A stretch of DNA of 64,000 bases, taken from positions 2,375,501 through 2,439,500 of the forward strand of contig OU612070.1 in the NCBI GenBank assembly GCA_914767715.1, read 5' to 3'. Numbering within the stretch: position 1 is the stretch's first letter; the number at the start of each line of letters is the position of its first letter. This document shows, in pieces, positions 1-64,000 of the stretch. The DNA is from Membranipora membranacea. Taxonomy: Eukaryota > Bryozoa > Gymnolaemata > Cheilostomatida > Membraniporidae. The notes under the pieces are model-generated. The model was not told the DNA's origin. It worked only from the letters and a program-made list of their open reading frames with translations, and did no database searches. Both the position numbers and the translations under genes were made by a program.

Positions 1-660
1 ATTGTTCAAAAGAATTGGTGTTTATTCATGTATACACATTTGTATAATGGTGAAAAATCTATAATAAACTTCTTCTGCATAGCTGTGGAAAAAACATTAT
101 GGACACTGAAAAGAAGAGACTATGTTGACACAGAGGTCTTCGGTGATAAGTGCCATACCTGACTACTGTCACCAGGACAGACTAATCCTCTCCTGCCCTT
201 ACATTTTAAGATGCGTTTGTTGTTGGATCCTTTATTTGAAGAAGCGTTCACTCAATACTTCTATTCTGCTCTGATTTTAAAAATTATTTTATTTTACGGA
301 TCTGATTAAATAAAGGGAAGGGAACTGCATAGAAAGTTATAGCTCTTTTCATTCTCTACTAAACCAATCGTGGCTACCTTCCATATAATGCTGAAATATT
401 TGAGTTTATAGTTATTTTATTTTATTAATGGATTTTCATCGTCTTCAGTTAGATCTTGGTTTATTGGGGTTTCATTAGGCAGACGATCACCTTCCCTGTC
501 AGAAATTTGCAGAGCTGTCTTGTCAAGACCAAGCTTATTTTAAAATGTTTTTAGATTTGTCTTCTATCTTGCCAAGTACTGTTTGCACCTTTTTAAAATT
601 ATTTGTTTGAAATTGAAAAGTAGTGTGCAAGGTTGATTAAAAAAAAATCTTAAAGGTTGA
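1..660. other. No gene seen
   Basis: AT-rich sequence with no convincing exon, repeat or RNA gene on either strand. It precedes a SINE-like copy. Confidence 0.4.
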
Positions 661-669
661 TTAAAATCA

Positions 670-876
670 GATGTCATATCACTCGCCCATCCCGAGGCAT
701 GGGCGGCGAAATATTAATGCCTTAATGGCAAGGCCACAATATCTGCGCCAAATTGCTCTCTGTTTGCAGGCAGGTTGGAGCACACCTGGGGGCCAACCAA
801 TCCCCAGTAGAGGATGGACTGCAGTGGGATTCGAACCCATGACCTTCAACACTTGCTCTAACCAACTGAGCCACCT
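670..876 (-). mobile_element. tRNA-derived SINE-like element, copy 1
   Basis: Read on the minus strand, the right end looks like a tRNA head. A box-A-like TGGCTCAGTTGG lies at 873-862 and a perfect box B, GGTTCGAATCC, at 837-827, about 25 bases further on. The tRNA-like part is followed by some 150 bases of non-tRNA body, parts of which recur at about 3315-3452. That is the layout of a Pol III SINE rather than a working tRNA: there is no proper acceptor stem closure and the body continues well past the T arm. A short plus-strand open frame here is a by-product. The outer limits are approximate because no target-site duplication was found. Confidence 0.7.
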
Positions 877-1019
877 AGTTTTTGAGAGAAAAAAAAATAA
901 ATAAAGATCACGTCTCTGGTGATAAAAAAACTCTTGTGATTGTGAAAGTAAACAAAGGTTGTCCAGAAGGTTCTAAATTCCCTTTCACTTGGTTTTAAGC
1001 TTGAATAGGCCATTTGATA

Positions 1020-2965
1020 TCAGAAAATGACACTTATCGACCAGCAAACTGAAGTACTCACAGATTATATAAAATTCTGCACTGATCTATGTATACCTAC
1101 CAAGAATATCACCAAAAGAAACAACATTAAACCCTGGATTACAAAGCTAATTATAGAACTGATCGATCAGAAACAAGAAGCTCATAAATCTGGAAATTAT
1201 AAACTATATCACAAACTCAAACGTCTTATCGCGAAGGAAATGAAAAAGTCAAAAAAGAGTTACCCACTTAAAATACGTCAGCACCTGGCTAAGGAACCAG
1301 CCAAAGCCTGGACTGACATTAAAAAACTTAGCGGATTACCTACAAGCAACTCTACAACCACCAAAAACAATTTCACACCTGATGAACTTAATACATTCTT
1401 CACCAGATTTGAAAAGCCCCATTCCAACAACCCCCTTACCTATGATATACCAACTGAAACTGCCCCGCCATTTGAAATCTCGGAGGATAGCGTTCTGAAA
1501 CAACTGAAGTCTCTCAATCCCAGGAAAGGTGCTGGGCCCGATGGCATAATTCCTAAAGTGATGAAATTATGTTGCTATCAACTCGCTCCAGCTATCACCA
1601 GATTATTCAACTCCTCCATATCAGCCAAGACAACTCCAACACTGTGGAAATCCGCTATTATAAAACCACTACCTAAAGTAAAAAATCCACAAGAACTGAA
1701 ACAATATAGACCCATCGCTTTAACCAGCTGCCTGTGCAAGATCATGGAACGCCTCATTAAACAATATGTTATCTCTCATATGCCTTTGGACAGTCATCAA
1801 TTTGCATATAGATCAAACCGCTCTACACAAGATGCCATTCTCTGCTTGACTACCACAGTAACCACTTTCATAGACAAACTAGCCACCAATTATGCAAGAT
1901 GCTTATTTCTAGACTTTTCGTCAGCCTTCAATACAATCAATGTCTCCAGTCTCATATCACAACTCCAGCACCTCGACTCTGCAGTCACTGAGTGGATATC
2001 TAGCTTTCTCAGTGACAGAGTACAAAGAACTATGGTAGACGGCAATCTATCTCGACGCTTCAAGACAAACACTGGTACACCTCAAGGCTCCGTTTTAAGT
2101 CCTCTTTTGTTTTCCATATATACGGACCGGATTACATCTGAATTGAGCAATGTTACCATAATCAAGTATGCTGATGACACCTGTATCATTGGCTGTATTT
2201 CTAATCAACAAGATCTAGACTCATACTTTAACGAGACAGGATTTCTAAGCAATGTTCTGATTATGATCTTTTATTGAATGCCAGCGAAACTCAGGAAATA
2301 TTATTTTCTACTCAACGAACTAAGCCCCATACTCCTCCTATTGTTTTAAATGGTGAAAGCATTACTATGTCTGACAAAGTCACTTATCTTGGTATTATGT
2401 TAGATCAAAAGCTGCGCTTTGAAGAACACATTCAGTCTGTTGTGAGTAAAGCTGAGCAGCGTATGTATATTGTCAGGAATTTTGTACATCTTAGCACCAT
2501 ACCTCTTGCCACTATGTTATTTAAAAGTATTATTGTTTCCCTGCTCACTTATTGTTTACCAGTATTATACACTACTATTTTTGCTAAAGACAAGAAACGT
2601 TTGAGCAAGTTTTTTGATCAGGCCTCAAAGCTCAAACTCCAAGTAGATGATCTCGACAGCCTTATGATTAAGCTTACCAAAACACTTGCCCTCCGATATA
2701 TCCATGACGATGACCACTTTATGAACAACTTTCTTGCTAAATGCCCCTCAAGCAGGTATCGAACAATTAAACACAGAAGTGCCCTTGGTAAAGACTGTTT
2801 TTTGAGACATGCTATCCATATTTTAAATGATATTCTCTTTTAATCATCCATCAGTGTTTAAACTTATTTTTTCTTGTATGTGCTGGCTCCTTTTCAGTAT
2901 GAACTCCCTTATCTCCCAACATATTATTTTATGTTAGTGATAGAATACAATCAATCAATCAATGC
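1020..2965 (+). mobile_element. 5'-truncated LINE (family A), RT with frameshift and ATCA tail
   Basis: A non-LTR retrotransposon copy lacking its endonuclease half. Translation from 1027 begins in the linker before the reverse transcriptase. It continues through the RT blocks GPDGIIPKVM, YRPIALTS, LFLDFSSAFNTI, GTPQGSVLSPLLFSIYTD and the catalytic YADDT near 2170. The frame breaks around 2245-2275, and the thumb and C-terminal region continue in another frame from about 2256 to 2843, ending in GKDCFLRHAIHILNDILF. The 3' end is a short ATCA tail at about 2948-2963. It belongs to the Jockey superfamily (CR1/L2/Rex1-like by its RT blocks; exact clade not determined). Pieces of the same family lie at 4165-4720 and 15455-15849. 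This copy is non-functional. Confidence 0.88.
1027..2843 (+). pseudogene. Reverse transcriptase pseudogene of LINE family A
   Basis: About 605 residues are spread over two frames: 1027-2276, then 2274-2843 after a frameshift. The catalytic YADD is intact, but the protein has no endonuclease and its frame is broken, so it cannot move on its own. The protein tail (LGKDCFLRH and ILNDILF) is the signature that identifies the 15.5-kb fragment as the same family. Confidence 0.85.
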
Positions 2966-3311
2966 CTCCTTTTTTCATTTTTTAGTCCTTTGTATTCCCT
3001 TTTGAATGATCATAGTATCTCCCTTCTCAATCTAACAGTGAAAATACAAGCCTTTCCGAGAACCATGTAAACTATGGAATACAATATTGTTAAATTTATT
3101 TCGACTTTCCCATTTATAGTACTAGGAATAGTCTAAAATACATTGATTATATTTTGTAAATTGAAAATGCATACTAAGGCGTTAATAAGTTCTTGCCTGT
3201 CTCGCTTGTCCTATTTATAGATCTCAGTCGAATGGCTGTTCCCGTCGCTAAAAGTTGGGTTTTATTCCTATTTAGCCTGACCGATGTGTTCATAAAAATA
3301 ACAACAAAAGC

Positions 3312-3455
3312 AATGTCTGCGCCAATTTGCTCTGAGTTTGTAGGCAGGTCGAATCACACCTGGTGGTCAAACATTCCCCAGTAATCAGTCAACTGCAGTG
3401 TGAATCGAACCTACAACCTTCAACATGTGTGCTTACCAACTGAACCACCTCCTAC
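3312..3455 (-). mobile_element. tRNA-derived SINE-like element, copy 2 (decayed)
   Basis: The minus strand shows the same order as copy 1: box-A-like TGGTTCAGTTGG, then a box-B-like GGTTCGATTCA about 25 bases on. The shared body follows, including the counterpart of the CCAGGTGTG and CCTGCCT blocks and the GCAAATTGGCGCAGA block. Several differences from copy 1 show that it is older. Ends are approximate. Confidence 0.62.
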
Positions 3456-4149
3456 CTCCTCCAGCATTGAAGCCCTCCATGACCTTGAAGAAAAAAGTCC
3501 CTGTTAACAAGACCAAAGGCTTTCCTACAATACTCCCAGCAATTTGTGGAAACATGTAGGCCTTAAGCATTTAGATGGATGGGCCTGTAGTGTAGTCCGA
3601 AATTTAGGAACCAAGGTTAAGGAGCTATTGATAGGGACTACCTGCAGTAGAGAGAAAGGGCGAGTTCCGGGCTGCGCACGGGAGAGGCGCAAGAACCATG
3701 AGGAGTACTAGACAAGACAGGGAGAGACTAAAAAGAGCCAGCGAGACATAAAAGCCAAACTGAACTGGTGAGTATAGGGCCTATCAAAGGAAACGGAGTG
3801 ACCACATCAGTGCCCATATGGCTGAAATGGGTTGGAAAACTCTGGTTTTAAGAAGCTATATTATGTTGAAATTATCTCAGGTGCAGCAGCTGTGGTTAGG
3901 ACAATGACAACGGCACCAGGTTATGTGCTATCAAAGGTACTTTCAACACCGAGGTTAAACGCTTTTTATAAAAAGGTCAATAGACCAAAATTCAAATATA
4001 CCAGATAACACTTAGGGGGCACTATAGGCTGGGGGCTGTCTGTAAGACTTGCCTTCTCGTACTTAATAGCCCAATATCTGAACAACCACCAATAATACAA
4101 GACTGTTCCAACATCCAACATTTTACCATTTCGCAGATGCAGATCACAA

Positions 4150-4760
4150 GAGAGTTCAATCACAGCCATGTTCCTATGTTCTCTAGATTCAGAAACCACA
4201 CCTAAAATATGGAAAACTGCATCCATCAAACCTCTACCAACAATCACCAAACCTAATCAGCTTAGATATTTTAGACCTATAGCACTGGCTAGCTACAAAT
4301 GCAAATCCATGGAGCACCTACTTAAAAGATACATAACTGAGAATACACCACTAGATATATACCAGTTTGCCTGCAGAGCACGCCGCTCCACCCAGGATGC
4401 AGTATTATGCCTCACAAATACTGTCTCTAACTTGATAGATCAACACTCATCGTAGGCTACTATGCGCGCTGCCTCTCCTTTCATCGACATTCAACACCAA
4501 TATATGTCAGGCCTTTACTACCAGAGCGTAGACATCTTGTTTCACATGTAATAAACTGGGTAGCAAGCTTCTTGACTCTCTTTAAATCCATCCAAAACTC
4601 CAGAAATGCCTTTCGGTACAGAGACTTTCTTTCCCAAGAGAGATAAGCATTATAGTACAACTCTTGAATTAAATGGTATAGAGATAGAAATATGTGATAA
4701 TATTAAGTTGCTGAATAAGAATGTCAATCACAATCACAATTCAATCAGCGTGCTTGAACC
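4150..4760 (+). pseudogene. Decayed LINE family A fragment
   Basis: Frame 4168-4455 matches the RT block of the copy at 1.0-2.8 kb: IWKTASIKPLP, FRPIALAS, LLKRYI, PLDIYQFACRARRSTQDA and VLCLTNTV. After an internal collapse of frame, a later piece near 4660-4715 (ELNGIEIEICDNIKLL) corresponds to the region after the catalytic site. The RT catalytic block is deleted. It ends near degenerate ATCACA-type repeats around 4725-4750. Confidence 0.75.
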
Positions 4761-4799
4761 GCCCTTACTTCTATCTGGCTTTTCTGTTCTATCACAGTC

Positions 4800-6123
4800 A
4801 TCGCGCAGAGAGTAGGTATTACTTAGTTTGAAATGGAAATTTTTAGTCTTTCTGAAAACAAAAGTGGTGAAATTAAGCTCGCTATTTATCATTTACCGAT
4901 ATGATTATTATCGAAGCATAAAGTATACTTTTATTGAATAAATCTAACTCTTCCTTAAGGAAAAATTTTGTGAAGTCAGTTACACAAAAAATGTTTCTAC
5001 ACCGTTCAACTGTAAAGTCAGCCTGTTTAGTTGACTGTGTAAACATTTGCAACCTCCTCTTGAGGCTCACAAATACAACAAATGCTACTTAATTGGCATT
5101 TTGTGCTGCAGTTGGAGAAATAAGTGGTCGAGAAATACAACATTTACAACTTACCTCACCAAAAAGAATCGACAGCAGTGCAGCGCAAGATTGAACTTCA
5201 AATAAACAGGTCAAACTCTATGTCGCCAGTGAAGTGAAGGTAAATTTTAGAAAATGGCCATTCGGCTACATTATGAGAACTGGTTACCTCAACAATAGAA
5301 GCTACAGCTTTGCACTGCTGGCTATTAGGAAAGCTAAACGAGAACGGATATGAAAAGTTTACAAAGAGAAGCTTTAGATTATCCTGGTATTATCTTTCTG
5401 CTTGTTTTGACAAAATAATCATTGCCTCATATGTCCACTTAATCAGGTAATTGGGTTTTCAAATAATGAAATCTAGTAGGACATACTCATTGTCATTTAT
5501 TGATATTAAGGTTTATAAAGGGTATGCCATTTTGGAAGTCTGTGTTAGAACCATAGATATAAAAAGGGAGTTTTTATATCTATGGTTAAAACAGATAACA
5601 ATAATCTTTGATGCAAATGTTATAAACTCCTTTCTTAGCACGTCCGCTGGCCTCTAAAAATGTTGCGTTATTTGGCGCCTTGGTTATATATTATCAAAGT
5701 AAAAAGTTAACGCAAGCTATAATCATATTATAGCCCTGATTGAGATAACATAGTGTGTACTAAGATTGTTGATTTTATTCAGGCACCACAGAACTTATGA
5801 TCCATCAAACATTAAAATGAATAGGATGTTACATAATTTTTTCAAATAAAAAATATGGTTAAATAATGGTAAGTTAACTGACTTTTTGGCAGTATTCAAC
5901 AGGAAATAACACAAAGTTAAACTTAGGACACTGAATCAGGCTGAATTGAAACAATAGTTACCAGGCAAATAGATATCGAATATGTCTGCCAGGGGTTTCA
6001 TTACAAAGCAGGCGATAACCCAGAATGCACCTGCTCTTAGGGTGGATGGTAATAGCATACCATTAGTACCAACCACTATTCAAAGTTTTACTCAAACTAG
6101 TTTGCCTATGTTCTACCTAGAGT
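4800..6123. other. No gene seen; one small hairpin
   Basis: No convincing exon. The one structured site is an inverted repeat at 5549-5587 (see separate entry). Confidence 0.35.
5549..5587. repeat. Short perfect hairpin
   Basis: The arm AACCATAGATATAAAAA at 5549-5565 is mirrored by its exact reverse complement ending at 5587, around a GGGAG loop. It may be the remnant of a miniature inverted-repeat element. No function is implied. Confidence 0.7.
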
Positions 6124-6488
6124 AGATATTACCATACTGACTCTTGTGATCTGACTGGGCATGTAGATCACTGATAAACTAGGCTATCATTACCACAAAG
6201 CAGGTGTCGTAAGGCTAAGTATGCATCATGCATGACTTGAATTTGCGCATGTGCAAGAACAATGAGTTTAGTTTGGGTTCTGATTGCAACTTTGGAAAGG
6301 GGAAATGGGATATCCCCTGTATAAACTGTCAATGAAGATCAGCTAGTAATGACAATAACAAATCCGCACGCTTTGGGGAGTATGTCACCAGAGCAGGTAG
6401 CCAATCAGATGGCTTCGGAATTCCAAGACTCAATTTTGCAGAGATCAGCTCATGCCCAAAGCTGAGCATGCACAGAATGAGATATTAC
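6124..6488. mobile_element. MITE, 9-bp target duplication (family M, copy 1)
   Basis: The element occupies 6133-6479 (347 bp) and is flanked by an exact 9-bp direct repeat, AGATATTAC, at 6124-6132 and 6480-6488. Its ends are imperfect inverted repeats: CATACTGACTC at the left, and CATTCTGTGCATGCTCAG read inward from the right, each running into a CTGGGCATG or TTGGGCATG block. A second copy with the same ends and its own 9-bp duplication lies at 16906-17269, and a partial copy at 25655. A 9-bp duplication with short inverted ends is typical of Mutator-like (MULE) non-autonomous elements; that assignment is inference. Confidence 0.82.
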
Positions 6489-6800
6489 TGGGATGTAGAT
6501 GTAGATGTACTCAGTCCATCAGCCCAGTGGAAAGCATTTGCACTGAATGACATTTAGGTTGCTACGAGTTGTGTGTGAAAGGATCTCAGAGAAATATTCA
6601 TCATCATATAATGATTGGTTATGAGGGTGGGTCCCCTGTAGCGTTTTAGTAGCAGTATGATACGGACTATGATAAATCTCTTGAATTGGAATTTTTGGTG
6701 TAAAGCATGCATCATTTGTATTCTTCTCATCAAAATGAAGTTTCATAAAAATAATAGGTTTCCAAAAATAAAAGGTAAATGAAACATTTGCTGCAGTTGA

Positions 6801-9541
6801 TTATGATTTTGCAGGGATGATTTTAGTATGGCATATCTCAATGGTTCGACCAAATATTTTGACAATCACATCTATTTTATGCACTTTGTCCCACACTGGT
6901 ATAAAAGACTGCAGAGTTTTACTGATAGTTTCTTTTTGTTCACTTCTTTCTCTGCCAAAGACCATGCCATCCTAAAACAATGGAGGAACATTTTATTCAG
7001 AGCACAAAAAATTACCTAGTTTCCGTTCCTTGTAAAATCTAAGTATCTGACTGCTCTGCAACCGCTATCAAACAGTATCTTTCTAATTTTTCTATGAAAA
7101 ACCCAATAACTATTAATAACATACTTCTCTTAGTAGTCTGAACTTACAATTTGGTTACATTTAACGAAAAGCGCATGAATCAAGTAGTTCTGTTATTGTG
7201 TTATGTATATTGACTTACCTGTAGTACATTTAGAGACAGATGGGCTGGTATAACAGTCTGTTTATTATCTGGATCTCTGAGGCTGACATGGATATGAGGA
7301 ATGGAGACTGCTGTGCTGTTATCATCATAACTGGCAAAAAAATAAATATGGAGGTTAAGCAAGGCAAGCTGAGATCAAGGGTTACTCCAGATCGGCTGGA
7401 TAGAGATTCATTCAATAAACCGAGCTTGAAATTCAACACAAATACATATCTGTGGAATATTGGCCCTCAAAAGCGCCATGGTCAAACATGAATATCAACA
7501 GGCACACAAAATATGCTCCGGTCGGGAATGACCGTCCTGTAAACCCATCGTTAAAGGTATTTTAATTCAAGGCACCATGCAAATTTTACATTGAGTTGGT
7601 AAAATACTGACTTTTATAAAACTTTTTTGAGACCATGCATTCAAGGTCATTAGATCAGCTCACTACTTAGATACAATAATAATCTGCATATAGAAACATG
7701 TGAGATATGCGTTCTCTTACCCATATATAGAAACATGTGAGATATGCGTTCTCTTACCCATATATAGAAACATGTGAGATATGCGTTCTCTTACCCATAT
7801 ATAGAAACATGCCAGATAGGTGTTCTCTTACCCATATATAGAAACATGTCAGATATGCGTTCTCTTACCCATATATAGAAACATGTCAGATATGCGTTCT
7901 CTTACCCATATATAGAAACATGTCAGATATGCGTTCTCTTACCCATATATAGAAACATGTCAGATATGCGTTTTCTTACCCATATATAGAAACATGTCAG
8001 ATATGCGTTCTCTTACCCATATATAGAAACATGTCAGATATGCGTTCTCTTACCCATATAAAGAAACATGTCAGATATGCGTTCTCTTACCCATATATAG
8101 AAACATGTCAGATATGCGTTCTCTTACCCATATATAGAAACATGTCAGATATGCGTTCTCTTACCCATATATAGAAACATGTCAGATATGCGTTCTCTTA
8201 CCCATATATAGAAACATGTCAGATATGCGTTCTCTTACCCATATATAGAAACATGTCAGATATGCGTTCTCTTACCCATATATAGAAACATGTCAGATAG
8301 GTGTTCTCTTAACCACATATAGAAACATGTCAGATATGCGTTCTCTTACCCAAATATAGAAACATGTCAGATATGCGTTCTCTTACCCATATATAGAAAC
8401 ATGTCAGATATGCGTTCTCTTACCCATATACAGAAACATGTCAGATATGCGTTCTCTTACCCATATACAGAAACATGTCAGATATGCGTTCTCTTACCCA
8501 TATAAAGAAACATGTCAGATATGCGTTCTCTTACCCATATATAGAAACATGTCAGATATGCGTTTTCTTACCCATATATAGAAACATGTCAGATATGCGT
8601 TCTCTTACCCATATATAGAAACATGTCAGATATGCGTTCTCTTATCCATATATAGAAACATGTGAGATATGCGTTCTCTTACCCATATATAGAAACATGT
8701 CAGATATGAGTTCTCTTACCCATATTGAGACTGTTTAATAACTGAAAATACAGGTAATAGGTGGGCTGTAGTCTGAACAAGCACACACGACGCAGCTCCT
8801 TGTCGTCCTGTACTGTGTCTGACATGTATCAAATTACAGATCTGTGAGACGGAGAGGAATTCTAGATCTGGAACCAGGAGTCTAGTATCCAGTGTGAATA
8901 CTACAGCATCTGAAAGCAGAGGAAGACAGAGCTGCTGTTATACTTTTTGTGTTATGCAAGTTGGCCAGAGCACCTCCTTATCACAAAACCGGCTCAAAAA
9001 ATGTAGCGTAACGGTACCTGATTATTAAGGCTATAAACTGCATTTTAGAATGTACCTGTGATGAAGCTGCCATAAGAAACTTTGTCGGTTCTAAGCACTT
9101 AACTGCTGTTGGAACTTCCATCCTTCCCTCCCCAAAAACTTGGAAATTAGGCAGTCACAAGGAAAATAATTTATAGTGGCATCCTACAGCATGACCGACC
9201 ATTTTGTTTGCTTGTATATGGGGTACGTTCTCAAGCACCTTTGCTAGGAGGAATCTCTTTATTTTCTGTAACTGAGTGAAGTCCGCAGTGTCCTGCAGCA
9301 TTCATCACAAAGAAAAACTGACACCGGCCTATCCTATCCATCATGCCAGATAAAGTTTCCCCTTTAGCTGGTAAGTTTGGAGCAGTCTGTTGGTTTCGTT
9401 TCCTTTTCCTCGTCCGTTTCCTCGTCGCGTTTCTGGAGACTGTACTGTGCTGAGGACTATGCAACTCAATAATCTTCACAGTTTTCTCTATTTTGACACC
9501 TCTGCTTTCTGCTGGGTTTGATTGTTTCAAACCAGTGTAAT
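6801..9541 (-). CDS. POT1: POT1 exons 10-14: C-terminal shelterin-binding region
   Basis: Exon 10 (9239-9541) encodes 100 residues with a strongly basic run, TRKRTRKRKR, a plausible nuclear localisation signal. Exon 11 (9056-9097) is only 42 nt and its acceptor is weak. Exon 12 (8720-8909) runs DAVVFTLDTRLLVPDLEFL to LLPVFSVIKQSQYG and ends at the donor where the minisatellite begins. Exon 13 (7219-7330) gives YDDNSTAVSIPHIHVSLRDP and IPAHLSLNVLQ, similar in order to the VFVMTFTLDDGTG, AYLMDSD and IPASEVL strands of the human third OB fold. Exon 14 (6801-6971) ends IEICHTKIIPAKS before TAA. Phases through exons 12-14 are exact. Exons 10 and 11 rest on phase and splice consensus only. Confidence 0.72.
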
Positions 9542-12500
9542 CTATTGATAATATAAATAGTATATCAACACTTTGGCAATGACAGTCACTTTGTCTAACT
9601 GAGACAAGATGGAGAGTAAGTTATCTATATTTACAGTCAAATCAATGCTACACAGAGACACTAGATCTCCACAAAATTAAAAATCAAATCAAAATTATGC
9701 TGTTTTGAAGATTTTACTGTTTGAACTCCCTTTAGATAAAAACATGTACAAGCAGGCAAGCCATTCATGGTCACCTCTCCCTACCCTAGTTATGTGAGCT
9801 GATAAGGACCATTTCTATAGCGTGGCAAACTAATATGCTCTGTTAAATATTTAATACCATCACTGGCAGTTTTGCTTGAGATCTGATTGAGCTCAGGTAC
9901 TATTCTGTTGATGATCTTCTCTCTTTCTTGTCTAGTTGTTGGTTCCGCCATCTTTTTGTGTTTTTCATGCAGATACAGCTCGGCAGTACTATCACTGTTA
10001 ACTTTACAATGTACTCCGAATATCACATAACAAGCACCAAGCTACAAAGTGAAAGATATAGAAATCTGTTTATTCATGCAAATCAGCTCAACTACCAGAC
10101 ATTGATTGGATTTACTCTCGGGAAAATCAACACCAAATCTTATATGGGACCATAACTCAATCATAGGGTAAAGTAAGAACATCTAACAAGAAACTTACCT
10201 TAAAACAGTTCATGAGCGTTGAATGTTTACCATAAGCCGTCAAATAAACAGAGTACTCCGCAGGAAGTCTCAACTCAGTGATCTTCTCAACATTAAGATC
10301 ATGCAGTGATGGAGTCTTGAATGTTCTACATATACAAAAAAATCTCGATCATCGTTTATGATAACTCCAAGTTTACAATAATTTTGAAAGTCGGATAAGG
10401 CACCTGGGAGGGTGGGTCAGCCATACACAGGGTCCGACACAACCATAAAAATGAAAACTCTGCTGAAAAATCAGATTTAACAGAATTATTGGATCAAGAA
10501 GCTGTTCATATTTTGTTACAGACTCAATATCACTGCGTTCTGTGTTGAATGTGTTGACAAAATCATGCTGTCATATTATCAAATTGTCTTATACATTACA
10601 ACTTTCAGATATCAGTTAACAGGAGTGTCTTTGGCCTTTGAATATTAAGATACTGAATGACAGAATAAGATTTCCTCACTTGTTTGGTATAGTCCCGTCT
10701 TGCAATTCTACTATTGTGAAGTCGTCACTTTTGTAACAAGCTACCAACTGTAAATATATAGAGGGAAGATATAATTATGTTATCTTTTATACAAAAAATG
10801 GACGTAGTACCACTTCTAAACTCCATTACCAATGACATGTTACAAATTCAACCAACCTTTGTACAAATCTACTACTGCTTACCCTACATTTAAGGTTGAG
10901 AAATGCATCACGTGACTCGATTCTGTCTAGTGTAGTGCCCACACAAGTGCTCTGATATGCTACATTTGAAGGCATAGAGAATACATGCTGTGTGGTCAGT
11001 GCTGAGTTCTTTGGCTCCATAGAAACATCATTAGCTGGCACTTCTTTGATAGTTGGCTTGTTGGAGTTATCTGTATAGGATGACAAAACACAAAATTTAA
11101 CAATCACTCGCAACTCTTGAAAGTAGTTTACACTGAAAATGACAAGTGGATAACAAAAACTACCAAGCTCCATTTTAGGTTTCCCACCAATATATTAAAC
11201 CAGAACAAGGGTTACATAGACTATTGGCCAGATGCCTTAGTATGATGCTCAACAGTTCTAATTTGCCACCCTACATGTAGCATTTCTCCAGTATGTACGG
11301 ACACATAGGAAGAAATGCTGACAAACAAGAACATGGTCATGTAAGCCATGTAAGCGCCCGATACACAAACACTGCTTCTTTCAGGTTTTAATCAGTGCTT
11401 GTGCTCCTCACTGCTAGGTGATTTGTTTGACAGGAGTTCTGGATTCAACTCTCCCACAGGGAGAATTGTTTAATGGTCTGTTCAGTCTCAGCCCCTTTGG
11501 ATGTATCTATGACTGTACATCCCCACAGACAGCCATAATTTATTCAAACTACATATCAACGTACCTTCATCTGGCTTGCCTCCATGTTCAGGATTGACCG
11601 CATGGTCAGAAGATACACCATTAGTAGTTTCTGGTGGTAACACAGATACTTTCTTAGGAGATAAAGCATCCATATCATCAGGGTCTGTACGATCTCTCCA
11701 TTCCCTCAGCTCTTTTATCTACAGTGCAACCAATGCATTTTTCCTGATTCGAGTCAAGAGGGTATTTTAAGTGAAGTGCCAATAAGTTTATTAAAGTGAT
11801 ATATCGCCTTTTCAGTTTCCCTGGAACTAGTTGTCCCATCTCAAAAATTCCTTCACTGACACGTTGCCAGTAGTCTGGCTTATGTTCAATATCGCAAATT
11901 TTTTTAAACCGCATGTTTGTAACTCGATTGATTGTACATTAACTAAAATACATATACATATTGAAAACATATAGGCAGCAATGGGCAAAATGATGGAGTA
12001 AATTACGTTATGCAAAAGAGTGATGAAAATCTATGCAGTATTACATGCAAAGCACATTGTGTACAACAATGGATCACCTTTTTGGGGTGATCGTTTAGCA
12101 TCGAAAGAGAAATGTTCATGCTCATAACTTCTCAACTATTGAATTTATCATCAAACGCCAATGACATAACCTTGGAAATACTCTCTAGTTTAATGGAAGC
12201 TAGTGTGTATAACCATAGAGTTATCCCTCTATGTGTATAACACATAGACTTAATAATAAACCTAGACAGGACACTGTATATAGCTGAAGTGAGGCACTTA
12301 ATTATGGTGACACGACGTCACTGGAGGGTGTAGAAACAGTGATTTTTACTCATAGCTATCATTGATTTACCTGTCCCAGCTCTGGTTAAATGTTGATAAC
12401 TCAATTGGCTTCGATCGGAATTTAATTTTGAAAATTACAATAGATTCAGCAGCTTCTGGTGATAATTTTGATAGTCCGTTTAGCCTCATAGCTCAAATAC

Positions 12501-15500
12501 TATATAAAAAAAGCAAGCTATTGAAAACGGTGCATAGACTTATAGCTATAATTTTTTTTGCAGTTTCAGTCCTGAATAAATGCTTATATCTCAAACAATT
12601 TTGATTGAATTTTGAGTTTGAAAATTGCAATAGACTTGGCAGCTTCTGGTGATCATTTTGATAGTCTGTTTAGCTTCATAGCTCAAATATTATCACAAAA
12701 GCAAGCTATTGAAAACCGTGCATAGAATCAAAGCCATAATTTTTTATGCAGTTTCAGTCCTGATTAAATGTTTATTTCTCAAACAATTTTGTTGGAATTT
12801 TGAGTTTGAAAATTGCTATCAATTCAGCAGTTTCTGGTGATCATTTTAATAGTCTGTTGAGCTTTGTAGATCGAATATTATCAAAAAAGCAAGCTATTGA
12901 AAACTGTGCTTAGACTCGAAGCTATAATCTTTTTGCAGTTTCAGCCCTGTTTTAAAGTTTATTTCCTTATCAATTTCGATGGGATTTTGAGTTTAAAAAT
13001 TGCAATATATTCAGTAGCTTGTGGAGATCATTTTGATGGTCTGTTCTGCCTTATAGCTCAAGTATAACCAGGAAGTTCAGGACTTTCTTCCTTGAAATAA
13101 CTGAGGAAGCAAGTAATTGAATTTACTTGGTGAATACACTATTACCAAAGAAATAACTAATTTCATCTTGGCTTTTTTGAATGCTTTTTTGCTCATTTTG
13201 ACCCAGGCATGCACAATAAGAAACGTCATGACCTTAGACAAAATATCCACCAACATTATTGAAATGTGACCAACAGAGATAGTTGGAAGTAAACAAGTCA
13301 AGGCCGGACCTCACAAAGCTTCAAATAAAATTGAAGTTCGTAGTAGACGATATTTTGTGTAGCTAATATAATGGTCACTCCGGTGGGTCAAAAGTAAAGG
13401 GAGACCTCCTGCCCCGGCAGCATTATCCTCGTTCTTACCTTATATTAGCAGCCTGATAAAACAAGCAACAGCTAAATCCGGTAATTCAGGAAATCATAAT
13501 ACATCAATTCTGACCACGAAACATAATCTTTTGAACTTTTTAAATACAAGGTTATTGTGGTCTGCTGGTGTCAGCAATATAGCAACAGATTTCTAGATTT
13601 CTGAGAACACAGCAGTTGTAACACTCATCAAGCTAAGCACTATTTGTTCACAATGGATAAGCCAGGCCAGAGCGGATCTTCTGAACCACCAGTATGTAAC
13701 TGTGATACAATGACTATGCTTTCCTTTGCCTGCTATAGGTATTGTCCTTGCTTGTTCGGTTATAACAAGGAGGAAAGTCCTAAACTCCCTGGTTATACCT
13801 GAGCTACAACGCTGAACAGACCTTCAAAATGAGCCCCATAAGCTGCTGAGTCTATTGCAATTTTCAAACTTGAAATTCCATTAAAATTGATTAGGCAATG
13901 AACTTCAAATCAGGGTTGAAACTGCAAAAAAGTTATAGTTTTGAGTCTATGCACCGTTTTCAATAGCTTGATTTTTTGATAATATTTGCACTACAAAGCT
14001 AAACAGACTATCAAAATGATTACCAGAAGCTGCTGAGTCTATTGCAATTTTCAAACTCAAAATTCCATCAAAATTGTTTGAGATATAAGCATTTATTCAG
14101 GACTGAAACTGCGAAAAAAAATTATAGCTTTAAGTCTACACACCGTTTTCAATAGCTTGCTTTATTGATAATATTTAAGCTACGAAGCTAAATAGACTAT
14201 CAAAATGATCGACAGAAGCTGCTGAATTTATTGCAATTTTCAAACTTAAATTCCGATTGAAGCCAATTGAGTTATCAACATTTAACCAGAGCTGGGACAG
14301 GTAAATCAATGAAAGCTATGAGTAAAAATCACTGTTTCTACACCCTCCAGTGACGTCGCGTCACCATAATTAAGTGCCTCACTGCCTCAATGCTAATGCT
14401 CCATACAGTGTCCTGTCTAGGTTTATTATTAAAGGGCAACCACGGTTTCAAACAAGTTCTCATCGATTGATAGCAGATTGCAACATCTGCATCGGGTAAA
14501 AGACAAAATCTAATTCTGATGATTATTCAGTCAGAATTCTTGTGAAACAATTCATCCATCAGGTACTCAAACTCAGCTAAAATAGAATACCACAGAGCAG
14601 TTTCCTGTTCCTGTTATTATTTAGCCTGTGCTCTATCATTATTAAAGCAATGTCTTGGAACCTCCCCTAAACTGAGGTGTTACCCAGCCTAGAGTCAGCA
14701 ACTACTTTGAGTTTTGCGCCGTGTCATGCACAAAGCTGATGCTGCCTAGCACATTATTTACTACCCACTAATGCATTGCTGCGAAACCTTGGTTGCCCTT
14801 TAAGTCTATGGTATAACATGATCTTTAAACCTATTTTCAGTTTTTTGGCTGGAGAGGAGTGCATGTTTTGGACCAAATACAGCTGGTTTAGCCACAAAAA
14901 TTCAAATATCTCAAGATGTAAAGCCATAATCAACAATCGCTTCGATCAAAACCTAGACAATCTCCTGCTGTTCATCATGCTGACAACAAATTTGACTGAC
15001 ATCTTTCTGAATTTTGACTGGAAAATTTTGACCTAAATTAGTTAAAATTTGGGTTATTATCTGTTACAGTTGTGACAACCAGGATCTGTAAGCTGGTAAG
15101 ATTATTGATGGAAGTGACAGTACAAGACCAAAATGGTATAATAAATTGGAAATTTTAGTTTCTGCATTATTGGCGTCGCATGTAATGAGGGGTCAGAAAT
15201 GGACCTATTACTGTTGCAAAAATCAATTTCAAGTCTCGAAGACAGGAGGCCTAAAATCATAAAGTTTCACTAAAATGTCACTCCTCCAGTTATTGCCATG
15301 CCTCCTCTATATGGTGAAAGCATAAATTAATCAAATACCTCAAAAACAAGGCAAACAAGGGCAAATTTGCCCCAAAATATACTTTCCGAAGTCACTGCGA
15401 CTCAACGTCAAATATTTGGGAGGCTTCAACTGTGAACATAACCATTAGACATGATCTTAATCCATTATCATGTGCTGTTTTTCTGATGAAGATAATTTAG

Positions 15501-15753
15501 TACACGATTTTCTTGAACGTTGCCCTTCTGGCCGTCTAAGACATGTTAGATATTGCAGCTCATGGGGCAAAGACTGTTTTCTGAGACAAATGTGCATCAC
15601 GCTTAATGAGATTCTTTTTAAAAAAAACCAAAGTTCCATACACTAGTAGCAAGCTCTGATAATGACAAAGTATATGCATCCTTTTTTCGCAACATTCAAT
15701 GTTTGTGATAGCAATAAATCAATCAATCGATCAATCAATCGATCAATCAATCG

Positions 15754-15849
<96 letters not shown>

Positions 15850-18244
15850 CCAAAACAATATTAAAAAGTTTTAAAAAGCGATATATCACGATATAATCCC
15901 TATATATATCACGATATAAAGGATATAATCCTTAGGACCATCATGTACGTGAATAACAAAATAGCAACTGTCATATAGAGTTTGCGGACCCACCATGTTC
16001 CCGGGTTGTTCTCATGCTAGAATGTACATGGTGCCAGTCCCATTATCAACCATATGTGTATCACATAGTGAAAATTTCTCTAGATTACCCCGTGAGATCA
16101 TATCATGGGTCACATACATGATTTGAGATCACACAGCACATTCAAAATTGATGTTGCATTACAGGAACGTTAAGAGCCTACCTGAAACAGGGACGGAATC
16201 AATGTATCTAATATATCAAGAGCTGACCAAAATTAAAACTTACTATTTTTTCCTCTGTAACCTCAAATGTGACATGAGATCTCGAGCTGGTATCCCATTG
16301 ATATGTGGTGTTGTTAGCTTTGAAGAGCACCCATGTACCTTTGTGTGCCATCATCAGCTTTCCATTTACAGAGTCTCTAAAGGTTTCAACCTTAACAGAC
16401 AGGACATCGCAGTCATGACACTTATTAACCTCAAGAACGACACCGACTTATTCTAAATTGTAAGTCGCAGTATTTTATAGTCTAAGCTTTCAAGACTCTA
16501 CCCCCCTGCCAAACAGCCCCTTTGCTTCATGATCATGAGTTGGGATGAAAGGATTGTTTCTATAATAATCTATGAACAGAGGCAGCCGAAGTCAGCTTAT
16601 TGTGAGGCTAAAGTAACTGTGGAAATTAAACTAACGTCATTTTGCACCCAACCATACTAGATTATGCGCTGAGAAGGAGCTACAAGTAGTGTTTACAAAA
16701 AGCTTCAACTGACAAACCTTGACAAAGTTCATCCTTATGACATCTCCAGCCTCACACTTTGGCAAATCATCGAGGAATGTAGCAAACACTGACACAGTAA
16801 ATCTTTCTTCTTTTTCAAAGAGTTTAGCATTATGTAAGCTTATCACCATATAATGACCTGCAGAGATAAATTTTAAGTGATTTTATGCTTCATTTACTCT
16901 TTACCCATACTGACTCTCGTGATCTGACTGGGCATGTAGATCACTGATAAACCAGGCTATCATTACCACAAAGAGAATGTCGTAAGGCTAAGTATGTATC
17001 ATGCGTGACTTGAATTTGCGCATGTGCAAGAACAATGAGTTTAGTCTGGGTTCTAATTGCAATTTTGGTCTGGGGAGATAGGACACCACCTGCATAAATT
17101 GCCAGTCAACTTTAGCTAATAGTGACAATAGAAGATAACTCTTTCTAACAATTCCGCACGCATTTGTGAGTGTGCCACCAGAGCAGGTAGCCAATCAGAT
17201 GGCTTCGGAATTCCGAGGCTCAATTTTGCAGAGATCAGCTCATGCCCAGAGCTGAGCATGCGCAGAATGCTCTTTACCTTCAACAAGGATTCAATCAATG
17301 CAGCCAGCTACACGTGTTCTGAGGCTGTTAAAATCACCAACCCCTATGTGATTTCAGATAATGATCTACCTTCTTTTATTTTGATCGCTCAAACCGTACC
17401 ATTATAGCTGGTAAAAGCTTTCCCCGTAAACTAGCGTGAACTAGTCTTGCTCCTAATAACGAACTTTTAGAGTTATTGATAGCAGTACAATCAATTGAAC
17501 AAGAGTAAATCATGGAATCATTGGATTTGACTAGATTGTAGCTTTCAATGAATCAAGCTTTGAATGAGATATTTCAAAACTCGGATTCATTAATTCAATA
17601 ACGCTTTTATAGGGCCAAAACTGAAATTTCTCAAGAGACAAACATGGATCAAATCGTATAGTAGAGTCTCACAATAACACTCCCCAACCAACCAACCAAG
17701 TCTTGTCATAAGGATTTTAAATTGTAAAGTGAATTCTATCATAACTTACTAGTGCCTCTACTAGCCTTTTTCGGCTCATTGGCAAACTTGACTACACCGT
17801 AAATGTGTATCACCTTCGGTCCATCAGCAGTAACACTCTCCAAATCTGTGTAGGTGTGCTGGTAAAATAATACAATGAATATACCTATTTCTGAAGCTGA
17901 AGCTAATCATAGACAAGGCATGACATTGCCCACCATATATAGTGCTACATTCCTAGATGGGATATAAGGCATGGCTTCATATAGATGTGAAAACGTCAGT
18001 GATACATTGCTACATCATGGAAAGACACCTTTAATGTAGCCAATACGTTGGCTCTGGCAGGCTTGTGGCCAATCAGATCAAAGCCAACACTACTCTGGCT
18101 GCTTCTTTGACACAATGGAATGGCAAAGTACAGATAAAGCTGTCAGTTGCCTCACTGACATACATTGGTGCTGATTTGTACTACTGAACATACCTGGAAC
18201 TGGATGAAGGTAGGTTGTGAGTGTGCAGTTATGGAAGCATTCAT
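6801..18244 (-). CDS. POT1: Protection of telomeres 1 (POT1), about 14 exons
   Basis: POT1 binds the single-stranded telomeric overhang through two OB folds and joins shelterin through a C-terminal domain, in the nucleus. Exons on the minus strand, high to low: 18194-18244 (ATG), 17750-17858, 16718-16857, 16244-16390, 11565-11718, 10883-11070, 10680-10747, 10199-10325, about 9858 (or 9810)-10041, 9239-9541, 9056-9097 (tentative), 8720-8909, 7219-7330, 6801-6971 (TAA). Every junction is GT-AG and codon phase carries through. Summed length is about 660-677 residues, against 634 for human POT1. Diagnostic stretches are VIHIYGVVKF (OB1) and FLNLKCRLVACY followed by LQDGTIPNKTF (OB2). The ninth donor and the 42-nt eleventh exon are the weak points of the model. 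The introns carry many mobile elements. Confidence 0.9.
7687..8726. repeat. 37-bp minisatellite, about 28 units, containing repeated splice donors
   Basis: A tandem array in POT1 intron 12, with consensus unit (plus strand) CATATATAGAAACATGTCAG then ATATGCGTTCTCTTACC. Units are nearly identical, with a few variants such as AGGTGTTCTC at about 7815 and again 13 units later. On the minus (coding) strand each unit reads ATATGG|GTAAGAGAAC, a strong 5' splice-site match. The copy nearest the exon is the actual donor of exon 12. At least two units have lost the GT (near 8315 and 8645). The array has no spacers and is not a CRISPR. Confidence 0.95.
9810..11718 (-). CDS. POT1: POT1 exons 5-9: OB2
   Basis: Exon 5 (11565-11718) opens IKELREWRDRTDPDD, the counterpart of the VEALRVWASTH helix between OB1 and OB2. 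It is followed by a low-complexity linker into exon 6 (10883-11070), which ends TTLDRIESRDAFLNLKCR. Exon 7 (10680-10747) is LVACYKSDDFTIVELQDGTI. Exon 8 (10199-10325) is TFKTPSLHDLN to LTAYGKHSTLMNCFK. Exon 9 (from 10041) is LGACYVIFGVHCKVN and AELYLHEKHKK, matching the last strands of OB2. Exon 9 stays open to a TAA at 9790, so a short isoform ending just after OB2 is possible. Donors at 9857/9856 (ATG|GTATTA) or 9809/9808 (ATG|GTCCTT), both phase 1, would instead join exon 10. Confidence 0.88.
12235..14818. mobile_element. Foldback transposon with tandem repeats in its arms
   Basis: The element is 12243-14810, flanked by an exact 8-bp duplication, GTATAACA, at 12235-12242 and 14811-14818. 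It begins CATAGACTTAATAATAAACC and ends in the reverse complement of the same sequence, interrupted by the nested TTAA element. The arms are long: about 12243-13110 on the left, and from about 13740 on the right. They contain tandem units of about 181-189 bp marked by the block GCAGTTTCAGTCCTG, at 12371 (variant), 12560, 12748 and 12935 on the left and inverted at about 13916, 14097 and 14286 on the right. The centre, about 13110-13740, encodes nothing recognisable. Long arms with internal tandem repeats resemble foldback/Galileo-type elements, and an 8-bp duplication suits the P or hAT groups. Confidence 0.85.
14429..14803. mobile_element. TTAA-target MITE nested in the foldback element
   Basis: A 367-bp element at 14433-14799 is bordered by TTAA at 14429-14432 and 14800-14803. 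Its terminal inverted repeats are AGGGCAACCACGGTTTC (left) and AGGGCAACCAAGGTTTC (right, read inward), with one mismatch in 17. Removing it with one TTAA restores an uninterrupted right end of the foldback element that mirrors its left end, which shows it inserted later. TTAA targets are used by piggyBac and Kolobok transposases. The AGGG end fits a Kolobok-type derivative somewhat better; this is inference. Confidence 0.88.
15455..15849 (+). mobile_element. LINE family A 3' end with long AATC tail
   Basis: A 5'-truncated copy. Positions about 15478-15625 translate to DEDNLVHDFLERCPSGRLRH then SSWGKDCFLRQ and LNEILF, collinear with the C-terminus of the family A copy at 2.7-2.84 kb. After a short 3' untranslated stretch it ends in about 133 bp of AATC repeats (15717-15849), interrupted at the start by GATC variants. 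It lies inside POT1 intron 4, antisense to the gene. Confidence 0.85.
15717..15849. repeat. (AATC)n microsatellite
   Basis: An almost pure tetranucleotide array with three GATC substitutions at its start. It directly follows the LINE 3' end, so it appears to be an expanded retrotransposon tail rather than an independent microsatellite. Confidence 0.97.
16244..18244 (-). CDS. POT1: POT1 exons 1-4: OB1 (telomere DNA-binding fold)
   Basis: Exon 1 (18194-18244) encodes 17 residues ending TFIQFQ. Exon 2 (17750-17858) gives HTYTDLESVTADGPKVIHIY and GVVKFANEPKKASRGT, matching the start of POT1 OB1 including the near-invariant YGVVKF. Exon 3 (16718-16857) gives HYMVISLHNA, VSVFATFLDDLP and GDVIRMNFVK, corresponding to the central strands. 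Exon 4 (16244-16390) gives VETFRDSVNG to TSSRSHVTFEVTEEKI, which lines up with the TSSKYFNFTTEDHKM region of human POT1. Exon-exon phases are 0, 1, 0 and 0 and are all satisfied. Intron 2 carries MITE family M copy 2. Intron 4 (about 4.5 kb) carries the foldback element. Confidence 0.9.
16897..17278. mobile_element. MITE family M, copy 2
   Basis: The element at 16906-17269 (364 bp) has an exact 9-bp duplication, CTCTTTACC, at 16897-16905 and 17270-17278. Its ends and interior match copy 1 at 6133-6479, including the GGGCATGTAGATCACTGATA and AGCAGGTAGCCAATCAGATG blocks. It lies in POT1 intron 2. Confidence 0.88.
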
Positions 18245-18747
18245 TCCGACAATAGGCCTTATACTGTTTGACAAATGCTACAAATTAAATAATCAAACAA
18301 ACATATCAGAAAGAGCCTAACTTTAAGACCTACTTCCAAAGGCTCTTATTGACCCAAATGATCAATGATTGTGGTGTCATTTTTTGTTTATTCAAAAACC
18401 TTTTTTTAGCCCCGGAGAGGTCTCATTAACAGTACAGAAAAAGTCCAGTTCTGTATGGGCAGTAGCCAGTGTTATGAAGGAATCATAGCAGAGGGTTTGT
18501 TGGTGCAGCTCATATTGCGTGCTAAGGAATATTTTAGGTACTTAGTCCAATCCAATACTCAGGTGTTGTGAGATGTGTGGCAGGTGTCACGCACTCTACA
18601 GCATCCGTCGCCAGCGATCGTTTTCAGTGCCCATTCAAAACAGCATAAATTTTAGTAATGCTGTCAGTTTGCAGCCATCTGACTGAAAGCAACCATTCTT
18701 CCAGGGGATTTGGATGCAGCAGCAGTAGAGTAGTATTATGGCCACAA

Positions 18748-18874
18748 CATGGGCCCCTGGGAATGACATGTCTTTACTTTGCCAATGTCCAGTATCAACC
18801 ACCCAAATAACACTTTTGGGTGGTTGATACTGGACATTGGCAAAGTAAAGACATGTAAGTCCCAGGGGCCCATG
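18748..18874. repeat. 127-bp near-perfect hairpin upstream of POT1
   Basis: The left arm CATGGGCCCCTGGGA, continuing through GACATGTCTTTACTTTGCC and CAACCACCCAAA, is mirrored to CATG at 18874 around a loop of only a few bases. It lies about 500 bp upstream of the POT1 start codon, so it could be near the promoter, or it may be a very young foldback insertion. No clear target duplication was found. Confidence 0.9.
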
Positions 18875-18959
18875 GGTTTACCAAGTTTTACTCCTTCGGG
18901 TTTACATTATGATTAAGCAGTTCAAAACACAGCACAGTGCATAGTTGAAAACTCAGAGT

Positions 18960-19425
18960 TATAGAGACTATATAACTATCTTAAAAAACATACCGGGCGT
19001 TCTAATAGTATTGCCGGACTGAAAAACACTGTCTCTCACAATATCCCTAATGCCTTAGCTGACCACTTTGCCAAAGTCTACGAACGCAGAGACTTGCCAG
19101 TACCTACTTTGGATCATTCATCATACCCTACTATGGAACCGCCTAAACTGACTAAAGCAGGTATCGAGAGTTTGATAAACAAACTTGACATTCAAAAAGC
19201 ATATGGTCCCGACAACATTTCCTCCATGGTGCTTAAAATGTTTACTAATCATGTTCCTTCCTGTCTTGATTGTGTTGTTAAACTATTGTCAAAGAGCCTT
19301 GAAAAGTCTTGTCTACCTATGATTTGGAAGAAGGCTATTGTTAGTCCCATTTTTAAAGGAGGTGACAGGTCAGAAGTTAATAATTATCGACCAATCAGTC
19401 TAACATGTGTTTTATGTAAAATTTA
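18960..19425 (+). pseudogene. LINE reverse-transcriptase fragment
   Basis: Frame 19094-19426 and a short degraded lead-in encode the start of an RT domain: KAYGPDNISSMVLKM, LPMIWKKAIVSPIFKGG and NNYRPISLTCVLCKI, then a stop. This is a Jockey-superfamily fragment that lacks the catalytic block. It is closer in sequence to the GPD/NYRPISLT type of the neighbouring LINEs than to family A. Confidence 0.8.
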
Positions 19426-19850
19426 GGTACGTGTAGCCTAATATGCTCTAGGATGTGGGCTCATATTAATGACTATGGTATAGAAAAGAAAATCAACATG
19501 GATTTTGAAAGAATTGAAATACTACAAGACAGCTTGTACATGTGACTCACCGAGCTGCCGAAGCTCTCGATCGAAAATGTGACTACCACAGTGTAATGTC
19601 AATCATTGGGTTGGTGGTATCAATCATCAAACCAAGAAGTTACAGCTTTTATTCAGTAGTTTACTCCTTGGTTTACTCACTGTTATCTCTCTCTCTCTCT
19701 TCAGGTTACTCCGACGCGCCTTTGGGGAAAAGCATAAGACGGAAGTGTAGCTTTGTTTGCTCGGGTCTAGCGTTGATCAGTGTTGAATCTGTAGTAGTAG
19801 TAGTAGTATGCCATTATTGTGCATGACTCGGGTGAGTATTTCGCACAGTT
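19426..19850. other. No gene seen; short TC and AGT repeats
   Basis: Lies between two LINE pieces. It contains a TC run at about 19686-19703 and an AGT run at about 19793-19808. No coding evidence. Confidence 0.35.
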
Positions 19851-19910
19851 TAAAAGGTGCAGGTGCAATAAATATAATATGTTGTGGTGCCTTTGGTGAT
19901 AATTCTGGAA

Positions 19911-21560
19911 CTAATAACTTTTTGACATTTGAGACTTAAAAGAGTTGAGGGATTTGGCCTCGACAACACTCGGTGACAACGAATTCCAGAGGCGGATGGT
20001 ATTTGGAAAAAAAGTTGTTTGAAAAAGCTGTGTCCTCGAGTGTGGAATTAAATAACTTTGACTGTGGCCCCCATAAAGTAAAGGATGGAACGAGCAGAGA
20101 GGAAGATATATCAATCAGATTATAGTGTGTTTTGTAAAAGATTACTAAACAGATAACTGCTCTTCGCTTTTCTAGTGATTGCCATTTTAAATTATTGAGC
20201 ATAGTAGTTACACTACTATCTCGGGAAAAATCAAAAGCGAGCAGCTCTTCTCTGCACTGCCTCGATCTTGTTGATATTGCGTGTGGTGTGGGGTTTCCAC
20301 ACAGCAGCACAATACTCCAGTTGGGGGCGTACAATGGCCTTATAGCTCATTTCTTCCAGCTCAGGAGGGCAGTGAGAGAGGTTACGTTGGAGCATGTTTA
20401 ACGATCTGTTGGCTCTGGTGGTAATAATATCAACATGACTGTTCCAACACAACTTGGATGTGATAGTAACACCAAGATATTTTACATTATTCTTTAGATT
20501 TAGCTGATGGTCTCTTATTTTATACGATGCCTGCGTTTGCCTTCTTTTTAAACTTGTTCTTAGTACTTCACATTTCTTAGGGTGGAATTCCATTGACCAA
20601 TCTTGTTCCCAGTCAAGCAAGCTATTCAGGTCCCCCTGTAGAAGTTGACAATCAACCGGAGATTTAATTTCACAATATATTGTGCAATCATCAGCAAAGA
20701 GTCGTATTTGAGAACCATTTTTAACATAAGAAGGTAAATCCTTAATATACAAAAAAAACAAGGGCGGACCAAGGACGCTTCCCTGGGGAACGCCAGATGT
20801 GACCTTGGATGGATATGATGACTTGTTATCAACAACTTCCTCTTGGGTTCTACCATCCAAGAATCCCGTAATCCAGCTCATTGAGAAGTTGTCAATGCCG
20901 TAAAAACCTAACTTATACAGAAATTTCTTGTGGGACACCTTGTCAAAGGCCTTTGAAAAATCTAAAAGAAAAAGATCTGTTTGGCCTTTATCCTCGATGT
21001 TTTGAGCAAGATCTTCTATTAACATAATAAGTTGTGACTCACATGATCGACGTTGTCTAAAGCCATGCTGTGAGTCAGTCAGAACATGGTTTTTAGATAA
21101 GTGTTCCATGATCTGACTAGTAATAATGTGCTCAAGTAGTTTGCACACTACACTAGTCAGAGAAACTGGTCTATAGTTGGCAGGTAACATAACATCACCT
21201 TCCTTAAAGATTGGAGATACACGTGCATTTTTCCAGTCTTTTGGTAACACCCCCCCCCCCCCCCCCCGTTCCAAGGAAGCAGTGAATAAAACACTAAAAA
21301 CAGGGGATATTTCTACACTCAGGGTTTTCAATAGTCTATTTATGATGGTGTCTGGGCCTGGTGCTTTGTGTTCTTTAAGATTTTTCGATTAGTTTCTGGA
21401 TACCGTGCGCATTGATGTTATATGTCTCCATCTTAGGAAAATTGAACGTAGTATATCAGGCATATTATCGTTTGTATCAGTTGAGAAGACGGATGTGAAC
21501 TGATCATTCAGTATCTCCGCCTTACTTTTACTATCAGAGATTACCCTTGACCTTGACCTT
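19911..21560 (-). pseudogene. Reverse transcriptase pseudogene of LINE family B
   Basis: The main frame is 21331-20231, with the C-terminal portion in other frames down to 19911. The catalytic FADD is intact. A run of 18 C on the plus strand (21250-21267) inserts a glycine run between TASLER and VLPKDWKNARVSP without breaking the frame, because 18 is a multiple of three and the surrounding codons stay aligned. Confidence 0.85.
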
Positions 21561-24500
21561 AATGGCGGCTAGCCAGTTTTAAATCCAGCTGAAAATTTTA
21601 AAGAGGTTTTAGCATAATTTTAACCCGAAATTCAAGTGTTTTAGAGGAACAGCTTTTATAAAACATTCCCTAAGTCTCCCTGAACCCCATCCCTCGTCAT
21701 TCTACGCTTCTACTGTCTGACACTGAGAGATATTCTTCATTGTTCAGCAGCTGCTGAATCCAAGATGGCCACCATTCAGCCTGATCCTGTTTTAACATCA
21801 TCATGAATAACAGAACTCAGCTCATCTGTTTACTTGTGTGGCACATGTAAGCACCCATTTGGAGACTGGGGTGAACCTGGTGTACTATGTGAGATATGTG
21901 ACGTTTGGTACCACCTATACTGTCAAAGAATTCCATCTCATGAATATTCAAAACTAGGTCACGACAGTGTTAACTGGATCTGCTCACATTGCAACACCAG
22001 CCACTATTCAACAACATCCCCAGACTTACTTCAAGTAGATAATCAATCTCAATGTAACCATGACTCGTGTGTAGAAGATAAATCATACCACACCTCAACC
22101 GAAACTATTGACTCTCTGGAATCTGCCAGTATGCCAGTACACACATCCTCCCCAACCAGACCTAGGCTACCGCCCGCACGGGGACGGCCACTGCGCTTCA
22201 TCAATATCAACTGCCAATCACTAGTAAGGAAAAAGGGGGCTTGGCAAAATCTCATCTCAACCACTAAGCCAGATGTCATTATTGCGACTGAGACTTGGCT
22301 GGATCCAAGCATTGGCGATGCTGAACTGGAATCTGAGTCCTATACCATTTATAGAAAAGACCGCGCAACATGCGGCGGTGGTGTTCTGATTGCTGTGAAC
22401 AACTCCATCATAAGCACAGACGCTACGATCACCACCTCAGCTGAAATAACATGGGTGAAAATACACTGCAAAAACCATCGCGACATTTACATCGCTGCAT
22501 GTTACCGTCCCCAAGTATCTGACACCAACTTCAATACCCAACTACAGTCATCACTCAACCATATACTAGGGAAGAAGAGACCTAGCTCTGTAATTGTGGC
22601 CGGGGATTTTAACTACCCTGGTTGGGACTGGTCAAGTAACAGTCTTAAAACAGGAGCCCAACATAGAGCTCTTCACTATGAGTTTGCTGACATCCTGGAC
22701 GATTTTGGGCTCACCCAGATTGTCACTGAGCCGACCCGTCTCCATAACACTCTAGACCTCGTCTGCACAAACATTCCAGATCAAATAAACAGAGTCAAAG
22801 TCATCCCTGGCATAAGTGACCATGCAGCTGTGTTCTTTGAGATCAATGTCACTGCTATTAACAGAACACAAAAACTCAGAAAAATATGGTTGTACAGACA
22901 CGCTGATTGGCAGGGTATGACACAATACCTCGCACCCCGCCTCACCAGCATAGATCAGCAATACCACACAAGTCCTGACGAACTATGGACTGATATCAAA
23001 ACACTAATCCTGGAGGCTATGGAGATCTATATCCCTCGGCGGAAACCCAAGCGTAAGGATTCCTGTCCCTGGATAACAAAAGACCTCCATAAGCTGATAA
23101 AGATCAGGAATAGACTTTACAAGCGTGTCAAGAAAAGAGGTTGCCCTCGTCTGGAGGCAAGGTATCTTTTATATCGTGCCTTAGTAAAGAAGCAACTGAG
23201 GACAGAACATGCCGACTATGTGCACCGCTTGTTTACCGAAGAAGATAAATCCCAACGAAACATCTCAAAACGCTTCTGGACCTATATCAAACACAGACGC
23301 TCATCTGCTGTCTCTAATATAGGCCCTCTGAAGAAAGGAAGTGCTCTGACTACCACTGCTAAGGAGAAGGCCAACCTGCTGAATCAGCAATTCATGTCAG
23401 TCTTCTCCAAGCCAACGCCAAGAATAGACTACCTGACATTGACCCTTAAATCAGTCATGCCCAACATCTCCATATCCACTAACGGCGTCCACAAGCAACT
23501 TAGAACTCTAAACCCATACAAGGCCACGGGCCCAGACGGCATTAGTCCCAGGGTGCTCCGAGAGCTGGCTGACGTACTTACCGCACCACTATCGAGTCTT
23601 TTCCAACTCTCACTCGACAAAGGGTCTGTTCCACTGGACTGGAAGAAGGCCATAATATCGCCAATCTTCAAGAAAGGGGACAAGTGCTTACCATCCAACT
23701 ACAGGCCTGTTAGTCTTACCTGTGTAGTCAGCAAAGTTCTAGAGCATATTGTCACCAGTCAACTAACATCTTATGCTGAGTCACAGGGACTGTTCTTCAA
23801 GAACCAGCACGGCTTTCGGGAAGACCACGGTTGCGAACGCCAACTCATTGAACTAGCCAATGATATCGCCAAAAACCTTGACAAAGGGATCGAGACAGAT
23901 GCTTGTGTGTTGGACTTCTCAAAAGCCTTTGACAAAGTTAACCACAGCAAACTATTACTGAAGTTAGCAACGTACGGAGTGTCCTTTCAAGTGTTATCAT
24001 GGATTGATGACTTCCTTATGAACAGGACCCAGAAGGTTGTAGTTGAAGGAGAAGAGTCAGACGTCTCCCCTGTCACCTCAGGAGTTCCTCAGGGTTCAGT
24101 GATCGGCCCAACTCTTTTCTTGTACTACATCAATGATATGCCCGACAACATCAAGTCAACAGTACGATTGTTTGCTGACGACACAATTGTATACTCTGAT
24201 GCAATCAACCACCAAACACTCCAAGATGATTTGAGCAGGCTTGAGCAGTGGGAGAATCAGTGGGACATGGAGTTTCATCCCTCGAAATGTGAGCATATTT
24301 GTTTCACAAGGAAGAAACGCCCATCAGAGAACTCCTACAAACTCCACAACATCGAGATCCCCCGCACCAACTGCACCAAATACCTTGGTGTGTATGTTGA
24401 CTCAAAACTAACCTGGCACGAACACATAGCCAAAATCACTAGTAAGGCAAATGCCACCCTAGCCTTCATACGACGTAATGTCCTCACAACATCAGAAGAC

Positions 24501-25066
24501 ATTCGCTCCACCGCCTACAAACAGCTAGTGAGACCAGTACTCGAGTATGCTTCCTGCGCTTGGGACACTCTTACCCAGACTGTAGAGACCAAACTCCAAG
24601 CAGTTCAGCGTCGTGCAGCCCGGTTTATCTGTGGCATCCGGCGCAGCGACAGGAAAACCAGCACCACAGGTCTTCTCTCAAAGCTTGACCTTCAACCACT
24701 GGATGACCGCCGTAAGTGTAGGCGACTGCAGGTCTTTCGCACCTACCACTTTAATGCTCCTCACATCATCAATGAACATGTGTCTAGATCAACACACCAC
24801 TCCAGCAGACGCCATGCACAGCAGTATTTCATTCCATCTACCAACACTCTGCACTATCGCCGGTTCTTTTTTGTTAGAACTGCCAAAGACTGGAACTGTC
24901 TACTGCCTGGTTGCCCACTGTTAACAGCCCCTGCCCCGAACCCCGGTTAGATGTAAAGCTGTTCCTTATTGGTTTACCGGTAAATGACCTGGAAACGTAA
25001 AACGATTCATGAGTTTTTAACGTTCCTGAAGTCACGACGCTGAAGTCGGCGCTAGGAGCTAAGAAT
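21555..25066 (+). mobile_element. Near full-length LINE encoding PHD finger, endonuclease and RT
   Basis: A plus-strand non-LTR element inserted into the antisense family B LINE. It has about 280 bases of 5' leader, one long open frame (21834-24950) and about 115 bases of 3' untranslated sequence, with no poly(A). The limits come from where the interrupted host LINE stops on each side (about 21555 and 25066). The intact frame suggests it is the youngest LINE in the window. Jockey superfamily, CR1-like by domain content; clade not proven. Confidence 0.88.
21834..24950 (+). CDS. LINE polyprotein: PHD finger - AP endonuclease - reverse transcriptase
   Basis: About 1038 residues without a stop. 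Residues 2-53 form a C4HC3 PHD finger: CGTC, CEIC, H and C in WYHLYC, then CSHC. Residues of about 125-350 are an exonuclease-endonuclease-phosphatase fold with NCQSL, TETWLD, CYRP, AGDFNYPGWDW and SDHAAVFF, which nicks target DNA. Residues of about 535-810 are the RT: GPDGISPRVL, NYRPVSLTCVV, DFSKAFDKVNH, GVPQGSVIGP, catalytic RLFADDTIVY and YLGVYVDSKLTWHEH. The C-terminus carries FFVRTAKDWNCLLP. The frame has no ATG near its start: 21834 is TTG, with an in-frame TGA at 21804. The ATG at 21803 is in another frame and stops after 13 codons, so a one-base indel or non-AUG start is implied. All catalytic blocks look intact. Confidence 0.9.
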   Translation: MCGTCKHPFGDWGEPGVLCEICDVWYHLYCQRIPSHEYSKLGHDSVNWICSHCNTSHYSTTSPDLLQVDNQSQCNHDSCVEDKSYHTSTETIDSLESASMPVHTSSPTRPRLPPARGRPLRFININCQSLVRKKGAWQNLISTTKPDVIIATETWLDPSIGDAELESESYTIYRKDRATCGGGVLIAVNNSIISTDATITTSAEITWVKIHCKNHRDIYIAACYRPQVSDTNFNTQLQSSLNHILGKKRPSSVIVAGDFNYPGWDWSSNSLKTGAQHRALHYEFADILDDFGLTQIVTEPTRLHNTLDLVCTNIPDQINRVKVIPGISDHAAVFFEINVTAINRTQKLRKIWLYRHADWQGMTQYLAPRLTSIDQQYHTSPDELWTDIKTLILEAMEIYIPRRKPKRKDSCPWITKDLHKLIKIRNRLYKRVKKRGCPRLEARYLLYRALVKKQLRTEHADYVHRLFTEEDKSQRNISKRFWTYIKHRRSSAVSNIGPLKKGSALTTTAKEKANLLNQQFMSVFSKPTPRIDYLTLTLKSVMPNISISTNGVHKQLRTLNPYKATGPDGISPRVLRELADVLTAPLSSLFQLSLDKGSVPLDWKKAIISPIFKKGDKCLPSNYRPVSLTCVVSKVLEHIVTSQLTSYAESQGLFFKNQHGFREDHGCERQLIELANDIAKNLDKGIETDACVLDFSKAFDKVNHSKLLLKLATYGVSFQVLSWIDDFLMNRTQKVVVEGEESDVSPVTSGVPQGSVIGPTLFLYYINDMPDNIKSTVRLFADDTIVYSDAINHQTLQDDLSRLEQWENQWDMEFHPSKCEHICFTRKKRPSENSYKLHNIEIPRTNCTKYLGVYVDSKLTWHEHIAKITSKANATLAFIRRNVLTTSEDIRSTAYKQLVRPVLEYASCAWDTLTQTVETKLQAVQRRAARFICGIRRSDRKTSTTGLLSKLDLQPLDDRRKCRRLQVFRTYHFNAPHIINEHVSRSTHHSSRRHAQQYFIPSTNTLHYRRFFFVRTAKDWNCLLPGCPLLTAPAPNPG

Positions 25067-25471
25067 CATCAGGTGAGACATCAGGTGAGACCCTTCCATT
25101 TGATTTAAGAGACCCTACTCCGACATTATATTGGCGTTTAGATTTCACATAAGCCCAGAACTTTTTATGGTTGGTATCATCATTTACGCTGAAGTAAGCG
25201 TCTGCAGTAGACTCATGGAAAAAATGAAATTTATAGACACAGTTAATCAACTTTCAGGCATAGAAAATCTATAAATAAAAGCATAAAATATTTGCCTCTG
25301 AAACGCTATCTATCAATCTAGCAAAGCACTTTTACTCGCCTTCCCCTGTTTAGTAGCCAAAGCATTCGTATTTTATTTTGAATAAAAGCACAGCCACAAG
25401 TAAGTAAGTAAGTATGAATAATATAAGCATTACGAAATAATTACCAAAATACACTACAGCTACCAGTCACA

Positions 25472-25549
25472 ACCATAGGACTGCCGCAGTTCCTGATTTT
25501 GGGCTTGGTGTGGGTGGCCCAAAATCAGGAACTGCGGCAGTCCTATGGT
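25472..25549. repeat. Perfect 33-bp-arm hairpin
   Basis: The arm ACCATAGGACTGCCGCAGTT, continuing to TTTTGGGC, is mirrored exactly after a loop of about 12 bases. It is flanked on both sides by TCACA-type sequence, so it may be a tiny foldback insertion. Confidence 0.9.
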
Positions 25550-25654
25550 CACAGTCTCTATCAGCAGGAAAATCCTGGTTTGTTTTCCCGCCAGAAATAT
25601 TTATGTTGTATCAGCAGGTAGCAAATATCAATATAAAACTTTGAAGAGATTGCG

Positions 25655-25738
25655 CATACTGACTCTCGTGATCTGACTGGGCATGTAGATCACTGATAAA
25701 CTAGGTTATCATTACCACAAAGATAATGTCGTAAGGCT
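25655..25738. mobile_element. MITE family M, copy 3 (partial)
   Basis: Matches the first 84 bases or so of the other two copies, from CATACTGACTCTCG to GTCGTAAGGCT, then diverges. The rest is deleted or replaced; a CAATCAGATG a few bases later may be the far side of an internal deletion. Confidence 0.75.
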
Positions 25739-25739
25739 G

Positions 25740-26298
25740 TGCGTGCAATCAGATGTTTTCTTAATCTGATGAGCCCACTATTACCAATTTAGAACATTTT
25801 TTTAGAAAAGTGAGTCACTATTTATTGAGAACAGTGCAGAATACAACTCATATTGAGTCATATATTGTTCTAACACAGATGTAGGATATAGAATTACATG
25901 CATGTAACCAGACAAAGGAAGTGAAGATTTAGTTTGCAGGGTTACAATCACTCAACGGCAGTGCACCAGTAACTGACTGTTGGTTGGTAAGTAAGGATCA
26001 TCATCATGTATGTAGGCTACTAGTACTACTATCATCATCATGTACTGTTACTCACTGTAGTGTAGGTAGCACAGGTCTACCTACTACGAAACTTGGTCTT
26101 TGGCAATGTTTGACCCCCCCCCCCCCCCTTGTAGTAGACCTGTGGTAGGTAGGTAGTAAGTAAGTTTGCTCCTTGGAGTAAGTTGATCCAAGGAGTTAAA
26201 GAGTTGTCTCTAACTCCTTGGTTTGATCAAAGAGTATGATTATGATGATACACATAAAACATACATCCATACAAATACATCATAATTCTTCTTTTTAG
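25740..26298. other. Upstream region of TBCE
   Basis: Contains a 15-base C run at 26114-26128 and a small inverted-repeat site at 26178-26230. An acceptor-like pyrimidine tract with AG at 26297-26298 suggests the 5' UTR may begin in an unseen upstream exon. No promoter motif can be supported. Confidence 0.35.
26178..26231. repeat. AGGAGTTA inverted-repeat micro-element, copy 1
   Basis: AGGAGTTA and TAACTCCTT surround a 12-base centre. The flanks AGTTGATCCA and GGTTTGATCA form an imperfect 10-bp direct repeat. Same arms as the sites at 28234 and 31814. Confidence 0.55.
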
Positions 26299-26386
26299 AA
26301 GATCATCTGGAAGTAAAAGTGGTATACTTGGCTTTAAGGAGGAACTTCAAACCAAGATCACCATTTTCAGCAGCAGGGCCCTCATC

Positions 26387-27295
26387 ATGCCAAAGACTGT
26401 TCATAGAGTTGGGGACCGAGTCGCTGTAAATGACTACGTTGCAACTATCAGATACAAAGGCCCAGTTGACGGAGCAAAGGGTGTGTACACTTCTGCATAA
26501 AAATCTTTTATCAAACTAGATGCACAAGCCCTCCATCTCTAGCTTTTTCCGTATTCATGACGAACCTGGCCTTTGGTTGCTGTACAGCACAATAAGATTT
26601 TGCTAATTTCTATCAGTTTCAAAAAAGTTTTCCCCTTACTAAAGTAATGATTTGTCTGTACCCTTAGGTGAATACTACGGCGTCGAGTGGGATTTGGCTA
26701 GCCGAGGCAAACACAATGGAATGCATGCTGGCAAGCAATATTTCCAAACCAGGTAAGTTCCGAGTATCATCTAAACCAAGTTGGAGTGGAAATGATTAAC
26801 GGGGTTCACCTGAGCGCCAAGTGATGATGCCTAGATCATTGATCAAAATTTCCTGAGATTGAGCATGACTTACAACTTCTTTTAGTTGCACTCATAGGAC
26901 TATCTTTATCTTTCTTAGCATTAAAGTAACCCTTATTGTTACTGTGAGTTTCACTAACTGTTGACTGCATGGCTTTCACTTCCATGTACTAACATCGGCA
27001 ACAGCAACCCATTATACGCTAGCTAAATTCAACTCGTGTGAGATATCTATACAGTAATAAGGAAATTTATTTTTTATCTGAACAACAGTGATGGAGAAAA
27101 TTCCGGATCTTTCATCAGAGAGAAGCTTATCCACCCAGCAGTCTCGTGTATTGAGGCTATCAGTGATAAGTATGGTAAAGTAGACGATGACCTTGCAGGG
27201 GTGGATGAAGAAGAAGCATATCTCACCCAGGGAGAAGGGGGTAGAGTGGTCAAAGTGGAAGTGGTTGGCATGAAGGATATCAATGACCTACAAAG
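26387..27295 (+). CDS. TBCE: TBCE exons 1-3: CAP-Gly domain
   Basis: Residues of about 7-75 carry VGDRVAV, YGVEWD and GKHNGMHAGKQYF, the CAP-Gly signature (GKHNG in place of the common GKNDG, as is usual in TBCE). SGSFIREK follows, then a short acidic linker. The domain binds the acidic C-terminal tail of alpha-tubulin. Confidence 0.96.
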
Positions 27296-30200
27296 GTAAG
27301 AAATGGTTCTTGTTTCAATACTAACAAAATTGTGCATCTTGCACAGACCTGGGAGAAGTAGCAAACAACCAGATTTGTGCAGAGATCAAACTGATATCTC
27401 AGGCCAGACCTAAATAAGGTTTGCATAGAATCTTTGCAAAGCATGATAATGCATAGATGGGGTCAATCACATAATATACTATTGAGGTTAATATAAGTCA
27501 TGTTAAGTTCCAACAAACTGATATTTCATCATCATCAAGGTACTGATTAAACTTGATATCCAATGACTAATGATTACAAAATATGACTCATGATTGTGAA
27601 AAATCTGTGTATCGATAAAGGCGATTAAATAATGGCCATAGAGTAGAGTAAGAACATCTCTACAGATAGTCTGTGACGTGACTTGAGCTAACATATCAGC
27701 ACATTTATGTTGTGTACGAATGCCGATCAACAGAAGGGTATTAGACATTGTCAAATCATTTTCTTATGATCTACCACTATTTGGATGTGTAGTACAGGCC
27801 CTTAAATCATGATTGCAAGCTATATATAGTCTAATTTCTTGGTATGCAATCATTCTTAGCTTTATTGCTAGCTGATTAATTAAATCTCACTGGTTACATT
27901 TTGTAGCCGATTTGATGAGTTGAAGATTATAGATTTGATGAGTATGCTGGTGTATGGTGAAACAGACGCTGAAGCTCTCGGTACATTTGTACCTAAAGTC
28001 GAGGAACTTAATCTGGCCATCAATCTACTATCTAGCTGGGAAGATGTCGGTGAAATAATCAAACACTTAGAAAATCTCAACTTTCTTCATCTCAGGTATA
28101 ACAAAATACCAATCCATGTTATAGTCAGGCAAGTAATTCATGCCAGGCAGAGCATTGAATATTTTTACTATGCAAATCTGAGAAAACTCTATCATAAGTA
28201 ACTGCCTGACTATAACATGCATTGGTCATATCAAGGAGTTAGTCTAACTCCTTGGTCATATCACTCAGTGTTTGTAGACTTTGTACAGTAGAATTGATAA
28301 GTGTGACTTTATAATCTAAGGTGTAACTGAGCGGGACTTAGTAGTAGTATAGAGATAAGATAGATCATCAGTGGTACTACCTGCGCAATAATTATTAGTA
28401 TACGTATGCTTAGATATCTGATTGCATATTGCAATCAAGTGTGCCCTTTTCCTTGATTCAACAAATCTTTTTCATCCATCTCTTTTTTTCTATGCACTAA
28501 GTCTTTATTTGACCGCCCTTAAAGGCCCCCTTAAGTGTTGCTTGTGTCGATTAGTACCCTAAACCCTTACCCGCCGTTGCCGGCTACTCTTTTTCGAAGA
28601 GGCAGAGGGGGAACTTTATACTGCTTGCAAGCACACAGTAGACCTCCTGTATTTATGGTCCTGATCCGAACAGACCTCAGAGCAGTCTCTTTACATTATT
28701 TAGCTGTTTAGCAAATGGATCGTTGAAGTTGAGTATACTGCAGCTTAATCCATAATTCACAAATTCCTCATTCCAGTCAAAGAAACATTCCTCATCCAGC
28801 TTCTTGCAGTAAAATATAATTGATCAATTGAGATTTGTGTTCTCATGGCTAATTAAAGGATAACTTTGTCACATGCAGAGGACGTGCCGAATAATGATAG
28901 ATTTTTCCAATATGTAATTATTATTCATTAGTTCAATGTACAATCAAGACGCAAAAAAATACATTTCTTTATGGTGGTTTGATTGTAGGTTTGTTTTTCT
29001 TATTTTAGAGGGAATAGGCTCACATATTCTACAGACATAACTGATGAAATGAAAATAGCATTCGCTCGAATAAGGAAACTTAATCTTACCTTTATGAATA
29101 TGAATTGGGAAGAGGTAAATACTTTTTATATAGGCTGTCATACAGTTCATACATGTAAGTATTCAAAACTCTGAACCCATGAATGAAGATATTTATTTCA
29201 AAGAAATTGAAGGAGACTTTACGGTGCATAGCCTTCGAATATGAGTACTATGTGTGATATATGTGTGCATTTTTATAGCTGTGTGTTGTCTTAGCAAACA
29301 TGTGACAGAGAATTTGGATTCATGGTTAGAAATGGTTCCAGTGATCAGAATTATACAGACATTAATTTTGGTCTTAGTCTTATTTCCATCCATTGATTTT
29401 GTCATACTGTCTTCAAACCCTATGCAAAAATAATGACCCAAACTTCAACACTTGACTTTTTATGTTACAGGTACTACAGTGTTCTGTGTTATGGCCGAGA
29501 TTAACAGAACTACATCTATGTAAGAACAGAATCAGTGTGATACCATCCTGTCCACAATGGGAGAATCTACAGCTACTCAATCTAGATATGAATAGTCTTA
29601 AATCATGGTCTAATGTCAAACCATTCGCTAAATTACCTAGGTCAGTATTCAATGACGCTTCTCTGCCTATTGGCTAGGATCAAAGTGTCACCGCCAATGG
29701 TTGATTAGTGCCTGTTTCAGTTTCTGGAAGCTTGCTGCACACTCAAGTTCAGGAGGTCCTCTATGGCCTCATCTCTAGGAGGCAGTCTAGTTTTCCAGGA
29801 TGTATCACACTCTCAGTATGAGGATTTCGGGCAACTTGAGTCCCTCTTTAGGGCAGCCCAACCTCTGTATTGTCATTAAAAGGGCAACGACACTTCTCTC
29901 TGCTGTTTAACGAGAGTACATAGTCTGTCTGCGCAGCATAGCATATACATGGTCAATCTGATCTGGAAATAACTTTGACTTATGATGATGCTGGACTAAA
30001 TGAAGTATTCCAAGCCAAGCGCATGAGTGAAATATTTCTAGGAAGTCTCCCTCTCCAATAAATTTATTGCTACAATACACTGAAAACGAACCCAGCCTGA
30101 AAGTCACAATTTTGCGGCTCAGTTTGACTAGCAGGGTTCTAATGTATGTCTATGTGTTCCTATTTCAGTGTCACCGAACTGCTGCTCAACGAGTGTGAAC

Positions 30201-33200
30201 TAGCTGATATATCTGTGGATGAAGGAGATTTTCCGAGCCTGGAATCCCTCGCTATAAGAAACAACAATATACAAGATGTAAGAATAATTCATTCCTCCCC
30301 TCTCAGTCTTCATGCTGTCTCTAATTGTCTCTTGTATTAATATGCGGCCATAAATTAACTTACTCGCTGCGTAGAGAAAATTTTATATCCAATGAAATCT
30401 TTGAAAGAAGCCTAATGTAACTGCTATCATGCCCCCCTCTGTAAAAGTATAATCATTGCTCATGTCTTTGTGGCAATTACCGTTGTTTTACTGTGATGGA
30501 TGAAAAATTTTCTTTTCATTTTAGCAATATAATTATACTCATAATAGTTTGGCGTTTTCTACTTAGCTCTATATCAACTTATATTCTTTTGTAGTGGGGG
30601 CACATAGGGGAGCTGAATAAAATCCCCACACTGATAGAACTGGTACTGATGAATAACCCGGTCCTAGAGACAGCTGACGCAGAAACAAATAGACAAATCA
30701 CTATAGGCAGGATTCTCAACCTCAGGCGACACAACAGAACCAAGGTTTGTTTGCATGGAAGGAGGGAGATCATTGTTGGAACTTGATGACTTCATGAAAT
30801 GTTTTGTTGTGTGCAGCCTAAAACTAAGAAGATTTGCTGTCGTTCCCTCATACTATAAGTCCATGCGAATCCCAAAAAGTTTCTCATTTTTTCAACGTGA
30901 AATCTGTTTATGCTTTATAATTTCAACTTAACAATTATTCGCTCAACATTGTCTGACTAGTATTATTTATTATTATTATTATACACAGACCAGTGAGAGT
31001 TTCTTTGTACTTCTCGTGACTTTTAACTTAACAGAGATATCATAAACATCAAATATGTCAATAAAAGCTGTACCCGAGGATGTAATAATATAGGCCGCTG
31101 GATTAGATTACTGTATATATTAGTGTAAAGAGAGTCTCCTGCAATAGTGTATTATGGGTACCGTGTTAATAAGATCCGTTCGCTTGTGTTTTACCTTGAG
31201 GATAGATAGAGTTAGATGAGAGAAAGGGAGCAGAGATAGATTATACTAAGAGATACGGCGAGGCGTGGATACTAAGTGGAGCCAGCATCGAGAAAACCGA
31301 ACAGAACACACAATTCTATGCCGAACACCCAACTTACCTACACCTTATCAACAGTAAGTCATTTTCTTATTCAGCCATGCCCAAAGAATACTTTAATTTA
31401 TAAGAAGTGAGAGAAGGACAACAATTCATGGGATACTATATATTTAATATATTTTTAACTATAAACAGGAGTTGTTTCCTCTTTGATCAAAAGGTTCAGA
31501 GAGAAAACAACTATCATTATAATATCTGAGCACAACAATCATAGCCTGTCTACATTGATTCTTGTTTCTCTAGTTCCCTCTTGTTTCTTGTCTCCAGGCC
31601 ACAAATCTTAGCTGTGACTAGTTTATCTTTATTATTATCAACTCTTTTCAGAATGGGGAGCACCTGAGAAAACAGAGGTGATGAAGACAAAAAAGACTTC
31701 CGCTCTGAAAGACTCACTTATTGGTAAGTACTACATAGTACTTTGTACATAGTCCTGTGTAGGTAACTGCTACATAGAACTTCATATATATTACTATGTA
31801 AGTTACTGATACCAAGGAGCCTTCTCTAACTCCTTGCTGCTACTAACAATCATTTACATACAAGCGTGGAATGGTGATATGGGTACAAATTACGTATGCT
31901 ATTTATTTAGCCTTTTCACACAGCCACGGTTATGGCACCAAACAACCCTAAACTGTGGCCGCATGACAAGGCTACTATTTAGTGGGTTCGAATGGATGTG
32001 AAACACTGGGGAATCCTGAAAATACTCTGGTCCATATAATGTATGTTCAAATTCATTATTGGCTGAAAAATTATCAATTATGAGAGCTTCATTGAATAAA
32101 AGCACAATTTTGATTAAATATTATCTTCTCATTAAGATTCTAACATCTTCTACCACAGCTGGCTAATAAATTTGCCTGTTTTGAGGGTAATTATTAATTG
32201 TGTTTTATAATTTTCAGACAACCGAACAACAAATCGCTTTCAAAAGTGCTTGATGAAAATGAGAATTGTTGATCAATTACAAGTATATATTAATCACATC
32301 CAAATCGCATCCAAACCAGTATAAGCTAGTCTTTACATGGTTATCATGTAATTATAACATGTTCCAAACACTACAGCTACACTCTACTTGCTACTTAAGT
32401 TTCAGGTCCGGTGAGAAGTAGTTGACATACCGTATGTCTTGATCCTAGTTTCAATGTTCAGTGTCCCAAACCAACTCTTTCACAACTTTTGTTTAGTCCG
32501 AGTTCCTCATAAATGTCTAGATCACAAACCAAAAAATAAGATCTTTGCCAAACAATGTCATTAAATGAGTTAGAGACTTGATAACTACCCAGTAAAACAA
32601 ACCATTCTACACAGGTCAATAAAACCCAGCAGATAATAATATATCACAGAGTGATTTATTTTTAGAGGTGACATTTGTTGATCTAGTGACAGAGAGCGGT
32701 AAAACTGTTACTAAGTATATCCCAGACACGATGAACGTACCTAAAGCTAAGAATCTGGCTATGAAGTTACTGGGTATTAAAGGTATTCCCTGTGTTATAT
32801 CATATCGCGCTCAACAGGTAAGGCTACCAACCAAAACTTACAAAATTTGTCAAAAAAATATATTTCATTTTCTTCACTTGATAATTTGACTAGATATGAC
32901 AAATATAAACAAAAATTGTATGTCAGAAAATGCCTACCCCCCCCCCCCCCCCCCCCCCCATTCGGGAAGAACTTGTTCAAATAATGTGAGATGGTGATTG
33001 GGAGGGATATTTTCAGTTGAGCTATGACTATGTGTCTTTTAAGCAACATGATGTGCGTGGGAAAGTTGAGCCGTTTTGTTCACAACATCTCCACAACACA
33101 TCGAAAGATTTGCCAACGAGAGTTTAGTAACATGTATATTAGCTGAGCCAATCGCCAACTAAAAAAAACCTCTAAAAACCTTCAAAATACTAGTGAAACT

Positions 33201-33976
33201 GAAATTAATTTAAATAAATCAAATGCACAACTTGATGTTTTCTATTAATGAATCTTATTGTTATAAAATGGTAAGTGAAAATTGGGTTGTTCATTCAAAG
33301 TGTTGGTTAAAAGTTGGTCACATCATGTTGATTTCCGTGTTGTGAAGGGAGAGGCCTGTACTACCAGGCTGTTTGGGTCCCCCGCCTCCTCCCGCAGGGT
33401 GTCAGTGGTAACCAAACTCATCAAACAGAAGCAGGCGTTATTTTGAATAATTCATTTCCATTGAAATTAGTCATCAATCTTCCACCTACACGCGATAATG
33501 TTTCTTTTCAAAAGTTTTTTTAATGAGCTTAATTATTGTACAATAATACACACTTTTAATGTTTTATCAGCGTGTGTCACACAATTGATGAGAGGCCACA
33601 TAAATCTGCCATTTGAAAAATTGAAATACAGTATTACCATAATTCTGTGGATGCCACTGTCACCTTTCCCTTGCGACGGAAACACCCATCATACCATCAT
33701 ATCATTAAAAACTAATTAGCACAGAATAAAATATGATATTTTAATGATTAGCCCACAATGTGAATTTTTTCGGAAATACCATCATGACAATGTGACATGA
33801 TCAACTTTGGAATGCTAGATCGATAGTGCATTGTGGGTATTACGCTGGTTCTGTTTAACTTTTTTTTCCTTTATTCACAGAATGGAGAGGAATATGAGTT
33901 TGAGTATGATCTGAGATCTATGACATACTACGGTGTTCAACACGGTGATGATATCTTACTGCGGCAAGTACCTTGA
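26387..33976 (+). CDS. TBCE: Tubulin-specific chaperone E (TBCE), 12 exons, complete
   Basis: TBCE is the cytosolic cofactor that captures alpha-tubulin from TBCB and, with TBCD and TBCC, assembles and recycles the alpha/beta tubulin dimer. Exons: 26387-26480, 26668-26752, 27089-27295, 27907-28095, 29009-29114, 29471-29640, 30169-30277, 30595-30744, 31206-31353, 31652-31723, 32666-32817, 33881-33976. All junctions are GT-AG and every phase agrees. The coding length is 1578 nt, or 525 residues, against 527 in human. Domain order is CAP-Gly, leucine-rich repeats, linker, then ubiquitin-like domain. The ATG at 26387 opens MPKTVHRVGDRVAV, directly before CAP-Gly, as in the family. A possible poly(A) signal, AATAAA, lies at 34472. 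Confidence 0.97.
27907..30744 (+). CDS. TBCE: TBCE exons 4-8: leucine-rich repeats
   Basis: Successive LRR units: LIAINLL-like strands such as VEELNLAINLLSSWEDV, LNFLHLRGNRL, IRKLNLTFMNMNWEE, LTELHLCKNRI, LQLLNLDMNSLKSW, VTELLLNECEL, LESLAIRNNNI and LIELVLMNNPV. The last ends in the LRR cap TIGRILNLRRHNRTK. The LLSSW and NPV landmarks match human TBCE. Confidence 0.95.
28224..28263. mobile_element. 20-bp palindromic micro-insertion with 10-bp duplication
   Basis: The palindrome AGGAGTTAGTCTAACTCCTT (28234-28253) sits between two exact copies of GGTCATATCA (28224-28233 and 28254-28263). This looks like a minimal transposon or excision product in TBCE intron 4. Confidence 0.75.
31206..33976 (+). 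CDS. TBCE: TBCE exons 9-12: linker and ubiquitin-like domain
   Basis: Exon 9 begins after an in-frame TAG (31203-31205) with IELDERKGAEIDYTKRYGEA, the conserved helix after the LRR cap. WGAPEKTEV follows in exon 10. Exons 11-12 form the ubiquitin-like fold, from VTFVDLVTESGKTVTKYIP to YYGVQHGDDILLRQVP, then TGA. The fold links TBCE to the proteasome in known systems. Confidence 0.94.
31804..31844. repeat. AGGAGTTA-type micro-element, copy 3
   Basis: AGGAGCCTTCTCTAACTCCTT at 31814-31834 in TBCE intron 10. Flanks ACTGATACCA and GCTGCTACTA form a partial direct repeat. The arms match the copies at 26.2 and 28.2 kb. Confidence 0.5.
32937..32959. repeat. Poly-C run, 23 bases
   Basis: Homopolymer in TBCE intron 11. 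Similar runs occur at 21250-21267 and 26114-26128, and a G run at 48970-48983. Lengths may be unreliable in assembly. Confidence 0.9.
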
Positions 33977-34471
33977 AGGAAACTTAGGCAACATGGCATC
34001 ATAAAGTATAGAAAGCTTCCAAACTGTCCCAAAAACAACCATGACAGCTCACTGAACATGATCAAAGTGCATTGGCTAATGACGGAGATGAAAATTCACT
34101 TTAAACTGACAAATACATAAATTTAAAACAGTGGACAGACTATATGAACTGGGAAGAAACTGATACATACACTGTGACTTTTCAAAGCGTCCAAGAAAGA
34201 ACAGTGATAGTGTAAGAAGCGATCAGAAACTACACATACATGTTATGAAGCTGGAAATCTATGAAACTGTGTCTAAATTCCTCTCTAGTCTATGGCAAAA
34301 GCAGTAGCCTTCCTTTCCTCAAAATTCGCTTAAATATTTATTGATTTTCTGTGATAGACAGATATTACCCACCTGCCAAAATTTTATATTATACGTTATA
34401 TAATTTCTCCACATACACATATACATTACCATCACAAATGATTCATCATATTTTAGACATTGAGAACTAGT

Positions 34472-34477
34472 AATAAA
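34472..34477 (+). terminator. Candidate TBCE polyadenylation signal
   Basis: AATAAA about 500 bases after the TBCE stop codon. It is the first canonical signal I noticed in the 3' flank and lies just before an inverted-repeat element. Confidence 0.45.
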
Positions 34478-34515
34478 TGAAAGGATTGGGTCTTCTGCTC
34501 CATCGATATCAGCTT

Positions 34516-35331
34516 ATCAAAACCACAGCCAGCCCTTGAAAGCGTTCGGGATGGCGATCGCGGCCGTAGGCGGTCGTTAAGGGGGTGGGTGGGAAGCTAG
34601 GAAACTCCGTTTTTTGCAATTTATCACTTTTTTAACTTTAGCACCTGTTTACAGCACTTTTGCCTCATCTCACAGAGTTCTAACCCTGTTTTTCAGATTC
34701 CTCATACCTTAAAACATACATCTATGTTGTCACATCAATAAAATATCATAAATTTGCAGACTTATTAATTGTTGTCTTCTCCTATGTCTGGGCATTTTCA
34801 GACACGGCACTTTTCGGAGACTCGAAAATGATTTATGTAAATTAAGGCTCGCTAGAAATGGTCCTTAGGCTATGTTATATGTTGTGATATGAGATTGTCT
34901 TCTTTTTTTCCCTATATCTTCCCATGCTAATTAAATAGTGGTCTTCCCATGACAATAAAATCTGACCGAAACGATAACTCCTAATAAAATATAACGAGTC
35001 TTATTCATTTTAAACAAGCTAGCAGTCTCCGAAAAGTGCCGTGTCTGAGAATGTCTAGACATAGGAGAAGACAACAATTAATAAGTCTGCACATTTATGA
35101 TATTTTATTGATGTGACATACATACATGTATGTTTTTAGTTATGAGGAATCTGAAAAACAGGGTTAGAACTCTGTGAGATGAGGCAAAAGTGCTGTAAAC
35201 AGGTGCTAAAGTTAAAAAAGTGATAAATTGTAAAAAGCAGAGTTTCCTAGCTTCCCACCCAACCCCTTAACGACCGCCTACGGCCGCGATCGCCATCCCG
35301 AGCGCTTTTAAGGGCTGGCTGTGATCAAAAC
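34516..35331. mobile_element. Long-inverted-repeat element with 8-bp duplication
   Basis: The element at 34524-35323 (800 bp) is flanked by exact ATCAAAAC at 34516-34523 and 35324-35331. It begins CACAGCCAGCCCTT and ends in the reverse complement. Arms of about 315 bp are very similar and include the CpG-rich block GGGATGGCGATCGCGGCCGT. About 170 bp separates them. An 8-bp duplication with ends starting CA fits a hAT- or P-type non-autonomous element. Confidence 0.9.
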
Positions 35332-36501
35332 CTGGATGTAAACCGCATGTTTCCCACACCCAGCTCAGGTTTGGGTTTGAAAACGTAAACCTCTATCAAC
35401 AATGCCTAATCACTTCCTCTTTTGAATGAATGAAAGTGAGAGTCAGTTTGAGGTTTGAAAATGATTAATATCTGGAGATTATCTTTAGAAAAGCAATCCC
35501 CTAAATCAATATACCAATAATACATGTGTCACTTTTTACCAAGAGAATAGTGGGAAAAAGGGAATAGGCTAGGGTTCAGAATCTTTTACATCGCCACTCC
35601 CTATCCTGAACACTTCATGAAGTCCAGCTTAGAGCACAGTTCTGGCTGCCTGCCAAATACATGATTATTAGGTAAGAAAAACACGACATCATGTAATAAC
35701 TTTTCACCACCTTTCTCATCTGATTTTTTATTATTATCAGGATATTTGTCATCATATGCCGCCACTACAAATACATTATCATACAGTGAAAGTGATTAAC
35801 ATTATTAATATCTCTTCAAAACTTAGCATTATAATATTTTGTGGCTAGACTCAAAAGAATTATGGCTTTATCCAGAGCAAATTGCAAGAGCCTGGATCTA
35901 AATCTGAAACCTCAAATTGGATTTGTTCTGACAATTTAGCAGTCGCTTTGTTAATGTTGGTAGAAATTTATTGAGGGAATAATTAATAATTACCATAACT
36001 AATATTGATGAAGTGATTGTAGGAGAGCAGTATGATCTGTATGCTGAAGTGTAGATGGCTCACATCCAAGAGACAACACCTCATTACTCAAATATGGTAA
36101 CATATGAATTGTGAGTAGCCAAGAATACCACAGATTACTTCGTTTCTCTTGTTTTCTCTTTTACCGTTCCCCAGAACCAACCTTGCAGACTGCCAAAATA
36201 TTGCATACGAAGCAATTCATTTCATTTTGAAACCTTTGACTTATATGAACATGAAAATTAGTATTTACAGACATCTTTGTAATCAAAATGTCGACAAATA
36301 CAATCATTGATTTTCCCAAATTGGCCCAGTGCTACAGCATATTATTTGTCTCTGTTTTATGTATCATATACATCCTCTTTGATTGCATGCCTTTTGATAA
36401 ATGTAGTAAGTTTGTGAGAGAAACAACAGAAGTAATAATATGGGAGAGGAGATATTATACAGTAACCCTCTTTACTCAAATAATAGGTAAGCATACGCAC
36501 T
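35332..36501. other. No supported gene
   Basis: One open stretch starting ATG at 36288 encodes a hydrophobic 66-residue peptide up to a good-looking donor (TAG|GTAAGC at 36486). Nothing else supports it as an exon. Confidence 0.3.
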
Positions 36502-36682
36502 AGCTCATTATTAAGCGCTCAAACGGTGGGGGGATGCTGGTAGAGGCATTTCATTATCAACCAGTGGTTGATAATGAAATGGGCAATGTTCTTGCTCATA
36601 GAGTGGCTGATAATGAAAGTGGCTGATAATGAAATGCTACTACCAGCATCCCGTCATGGTTTAAGCGCTTAAACAAGCTCAT
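36502..36682. mobile_element. Small foldback MITE with 7-bp duplication
   Basis: The element at 36509-36675 (167 bp) is flanked by AGCTCAT (36502-36508 and 36676-36682). Ends are TATTAAGCGCTCAAAC and, inward from the right, TGTTTAAGCGCTTAAAC. Inner arms GGGATGCTGGTAG and GCATTTCATTATCA are mirrored, and the unit GTGGCTGATAATGAAA is duplicated on the right. Confidence 0.75.
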
Positions 36683-39600
36683 CATGGTTGTTTAATATAA
36701 GTTTAGCGCCTTGACCTGGGATCGTCAAAAGGCTCATTGTTATTTGGGCTATTGGAGTTGTTGCCCTTTGCCTTTGTTGCATTTTGTATTCCTGTGCGTA
36801 ATTTGTAAATTCGTTTGATTGGAGTAAAGTTAGAACAAGTTTGTTCCCTCTGTGGTGGCGGGGTGATAATGCAAAAGTGTTGAGGCGCCTTGGTACGCTG
36901 CTTCTTTAGTATTCCTCTTGTTCTGGAGTAAAGTGATTACTTACTTACTGGTTGCTTTTTATTACTAAACAGTTGTACAAGATAGCTGCAAGCTATAGTT
37001 TGGTTTGTCATAACTGGGATGTTCACCTATAGCGGTTCGATTGGTGCCATTAGTATGTCTCAAAGCTTTGTCCCGTGAGTTTTGTTGAATGTGATGTTGA
37101 TATCTAGTTTGTGGACTGGTGTTGATGTCACTCAATGTGAATTTGTTGCCTAGTATTATCTATCATAAAGTGTCATTGGAACTGTACTCACCCTGATGAC
37201 CATGTCGGTGTATGTAATACTCAGCAATAAACCCTTAGGATTGGCCTCAGTCTTACCTAACATGAAGCAGGAGGATAGAGCGAGGAATGCCAGAATTAAA
37301 ATCTGGAAAATACTCTTCTTACCTTGCCAAATTAGTCTGTCAGCCGGTAGTTGGCAGAAAACCTTTTGTTAAAAGGTGCGCCGAGTTGCGATGAGCCACA
37401 TCAATGTATGATGTAACACAGCCCTGTGATCTATGAGTCTCCACAAGTCTCTGAAATCATCTTTTATCTTTTCGCTTTTGGTTTTGTGACTTCCGCTCCG
37501 TTCTTGCTCATAGAGACAGTTGTGAGATTAGAATGGGCCTGATGTGGTGAGATGTGGTCTAGTTAAGAGTATCACAACCGCCATTACTGTGGATTATCCT
37601 CAGTTATGTAACAGTTAGGACGGGACTGTGTGGTTTTTTGCTTCGCCTGCATGCATAAAATTTCTTGGTTAATAAATCTCTGCGGCTTTGATCGCCTACT
37701 GCCAGCATTTATTTTTTGTGTTGACTCCTGCTTTAGCTTTTAACAGGTATTCTCATTTTTCTGAGAATTCAGTTTCCTCCCTTGCAGTTTGCAGCCTTTT
37801 CATTCTACTTCCACAGCACTACTAGCCCCCAGGCACCACATAAGCACCACGCCACATCAAAAGAGCTGCAAGTATTTCCTGAGGCATGCCGAACTAATAA
37901 AATAATGCTCGTGTTTCACTTTTCCTCATCACCGACTCGAGCAATACATTGTGTAAAATGGAAAGTCTGTTATACTACGTAGGGTCGTAGTATATATATT
38001 AAATTCCCTGGTTACCAGAGGCTATTTCTGCCCTATAAGTTTTCCTTTTATCGTTATCCACCCCTTCAGAATGAAATTATTGACACAATTGTTTATAGTG
38101 GTCTATTGTTCGGAGTCCACCATATTTGACCTCCAGTTTGCCTTGTTGTGTGAGCATACCAGCATACCGCGGGCAGATAATGATATATGTTATATACAGA
38201 ACCTTACCCTGTGAGCGATTAGTCACTCTGACAGCTGTATACTCAAAAGCTAGCAAACTAGTGGATACTTCCTTTGCTGATCTCACCCAGTTCTCGGTGA
38301 GTCACACAGTATAGATATTACTCTAGGCCTATACTCCAGCTGTGTTTCACACCTGCAGAGATTAGTTGTGGTATCATGCCATAGAGAACCACAATTATCA
38401 GTTTGGCTTAAGCTCAGGAATCCTGGCTTACATCCCACTTAGGTGTTTTTAGTATCTAAGACCATTGTTGGTGGTCAGCCTCAACGGGATTTCTGGTAGA
38501 AACAATCACACAAACAATTTAGTCGTCATATTTTCTGGTTTGGCAAATCAGTGCAGACTTATCTTTTTTATTTTTTATCCCATAATGCAATGCTCTGAAA
38601 GCCTGTGATGGAGCTGTGCTTGTATTCAACACAACTTGCCAAGATATCATGTCAATTTATCTGGTGTTTGTTGCTGTAACCATGGAAAATTTAAACATTG
38701 AACTAGAAATATAGAGAAGAATGGCTTCTATAGTGTACAACCACCCCAAGCTACTCCACGATTTGAAAATTGCGTGGCTGATGAAATGAATGGCTGTGCT
38801 GTACTGTAGTGTATTGAAGTTGGGTAGGATAGAGTTTAACATGTAGGGGAAAAGTCGGTCAAGGATCTTTTGGATCAATCACTCGCACACTGGAAATGAA
38901 GCGTCAGCCAGGAGTGTCAAGTTTCTTGTACTCTTAACAGTCCTGCCTTGCCAAGCTTTAATTTCACATCCCTCACACATCAACACTCATCAAATCCTAT
39001 AAAAAGGCCCATAACCCTCAGCAAGCGGAATGCCTTTCACCTTCAGGGAAATGATTATTTGCCGTTAATGTGGCTGGGGACATTTTAATTAACGATCATT
39101 TACTTTCTTGTTTACTGTTTCTGGATGGTTATTATATTGTGAACATAACCCTTGACTGAGAGTGTGAAAACATCAGAGCGGTTGGATTTTATCCCACTTT
39201 CATCTATGGCTTTTTAATTGACAGCATTGGGATTTATGGTAAAATAAAAAATGGAATCAGTGATTTATCTAGAGCTCTTTGACCTCATACAATAATTACT
39301 ACTCTGTTTTATGGAGACGCTTCTCCTCACCTTTGGTTTAGTTTTGTTTCCTTCTAAGATTTATGTATGTGTAGGACTCTCTCTTTCTAAAAGGAAGGGT
39401 TAAAAGATTTCTACACACCTGTCCATATGCAAGTTCATTGAATATCTCGTATAAACATCTCGGCTAAACATCGCCTCAGGTCAACTTTGCCAGGTCATCG
39501 ACAATGGTCATCTCGGTCAGAGCCTCCCACGGACATTGAGCCTTTTCATGAAGGTCCATTCAACCCTGCACAAACAAGTTTGTTGGATGATTATCATCAG

Positions 39601-42600
39601 AAATCTTTGAACATTGAATATATTTTTGTCAAAATGTTCTAAAATACCGAATATGGCTCACCTTAAAATCAGAATAAGTATCAGATCAGCAAAACCAGTT
39701 CTTTTTCTCTAGTCTATGCATAATTTTTTGTGAAAGAAGATTATGAGGCCGGTTTTCACATGAAGTGCTCTGGATACACTTTAAATAATCTTAAGGAGTT
39801 GTCAGTCTATCGGTTAGGAATTAAAAGCTGAGTACATAGAGAAGTTTTGACTTCTTCACCCCCAGTAATGGAATCTGGCTAAATTCTCTCTGGTAGCCTT
39901 GTTCTCTACTGAAACAAGAGAAACTTATCAAGATCTATCCAGCTTTTAGCCAGGGTTCAGTTAACTAAATGAATCGATCCTCTGGAATTTTGATTGTACC
40001 AACAGGTTGTGCCTCTCTCCCACCGTCTGCTGAGAGCCTATCAGGATTCATCCAGTTCTCACTGAACGATACCTGATCCAGGCAGGCTTCCTTTACCAGA
40101 TCTTGATTAAATTCATTCTCAGAATTCTATATTGATTCTGCATTAGATTGATTGTGAAAAAACTACAAAGTGAGAAAAAAGTTTTCTAATCAAGAATGGT
40201 GATTGTTACTGACATAATCACAAGTAAATCATGTCTAATCCCTCATACCGCCCTCAGTCTGCATGGGGTGGGGCAGCAGTGCTAAAAATAAGACCAGAAT
40301 ACCTGTCAACATTTGTCTTTGGAAGCTAACTTTTTTCCGATTGTGGATGGGATCAACTTTCAGCTTGAGAACTTGAGTTGGATAAATCCAAGTGTTACGT
40401 TGCAAAGATTACAGACCTGAATTGATTAGTGCAAAGTAAAGGGCGCAAATCTCTGTGAAAAACCCACATGTGTTTTATAGTACCTGGTACACATTTGTGT
40501 ATGTTTGTACGGTTATACCAACTAGATGAGTCAGCACAACAATTAGTCAGCTTGATTGGGGTTTATCCGTCCAATTAATTGGATTATCCGATATATAAAT
40601 TTTATTTGTAATGATGAGCGGATTTTCACTGTAATCCTGAAGCGTTTATTGAGGATAAAGGTGTGATGCCTAGCACGAATAGCGTTAATATCCTGATTAC
40701 GGTTTTTTCACCAGTCCTCAAGAGTGCATCACCTCATAATCGCGAGTAACAATCGCAGGTGAGTTTAATTTTTTTCGGCGAGACAAAACTTGATCGGACC
40801 ATAGGATGGCAGAGTTGATTGGATCCTGATGTTTTCTGTCACTATAGAAGGAACACTACTGTCTTTGTACGGGTCATATTGCTTCCAGCTGTCGCTGTGT
40901 ATTTTATGTGTAATGCTGACTCTATCTTGATTTGTGCACTGGCTGACTTTTTGAAAGAATTTTTGTCATTGTGAGTGTCACTGGGGTTTTATAATCGTAT
41001 GAATCCGGTTTGCTGCACCCTTGCCAAATTTCTTTATCAGCAATCAAAAGAGTTCCTCACCGGTTGTTACAAGTACATTTGAGGAATTCATTGTTCATTC
41101 ATAAAAAATAGACCTGTAGCACAAGGCAACACCTTTCTTACACTGTAAGTTTATTATGTTTAGGCAGCTTGTGTATTGAGATTTTGATTTCACATTTATC
41201 TAGTATGAAATCACCATACATTATTGAATATAATCTCCTGAAATTAATTAAACAGCAGGTAGGTAGCTGCATTAATAAGGATTTCAATTAGATACATAGA
41301 GAGTTTGTATCTGCCTTACTGTTTTGACACGAGCTGGCAAAAGCTAAATCATTTCTTGTGTCGATTTTGAATTGACTGAGTCATCTGTTCAGCCTATCAA
41401 ACAGCGATAACTTTAGACACCGACGTAGTTCCACGATAGAAACATCTAATGCAACTTTCGTATCCGGCACCCTTCTGAGCACCTTTTCGTATTACTTTCC
41501 TTCCAAATTTAAACTGATCGATTGATCGCCTGGCCTAACACAGAGCACAGCAGTCCATCGTTGTTATATAACTTTCATAATATATCAACTGAGTTCTGTT
41601 TCTACTAACAGGTTCTGTTGTGCAGGGAATCGGATATACATAACATAATATCAGCTCTACGGTACCCTCTGCTAGATTTACCGATCACATACTAGGATAT
41701 TATCTCTCTCCTGCAGTGGACAGATAGTGGTAAGTAGTAACTGGTATGTATCTCAGTTAGAAGGGTCGTGCAGGTCAAGAGGTACTCAAAACATGGTAGT
41801 GGTAGTATTTGAACCATTGGTCTAAGCTCTTCTAATCTGAGTACATGTTTCGAGGTCATTCAACCCCTGCTGGAGGTATTGTTTCTAAGCTTTTTGGTAG
41901 CTTCTTCGAATTTGGATCGCTGAATGAGTTACTCTACTTTTCTGTTGTTGTTGTTGTTGAGTATAGAGCTGTAAGTTACAGAGTTTCGGAACGATCCTCA
42001 AACTGCTGACTATTTACATCTGAAACTGTAATTTAAATCGAACAAAGAACTTGATAAAGAAATCAAGAATTGAAGACACTTGACTTGTATATTCACCTTC
42101 AGCTTGTTACCAGGTACTCAGATATTAGTGTGGGTTTGTTGTTCACCAAACACATTTCCTTCAAACTTAATTTAATGAGGTGACAATTGAGGGCTAAGTG
42201 AGCCAAATTTCTCTGAAATTGTTTATTAATTAGTTGTCAAAATTTAGATTCCTTGTTATATTTATAGTCCCTGGCGTTTTTTGGGCCCAAACTTGAGGTG
42301 ACAAATAGCTGGCAACTGTCAACTTTTATGACATGTGCATATTTGTAAGACATGCATATTGCATACCTTCATCAAGCTAAGACGCAGGGTGGCATGCAGA
42401 ATTTTATTGCATAATGTAATGTGATCACCTAACCCTAAAATGGAGGTTGCTTGGTGCCTTAATCCCTGGATTCTGGTTTCTCGCTATGTCTGTGGTGGAA
42501 TCTTCAAGATCTGTTGGCCAAACAAGTGGTTTTCCCTTTGTCCTCATCGATGGCATATTTGGGTTTAAGTACAGGTATAGTGGTATAGGTATAGTGGTAT

Positions 42601-45600
42601 AGGTGTGTGTAAATTTGATTAATCATTTTTGTGGAGGGTGTGAAACTTTTCCTGACAAGTGAACAATGGCATGCAACAATTTACATATGCTCGCTCGTTG
42701 TGTCTCCAGAGATGGTAGTTTTCTCTCTTTCTTGTAGAGGTCTGTGATTTACTGTTGTAATGCAAAGGTATTTGGTGACATTATTATTATTATTATAAGT
42801 GTCAGTGTAAAAATTTACATAATATTTTATAATATTCCAGAGGGCTGGTTTATATTTCCATGCCGAAATCCACAGATAGCAAGCTGACCAACGGCTCGCT
42901 GTAAGGCCTAATTGTTGAATGCTACCCGGTTAGATTGTGCAGGGACAGGCGCCAACGGAGGCTTCCAATGTTAGGACAGACAACAATAGCAATTTTGTGT
43001 GCAACAGTCAGGATGGATGGCTTCAGCAGTAGGTACATTGAGATGAGGAGCTGGACTATATCATTACCTTAGCATACTAAATCATCACCGCAGCTGTCTC
43101 TGAGTCATAACCTTCAAAATTATTAGCAGTTATTGGTTAGGATGGAGACCAATCACCCAGATTTTGGTTTTGAGCCAAAAGGAAAGTTTCTAGTCTTATC
43201 ACCTGTCAAGCTGGATAACAATGCATCATCATGACTGTGAGAAATTTGGCATAATGTGCTTTTTTTATTACTTCAAACACAACCGAGAAATATTTGTCGC
43301 TTGATTGTGCGTAAAGGAATTAGATGTGTTTTCTCGAAGACACAATTTCGATATGCAGTTATGTTTCGTTGGCTGTAGTTCAAAGCGGGCATTGCCATAA
43401 AACAAGCCATATATTGAGGTATATTCACATTGAAGTCTACTCAATTTGTCTCACTCAGTGCAGACATTTGCTCGATTGATGACTTTAATTATGAGGTTGA
43501 GTCTGTGCTGGTTGGTATATGTTTGGTTCAGAGGTAGATATCTGTACACATCTGCCATAGAGAGATAACAAGCATCAGAAAGGATTCCCTTAGTTTGATC
43601 CTTTAATTAAACAGCACGGTAACTTGTTTATGGAATGTGCGGATATCTGTGGCTTCATATGCTGTGATAAGGCTTCTGCTGGCTGGCTGGGAGTATTACG
43701 CCACACCATTATAGAAGGATTAGATCTACAGGTTTCTCTCTGTTGACCCTCCACAGCTTGTTCCCCCCTCCCCACTCCCCGCCCACTTATGAGGCAGAGA
43801 TTGTGAAAAGAAGTGCTACCAAATTTTTTGAAGGGATATTATATGTTCCACATGCTAACGTATTAAGGCTGGCAGAGCACTTCTTCGGTAACCTATGATT
43901 TGTGTGTCAGAAGATCTGCCTAGTATTTACTGGTACTAAGAAGGTTCATCTTGGAAAGCAAAGACTCTGAATATTGGTGTTCATTCTGGGGTCAATGATT
44001 TGAGCGCATTAAAGACTGAACTTCAGTTTACCAAATATACAGATGTCAGAATTTGTTCCTGTTTAACTAAAATAGCTTCTAAGATCCAAGATCTAAGCAA
44101 GTTGGTCATCATATCATCGTTCTAGCATGCCTGCGGTTACTTGTTACTTACTTTGTTTGACGTTGTGACATCGGCATCAATGTCATGGATAGCGTGCTTG
44201 TAATCATGTGTTTATTTGACATCTCTTATGGTATTCCAATTATATTATATAATCATCTCCAAAGTGTCATGCCTTTAAAGGGTACTTGTCTCTGACTCAC
44301 CCACTCTATTTAGACCAAGGACCAAGGATTAAGTTTGACCCATAGTTACTACCAAACTAACCAGTGCCTCGCTCACGGGCTATTTTCAGACCATTGTCTT
44401 TACAAACCGTAACCTGGAACATGGCATCACAGAGTAAGGATATATCCTTACTCTGTGGTGGCATGTTTCCATCTTCTTTCTAAGATAACCGGATAGACTT
44501 ACAATAACACAGCTGCTTTCTACAATTAGTATCCCAGTTTTATTATTAATTTATATATTAATAAGATTTTAATGTGTCAAGTTGTAATGGGAAATTAATT
44601 CCTCAATTGGCACTCTGAGTGACAACCATTGTTGTATGTATCTATTGTCCTGTTTAAAACAAGGACGCTTCAAACATCTACAAATATACAAGATTTATTC
44701 AATCTTTTAGTCCTAGATGAGACAGTACTCATATATAGCTGTGGTTGAGATTTAAATTTGTAAGGTTTAGTGCTGTGCCAGTATTGTTTCAAAGTGGTTG
44801 TCCTTTTTCTGCTGGTAGTTTGCCGGAACTCAGCATGGCTATATTATGTATTCATGATATTGCTGGAATTTTCAAACTACTAGTTGCATGTTCTCCAGGG
44901 TGTAAAGACCTCATATAAGTGATATGACTCCAGCAAACCTTTCATCACAGAATCTTGGATCTCACCTGTCCCAGTTGTTGTATTGTTGGGTTTGCCTTGT
45001 TATAGACATACTGATGCATTGTCGTTGCAATGTTACAGCCGTCTTGTGTAGTTAGAGCCCAGATTGAAGGTTGTCATCTATGTCCTGCGTCATACAAAGA
45101 ACAGTTTATCTTGAATTTTAATAGTAATTGATTTATCAATGTGGGGGATTGATTGACCTATCATCACATATGGCTCCACATACCCTGGTCATTCAATAAT
45201 TTCAATATTTCACTTCTAAAAATTCGAATTTTTTCAAGGTTATTCCCTATTAGATCCTGTATAAATTGCTGTGTAAATGACGTTCTATTGCATCTATCTG
45301 ATAACGTCATATAGACCTTGAAAATTAAAATATTAACCTTGAAATAAACTAAGAGTTGGAAGGCAGATATGGAACTTACTAAATGACCATGGGATGTCTG
45401 TTCGCCATTCTCAGTTCAGGTTGGGTGTAATGTTAATCAGTCCACTACTTTTGATTAATCAATTACTTTTAAAACTCTAAGATAAATGCTCCTGATTTTA
45501 GTGTAATGGCAGTTTTATAGTCAGTTTATTTGATAGTATTTCAATAATTTTCTGTTATAAGAATGAATTATAGATTTCTAAGGAAACCTTTCAACCCATT

Positions 45601-48600
45601 AAACTTCATCAGAACTTTTACTCAGGTTCCAGAAATTAACCTGTTGGAACTATTATTATTATTTAGATTGAAAACCATTAATTTATTATTATTGCCCATA
45701 ATGATCATTAATCATTACTGCATCAAGCTAGCCTGGCCTAATCTGCACAAAGCCCTTACTTACACTATGGTAATGGATGTAGGAGCATCTGATTGGCTAA
45801 AATATCTGGTTGGCTGGTCTTCGCTACAAATATTTGGTTATTGGATGTTTCAGTTATTGGTATTCCTTGATATACTACCATTCATTCATCTGAAATCACA
45901 GAGTCTAGCAGATGTGTGGAAATAGTTGGAGCTGTAAAGTCTGCTGGAATTATCACACGGACTAATAAACTCAAATTTCTTGGATATTTTCTAGTCGTTG
46001 GATATTCTGGATATTCTGCGCACTTATATTAACAGGTAGGATCCATAGTGATGATCTTTGCATTGTTTACTGCTGACAGATGTCTTTCAGGGAATATAAA
46101 ACTGATCTTGCCTGATATGGGGTCAGAGAATGTGGACCAACTCAACCTAGGATAGCTCTGAAGTGGTATAATACTGCTTAGACAGTGATTTTCGATGAGA
46201 ATACTTATGTAATGAATCATGGCGTATGACTTTATTTATAGCACTCCTTTCCTTTACCGAGCAATTCTCTGGGTTACTTTTTCCTTGTTGTACCTTTTTT
46301 ATGGCAATTGGTGGTAGACATAAGTGTTCCTGATTTCCGTCACATCATGAAGTATGACATCATAGCGTCTAATTTTATTCGTTGTACTGGGAGTATTGCT
46401 GTTCTGTTGCCAACATGATCTTGTCTGGAATGAAGGATTAGCATATTTCTTCATCCCAAGACTGATTTTTAGGATATTTCATTGTCTTAGTTCAAGTACA
46501 TGGTCTGTCTAGTAGAAACAGATAATCGGATTAACCATTCTCTGAGTTGATTACTTTACTGATTTCGCATAGCTCGCATAGTTTTTGCTTCACAAACCAC
46601 AACAACTTTAAAGCAGAAATCTCTGTCATCAGAAGAGACATCGAGATCTTTATTCAGCTTGGAGTGTTTCATGTTGGGTCAGCTAAGATCTTAAATTCAT
46701 TTGCTTGTTTGTAGAATCTTATGTACCGTTGTGCAGTGAAAGATGAAACAGTTTCAATTTCGGAATTTGTCTAACATCTGATCACTGTGTTAGGCAACAA
46801 TTTGCCTGAATTAGCACTGATAGATTTGAAACTTTGAAGAATACAGAAAAAAATATGGTTCTCGTTAACACAATACTGTGGTGTAATGTTTCACAATTTG
46901 TACTTCAATGTCTGTATGATTCAATAGTACTGAGTCTAACACTTATGAGTACAGAATAATTGTACATGTCAGCCCTGTGAATCTCACTGGAGAGAGTTTG
47001 ATTAGCCTGCAGGTATACTTTGGGGGCTCCTGCTGGACATTGCCAAACATATTTGAAGTTGTCTGAAGACAAATGTCTACCTGTCCACCCCAATACGCAG
47101 GCTAGGGTTTTTATAGATACTAAGCATTTCACTTAGTTTTGGGGAATCCCACTAAAATGCTATGAATATTAGCTACAGTATAGTTTGGTTAGTTTTGAGG
47201 TGACAAGATGTTAGCTAGTAACTTCATTCGCTAGCAGAGGTGGCAGTTTATATAACGTAAAGCCACAAAGTGAACTATGTTAAGCCTGCAGATACTTTAC
47301 CCCTCTCTGTGTTTCACATTCCTGGGAACAATAGGATCCAGGTATGAAATGTTAGGACTCCTTTATGATCGATTGTGGTTTGGTATGTTTCACATTGAGT
47401 GGCTCATTAATGGCTCTGGGCTGTCCTACTGATTAATTACCAATATTATGTTTATAAATAATGTGAGTCATTAAGACACTGATCTAAAACAAAGCCTGGG
47501 GCCCATGTTTGTTGATTGATTTGAATTTTTCACTTATATAGACTACCATTTGTTAGAGATTCGGTTCTTATGGGGCCTCGGTCTAACATCTGACAGCATG
47601 CCTCATAAGTAATTTCCCTGCTAATCGAATTAATTAGTGCAAATAGCAGGAAGGTTTAAAGTGCTAGTGTTGATATATTTGCCAGATTTTTACCTGATTT
47701 TATATCCACTGCTCAACTAGGGGTGTTAGACAAGTAATTGCCACCTGTTCACAGCATAAATTATATAAAATTCTTCCTTCATATCAAGCTAGAACTGATG
47801 TGATGATACATCACTCGTAAAAAAAAAGAGAAAAACATCAAATGAATCAGACAGCCAACAGCTCTCAATGTGTAGAGGGCACCCGAGGTTGTCATCTCAA
47901 GGGGTACTGCTGTGTTCACTACACCCCTGCCATTTACTAAGTACTTCAGATGTCAGCATGTTTTGCTAGTAATCTTGCCAGTTTAACATTTCTGGGTAAT
48001 GGTTCAAGCAGATGATACCAACACCATCAGATTAAAGTCATCATTGACTTGAGTGTTTTCATGTATGTTGTTGAAAGTTTTGGCTCATGCCTGGGTACTT
48101 CTCGAGAAGTTCTGGCAACTGCTTGATAATAATTCGATCGAGTTTGTCTCAAATTACCTAAACATTTATGTTACACAGTTAGCAGAGAGACACCGGCTAT
48201 TGTTCCATTAGTGATTGCAAAAGTGGGGCAAAAGTTCAGTATCAGTATTTTTGGGCTGCTACTCTTCTACAGTATGTGAAATATGTTGGAGTTGGAGCAC
48301 CTGTTTTAATGGGTGGATAATAGGTTGTAATTTGGCAAGTTTGTGGGATAATTCCTGTTCACTGCCCGTGTAAGATGGTGTTTGATTGACAGCGCGAGGT
48401 TAATAACACATGTGTTTTCCAGGTGGAAGTACACACGACAATCATTTGTAATAGCAGTGGAATTTTATTTTAGTTATTTTAATTCGCTGAGCGGCTGTTG
48501 TTGACGTAGATTGATGCTGTGAAGGCTGCTCGTGATGTGTGTGGATTAATTTGAGGGGGTTGAGAGGAGTGAAGTGGAGAACCAGAACCTGGATAGTTGC

Positions 48601-51600
48601 TAGCGGAAGTTTTAGAGTGACGTCTGTTTGATTGTGTGATGTGGTAGAATAAGAGCTGACAAGGTAGGAAACTAATACAATTTGTATTACTGATATTCTT
48701 GTAATCTTTGTGCTGTGTCTCTTCATTTCCATATTCAATGAACAAAATTGACCCCTTGATTGAAAAAGTGTTGATGAACAGGTCAGCGGTGTTCGTGCAA
48801 TGATGAGGAACTTTAATTTGGTGCATATCTTGATTCGCCTGCTATGGGAAAATCCTCTGTAGCTTTGTTGGCAAAGGTGTGGTCTGTCTGCGCAGGCTTT
48901 TTTATGAGTTAGGGGTGCTCTTCACATCGACAACAAAGCCAGGGGGCCGACAGGCGTGCGGCAAAGCCTGGGGGGGGGGGGGGTCAGACCAGTCATCAGG
49001 CAGTATACCCTAGCATTTAGGCAGTGATTTCCCCATAATAGCCATGTACTTTGTGTTTTAAAACAGGGATGTCTTTGTTTCAATGACTCTGCACACACTG
49101 CACACTGGTATAGTGTCTGTTGTGCCATGAAGGTTGGACATCTGTCTATATATAACTCCTAGGTTTCACGCAGCTGATAGTGATATAGTACCATATAATA
49201 CCATGCTGCCACATTGTCTATGTGATGTTCTCTACCAGCATCCAATTTCCGTATATTCTCTTCACTGTTAGTGACATCTATGATTTATAATCCTCTAACG
49301 CTTCTCTACCCAACTTCCCATATCTGCATTGTCAATAAAGCTTGTAAATACTGTGAAATTAAATTTAAAATAGTTAAATGAAACCATAGTACAAGTCAAT
49401 ATTGACAGAGCAGTGAAGGCAATGACTGGTTCTTATGACTCAATAGCTCACTTTATTACTTTTGTTTAAATTAATAAAGTCTGTTTGAAATTCTGTTTGA
49501 AACTTGCTGCCTGTTCTACAATCTGTTTATAATGGTGTAGGAAGGCACGGCTGTCTTAGGCTAGACAGCACTTTATTTTATGATCTGAAAGATTATGTAC
49601 TGCGGTTCTAGGAAGTCTGGTTCTTGGTCTGTCCAACAGATGCTTATGATGGGCGACAGAGAGATGGTTATAATAATTTTTTACTTACTGCCTGGCCTGA
49701 TGCTCACCACGATAGTTTTGCGTAGGTTATTATTATGGTATGCTTATAGTCAGACTGTGCAGCACAGTCCCAGGGTAGGGAGGTAGGGTAGGGCAGACTG
49801 TGTTATACCATCAAATCAGTGATATCCAGCATAAGATATTTCTAGGTTTCCTGATCAGGCCAAAGTTACTAGGAAGTTTGTTTATATGACATCACAATTG
49901 AAACAAAAAGCCATTTGACACCTTAAAACACATAGGCCTACCATATGGCCAGTTATGCAACAATGCCGTCTCAGATATGTAGACATTCTATTGATTAGAC
50001 TTGTTTACATATTGTGCTATTAGCAAGGTTCAGTTACTTTTCTCAATTTGTTTATTTGCTTGATTGAATCAGAGCAATTATTGGTTACTCAGGGTTATAT
50101 TTAGCTTGTGTTAGGTTTTTTGTGCTGTCTTAATCCATCGTAATATGTCAACACTACTAAAGATGACTTTTACATACGGATGGGTGGGAATTAGGACATC
50201 TTGAGTGAGATAATCTTGACACAAAATGTGGGTAAAAAAATGCTGAACCATTGTCATTATTATGTGATATATTGAGCCTATTTAGGAGTCATATTTCCAA
50301 ATATCTGGTATCGCTGGAACCCCGATACTGTGACAGGCGGAAATCTAAGTACTGCTGATTTCTGGATGCCAAAATATGAAATTACATTGTCTGATTCTGA
50401 TTACAAATAGAAATCCTCGGTACAGATATTTCTGATGAATGGAAATTAGAAATCCTGACACTCTTTCATTAATGTCGTTTGATGCCATTTTCAGTGTAGT
50501 ATCACTGTTTTAATATTTGCCCTGATAGTATTATTGATGTGTATTTTAATAGTAGGCTAGGCAGTGTTTTGTATGTTATTACTGGCAGCGTTGCAACTAA
50601 TTGATACTGTGAATTCAATAAAACTCATTGTGTTGCATAAAAACCAATACCATCAGTGAAACTTTATTTGGTGCAATTGGATTGAGATCAGAGGCAATAG
50701 AAAGCCTTGAAATATTGGCATGAGGCTCCTTTGTCTTTGTTCAGGAAAGTTTGTGACTATTCGGCTAATCCATGGCAGCATATTGACACATATATGAAGT
50801 CAGCACTCGGCAATCAAGGAATCTGTTGTCAAATGCTGAGCAAATATGACAAGTCAAAATCTTTACTGTCTTTCAGGCTGAGGAGTGATGCTAACATACA
50901 GTCCACGCTGAGCTTGCTGAAATGACCAGCCACCTATCGGGGACTAAAGAGCTCATCTAAAACATTTCGTAAGTCTTACCGTCTGCCATTTTTTGTTGTT
51001 GCAACTTTTTGGTACTTATAATAGGGATGAAGGAAAGGTGTAAAATTTGAGCTTTTTTGCACAAAAGCAGTTGTATTAGGTGTTGTAAAACGATGGTACA
51101 TCAAGGGAATTATAAAAGCTTAGCTAGAAATTTTACCACATCAATGTAATAGGGAAGTTAGATCCCTCCCCGCCTGGTTTTGAGGTATATTTGGTAGATT
51201 TTTTAACCCATGATGACGTCCTGAAGGTGTAACTAAGCAGGGCTTATCATGCTGATTTTCACATGATTTGGTATTTGGTATTTTTCCTGCAATTCCTAAA
51301 CTTCCAATCTCAATGCTAAATCTGCCGCAAAACTTTTCACTCCTCGCTGCATGCAAATTACATCATGAAGATTGATGACTCTCTGATTCTAGTATAAGGG
51401 AGTGATGAGTCTATATTCTCATGCTGGGAAATTTTTTATGGGAGAATGTCACTTTTTTGGTTTTAGTTTGTTGTTCCCCAAACCCATATCCAACCAAATT
51501 ACCTCTTAATTGACTATGGGTTTTTCACTAATCACAGACTGTGAAATGCAATAAGTCAAAAAAGGTGATTATTCTTTGATGTATAATTTTCTTGATTTTT

Positions 51601-52665
51601 TTATTACACCACATAGGTACAAAGTGGTTAAACCCAATACAGATTCATCATAGCCTGATTGTGTTACTTAGTATATGTGATTGGTAGACTTAGTAAACTT
51701 TGTCTGGGAACCTATGCCCATTTAAATAGCATTTACACTTGAAGTCCAAATTTTATGATTGTAATAGTGAAAATAGCAACAGTTATTATCGGAATTTAGA
51801 AGGTATCAATTTTGGGAGACACCTCCCACTTGACACTTGATTTTGGTAGCGATGAGCTCCAAACCCCGCATACCGACGGCATCGACCCAACAAGTCCTTA
51901 CCAATCTCCGGTACAGTATGCTGTAAATCAGTAATTGCTGCTCTGTTTGTCAGTGAAGACACTCTCTCTCTCTCTACCTAAGTCCAGCTAAACCTAGAGT
52001 ATGTCTCTTGATTTGTTAGCATCAGAAGTAACTCAAACTGAGATCTAAAATGAAGCCCATGGTGCCTTAATTGACCGACCAGCATGATCACTTATAATTC
52101 CTATTATATCCAAACTAAAAGATGTAATACCATACGCTCTTTGGAGTGCCTGGTCCAGTGAACTGGATTAGATTAGATTCTGCTGAAGCGTGTAGCTTGT
52201 GGTCCCAGGTACATGGTGTTTGTGGGGCACTCCCTCAATATGTGGGTTTTAATACCCAAACTATAGGTGACACCTGCGAAGGTTGGCGGCCCGTGGGCTG
52301 GATACGAGAAGGACATGGGCTGGTCAGGTGTTGCAAAGGTGGACAATGTCTTGTCAAAAGCAACCTGCCTCATTAAACTGCAGTTAATGAGAGTGCCCTA
52401 AATTTGTCTTTCCATTTTTTATTCAAATTGATCATTTATATGGTTTCAAAGAGCATCTATTCTTGAGTCGTCTTCCTATAAAAAACTGTTGTATCAGCCT
52501 GTCCGCTTGTAAATAAGCTAAATAATTTAAGATATTTTTACCCAGTTTATGCGGTCATCTTGTTCCAAATGTGATGAAATTCATAATTTCTAGTCAAAAT
52601 TTGCATATTGTATTAAGAAGTAATGCCAGTCATAAATAAGTTATTGTTTTATATATACATTTAAG
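36683..52665. other. 16-kb stretch without a supported gene
   Basis: AT-rich single-copy-looking DNA. I found no exon with splice sites and protein logic on either strand, no rRNA or tRNA, and no LINE protein. It may be the upstream region or a large first intron of the gene at 52.7 kb, since the exon there appears to begin at a splice acceptor. Small features: the palindrome at 44418-44467, a 14-base G run at 48970, and a CT run near 51960-51975. Confidence 0.4.
44418..44467. repeat. 50-bp palindrome (AGAGTAAGGATATATCCTTACTCT core)
   Basis: Near-perfect palindrome with 25-base arms and two or three mismatches. The core recurs at 56821-56853. Confidence 0.85.
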
Positions 52666-55600
52666 GCGAGCTGAATGAGAATAAGCCATTTACAGTGAAA
52701 ATGAGTCAATTGGAATCAAGATTACCGATGTTCGCCACCAAACTACCATCATATCCCAAGGAAACCAAGGCAGATTCAAGTTATATAATACCGCTAGATC
52801 AAGATACAAAGATCTCAGACTATGATACAGCGACCACAGCTACCACGCCACCCGATAAAAGTCCGGAATCACCTGGCAACAAATCATTTCTCAAAACTCC
52901 TACCAAAATATCCAGGATTGGGAAACCAGTGAAGAAACCATCCAGTCTACCTGCTGGTCCCAATTCACAGTGCTTCTATAGACCTGAGCATGAGAGAAAT
53001 AAGCAGAGTCCAGGTATGAATAACAATGTGGAGCCTTCGAAAAGTGTGTCATCACCGTCAACTGCTCCCAAGAGCACTGGTCAAACTAATCCCAAACCTG
53101 CTGTGTCAAGCAAGATTGGTAAATTTTCTGCAACTATGGGTAAATCTGTGCAATCTACTTCAAAACCTGCGCAAGCTAATTCAAGTAAGCCCATACTTTC
53201 ATCTACAAAACCTAACATTGCATCAGCGAAATCTATCGGATCGTCATCCAAGCCTGCTGTGTCTCCTGCCAAGCCAATTACATATCCTTTTACATCATCA
53301 AGGAAATCAGCATTTAAACCAGTAATACCTCAAACTAAAACTATGTCCCCAACAACGCTTACGAAGCCTGTAGGTATTTTACCGAAGAGTAGTGCTGCTG
53401 CTGCGACACCAACTAAAAATACTACACCTGACTCACCGACAAAGAATCTCAAACTAAGGTTGCGTAACCCGGGAAAGACTCTGACTGCTTCAAAAAGTGA
53501 GGCAAGACTCTCAGTACCTTCTAATGTTACCATGTCAGCTAAAAGGAGATCTAGCCAAGAAATCCCAACTCCTAAATTATCCAGAAGCTTTGAATCAAGC
53601 AAGTCAGATAGGCTAAGTTCGGCAAAAAGTGAGTCAAAACTTCTCGCACCTTCTCAGTCTAAATCAGGTTTGAGAAAGCCTCTAACATTCAATAAATCTC
53701 TGAAACCAACCAAACATCGACTTAGGACAGCTGAAACAAAGACTGAAGTTGTTGAGGTGCAAACAGCCTTATCCTACCCATCCTTGTCCAAAGTGTTGAG
53801 ATTACCTGAAGTGTTTGAACATACTGACTCTGATGCTGTTATACCTGCTCAACAAACTGCACACCTTGTGCAATCACAATCAAAAATCTCTGAGGAATGT
53901 CTCTACCTCAATACATGTACAAGGATTCTATCTACACATTATCTTTGGGTATCCTCATCGATAGAACAGACAGGATATGAGGTGGCTGAAGTTGATATCA
54001 CTCGAAGCTTTTCTGCGCCAGAGTTTAATTTCCCTAATGATCTCCACTATGCCAAACCTTTCACTGCCCATGTACAACCAACTCAATGCTTCACTTACCT
54101 TCAAGAGGCTCAACCTAGCTCATACAAGAAAAAACTGGTCAACTCTTTCACAGTTAGTGAACAGCTCTCACCGACAGCAGAAACTCATGCTAGACACATT
54201 GCTGACTCAATACCTGTGGCAGCCTCACAAATAGAAGTATGTGATGTGACTCAGCCATGGCCTAATACTGACTCACTCGATGGTCAATCTTCTGGGGAGA
54301 TATCGCTGATAATCCCCGAGCCTTTGGTTCCTACAAGAAGCAATCAATTGTCTCTAGATTCAATAACTGAGGCTGATGAGACGCCAGTATTGGATGATGA
54401 CCCTAAGATACACCGCAAAAAGAGACCATGCAAGAAAGCAGCCTCATTTTCGCTGACGCAAGGTATAGCTCGAGAAAAAGTTGATGAACTTATTACACAA
54501 TTCAAAGGAGGCGATGATTATTTTGTCAGTCAGCCTAAACATTCCACTGGTTTATTTAGTAATCTGCTAAATAAGATCGGAGGCCGTAGAATTCTCTCGA
54601 GGCCTCAAGAGTCCCCACCGAGGGCTCGGCGTAGTCTGAAAAATCCCAAGTCTGGATCTGACAGACCAGTTTTTGGAGGCGGAGTCATACAGCGGAGGAA
54701 ATCATCCCCCGCTCTCAAGACAAGGGAAACTAATGCATGGAACAGGTTAGTTACATTTCTGTTAACAGGGAGTATATGAAACATAAACTCACTGCTGTCA
54801 GTCAGATTCTAGGTATCTCAGAAAAGAGTTGTCTCTACTTGTTTAATGATTAGATAACTCCTTAGATAATTTAGGTTTTATCTCAACATTAGAGAAGAAA
54901 ATCTATGTTAGATTTGCATTTAGTTTACTTTGGTAAGAAAGAAATTTGTGCTTAAGATTAATTCTGCAAACTATTTGACGTTTGAAAGATACAATATTAT
55001 AGCAGATCAATTTCAAATATCAAATTTCACTCAAATACAAACCAGCGAAATTGCAAGGTCGCTACATCTTAGTTCACAAATACTTTCATCCTTTAAGACT
55101 GAATGTTATTGTTTTCTTTGCCATTTTCACTCAATAGCTTCAGCTCCAAGTCAGCTGAGCAGACGTCACCTAAACACAAGCCTGTGGTTCGAGATGACAG
55201 TCCTATCAGAAACAAGGAGGCGTACTACGGTGGTCCCCACTATCATACACCTGTAAGAGAACAAAGTCCACAGCCTGACATTCCTCTGGGGTATAGACAG
55301 AGCCCAGTGGTGAGTTGTGAAAATAGTTTTGATGAGCAATTAGAAACTTTGCTTCTGTTCATAAAAGTTCAAACATCTTCTAAGCATTTCCCAGGAAATC
55401 ACACTCATTATTTCTGAAACTGAACTGAAACTGAAACTATAACTGAAATTGAAAAGAAATTGTCTGAAAATGCACAATATGGTACAATAGTACCCTTTAC
55501 ATGTGGCAAAAAATGGCAAAGCTTAGTAAAAGATGACATATAAAATATAACTTCTCACAATGTTTAAGTGGTTGTTGTCATTCCTTTTCTGCATGGAAGG

Positions 55601-58600
55601 ATAATTCCCATCATTAGAACAAAGGTGATCATCCCACCCTCCCTGATCACAGCCTATATGGCCTAACCTCTTTCTGCGTATGTGTACTTTGGCATCCGGT
55701 GATGTGCTAATCTCATATTTTCAGGTGGAGAATGTTCCTCAGGATCCATATGAAGGCAGATATGGAGTCAATGATAGGGATGATCACATGAAATTCTACA
55801 ACAGGAAATGTCCTCTCTCCAGTCTCCCACCTACTGCTATGGTGAGGGCGTCACCGTATGTACAGAAAACGTAAGTTGTTGATTCAGAATCTGCTGTACT
55901 TATGTTTGTAGTTTTGCCTATACACACAACCAAGAAAGTGAGATCCTAAAGGAGTAAAGCATTTGCCCATAGCTATAGTCATCACTCCTCCAGGGAAGTA
56001 GACAAATCCCAATCCGTCAATGGTATCCAATCCATTTCATTCAATCCATTCTGTTCAGCATTATACCATTGCAGCGTAGCCTCAATCAATTTTTCACTCA
56101 TCCTTCATATGTCACAGTTTGATTGCTTCAACCAGTTCACTCTGAATTGTTACACCCCACTTAAACCATCTGACTCTCAGCTCAGTGTAGTCCAAATTTA
56201 CTGTTGGGGGCAATGAGCTCGGCAAGGCACGGTGCTACAATGCAGGAACTATTGCGTTCCTTTCAATACTACAGAAAATATAAACATCGCAAAAGGAATT
56301 GATGCGTGATTATTTCCTTCTTTGTAAAAAACAGCTATAGGCAAAAAACACATATTGAATTACATAGAACTACAACTCCAACAAACAACTAGTATACAAC
56401 ATCTGATTGGACGATATAACTGCAAGCAAAATTAGCCTCATAACCATTCATAGTTTCAAGTTAAAGATTTTTTTGGATTAGCATGTCTTGGAATATGGCG
56501 AGGGAATTGCGATACCGATACTTTATTAGCCTATTGAAGTAATTAATTGTGTCCGGATCACTTGCGGCATTATAAGACATGCAAACTACAGTCAGCCAAA
56601 CTCACTAAGTTTGTCCACAACAGCTAATGATTTTGGGCCCTTCTCCCTGTGATGCTATACCTATAGAGCCTCATCCCCTATTATTTATTACTGACCAATT
56701 ATAAATTTAATCGTACCAACGGGGACGACCTCATTTCTTCATTAAAATAGCATAACCTCATCAACTCTTAGTTGAGCTTTTCGAATTCAGTAGCTGGGCA
56801 GCTTTCCTGTGTGTATGATATCAGTAGAGTAAGGATATATCCTTATTCTGTGATGTTGTGTTTATATTCGGGTCGGTCATTGACATTATTTTAAAATCAG
56901 GTAGTCATGATTTGCTGTCATTCTGTATATACTATGTATATGCACAGCAGTAGTTTGTCTCAAAGTCTATGGTACAAACTACCTGTTAGGACATTTTTAA
57001 ACAACTGTCCATTCTGAGATTATGGTGACTGTCAATCACAAGAAGTTTGTTCAGAAAGTTATTAATATTTCATGTGAAGAAGATTACGTTTGTTTATTCT
57101 GAAGAGTATTACAGTGATTCTTAAGCTAAAAGTACCTCAAGTGAGTTGGTTAGTTCAATACGATATTGTTTTGCATTTATTTATTGCTGTATAAAAAACT
57201 GTTTGTAAAACATCAATTATAAACTGAAGGGCAAAGTTATATAAAGAAATATGAGTTAAAATCAATCTAGTATATAAACATGTCAACAATAATAATCTGA
57301 TATATTTGTATGCTGTGTCACTGATATCATAAACAATGCCAACATCTTCTCCTAGCCTGAGGGTCGTGTCCGAGTAGTATCTGAGGGTTTGGTGCTCTTT
57401 ACCCTGTCAGATATGATCCTCATCTGCCCTTTGTTTCTCTCTGTTGGTAATTGCCATCTTCACTTATTGTCTTATCTGTGAGAAAAAGATCCCAAGTCCC
57501 CAGAAGGCAGCAGAGCAATAGTTGACAAAGTTTTTTGGAAAGGATTCAACAATTCAAAAAGAATTTCATTGATTACACAGTAAATAACTGGAAATCTACA
57601 TTGCTGTCAAAAGGTGATATTCCTGTAAATGTTTAATTGGGCAAACACAAGATACATTTGGCAGCATAGACAAAGCACATGATTTGCACATTAACAAGTT
57701 TATCCCCTGAGCTATGGCATCCTAAGCTATTATTTGTATAAGTCATTGGTTTTATGATCTTCAACCCTACATGGCCTAGCCTGAAATTTTCTTGCAGCAC
57801 GAACATGCCTTTGTGGCTGATCATGATTCACCTTTCGTCCAGGTGGAGGTTTTGTTTGCTGTTTACCAAAATATTTACTGGCTTCTCACTTTTATTGCCC
57901 TAAAACTTCCAAAGAATTCGGTAGTCTGATAAATAGTTTTATGACTGCCGTTGGTGAACGCTGTCATCTTCAATTTAGACCACCTTGGAAAGGCTGGTAA
58001 CCAGACAAATTAAAACTCCATAAACTATAATCAAGAAATTTAAATCTCTAAAAAAACATCAAAGATTAGTGAATTTTGTTTGGGGGCCCTTGAGGCAATA
58101 ACCTCCTTCTCGGTGCACTGATTGAGGCGATGATGACCTTGAATTTTAGGGATGCATTTCAGCTAAGCGTATTTTTATTACTTGAAGTACATTTCTGTTG
58201 GCAGCATCTATTCATCATATGTACAGGTTGGGACCATTTAAACTCCTTTTGAACATCCAGTGCTACTATGATAGTATCTCAACAGCTTTATATTATTACA
58301 TCTATCAAAGTGATAATTCCTACTCAGCTTAAAAGCCTGATCTAAGAGATTAACAATAAAATAAATAGCATATGTGAGTTAAAGCTTCAAAGGTTCTATA
58401 TGTTTGTTTTACCTCTTCAAACCATAACTCCCATGTTTAGACAACCTGGGTCACAATACTTATAATTATGAATGAAGTTAATTAATAGTAATTAGAGATC
58501 TTTGATTTTACTCCATTGGTTAGATTTATTGCTGCTGAGAGGCAATAGTAATGAGGTAGCTCTCGGCTTGCATGACTGACAAAATCCTCAATGCTGATTG

Positions 58601-61600
58601 GACATGGCCTTTTTGTTGTTTGTAATCTTCTAACCATTGGCTGCTCTAATGTTCAGTCCACAGTTGATTGGTCGATGTATCTGTTTGTTTTGATATTGAT
58701 GGCAGCATGCTTTTGTGGCCACAGCACATGTGTAACACTTTCAATGAGTTCCAGTGAGAGATACATTTTACTTTAGTGGGGCTAATCGCATTGAAGAAAT
58801 TTGCCACACTCATGGATTTATAACATCATATTATATCTCTCCACGTTTACATGCAAGGTAAGCAACACAATAGGCGGTCAGTTGGAAATTTTGCTGTCAC
58901 ACATTTTTGAAATTTTGATTTTGGTAATTAAATATCTAGCTGTGCGCAAAAATTGTCTTCACGAATTCCAAAATTTGGCGCTAACAATCTGCCGTAGCAT
59001 CTCTCTGACTACTTATGATTTTGAGGATTGTGCATTTATTGACAATGAAGCCAGGCAGTTTTCATGCATGCTACAAGTTTTTTCTCTTTACTATGAATTC
59101 ACTATCTTCAGACATGCATGTAAAATGTTGTTAAAAAGTGAGATCGGTCTCCCACAGACAGCGTTAGCTGTATAACTGGGTTCTACTTAAGTTAGATTAT
59201 TGTGACATGACACAAACTACAGGATATATGTCTGTGTTGTGTCTGTGTAAGTTTTAAACAAGGACTCCAGACTTGACAAACTACATTATTCGTATAATCT
59301 AGTATTGGGAATATTATTATAAAGCTAATTGACACTCCACATATACATGAACATGTAATATGTATGGATTGGTGTATTTATCATTATCATGTCTTGAGTG
59401 ACAGTGGAAATTGCTGCTACACCAAAACGAGCTATGATTGTATTTACATTGATTTTGTTTGGTTTCATTTTATATTCTTGAGTGGGTTTACTTAAGTCCC
59501 ATGATATGGGTGCTACAAATAATATACTCCGGCTGCAGAGAGGTAAATTGTGGCATACTATCTATGTTACGGCTAGTAAAACTTGACAATGTCAATTCTG
59601 CAACAAACTCGGTTCAATCCTTTTCCAACCTGAGACAATAGATTGAAAATAAATGGCCTGTAGCTAATAGCAGCAATATGCCATAAACAGTGCATGATTA
59701 CCTGCTGCCGAACTTCACACCTGCCCTCCTAATACAATACTACAGATATACTGTCTCTCATCGTAGTGTTTCCTTTTGCGAGAACCGCTTCCCCTTACCG
59801 AATAATAATGACATTTTTGTTTTCTCTTTACACATAGTGAATGCTTCCCGCTCTTTTTGTGGAAAACTTATGTTGCCAATCCCAGTAACAAAAACCACCA
59901 GCTTATTATGTGTTTGGTCAAGTGACTTGTGAAATCACTGTAAACATTGTCTTTGGCAGCATTTTGATATGGCTTTCAATGGTTCTTCCATAAAAAAATG
60001 ATTCACCAGCACTTGCTGTTATGTATTTATTGCAAGCTCCGTGTAGGTTGAGCCACTAGGATGTGGTAACAGTGGTATTTAGTTGTATTGCAAAAAATCA
60101 GAGTATATAACATTGAGATGAAAAGTGAAGAATTTCACAGGTGTTAAAATCATTCTATTTAGCAAACAATTTACCATGATAATGGCAGGGCACAATGCTT
60201 CTCGCCCATCCATATAACAGGGCATGAGAAAACCTGGGAGTGCAGGCAGAGATATTATTATTCTCTTTAACACCAGAATCAAAGGCAATATTTACTATTG
60301 GTACATCAAAGACTTATTGTTTGTACTGGAAAACGACATAATTGCGCTTGTGAATGGCCGTTTTTACTCATTCTACCCTCTAATTTTGATAATTGACTTC
60401 CCCTTTCTATTCAGCATTGAATCTAGAATCTGAAAAGTCTTGTAATTAATGATTATGGCCGGGCATGAAATAGAATAATAATTGCAAATGGGTCTTTCAA
60501 GTCATTCTGTCGATCTGAAGGGTCTCAGCTGGTCGGATGCGGTCTAGGTTGGATGCGCGGGAAAGCTGAACACTAGAACCCCACCGCCATAATTTAAAAT
60601 AGATAGAATTGTTGCTTTGCACTCAGGAAAGGTAAATGGTGTGTCTCCATCATCCTTCACTGCATTAGGGCTAAATTAGCCCGAGTTCGTAAACCGTTAT
60701 ATTGTTGAGCACCAGTCCCCCCCCCTTAAATAGTTTCATTTCTCAAGCTTGAACTGTCGACACAATTGAGGCCGGAACTTGCCAATATTTATTTGGTTGT
60801 ATCATTTATGCTGTCTGTTGGAATTAAGATCAAAACTAGCATTTATCTAACAAATCAAGTTCTTCTATTGTTTGACTGCAGCTCTAATATGATAAGAAAG
60901 ATAGACCTATTACTATGTGTGAGGATAAGGACACATTTCAGTTGGATTTTGTTTCGGGTATCAGTTTTTCAAATTTGGTAGTTTATGCTCTTACGACACG
61001 ACCATCGTTAATTGTTGGGACCAGGACCCATCCAAATATGTGAATGGTCGATAAACATGCCCTCCATCTGGCAACCCCACATCACTCCCACCTATGGACA
61101 ATAAGCTAATACTGATTCTACAGAGTGACATTTCTCAGTTTGGTGTCACTACACTGATTCAGCTCAGTTGGTGTTTTATTTATAGTCCCAGTTATTATTT
61201 TCTCAGATAATCCCTTCTTACACAAACAGCAAAGACCTAAGCTGTCAAAATCTCAAAACCTCACAGCAATTTGGTCCAAAACATTGTTCAGGTATTGTTA
61301 TGACATCATTAGTCCAGAGAGCATTGTAATCATGTTTGAGAATCTAAGAAAAATATTTATTGTGTGTTATAGACCTGTTTTTGTAGAAGGAACGATCAAT
61401 TACATCCAGTCTGTTTGTTTTGATTACGATTTTGACATTTCAATACAGAGAATAATTGTGGAGCCTTTTCACACTCTGGACCTCAGCTGAATGTTACAGT
61501 GTGAGAATAAATCCCTGTCGACCCCAAAGTAAAAGGCCACTGCAATCTCATTTAGGCTCAGATTTTGGTATGATTTATCCTGACCAAATTCATGTAGGTT

Positions 61601-62462
61601 TATTTTTTTTTCCATAGTTAGATATCTGGAAAAACAGTTTTCCTGAACAAATGATTTAATTTTACCATGTGGGCATTGTATTTCTCTCAATGGTAAAGTG
61701 GTTACACCATTGTACAACCTCTAGGTCATGGTCCCGATAACCGAAATATGCATATCATAACATTTCGATACTGGATGGACTTATTGCTTTATCAATTAAA
61801 TCCTAATTATGTTCTTACTCAACGGAACCCTGCACTGTATGCAGATCCACGCAATCACCACCCACCATTGGACCAATAGTTAGTCATTTCTCTTATACTT
61901 CTGCCCTGACCTCAGACTGACTTGATGGCCCAAGTTTGGGCTGATACGCCGACCTCCACCCCACTTCACCTCTATCTCCAATTCTTATATGCTCAGATCA
62001 TTTACATCACTCTACATCAGACATTCATCTACGGGATTAAAAATTTGTAGCCATCATTCACTGAAACAACCGCAAATCTGGGATACTTTTAATACTGTGT
62101 CGATGTTGGGCTATCTACAGCCCGCAACCTTTTGGTCCTCAAATTCAAAACGTTGTTGGTAACCGAATGTGGATACATTTTGATTCAGAATTATTGCATA
62201 GTGTATTGACTGATGGTCAGTGTTTCAGCTGTGGAATCTTATACTTATACTTATCAATTTTAGAAAACAGCCAGCTAGAAGTAACAGCCTAAAGATGCCT
62301 CATACAAGTACATCATCTCATAAGAGCAGAAACAAGCAGGGTGGTGGCGCTGCCGATGACATGACGCTTACACACTTCTCTCCTATACTGAGGATGGGTC
62401 TCCCTCCATGCCCCGATGTTAACGTCAATCAAGCTGAGCAAGGAAACTCCGCTATAAGCAAG
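52666..62462 (+). CDS. Unrecognised Ser/Pro/Lys-rich protein, partial, 4 exons seen
   Basis: Exons: 52666-54745, 55138-55309, 55725-55870, 62264-62462, all with GT-AG junctions and consistent phase. About 865 residues are visible. The first exon follows an acceptor-like AAG at 52663-52665 and is open from its first base (GELNENKPFTVK before the ATG at 52701). It is therefore either an internal exon or one that starts at 52701. The last exon ends in a donor (AAG|GTGAGA), so the gene continues past the window. The protein is largely disordered and basic, rich in S, P, T and K, with KISRIGKPVKKPSS, KSGLRKPLTFNKS, RRSLKNPKSGS and VIQRRKSSPALK. No catalytic domain or membrane segment is visible. 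The composition is like cytoskeleton-associated scaffolds, but I cannot name the family. Confidence 0.75.
55871..62263 (+). other. Large intron of the 52.7-kb gene
   Basis: About 6.4 kb with no exon I can support. Contains the second palindrome copy at 56821-56853. Confidence 0.5.
56821..56853. repeat. Palindrome, second copy
   Basis: The AGAGTAAGGATATATCCTT core, as at 44418-44467, with one base change in the right arm (TTATTCT for TTACTCT). Confidence 0.75.
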
Positions 62463-64000
62463 GTGAGATAATAATGGATCAGGTCAAAGCGCTTGGTCTG
62501 ATTTGATCAGGAAGTTTGGGAGAACTACCTTTTTTACGGAGAAAGTAGATTTTTTTGGGAGTTCCTAAATAACAATCAGGAACTGTAGTTTACTCAGTAA
62601 GACAATGGAATATTCAACCTGAGGTTATTACAGTTCCGGGTATATTTTTTTGCAAACCCTCAAATATGTCAGACATCACTGACCTAAATGCAAACAGATT
62701 TGAACTTAGATTAGGTATAAATCTATGATGCTATCAACCTGCCTAGACAGCAGATTGAAATTAGTCATCGCATTCTGTAAAATACACAGTTTGCTCATGT
62801 TTTGACACAAATTCTCGTGTGCTGTGTAAATTTGAGCAGCTGTTCGGGCGCCGAGGTTCTAAGCCCCTCACAGCTTGATCACACATGTTTTTATGAATGA
62901 AATTCTTTTTGTTCTCTTGCAACCCAGCAGTCCGTGAGCTGTCGAAATGTAAATGTGTGAAATTCCTTTTTATCCGCTCTGCGTCAGCGCTTGCAAGTCA
63001 GCAAAGTGTAGGCCTTCAGCCCCACTTACTGTATTAAAATGATGCACATTCTAACTTCAATCAGAAATTTTGACTTGTAGGGTTAAGAAACCCTTTGAAT
63101 GTTTTCAGTAGTGAACACATCAAAATCTGAATACCGTATACCAAAGTTCAACATCGGGTACAGAATGCAATGAGTTGTATTTTGTTTGTAATCTCTGGAT
63201 GTATGAGACAGTGTTGTCTCTCGTAACTTTAAGTAGGCAACTCTGCATGTGCGCCATTGTATCCCCTTTATGAAATACACTAGAGGTAGCTTGGGATTGA
63301 GACTGAAATCCTCCCCAGAAAAATAATAAACTACTACATGTCAAAGCACTGTCAGAAAAAAACCTGATCAGTATCACGAGTGATGTCATTCTTGTCTGGC
63401 ATATGCCATGAGCTAATACGGGCTATCGGATTTCTGGTTACTTTTTGTCTTTATTAAATCTTCTGAAGTTTGCCTATAGTTATTATTTGATTATCGCCTA
63501 TGATACAGGCTATTTAGTCTGTTTGTAACAAAGCAAATCTCTCTCAATTGATTTTTCATTTTTTGTCAGAGCTGGGAGTTCTTTCAAACTAGCTCTCAGA
63601 CAATAAGGAGGAGCCTACTTAGGGATAACCAGATTTATCAATTTCCTTTTTATGTTTCTGTGATGGCGCGATGTGATGGCGCGATGGTGTAATTACTTCA
63701 TAATGAAAAAACCTCTGCCGTAATATTGTTACAAATACATAATCAACAACAAACTGGCCTGTGAAGTCCCGGTATTGAAATCATCAACACTTTTAGATTT
63801 CTCCTGTTTTGACGGGAAAGAAAAATGTTGGTCATCCCAACCAGAAATGGCATCCGTATGAACATTATCACTTGACCAAAAGACTGGATAAAAGATTGAT
63901 TTTCAGATAAGTCGTATGTGAGTGAAAATCTTCACAATTATTATTGTAATACTATCGAATTATTTTTAAAATAGATTACAAACTTTGAAGCTGTGTCATT
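62463..64000 (+). other. Continuing intron, nothing else seen
   Basis: Follows a donor at 62463. There is a short direct repeat, GATGGCGCGATG, at about 63663-63685. No further exon is recognised before the window ends. Confidence 0.4.

Follow-up and report, generated by a model that had tools for sequence, protein, structure and literature searches.

A POT1-like gene of the bryozoan Membranipora membranacea carries a minisatellite of 28 units that starts at the end of exon 11 and repeats the 5' splice site of this exon. The most probable explanation, to which we assign a probability of about 0.62, is that the minisatellite expanded out of the exon-intron boundary and is not under selection but only tolerated, with its later donors leaking some unproductive transcript. 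The array is located in a stretch of 64,000 nucleotides, called the window, and positions refer to the window unless another sequence is named. The features discussed are listed below; a slash in a motif marks the exon-intron boundary or the exon join.

6801..18244, minus strand: POT1-like gene model with 13 exons and 647 aa; exons picked by eye, all 12 introns GT-AG
8720..8909, minus strand: POT1-like exon 11, 190 nt, from the gene model
7219..7330, minus strand: POT1-like exon 12, 112 nt, from the gene model; in-frame join (GG/T) to exon 11
6801..6971, minus strand: POT1-like exon 13 and stop codon, from the gene model
7690..8725, minus strand: minisatellite of 28 units of 37 bp, each with ATATGG (6 nt, exon-like) and GTAAGAG... 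(31 nt, intron-like)
8720..8725, minus strand: ATATGG, the exonic part of unit 1 (6 nt) and the end of exon 11, from the sequence and the gene model
8714..8722, minus strand: predicted productive 5' splice site TGG/GTAAGA, donor score 3.37
7690..8688, minus strand: units 2-28, with GGTAAG intact in 25 of 27; units 3 and 12 are broken
8716..8718, minus strand: TAA, met at once on use of a later donor or on intron retention

The frame of the exons chosen by eye was checked by a script, which gave 647 codons and a stop with consistent phases. The modelled product matches the Pfam family POT1 (PF02765), the N-terminal telomeric single-stranded DNA-binding OB fold, over residues 21-156 (E=1.1e-16, 61.4 bits, cut-off 29), and five POT1 sequences from the PDB with E values from 1.4e-5 to 1.7e-4. 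The initial annotation had named the gene POT1, and these matches in the N-terminal part support its identity as POT1-like. A second stretch, residues 257-346, is collinear with the PDB POT1 chains, with a weak independent E of ~210. A comparison of exons 11-13 with the PDB gave nothing credible, the best matches (E 0.35 and 0.84) being unrelated proteins, and the name of the gene therefore rests on the N-terminal part. Intron 4 contains a (CAAT) microsatellite of 34.5 copies (15712-15849) and two arrays of a 188-189-bp repeat (12427-13065 and 13802-14254), which by eye have opposite orientations. Two long open frames are present on the plus strand of the window, one at 1018-2277 that by eye is reverse transcriptase-like (YADD), and one of 1047 codons at 21807-24950.

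Tandem Repeats Finder delimited the minisatellite at 7688-8725, with a period of 37, 28.1 copies, and 97% matches, and unit-by-unit reading of the minus strand placed 28 units of 37 bp between 8725 and 7690. The consensus of the unit is ATATGGGTAAGAGAACGCATATCTGACATGTTTCTAT. The GGTAAG core is intact in 26 of the 28 units, whereas the +1 G has been lost in units 3 and 12. In 200 kb sampled from this genome, GGTAAG occurs 101 times on the two strands together, a frequency that predicts ~0.26 occurrences for one strand of the array; the 26 seen are far beyond chance. Because only 20 single-base differences occur over the 28 x 37 = 1036 positions, the array is young or homogenised. Two of the 20 differences, both at the +1 G, affect the donor positions GGGTAAG, which make up 7 of the 37 positions of the unit and would be expected to receive ~3.8. 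The donor is thus not spared beyond chance. A search of the window against Rfam gave no match at the gathering threshold. Where the array ends distally, TTTCTATATGCAG (7684-7710, with CTCAC upstream) resembles a 3' splice site. Its role as a second acceptor was rejected, since the downstream stretch has weak donors, the best scoring 0.97, and there is no evidence of its use. Recursive splice sites were also rejected, as AG precedes GT in no unit.

The array had originally been described as about 28 copies of a 37-bp unit with ATATGG/GTAAGAG in almost every copy, starting at the donor of exon 12 and reaching about six bases into the exon. The unit number, the repeated donor, and the exon end at 8720 were all confirmed, and unit 1 is made of ATATGG and 31 intronic nucleotides; however, the exon is number 11 in the 13-exon model. 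The first donor keeps the frame with the next exon through the GG/T join, as had been claimed, the exons in question now being 11 and 12. Unit 1 has a donor score of 3.37, and the three other phase-2 GT sites of exon 11 score -1.74, -9.02, and -10.2. As judged by these predictions, unit 1 appears to be the only well-scoring donor of exon 11 in frame with exon 12. Read-through past it yields SQYG followed by the TAA at 8718-8716, and the open reading frame ends at 8716, which agrees with the earlier proposal that later donors lead to an immediate stop (GGG TAA). The stop is automatic, because in any intron of phase 2 that begins with GTAA a codon xxG is followed by TAA, and it is therefore no sign of design.

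The sequence of the array points to growth at its present position, as the initial annotation had suggested. The 16-mer ATATGGGTAAGAGAAC occurs 24 times in the 339-Mb genome, 23 times inside the array, and the surrounding 9 kb of the 24th copy contain no unit-like repeat. A search of the genome with a 149-bp array query, in which very common words were skipped, returned eight matches, all within the array. A 37-bp segment spanning the boundary of exon 11 and intron 11, with six exonic and 31 intronic nucleotides, would have been duplicated in tandem, probably by slippage or unequal exchange. Expansion and homogenisation would have followed, leaving 28 units with 26 almost identical 5' splice sites in place of one. 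Minisatellites are plentiful in this genome (11 places with a period of at least 10 and at least five copies were counted in 200 kb). Triples of the donor core recur many times elsewhere, so that no special cause is required for an array of this kind. The presence of mobile-element-like open reading frames in the window, recognised by eye, could instead suggest that a dispersed satellite or a mobile element landed at the donor by chance. However, the array sequence was found at one place in the genome and its units contain exon sequence. An insertion is hardly credible, and was rejected on the 16-mer and 149-bp searches within the limits of those searches.

In the most likely mechanism, U1 could bind any intact unit. 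We assume that the first site is used; closing an exon of a normal size of 190 nt, it would serve the productive mRNA. The later sites would be used at a low rate, producing transcripts that stop at GGG TAA. At least ~145 nt would separate this stop from the last junction downstream of it, and such transcripts would normally be degraded, so that the array would presumably be neutral. Predicted folding may point the other way. Among the 28 donor stretches, that of unit 1 has the lowest accessibility, with a probability of being open of 0.0001 versus 0.0006-0.0254, and it is also the lowest among the 12 donors of the gene, the others ranging from 0.0003 to 0.164. Unit 1 alone carries a T that makes an 8-bp hairpin perfect, at -6.1 kcal/mol compared with -4.7 in 23 of the 28 units. 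Low accessibility of unit 1 would shift usage to the decoys, and counts against the by-product reading. The folding result was given little weight, because swapping the T in silico moves the accessibility only from 0.0001 to 0.0003 and the predictions are rough. If U1 occupies every one of several equal donors, splicing can settle on the intron-proximal site, an outcome that would be badly unproductive in this array. In human CBS, a 68-bp duplication of a splice junction leads the machinery to strongly favour the more distal copy (PMC2630376). By analogy, this case and the intron-proximal rule would count against the array being a tolerated by-product.

Arrays of donor-like units are also present at other loci. 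Three GGTAAG in tandem spacing were matched 2652 times genome-wide, and the places listed cover the first 2 Mb of sequence C1, in which six such arrays are located. Two of the six were chosen for their repeat of AG/GTAAG, leaving out the other four. The first (L043, C1:217650-218500) has an exon-like stretch of 159 nt followed by 11 donors spaced by 28 bp, of which one is GGTGAG, and has the same immediate stop as the POT1-like array. The second (L044, C1:481200-482400) has an exon-like stretch of 102 nt and 14 donors spaced by 44 or 50 bp. Both arrays begin exactly at the end of the exon-like stretch, which in each case has one open frame and an acceptor-like start; the peptides of the two stretches have no match in Pfam. 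Three perfect tandem copies of AGGTAAGT were matched 454 times genome-wide, and the first 100 of these matches (C1 to C3) contain, by hand count, 26 further array positions, nine of which share one common unit.

Further donor arrays adjoin paralogues of the gene. Two more POT1-like loci exceed the cut-off of PF02765, at C3:34088899-34089078 (L038) and C5:535279-535461 (L039), and are 79-91% alike over their aligned pieces. The genome thus has at least three POT1-like loci, including the gene in the window, in a count based on Pfam alone; the profile search omitted the gene in the window, the first domain of which is split over exons. Downstream of both paralogues is a second donor array with units of 26-27 bp, which has five donors at C5:540944-541086 (L041) and two at C3:34083002-34083053 (L042). 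By reading, it is positioned where a signal-peptide-like exon of a neighbouring gene ends, and this exon had no Pfam match over the cut-off. By eye, the exon appears to be frameshifted in the C5 copy, where reading from the same ATG runs into a stop. In the C3 paralogue, a 30-bp repeat in ~15 copies, partly open on both strands, occupies positions 87-537 of L038, just past the coding stretch that resembles the second OB fold. Since three other readable donor arrays occur at other exon-like stretches, the location in a telomere gene may be a coincidence; one of these three adjoins the POT1-like paralogues.

In all four loci read with their flanks, including the POT1-like gene, the array starts at the end of an exon-like stretch; two of the four had been picked as donor-like, and one consists of two related copies (with five and two donors), of which one looks frameshifted. 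Donor arrays may therefore form a recurrent class seeded at exon ends. That the genome repeatedly grows minisatellites from 5' splice sites in many genes, with 2 to 28 donors and the POT1-like array as one case, is a tentative proposal that we place somewhat below even odds. Reversed cores gave fewer tandem matches than the donor cores, 442 versus 2652 for GGTAAG and 79 versus 454 for AGGTAAGT, with reversed words almost as frequent in 200 kb (90 versus 101, and 12 versus 15). The permuted cores GATGAG and GAGTAG gave 745 and 3202 matches, with base frequencies of 123 and 77. These totals fail to distinguish donor cores from other words, which probably reflects the weight of a few large arrays, and with 2652 versus 442, 745, and 3202 matches it was not established that tandem arrays are enriched in donor cores relative to permuted controls. 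By hand count, the first 2 Mb of C1 contain six GGTAAG arrays versus two GATGAG arrays, numbers too small to judge. In 299 kb including the window, 30 of 331 GGTRAG sites have a close copy 15-120 bp downstream, 25 of them in the POT1-like array and five in two other places. The corresponding count for random 15-mers is 142 of 5978. Donors outside the POT1-like array are thus near the background, and no enrichment is claimed.

Minisatellites that supply multiple splice donors are a kind of element already known, with the G1P3 minisatellite and the CBS 31-bp VNTR as examples. Turri, Cuin and Porter in 1995 reportedly described a minisatellite of a human interferon-induced transcript with multiple splice donor sites; in this gene, called 6-16, units of 12 nt resembling the donor consensus are said to be located near the end of exon 2, and downstream units to be used. 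The connection to G1P3/IFI6 was made through papers on that gene that cite the 1995 work. In both arrays each unit brings a splice donor, but the unit length, gene, and organism differ, and alternative donor use was reported for G1P3/IFI6, whereas the donors here are predicted. The CBS VNTR c.1444_1467+7(16_21) has 16-21 copies of a 31-bp unit that lies across an exon-intron boundary and repeats the donor, as in the POT1-like array (PMC2630376). Its unit consists of 24 exonic and seven intronic nucleotides, compared with six and 31 here, and it is polymorphic, whereas the POT1-like array was read in one assembly. Human TERT contains VNTR6-1, an intron 6 minisatellite with a 38-bp unit, the array length of which is linked to splicing and decay (PMC11830802). 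It shares with the POT1-like array the intronic position, an almost equal period, and a telomere gene. However, G-quadruplexes at a distance of ~3.5 kb from exon 7 are the proposed means of action of VNTR6-1 (PMC11830802), in contrast to the repeated donors here. By reading, the POT1-like unit has one GGG run per 37 nt, unlike the G-rich TERT unit, and the G-quadruplex feature was not found in it. In intron gain by tandem duplication, splice signals are copied across the exon-intron boundary (PMC4974935). The duplication over the boundary is similar, but the POT1-like gene shows no new intron. The unit junction is TATATGG/GTAAG, without recurrence of AG/GT, and the unit therefore cannot be a ready-made intron. 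No wider account of donor arrays was recognised in the open literature from titles and the beginnings of abstracts, a coverage outside which most subscription papers fall.

An alternative to a tolerated by-product is a copy-number dial, an unproductive-splicing switch in which the unit number sets the unproductive fraction of the POT1-like transcript, an idea raised in the initial annotation, and is kept or tuned by selection. It would account for the immediate stop on use of any decoy, for the intact donors of 26 of the 28 units, and for the low predicted accessibility of unit 1, and it has a parallel in TERT, another telomere gene, in which a 38-bp intronic VNTR alters splicing (PMC11830802). 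However, the stop follows from phase 2 and GTAA, similar arrays are present at other exon-like stretches, and the variation of the array does not spare the donor positions beyond chance. Because of this last observation, the tolerated by-product with some leak is favoured, and the dial is considered unlikely.

The array would be merely intronic or intergenic if the true end of exon 11 were elsewhere or the C-terminal exons were unused. The exons were selected by eye, the Pfam match is confined to residues 21-156, and exons 11-13 have no convincing similarity to solved structures, which leaves room for such an error. Nevertheless, the 13 exons fit together in frame through canonical sites, and a second good phase-2 donor is absent from exon 11, making a wrong model improbable. 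It is even less probable that the 26 U1 sites protect against premature polyadenylation or raise expression. An intact unit is predicted to pair with the 5' end of U1 at -9.2 kcal/mol, compared with -11.8 for a consensus donor, and the same intron has one ATTAAA, at 7566. However, a single ATTAAA is unremarkable in AT-rich DNA, and the intron contains no AATAAA.

The consequences of the tolerated array depend on the use of its later donors. If these are used, a repeat of variable length directly controls the amount of intact POT1-like mRNA, and the gene is a natural test bed for the way the spliceosome chooses between numerous equal 5' splice sites. Without such use, the array shows the strength of the exon context in protecting the first site. 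With exon-end arrays at several loci in one genome, both questions could be tested at scale from one long-read RNA set. If the recurrent class is true, the fidelity of splicing at these arrays would be subject to a variable length that mutates rapidly.
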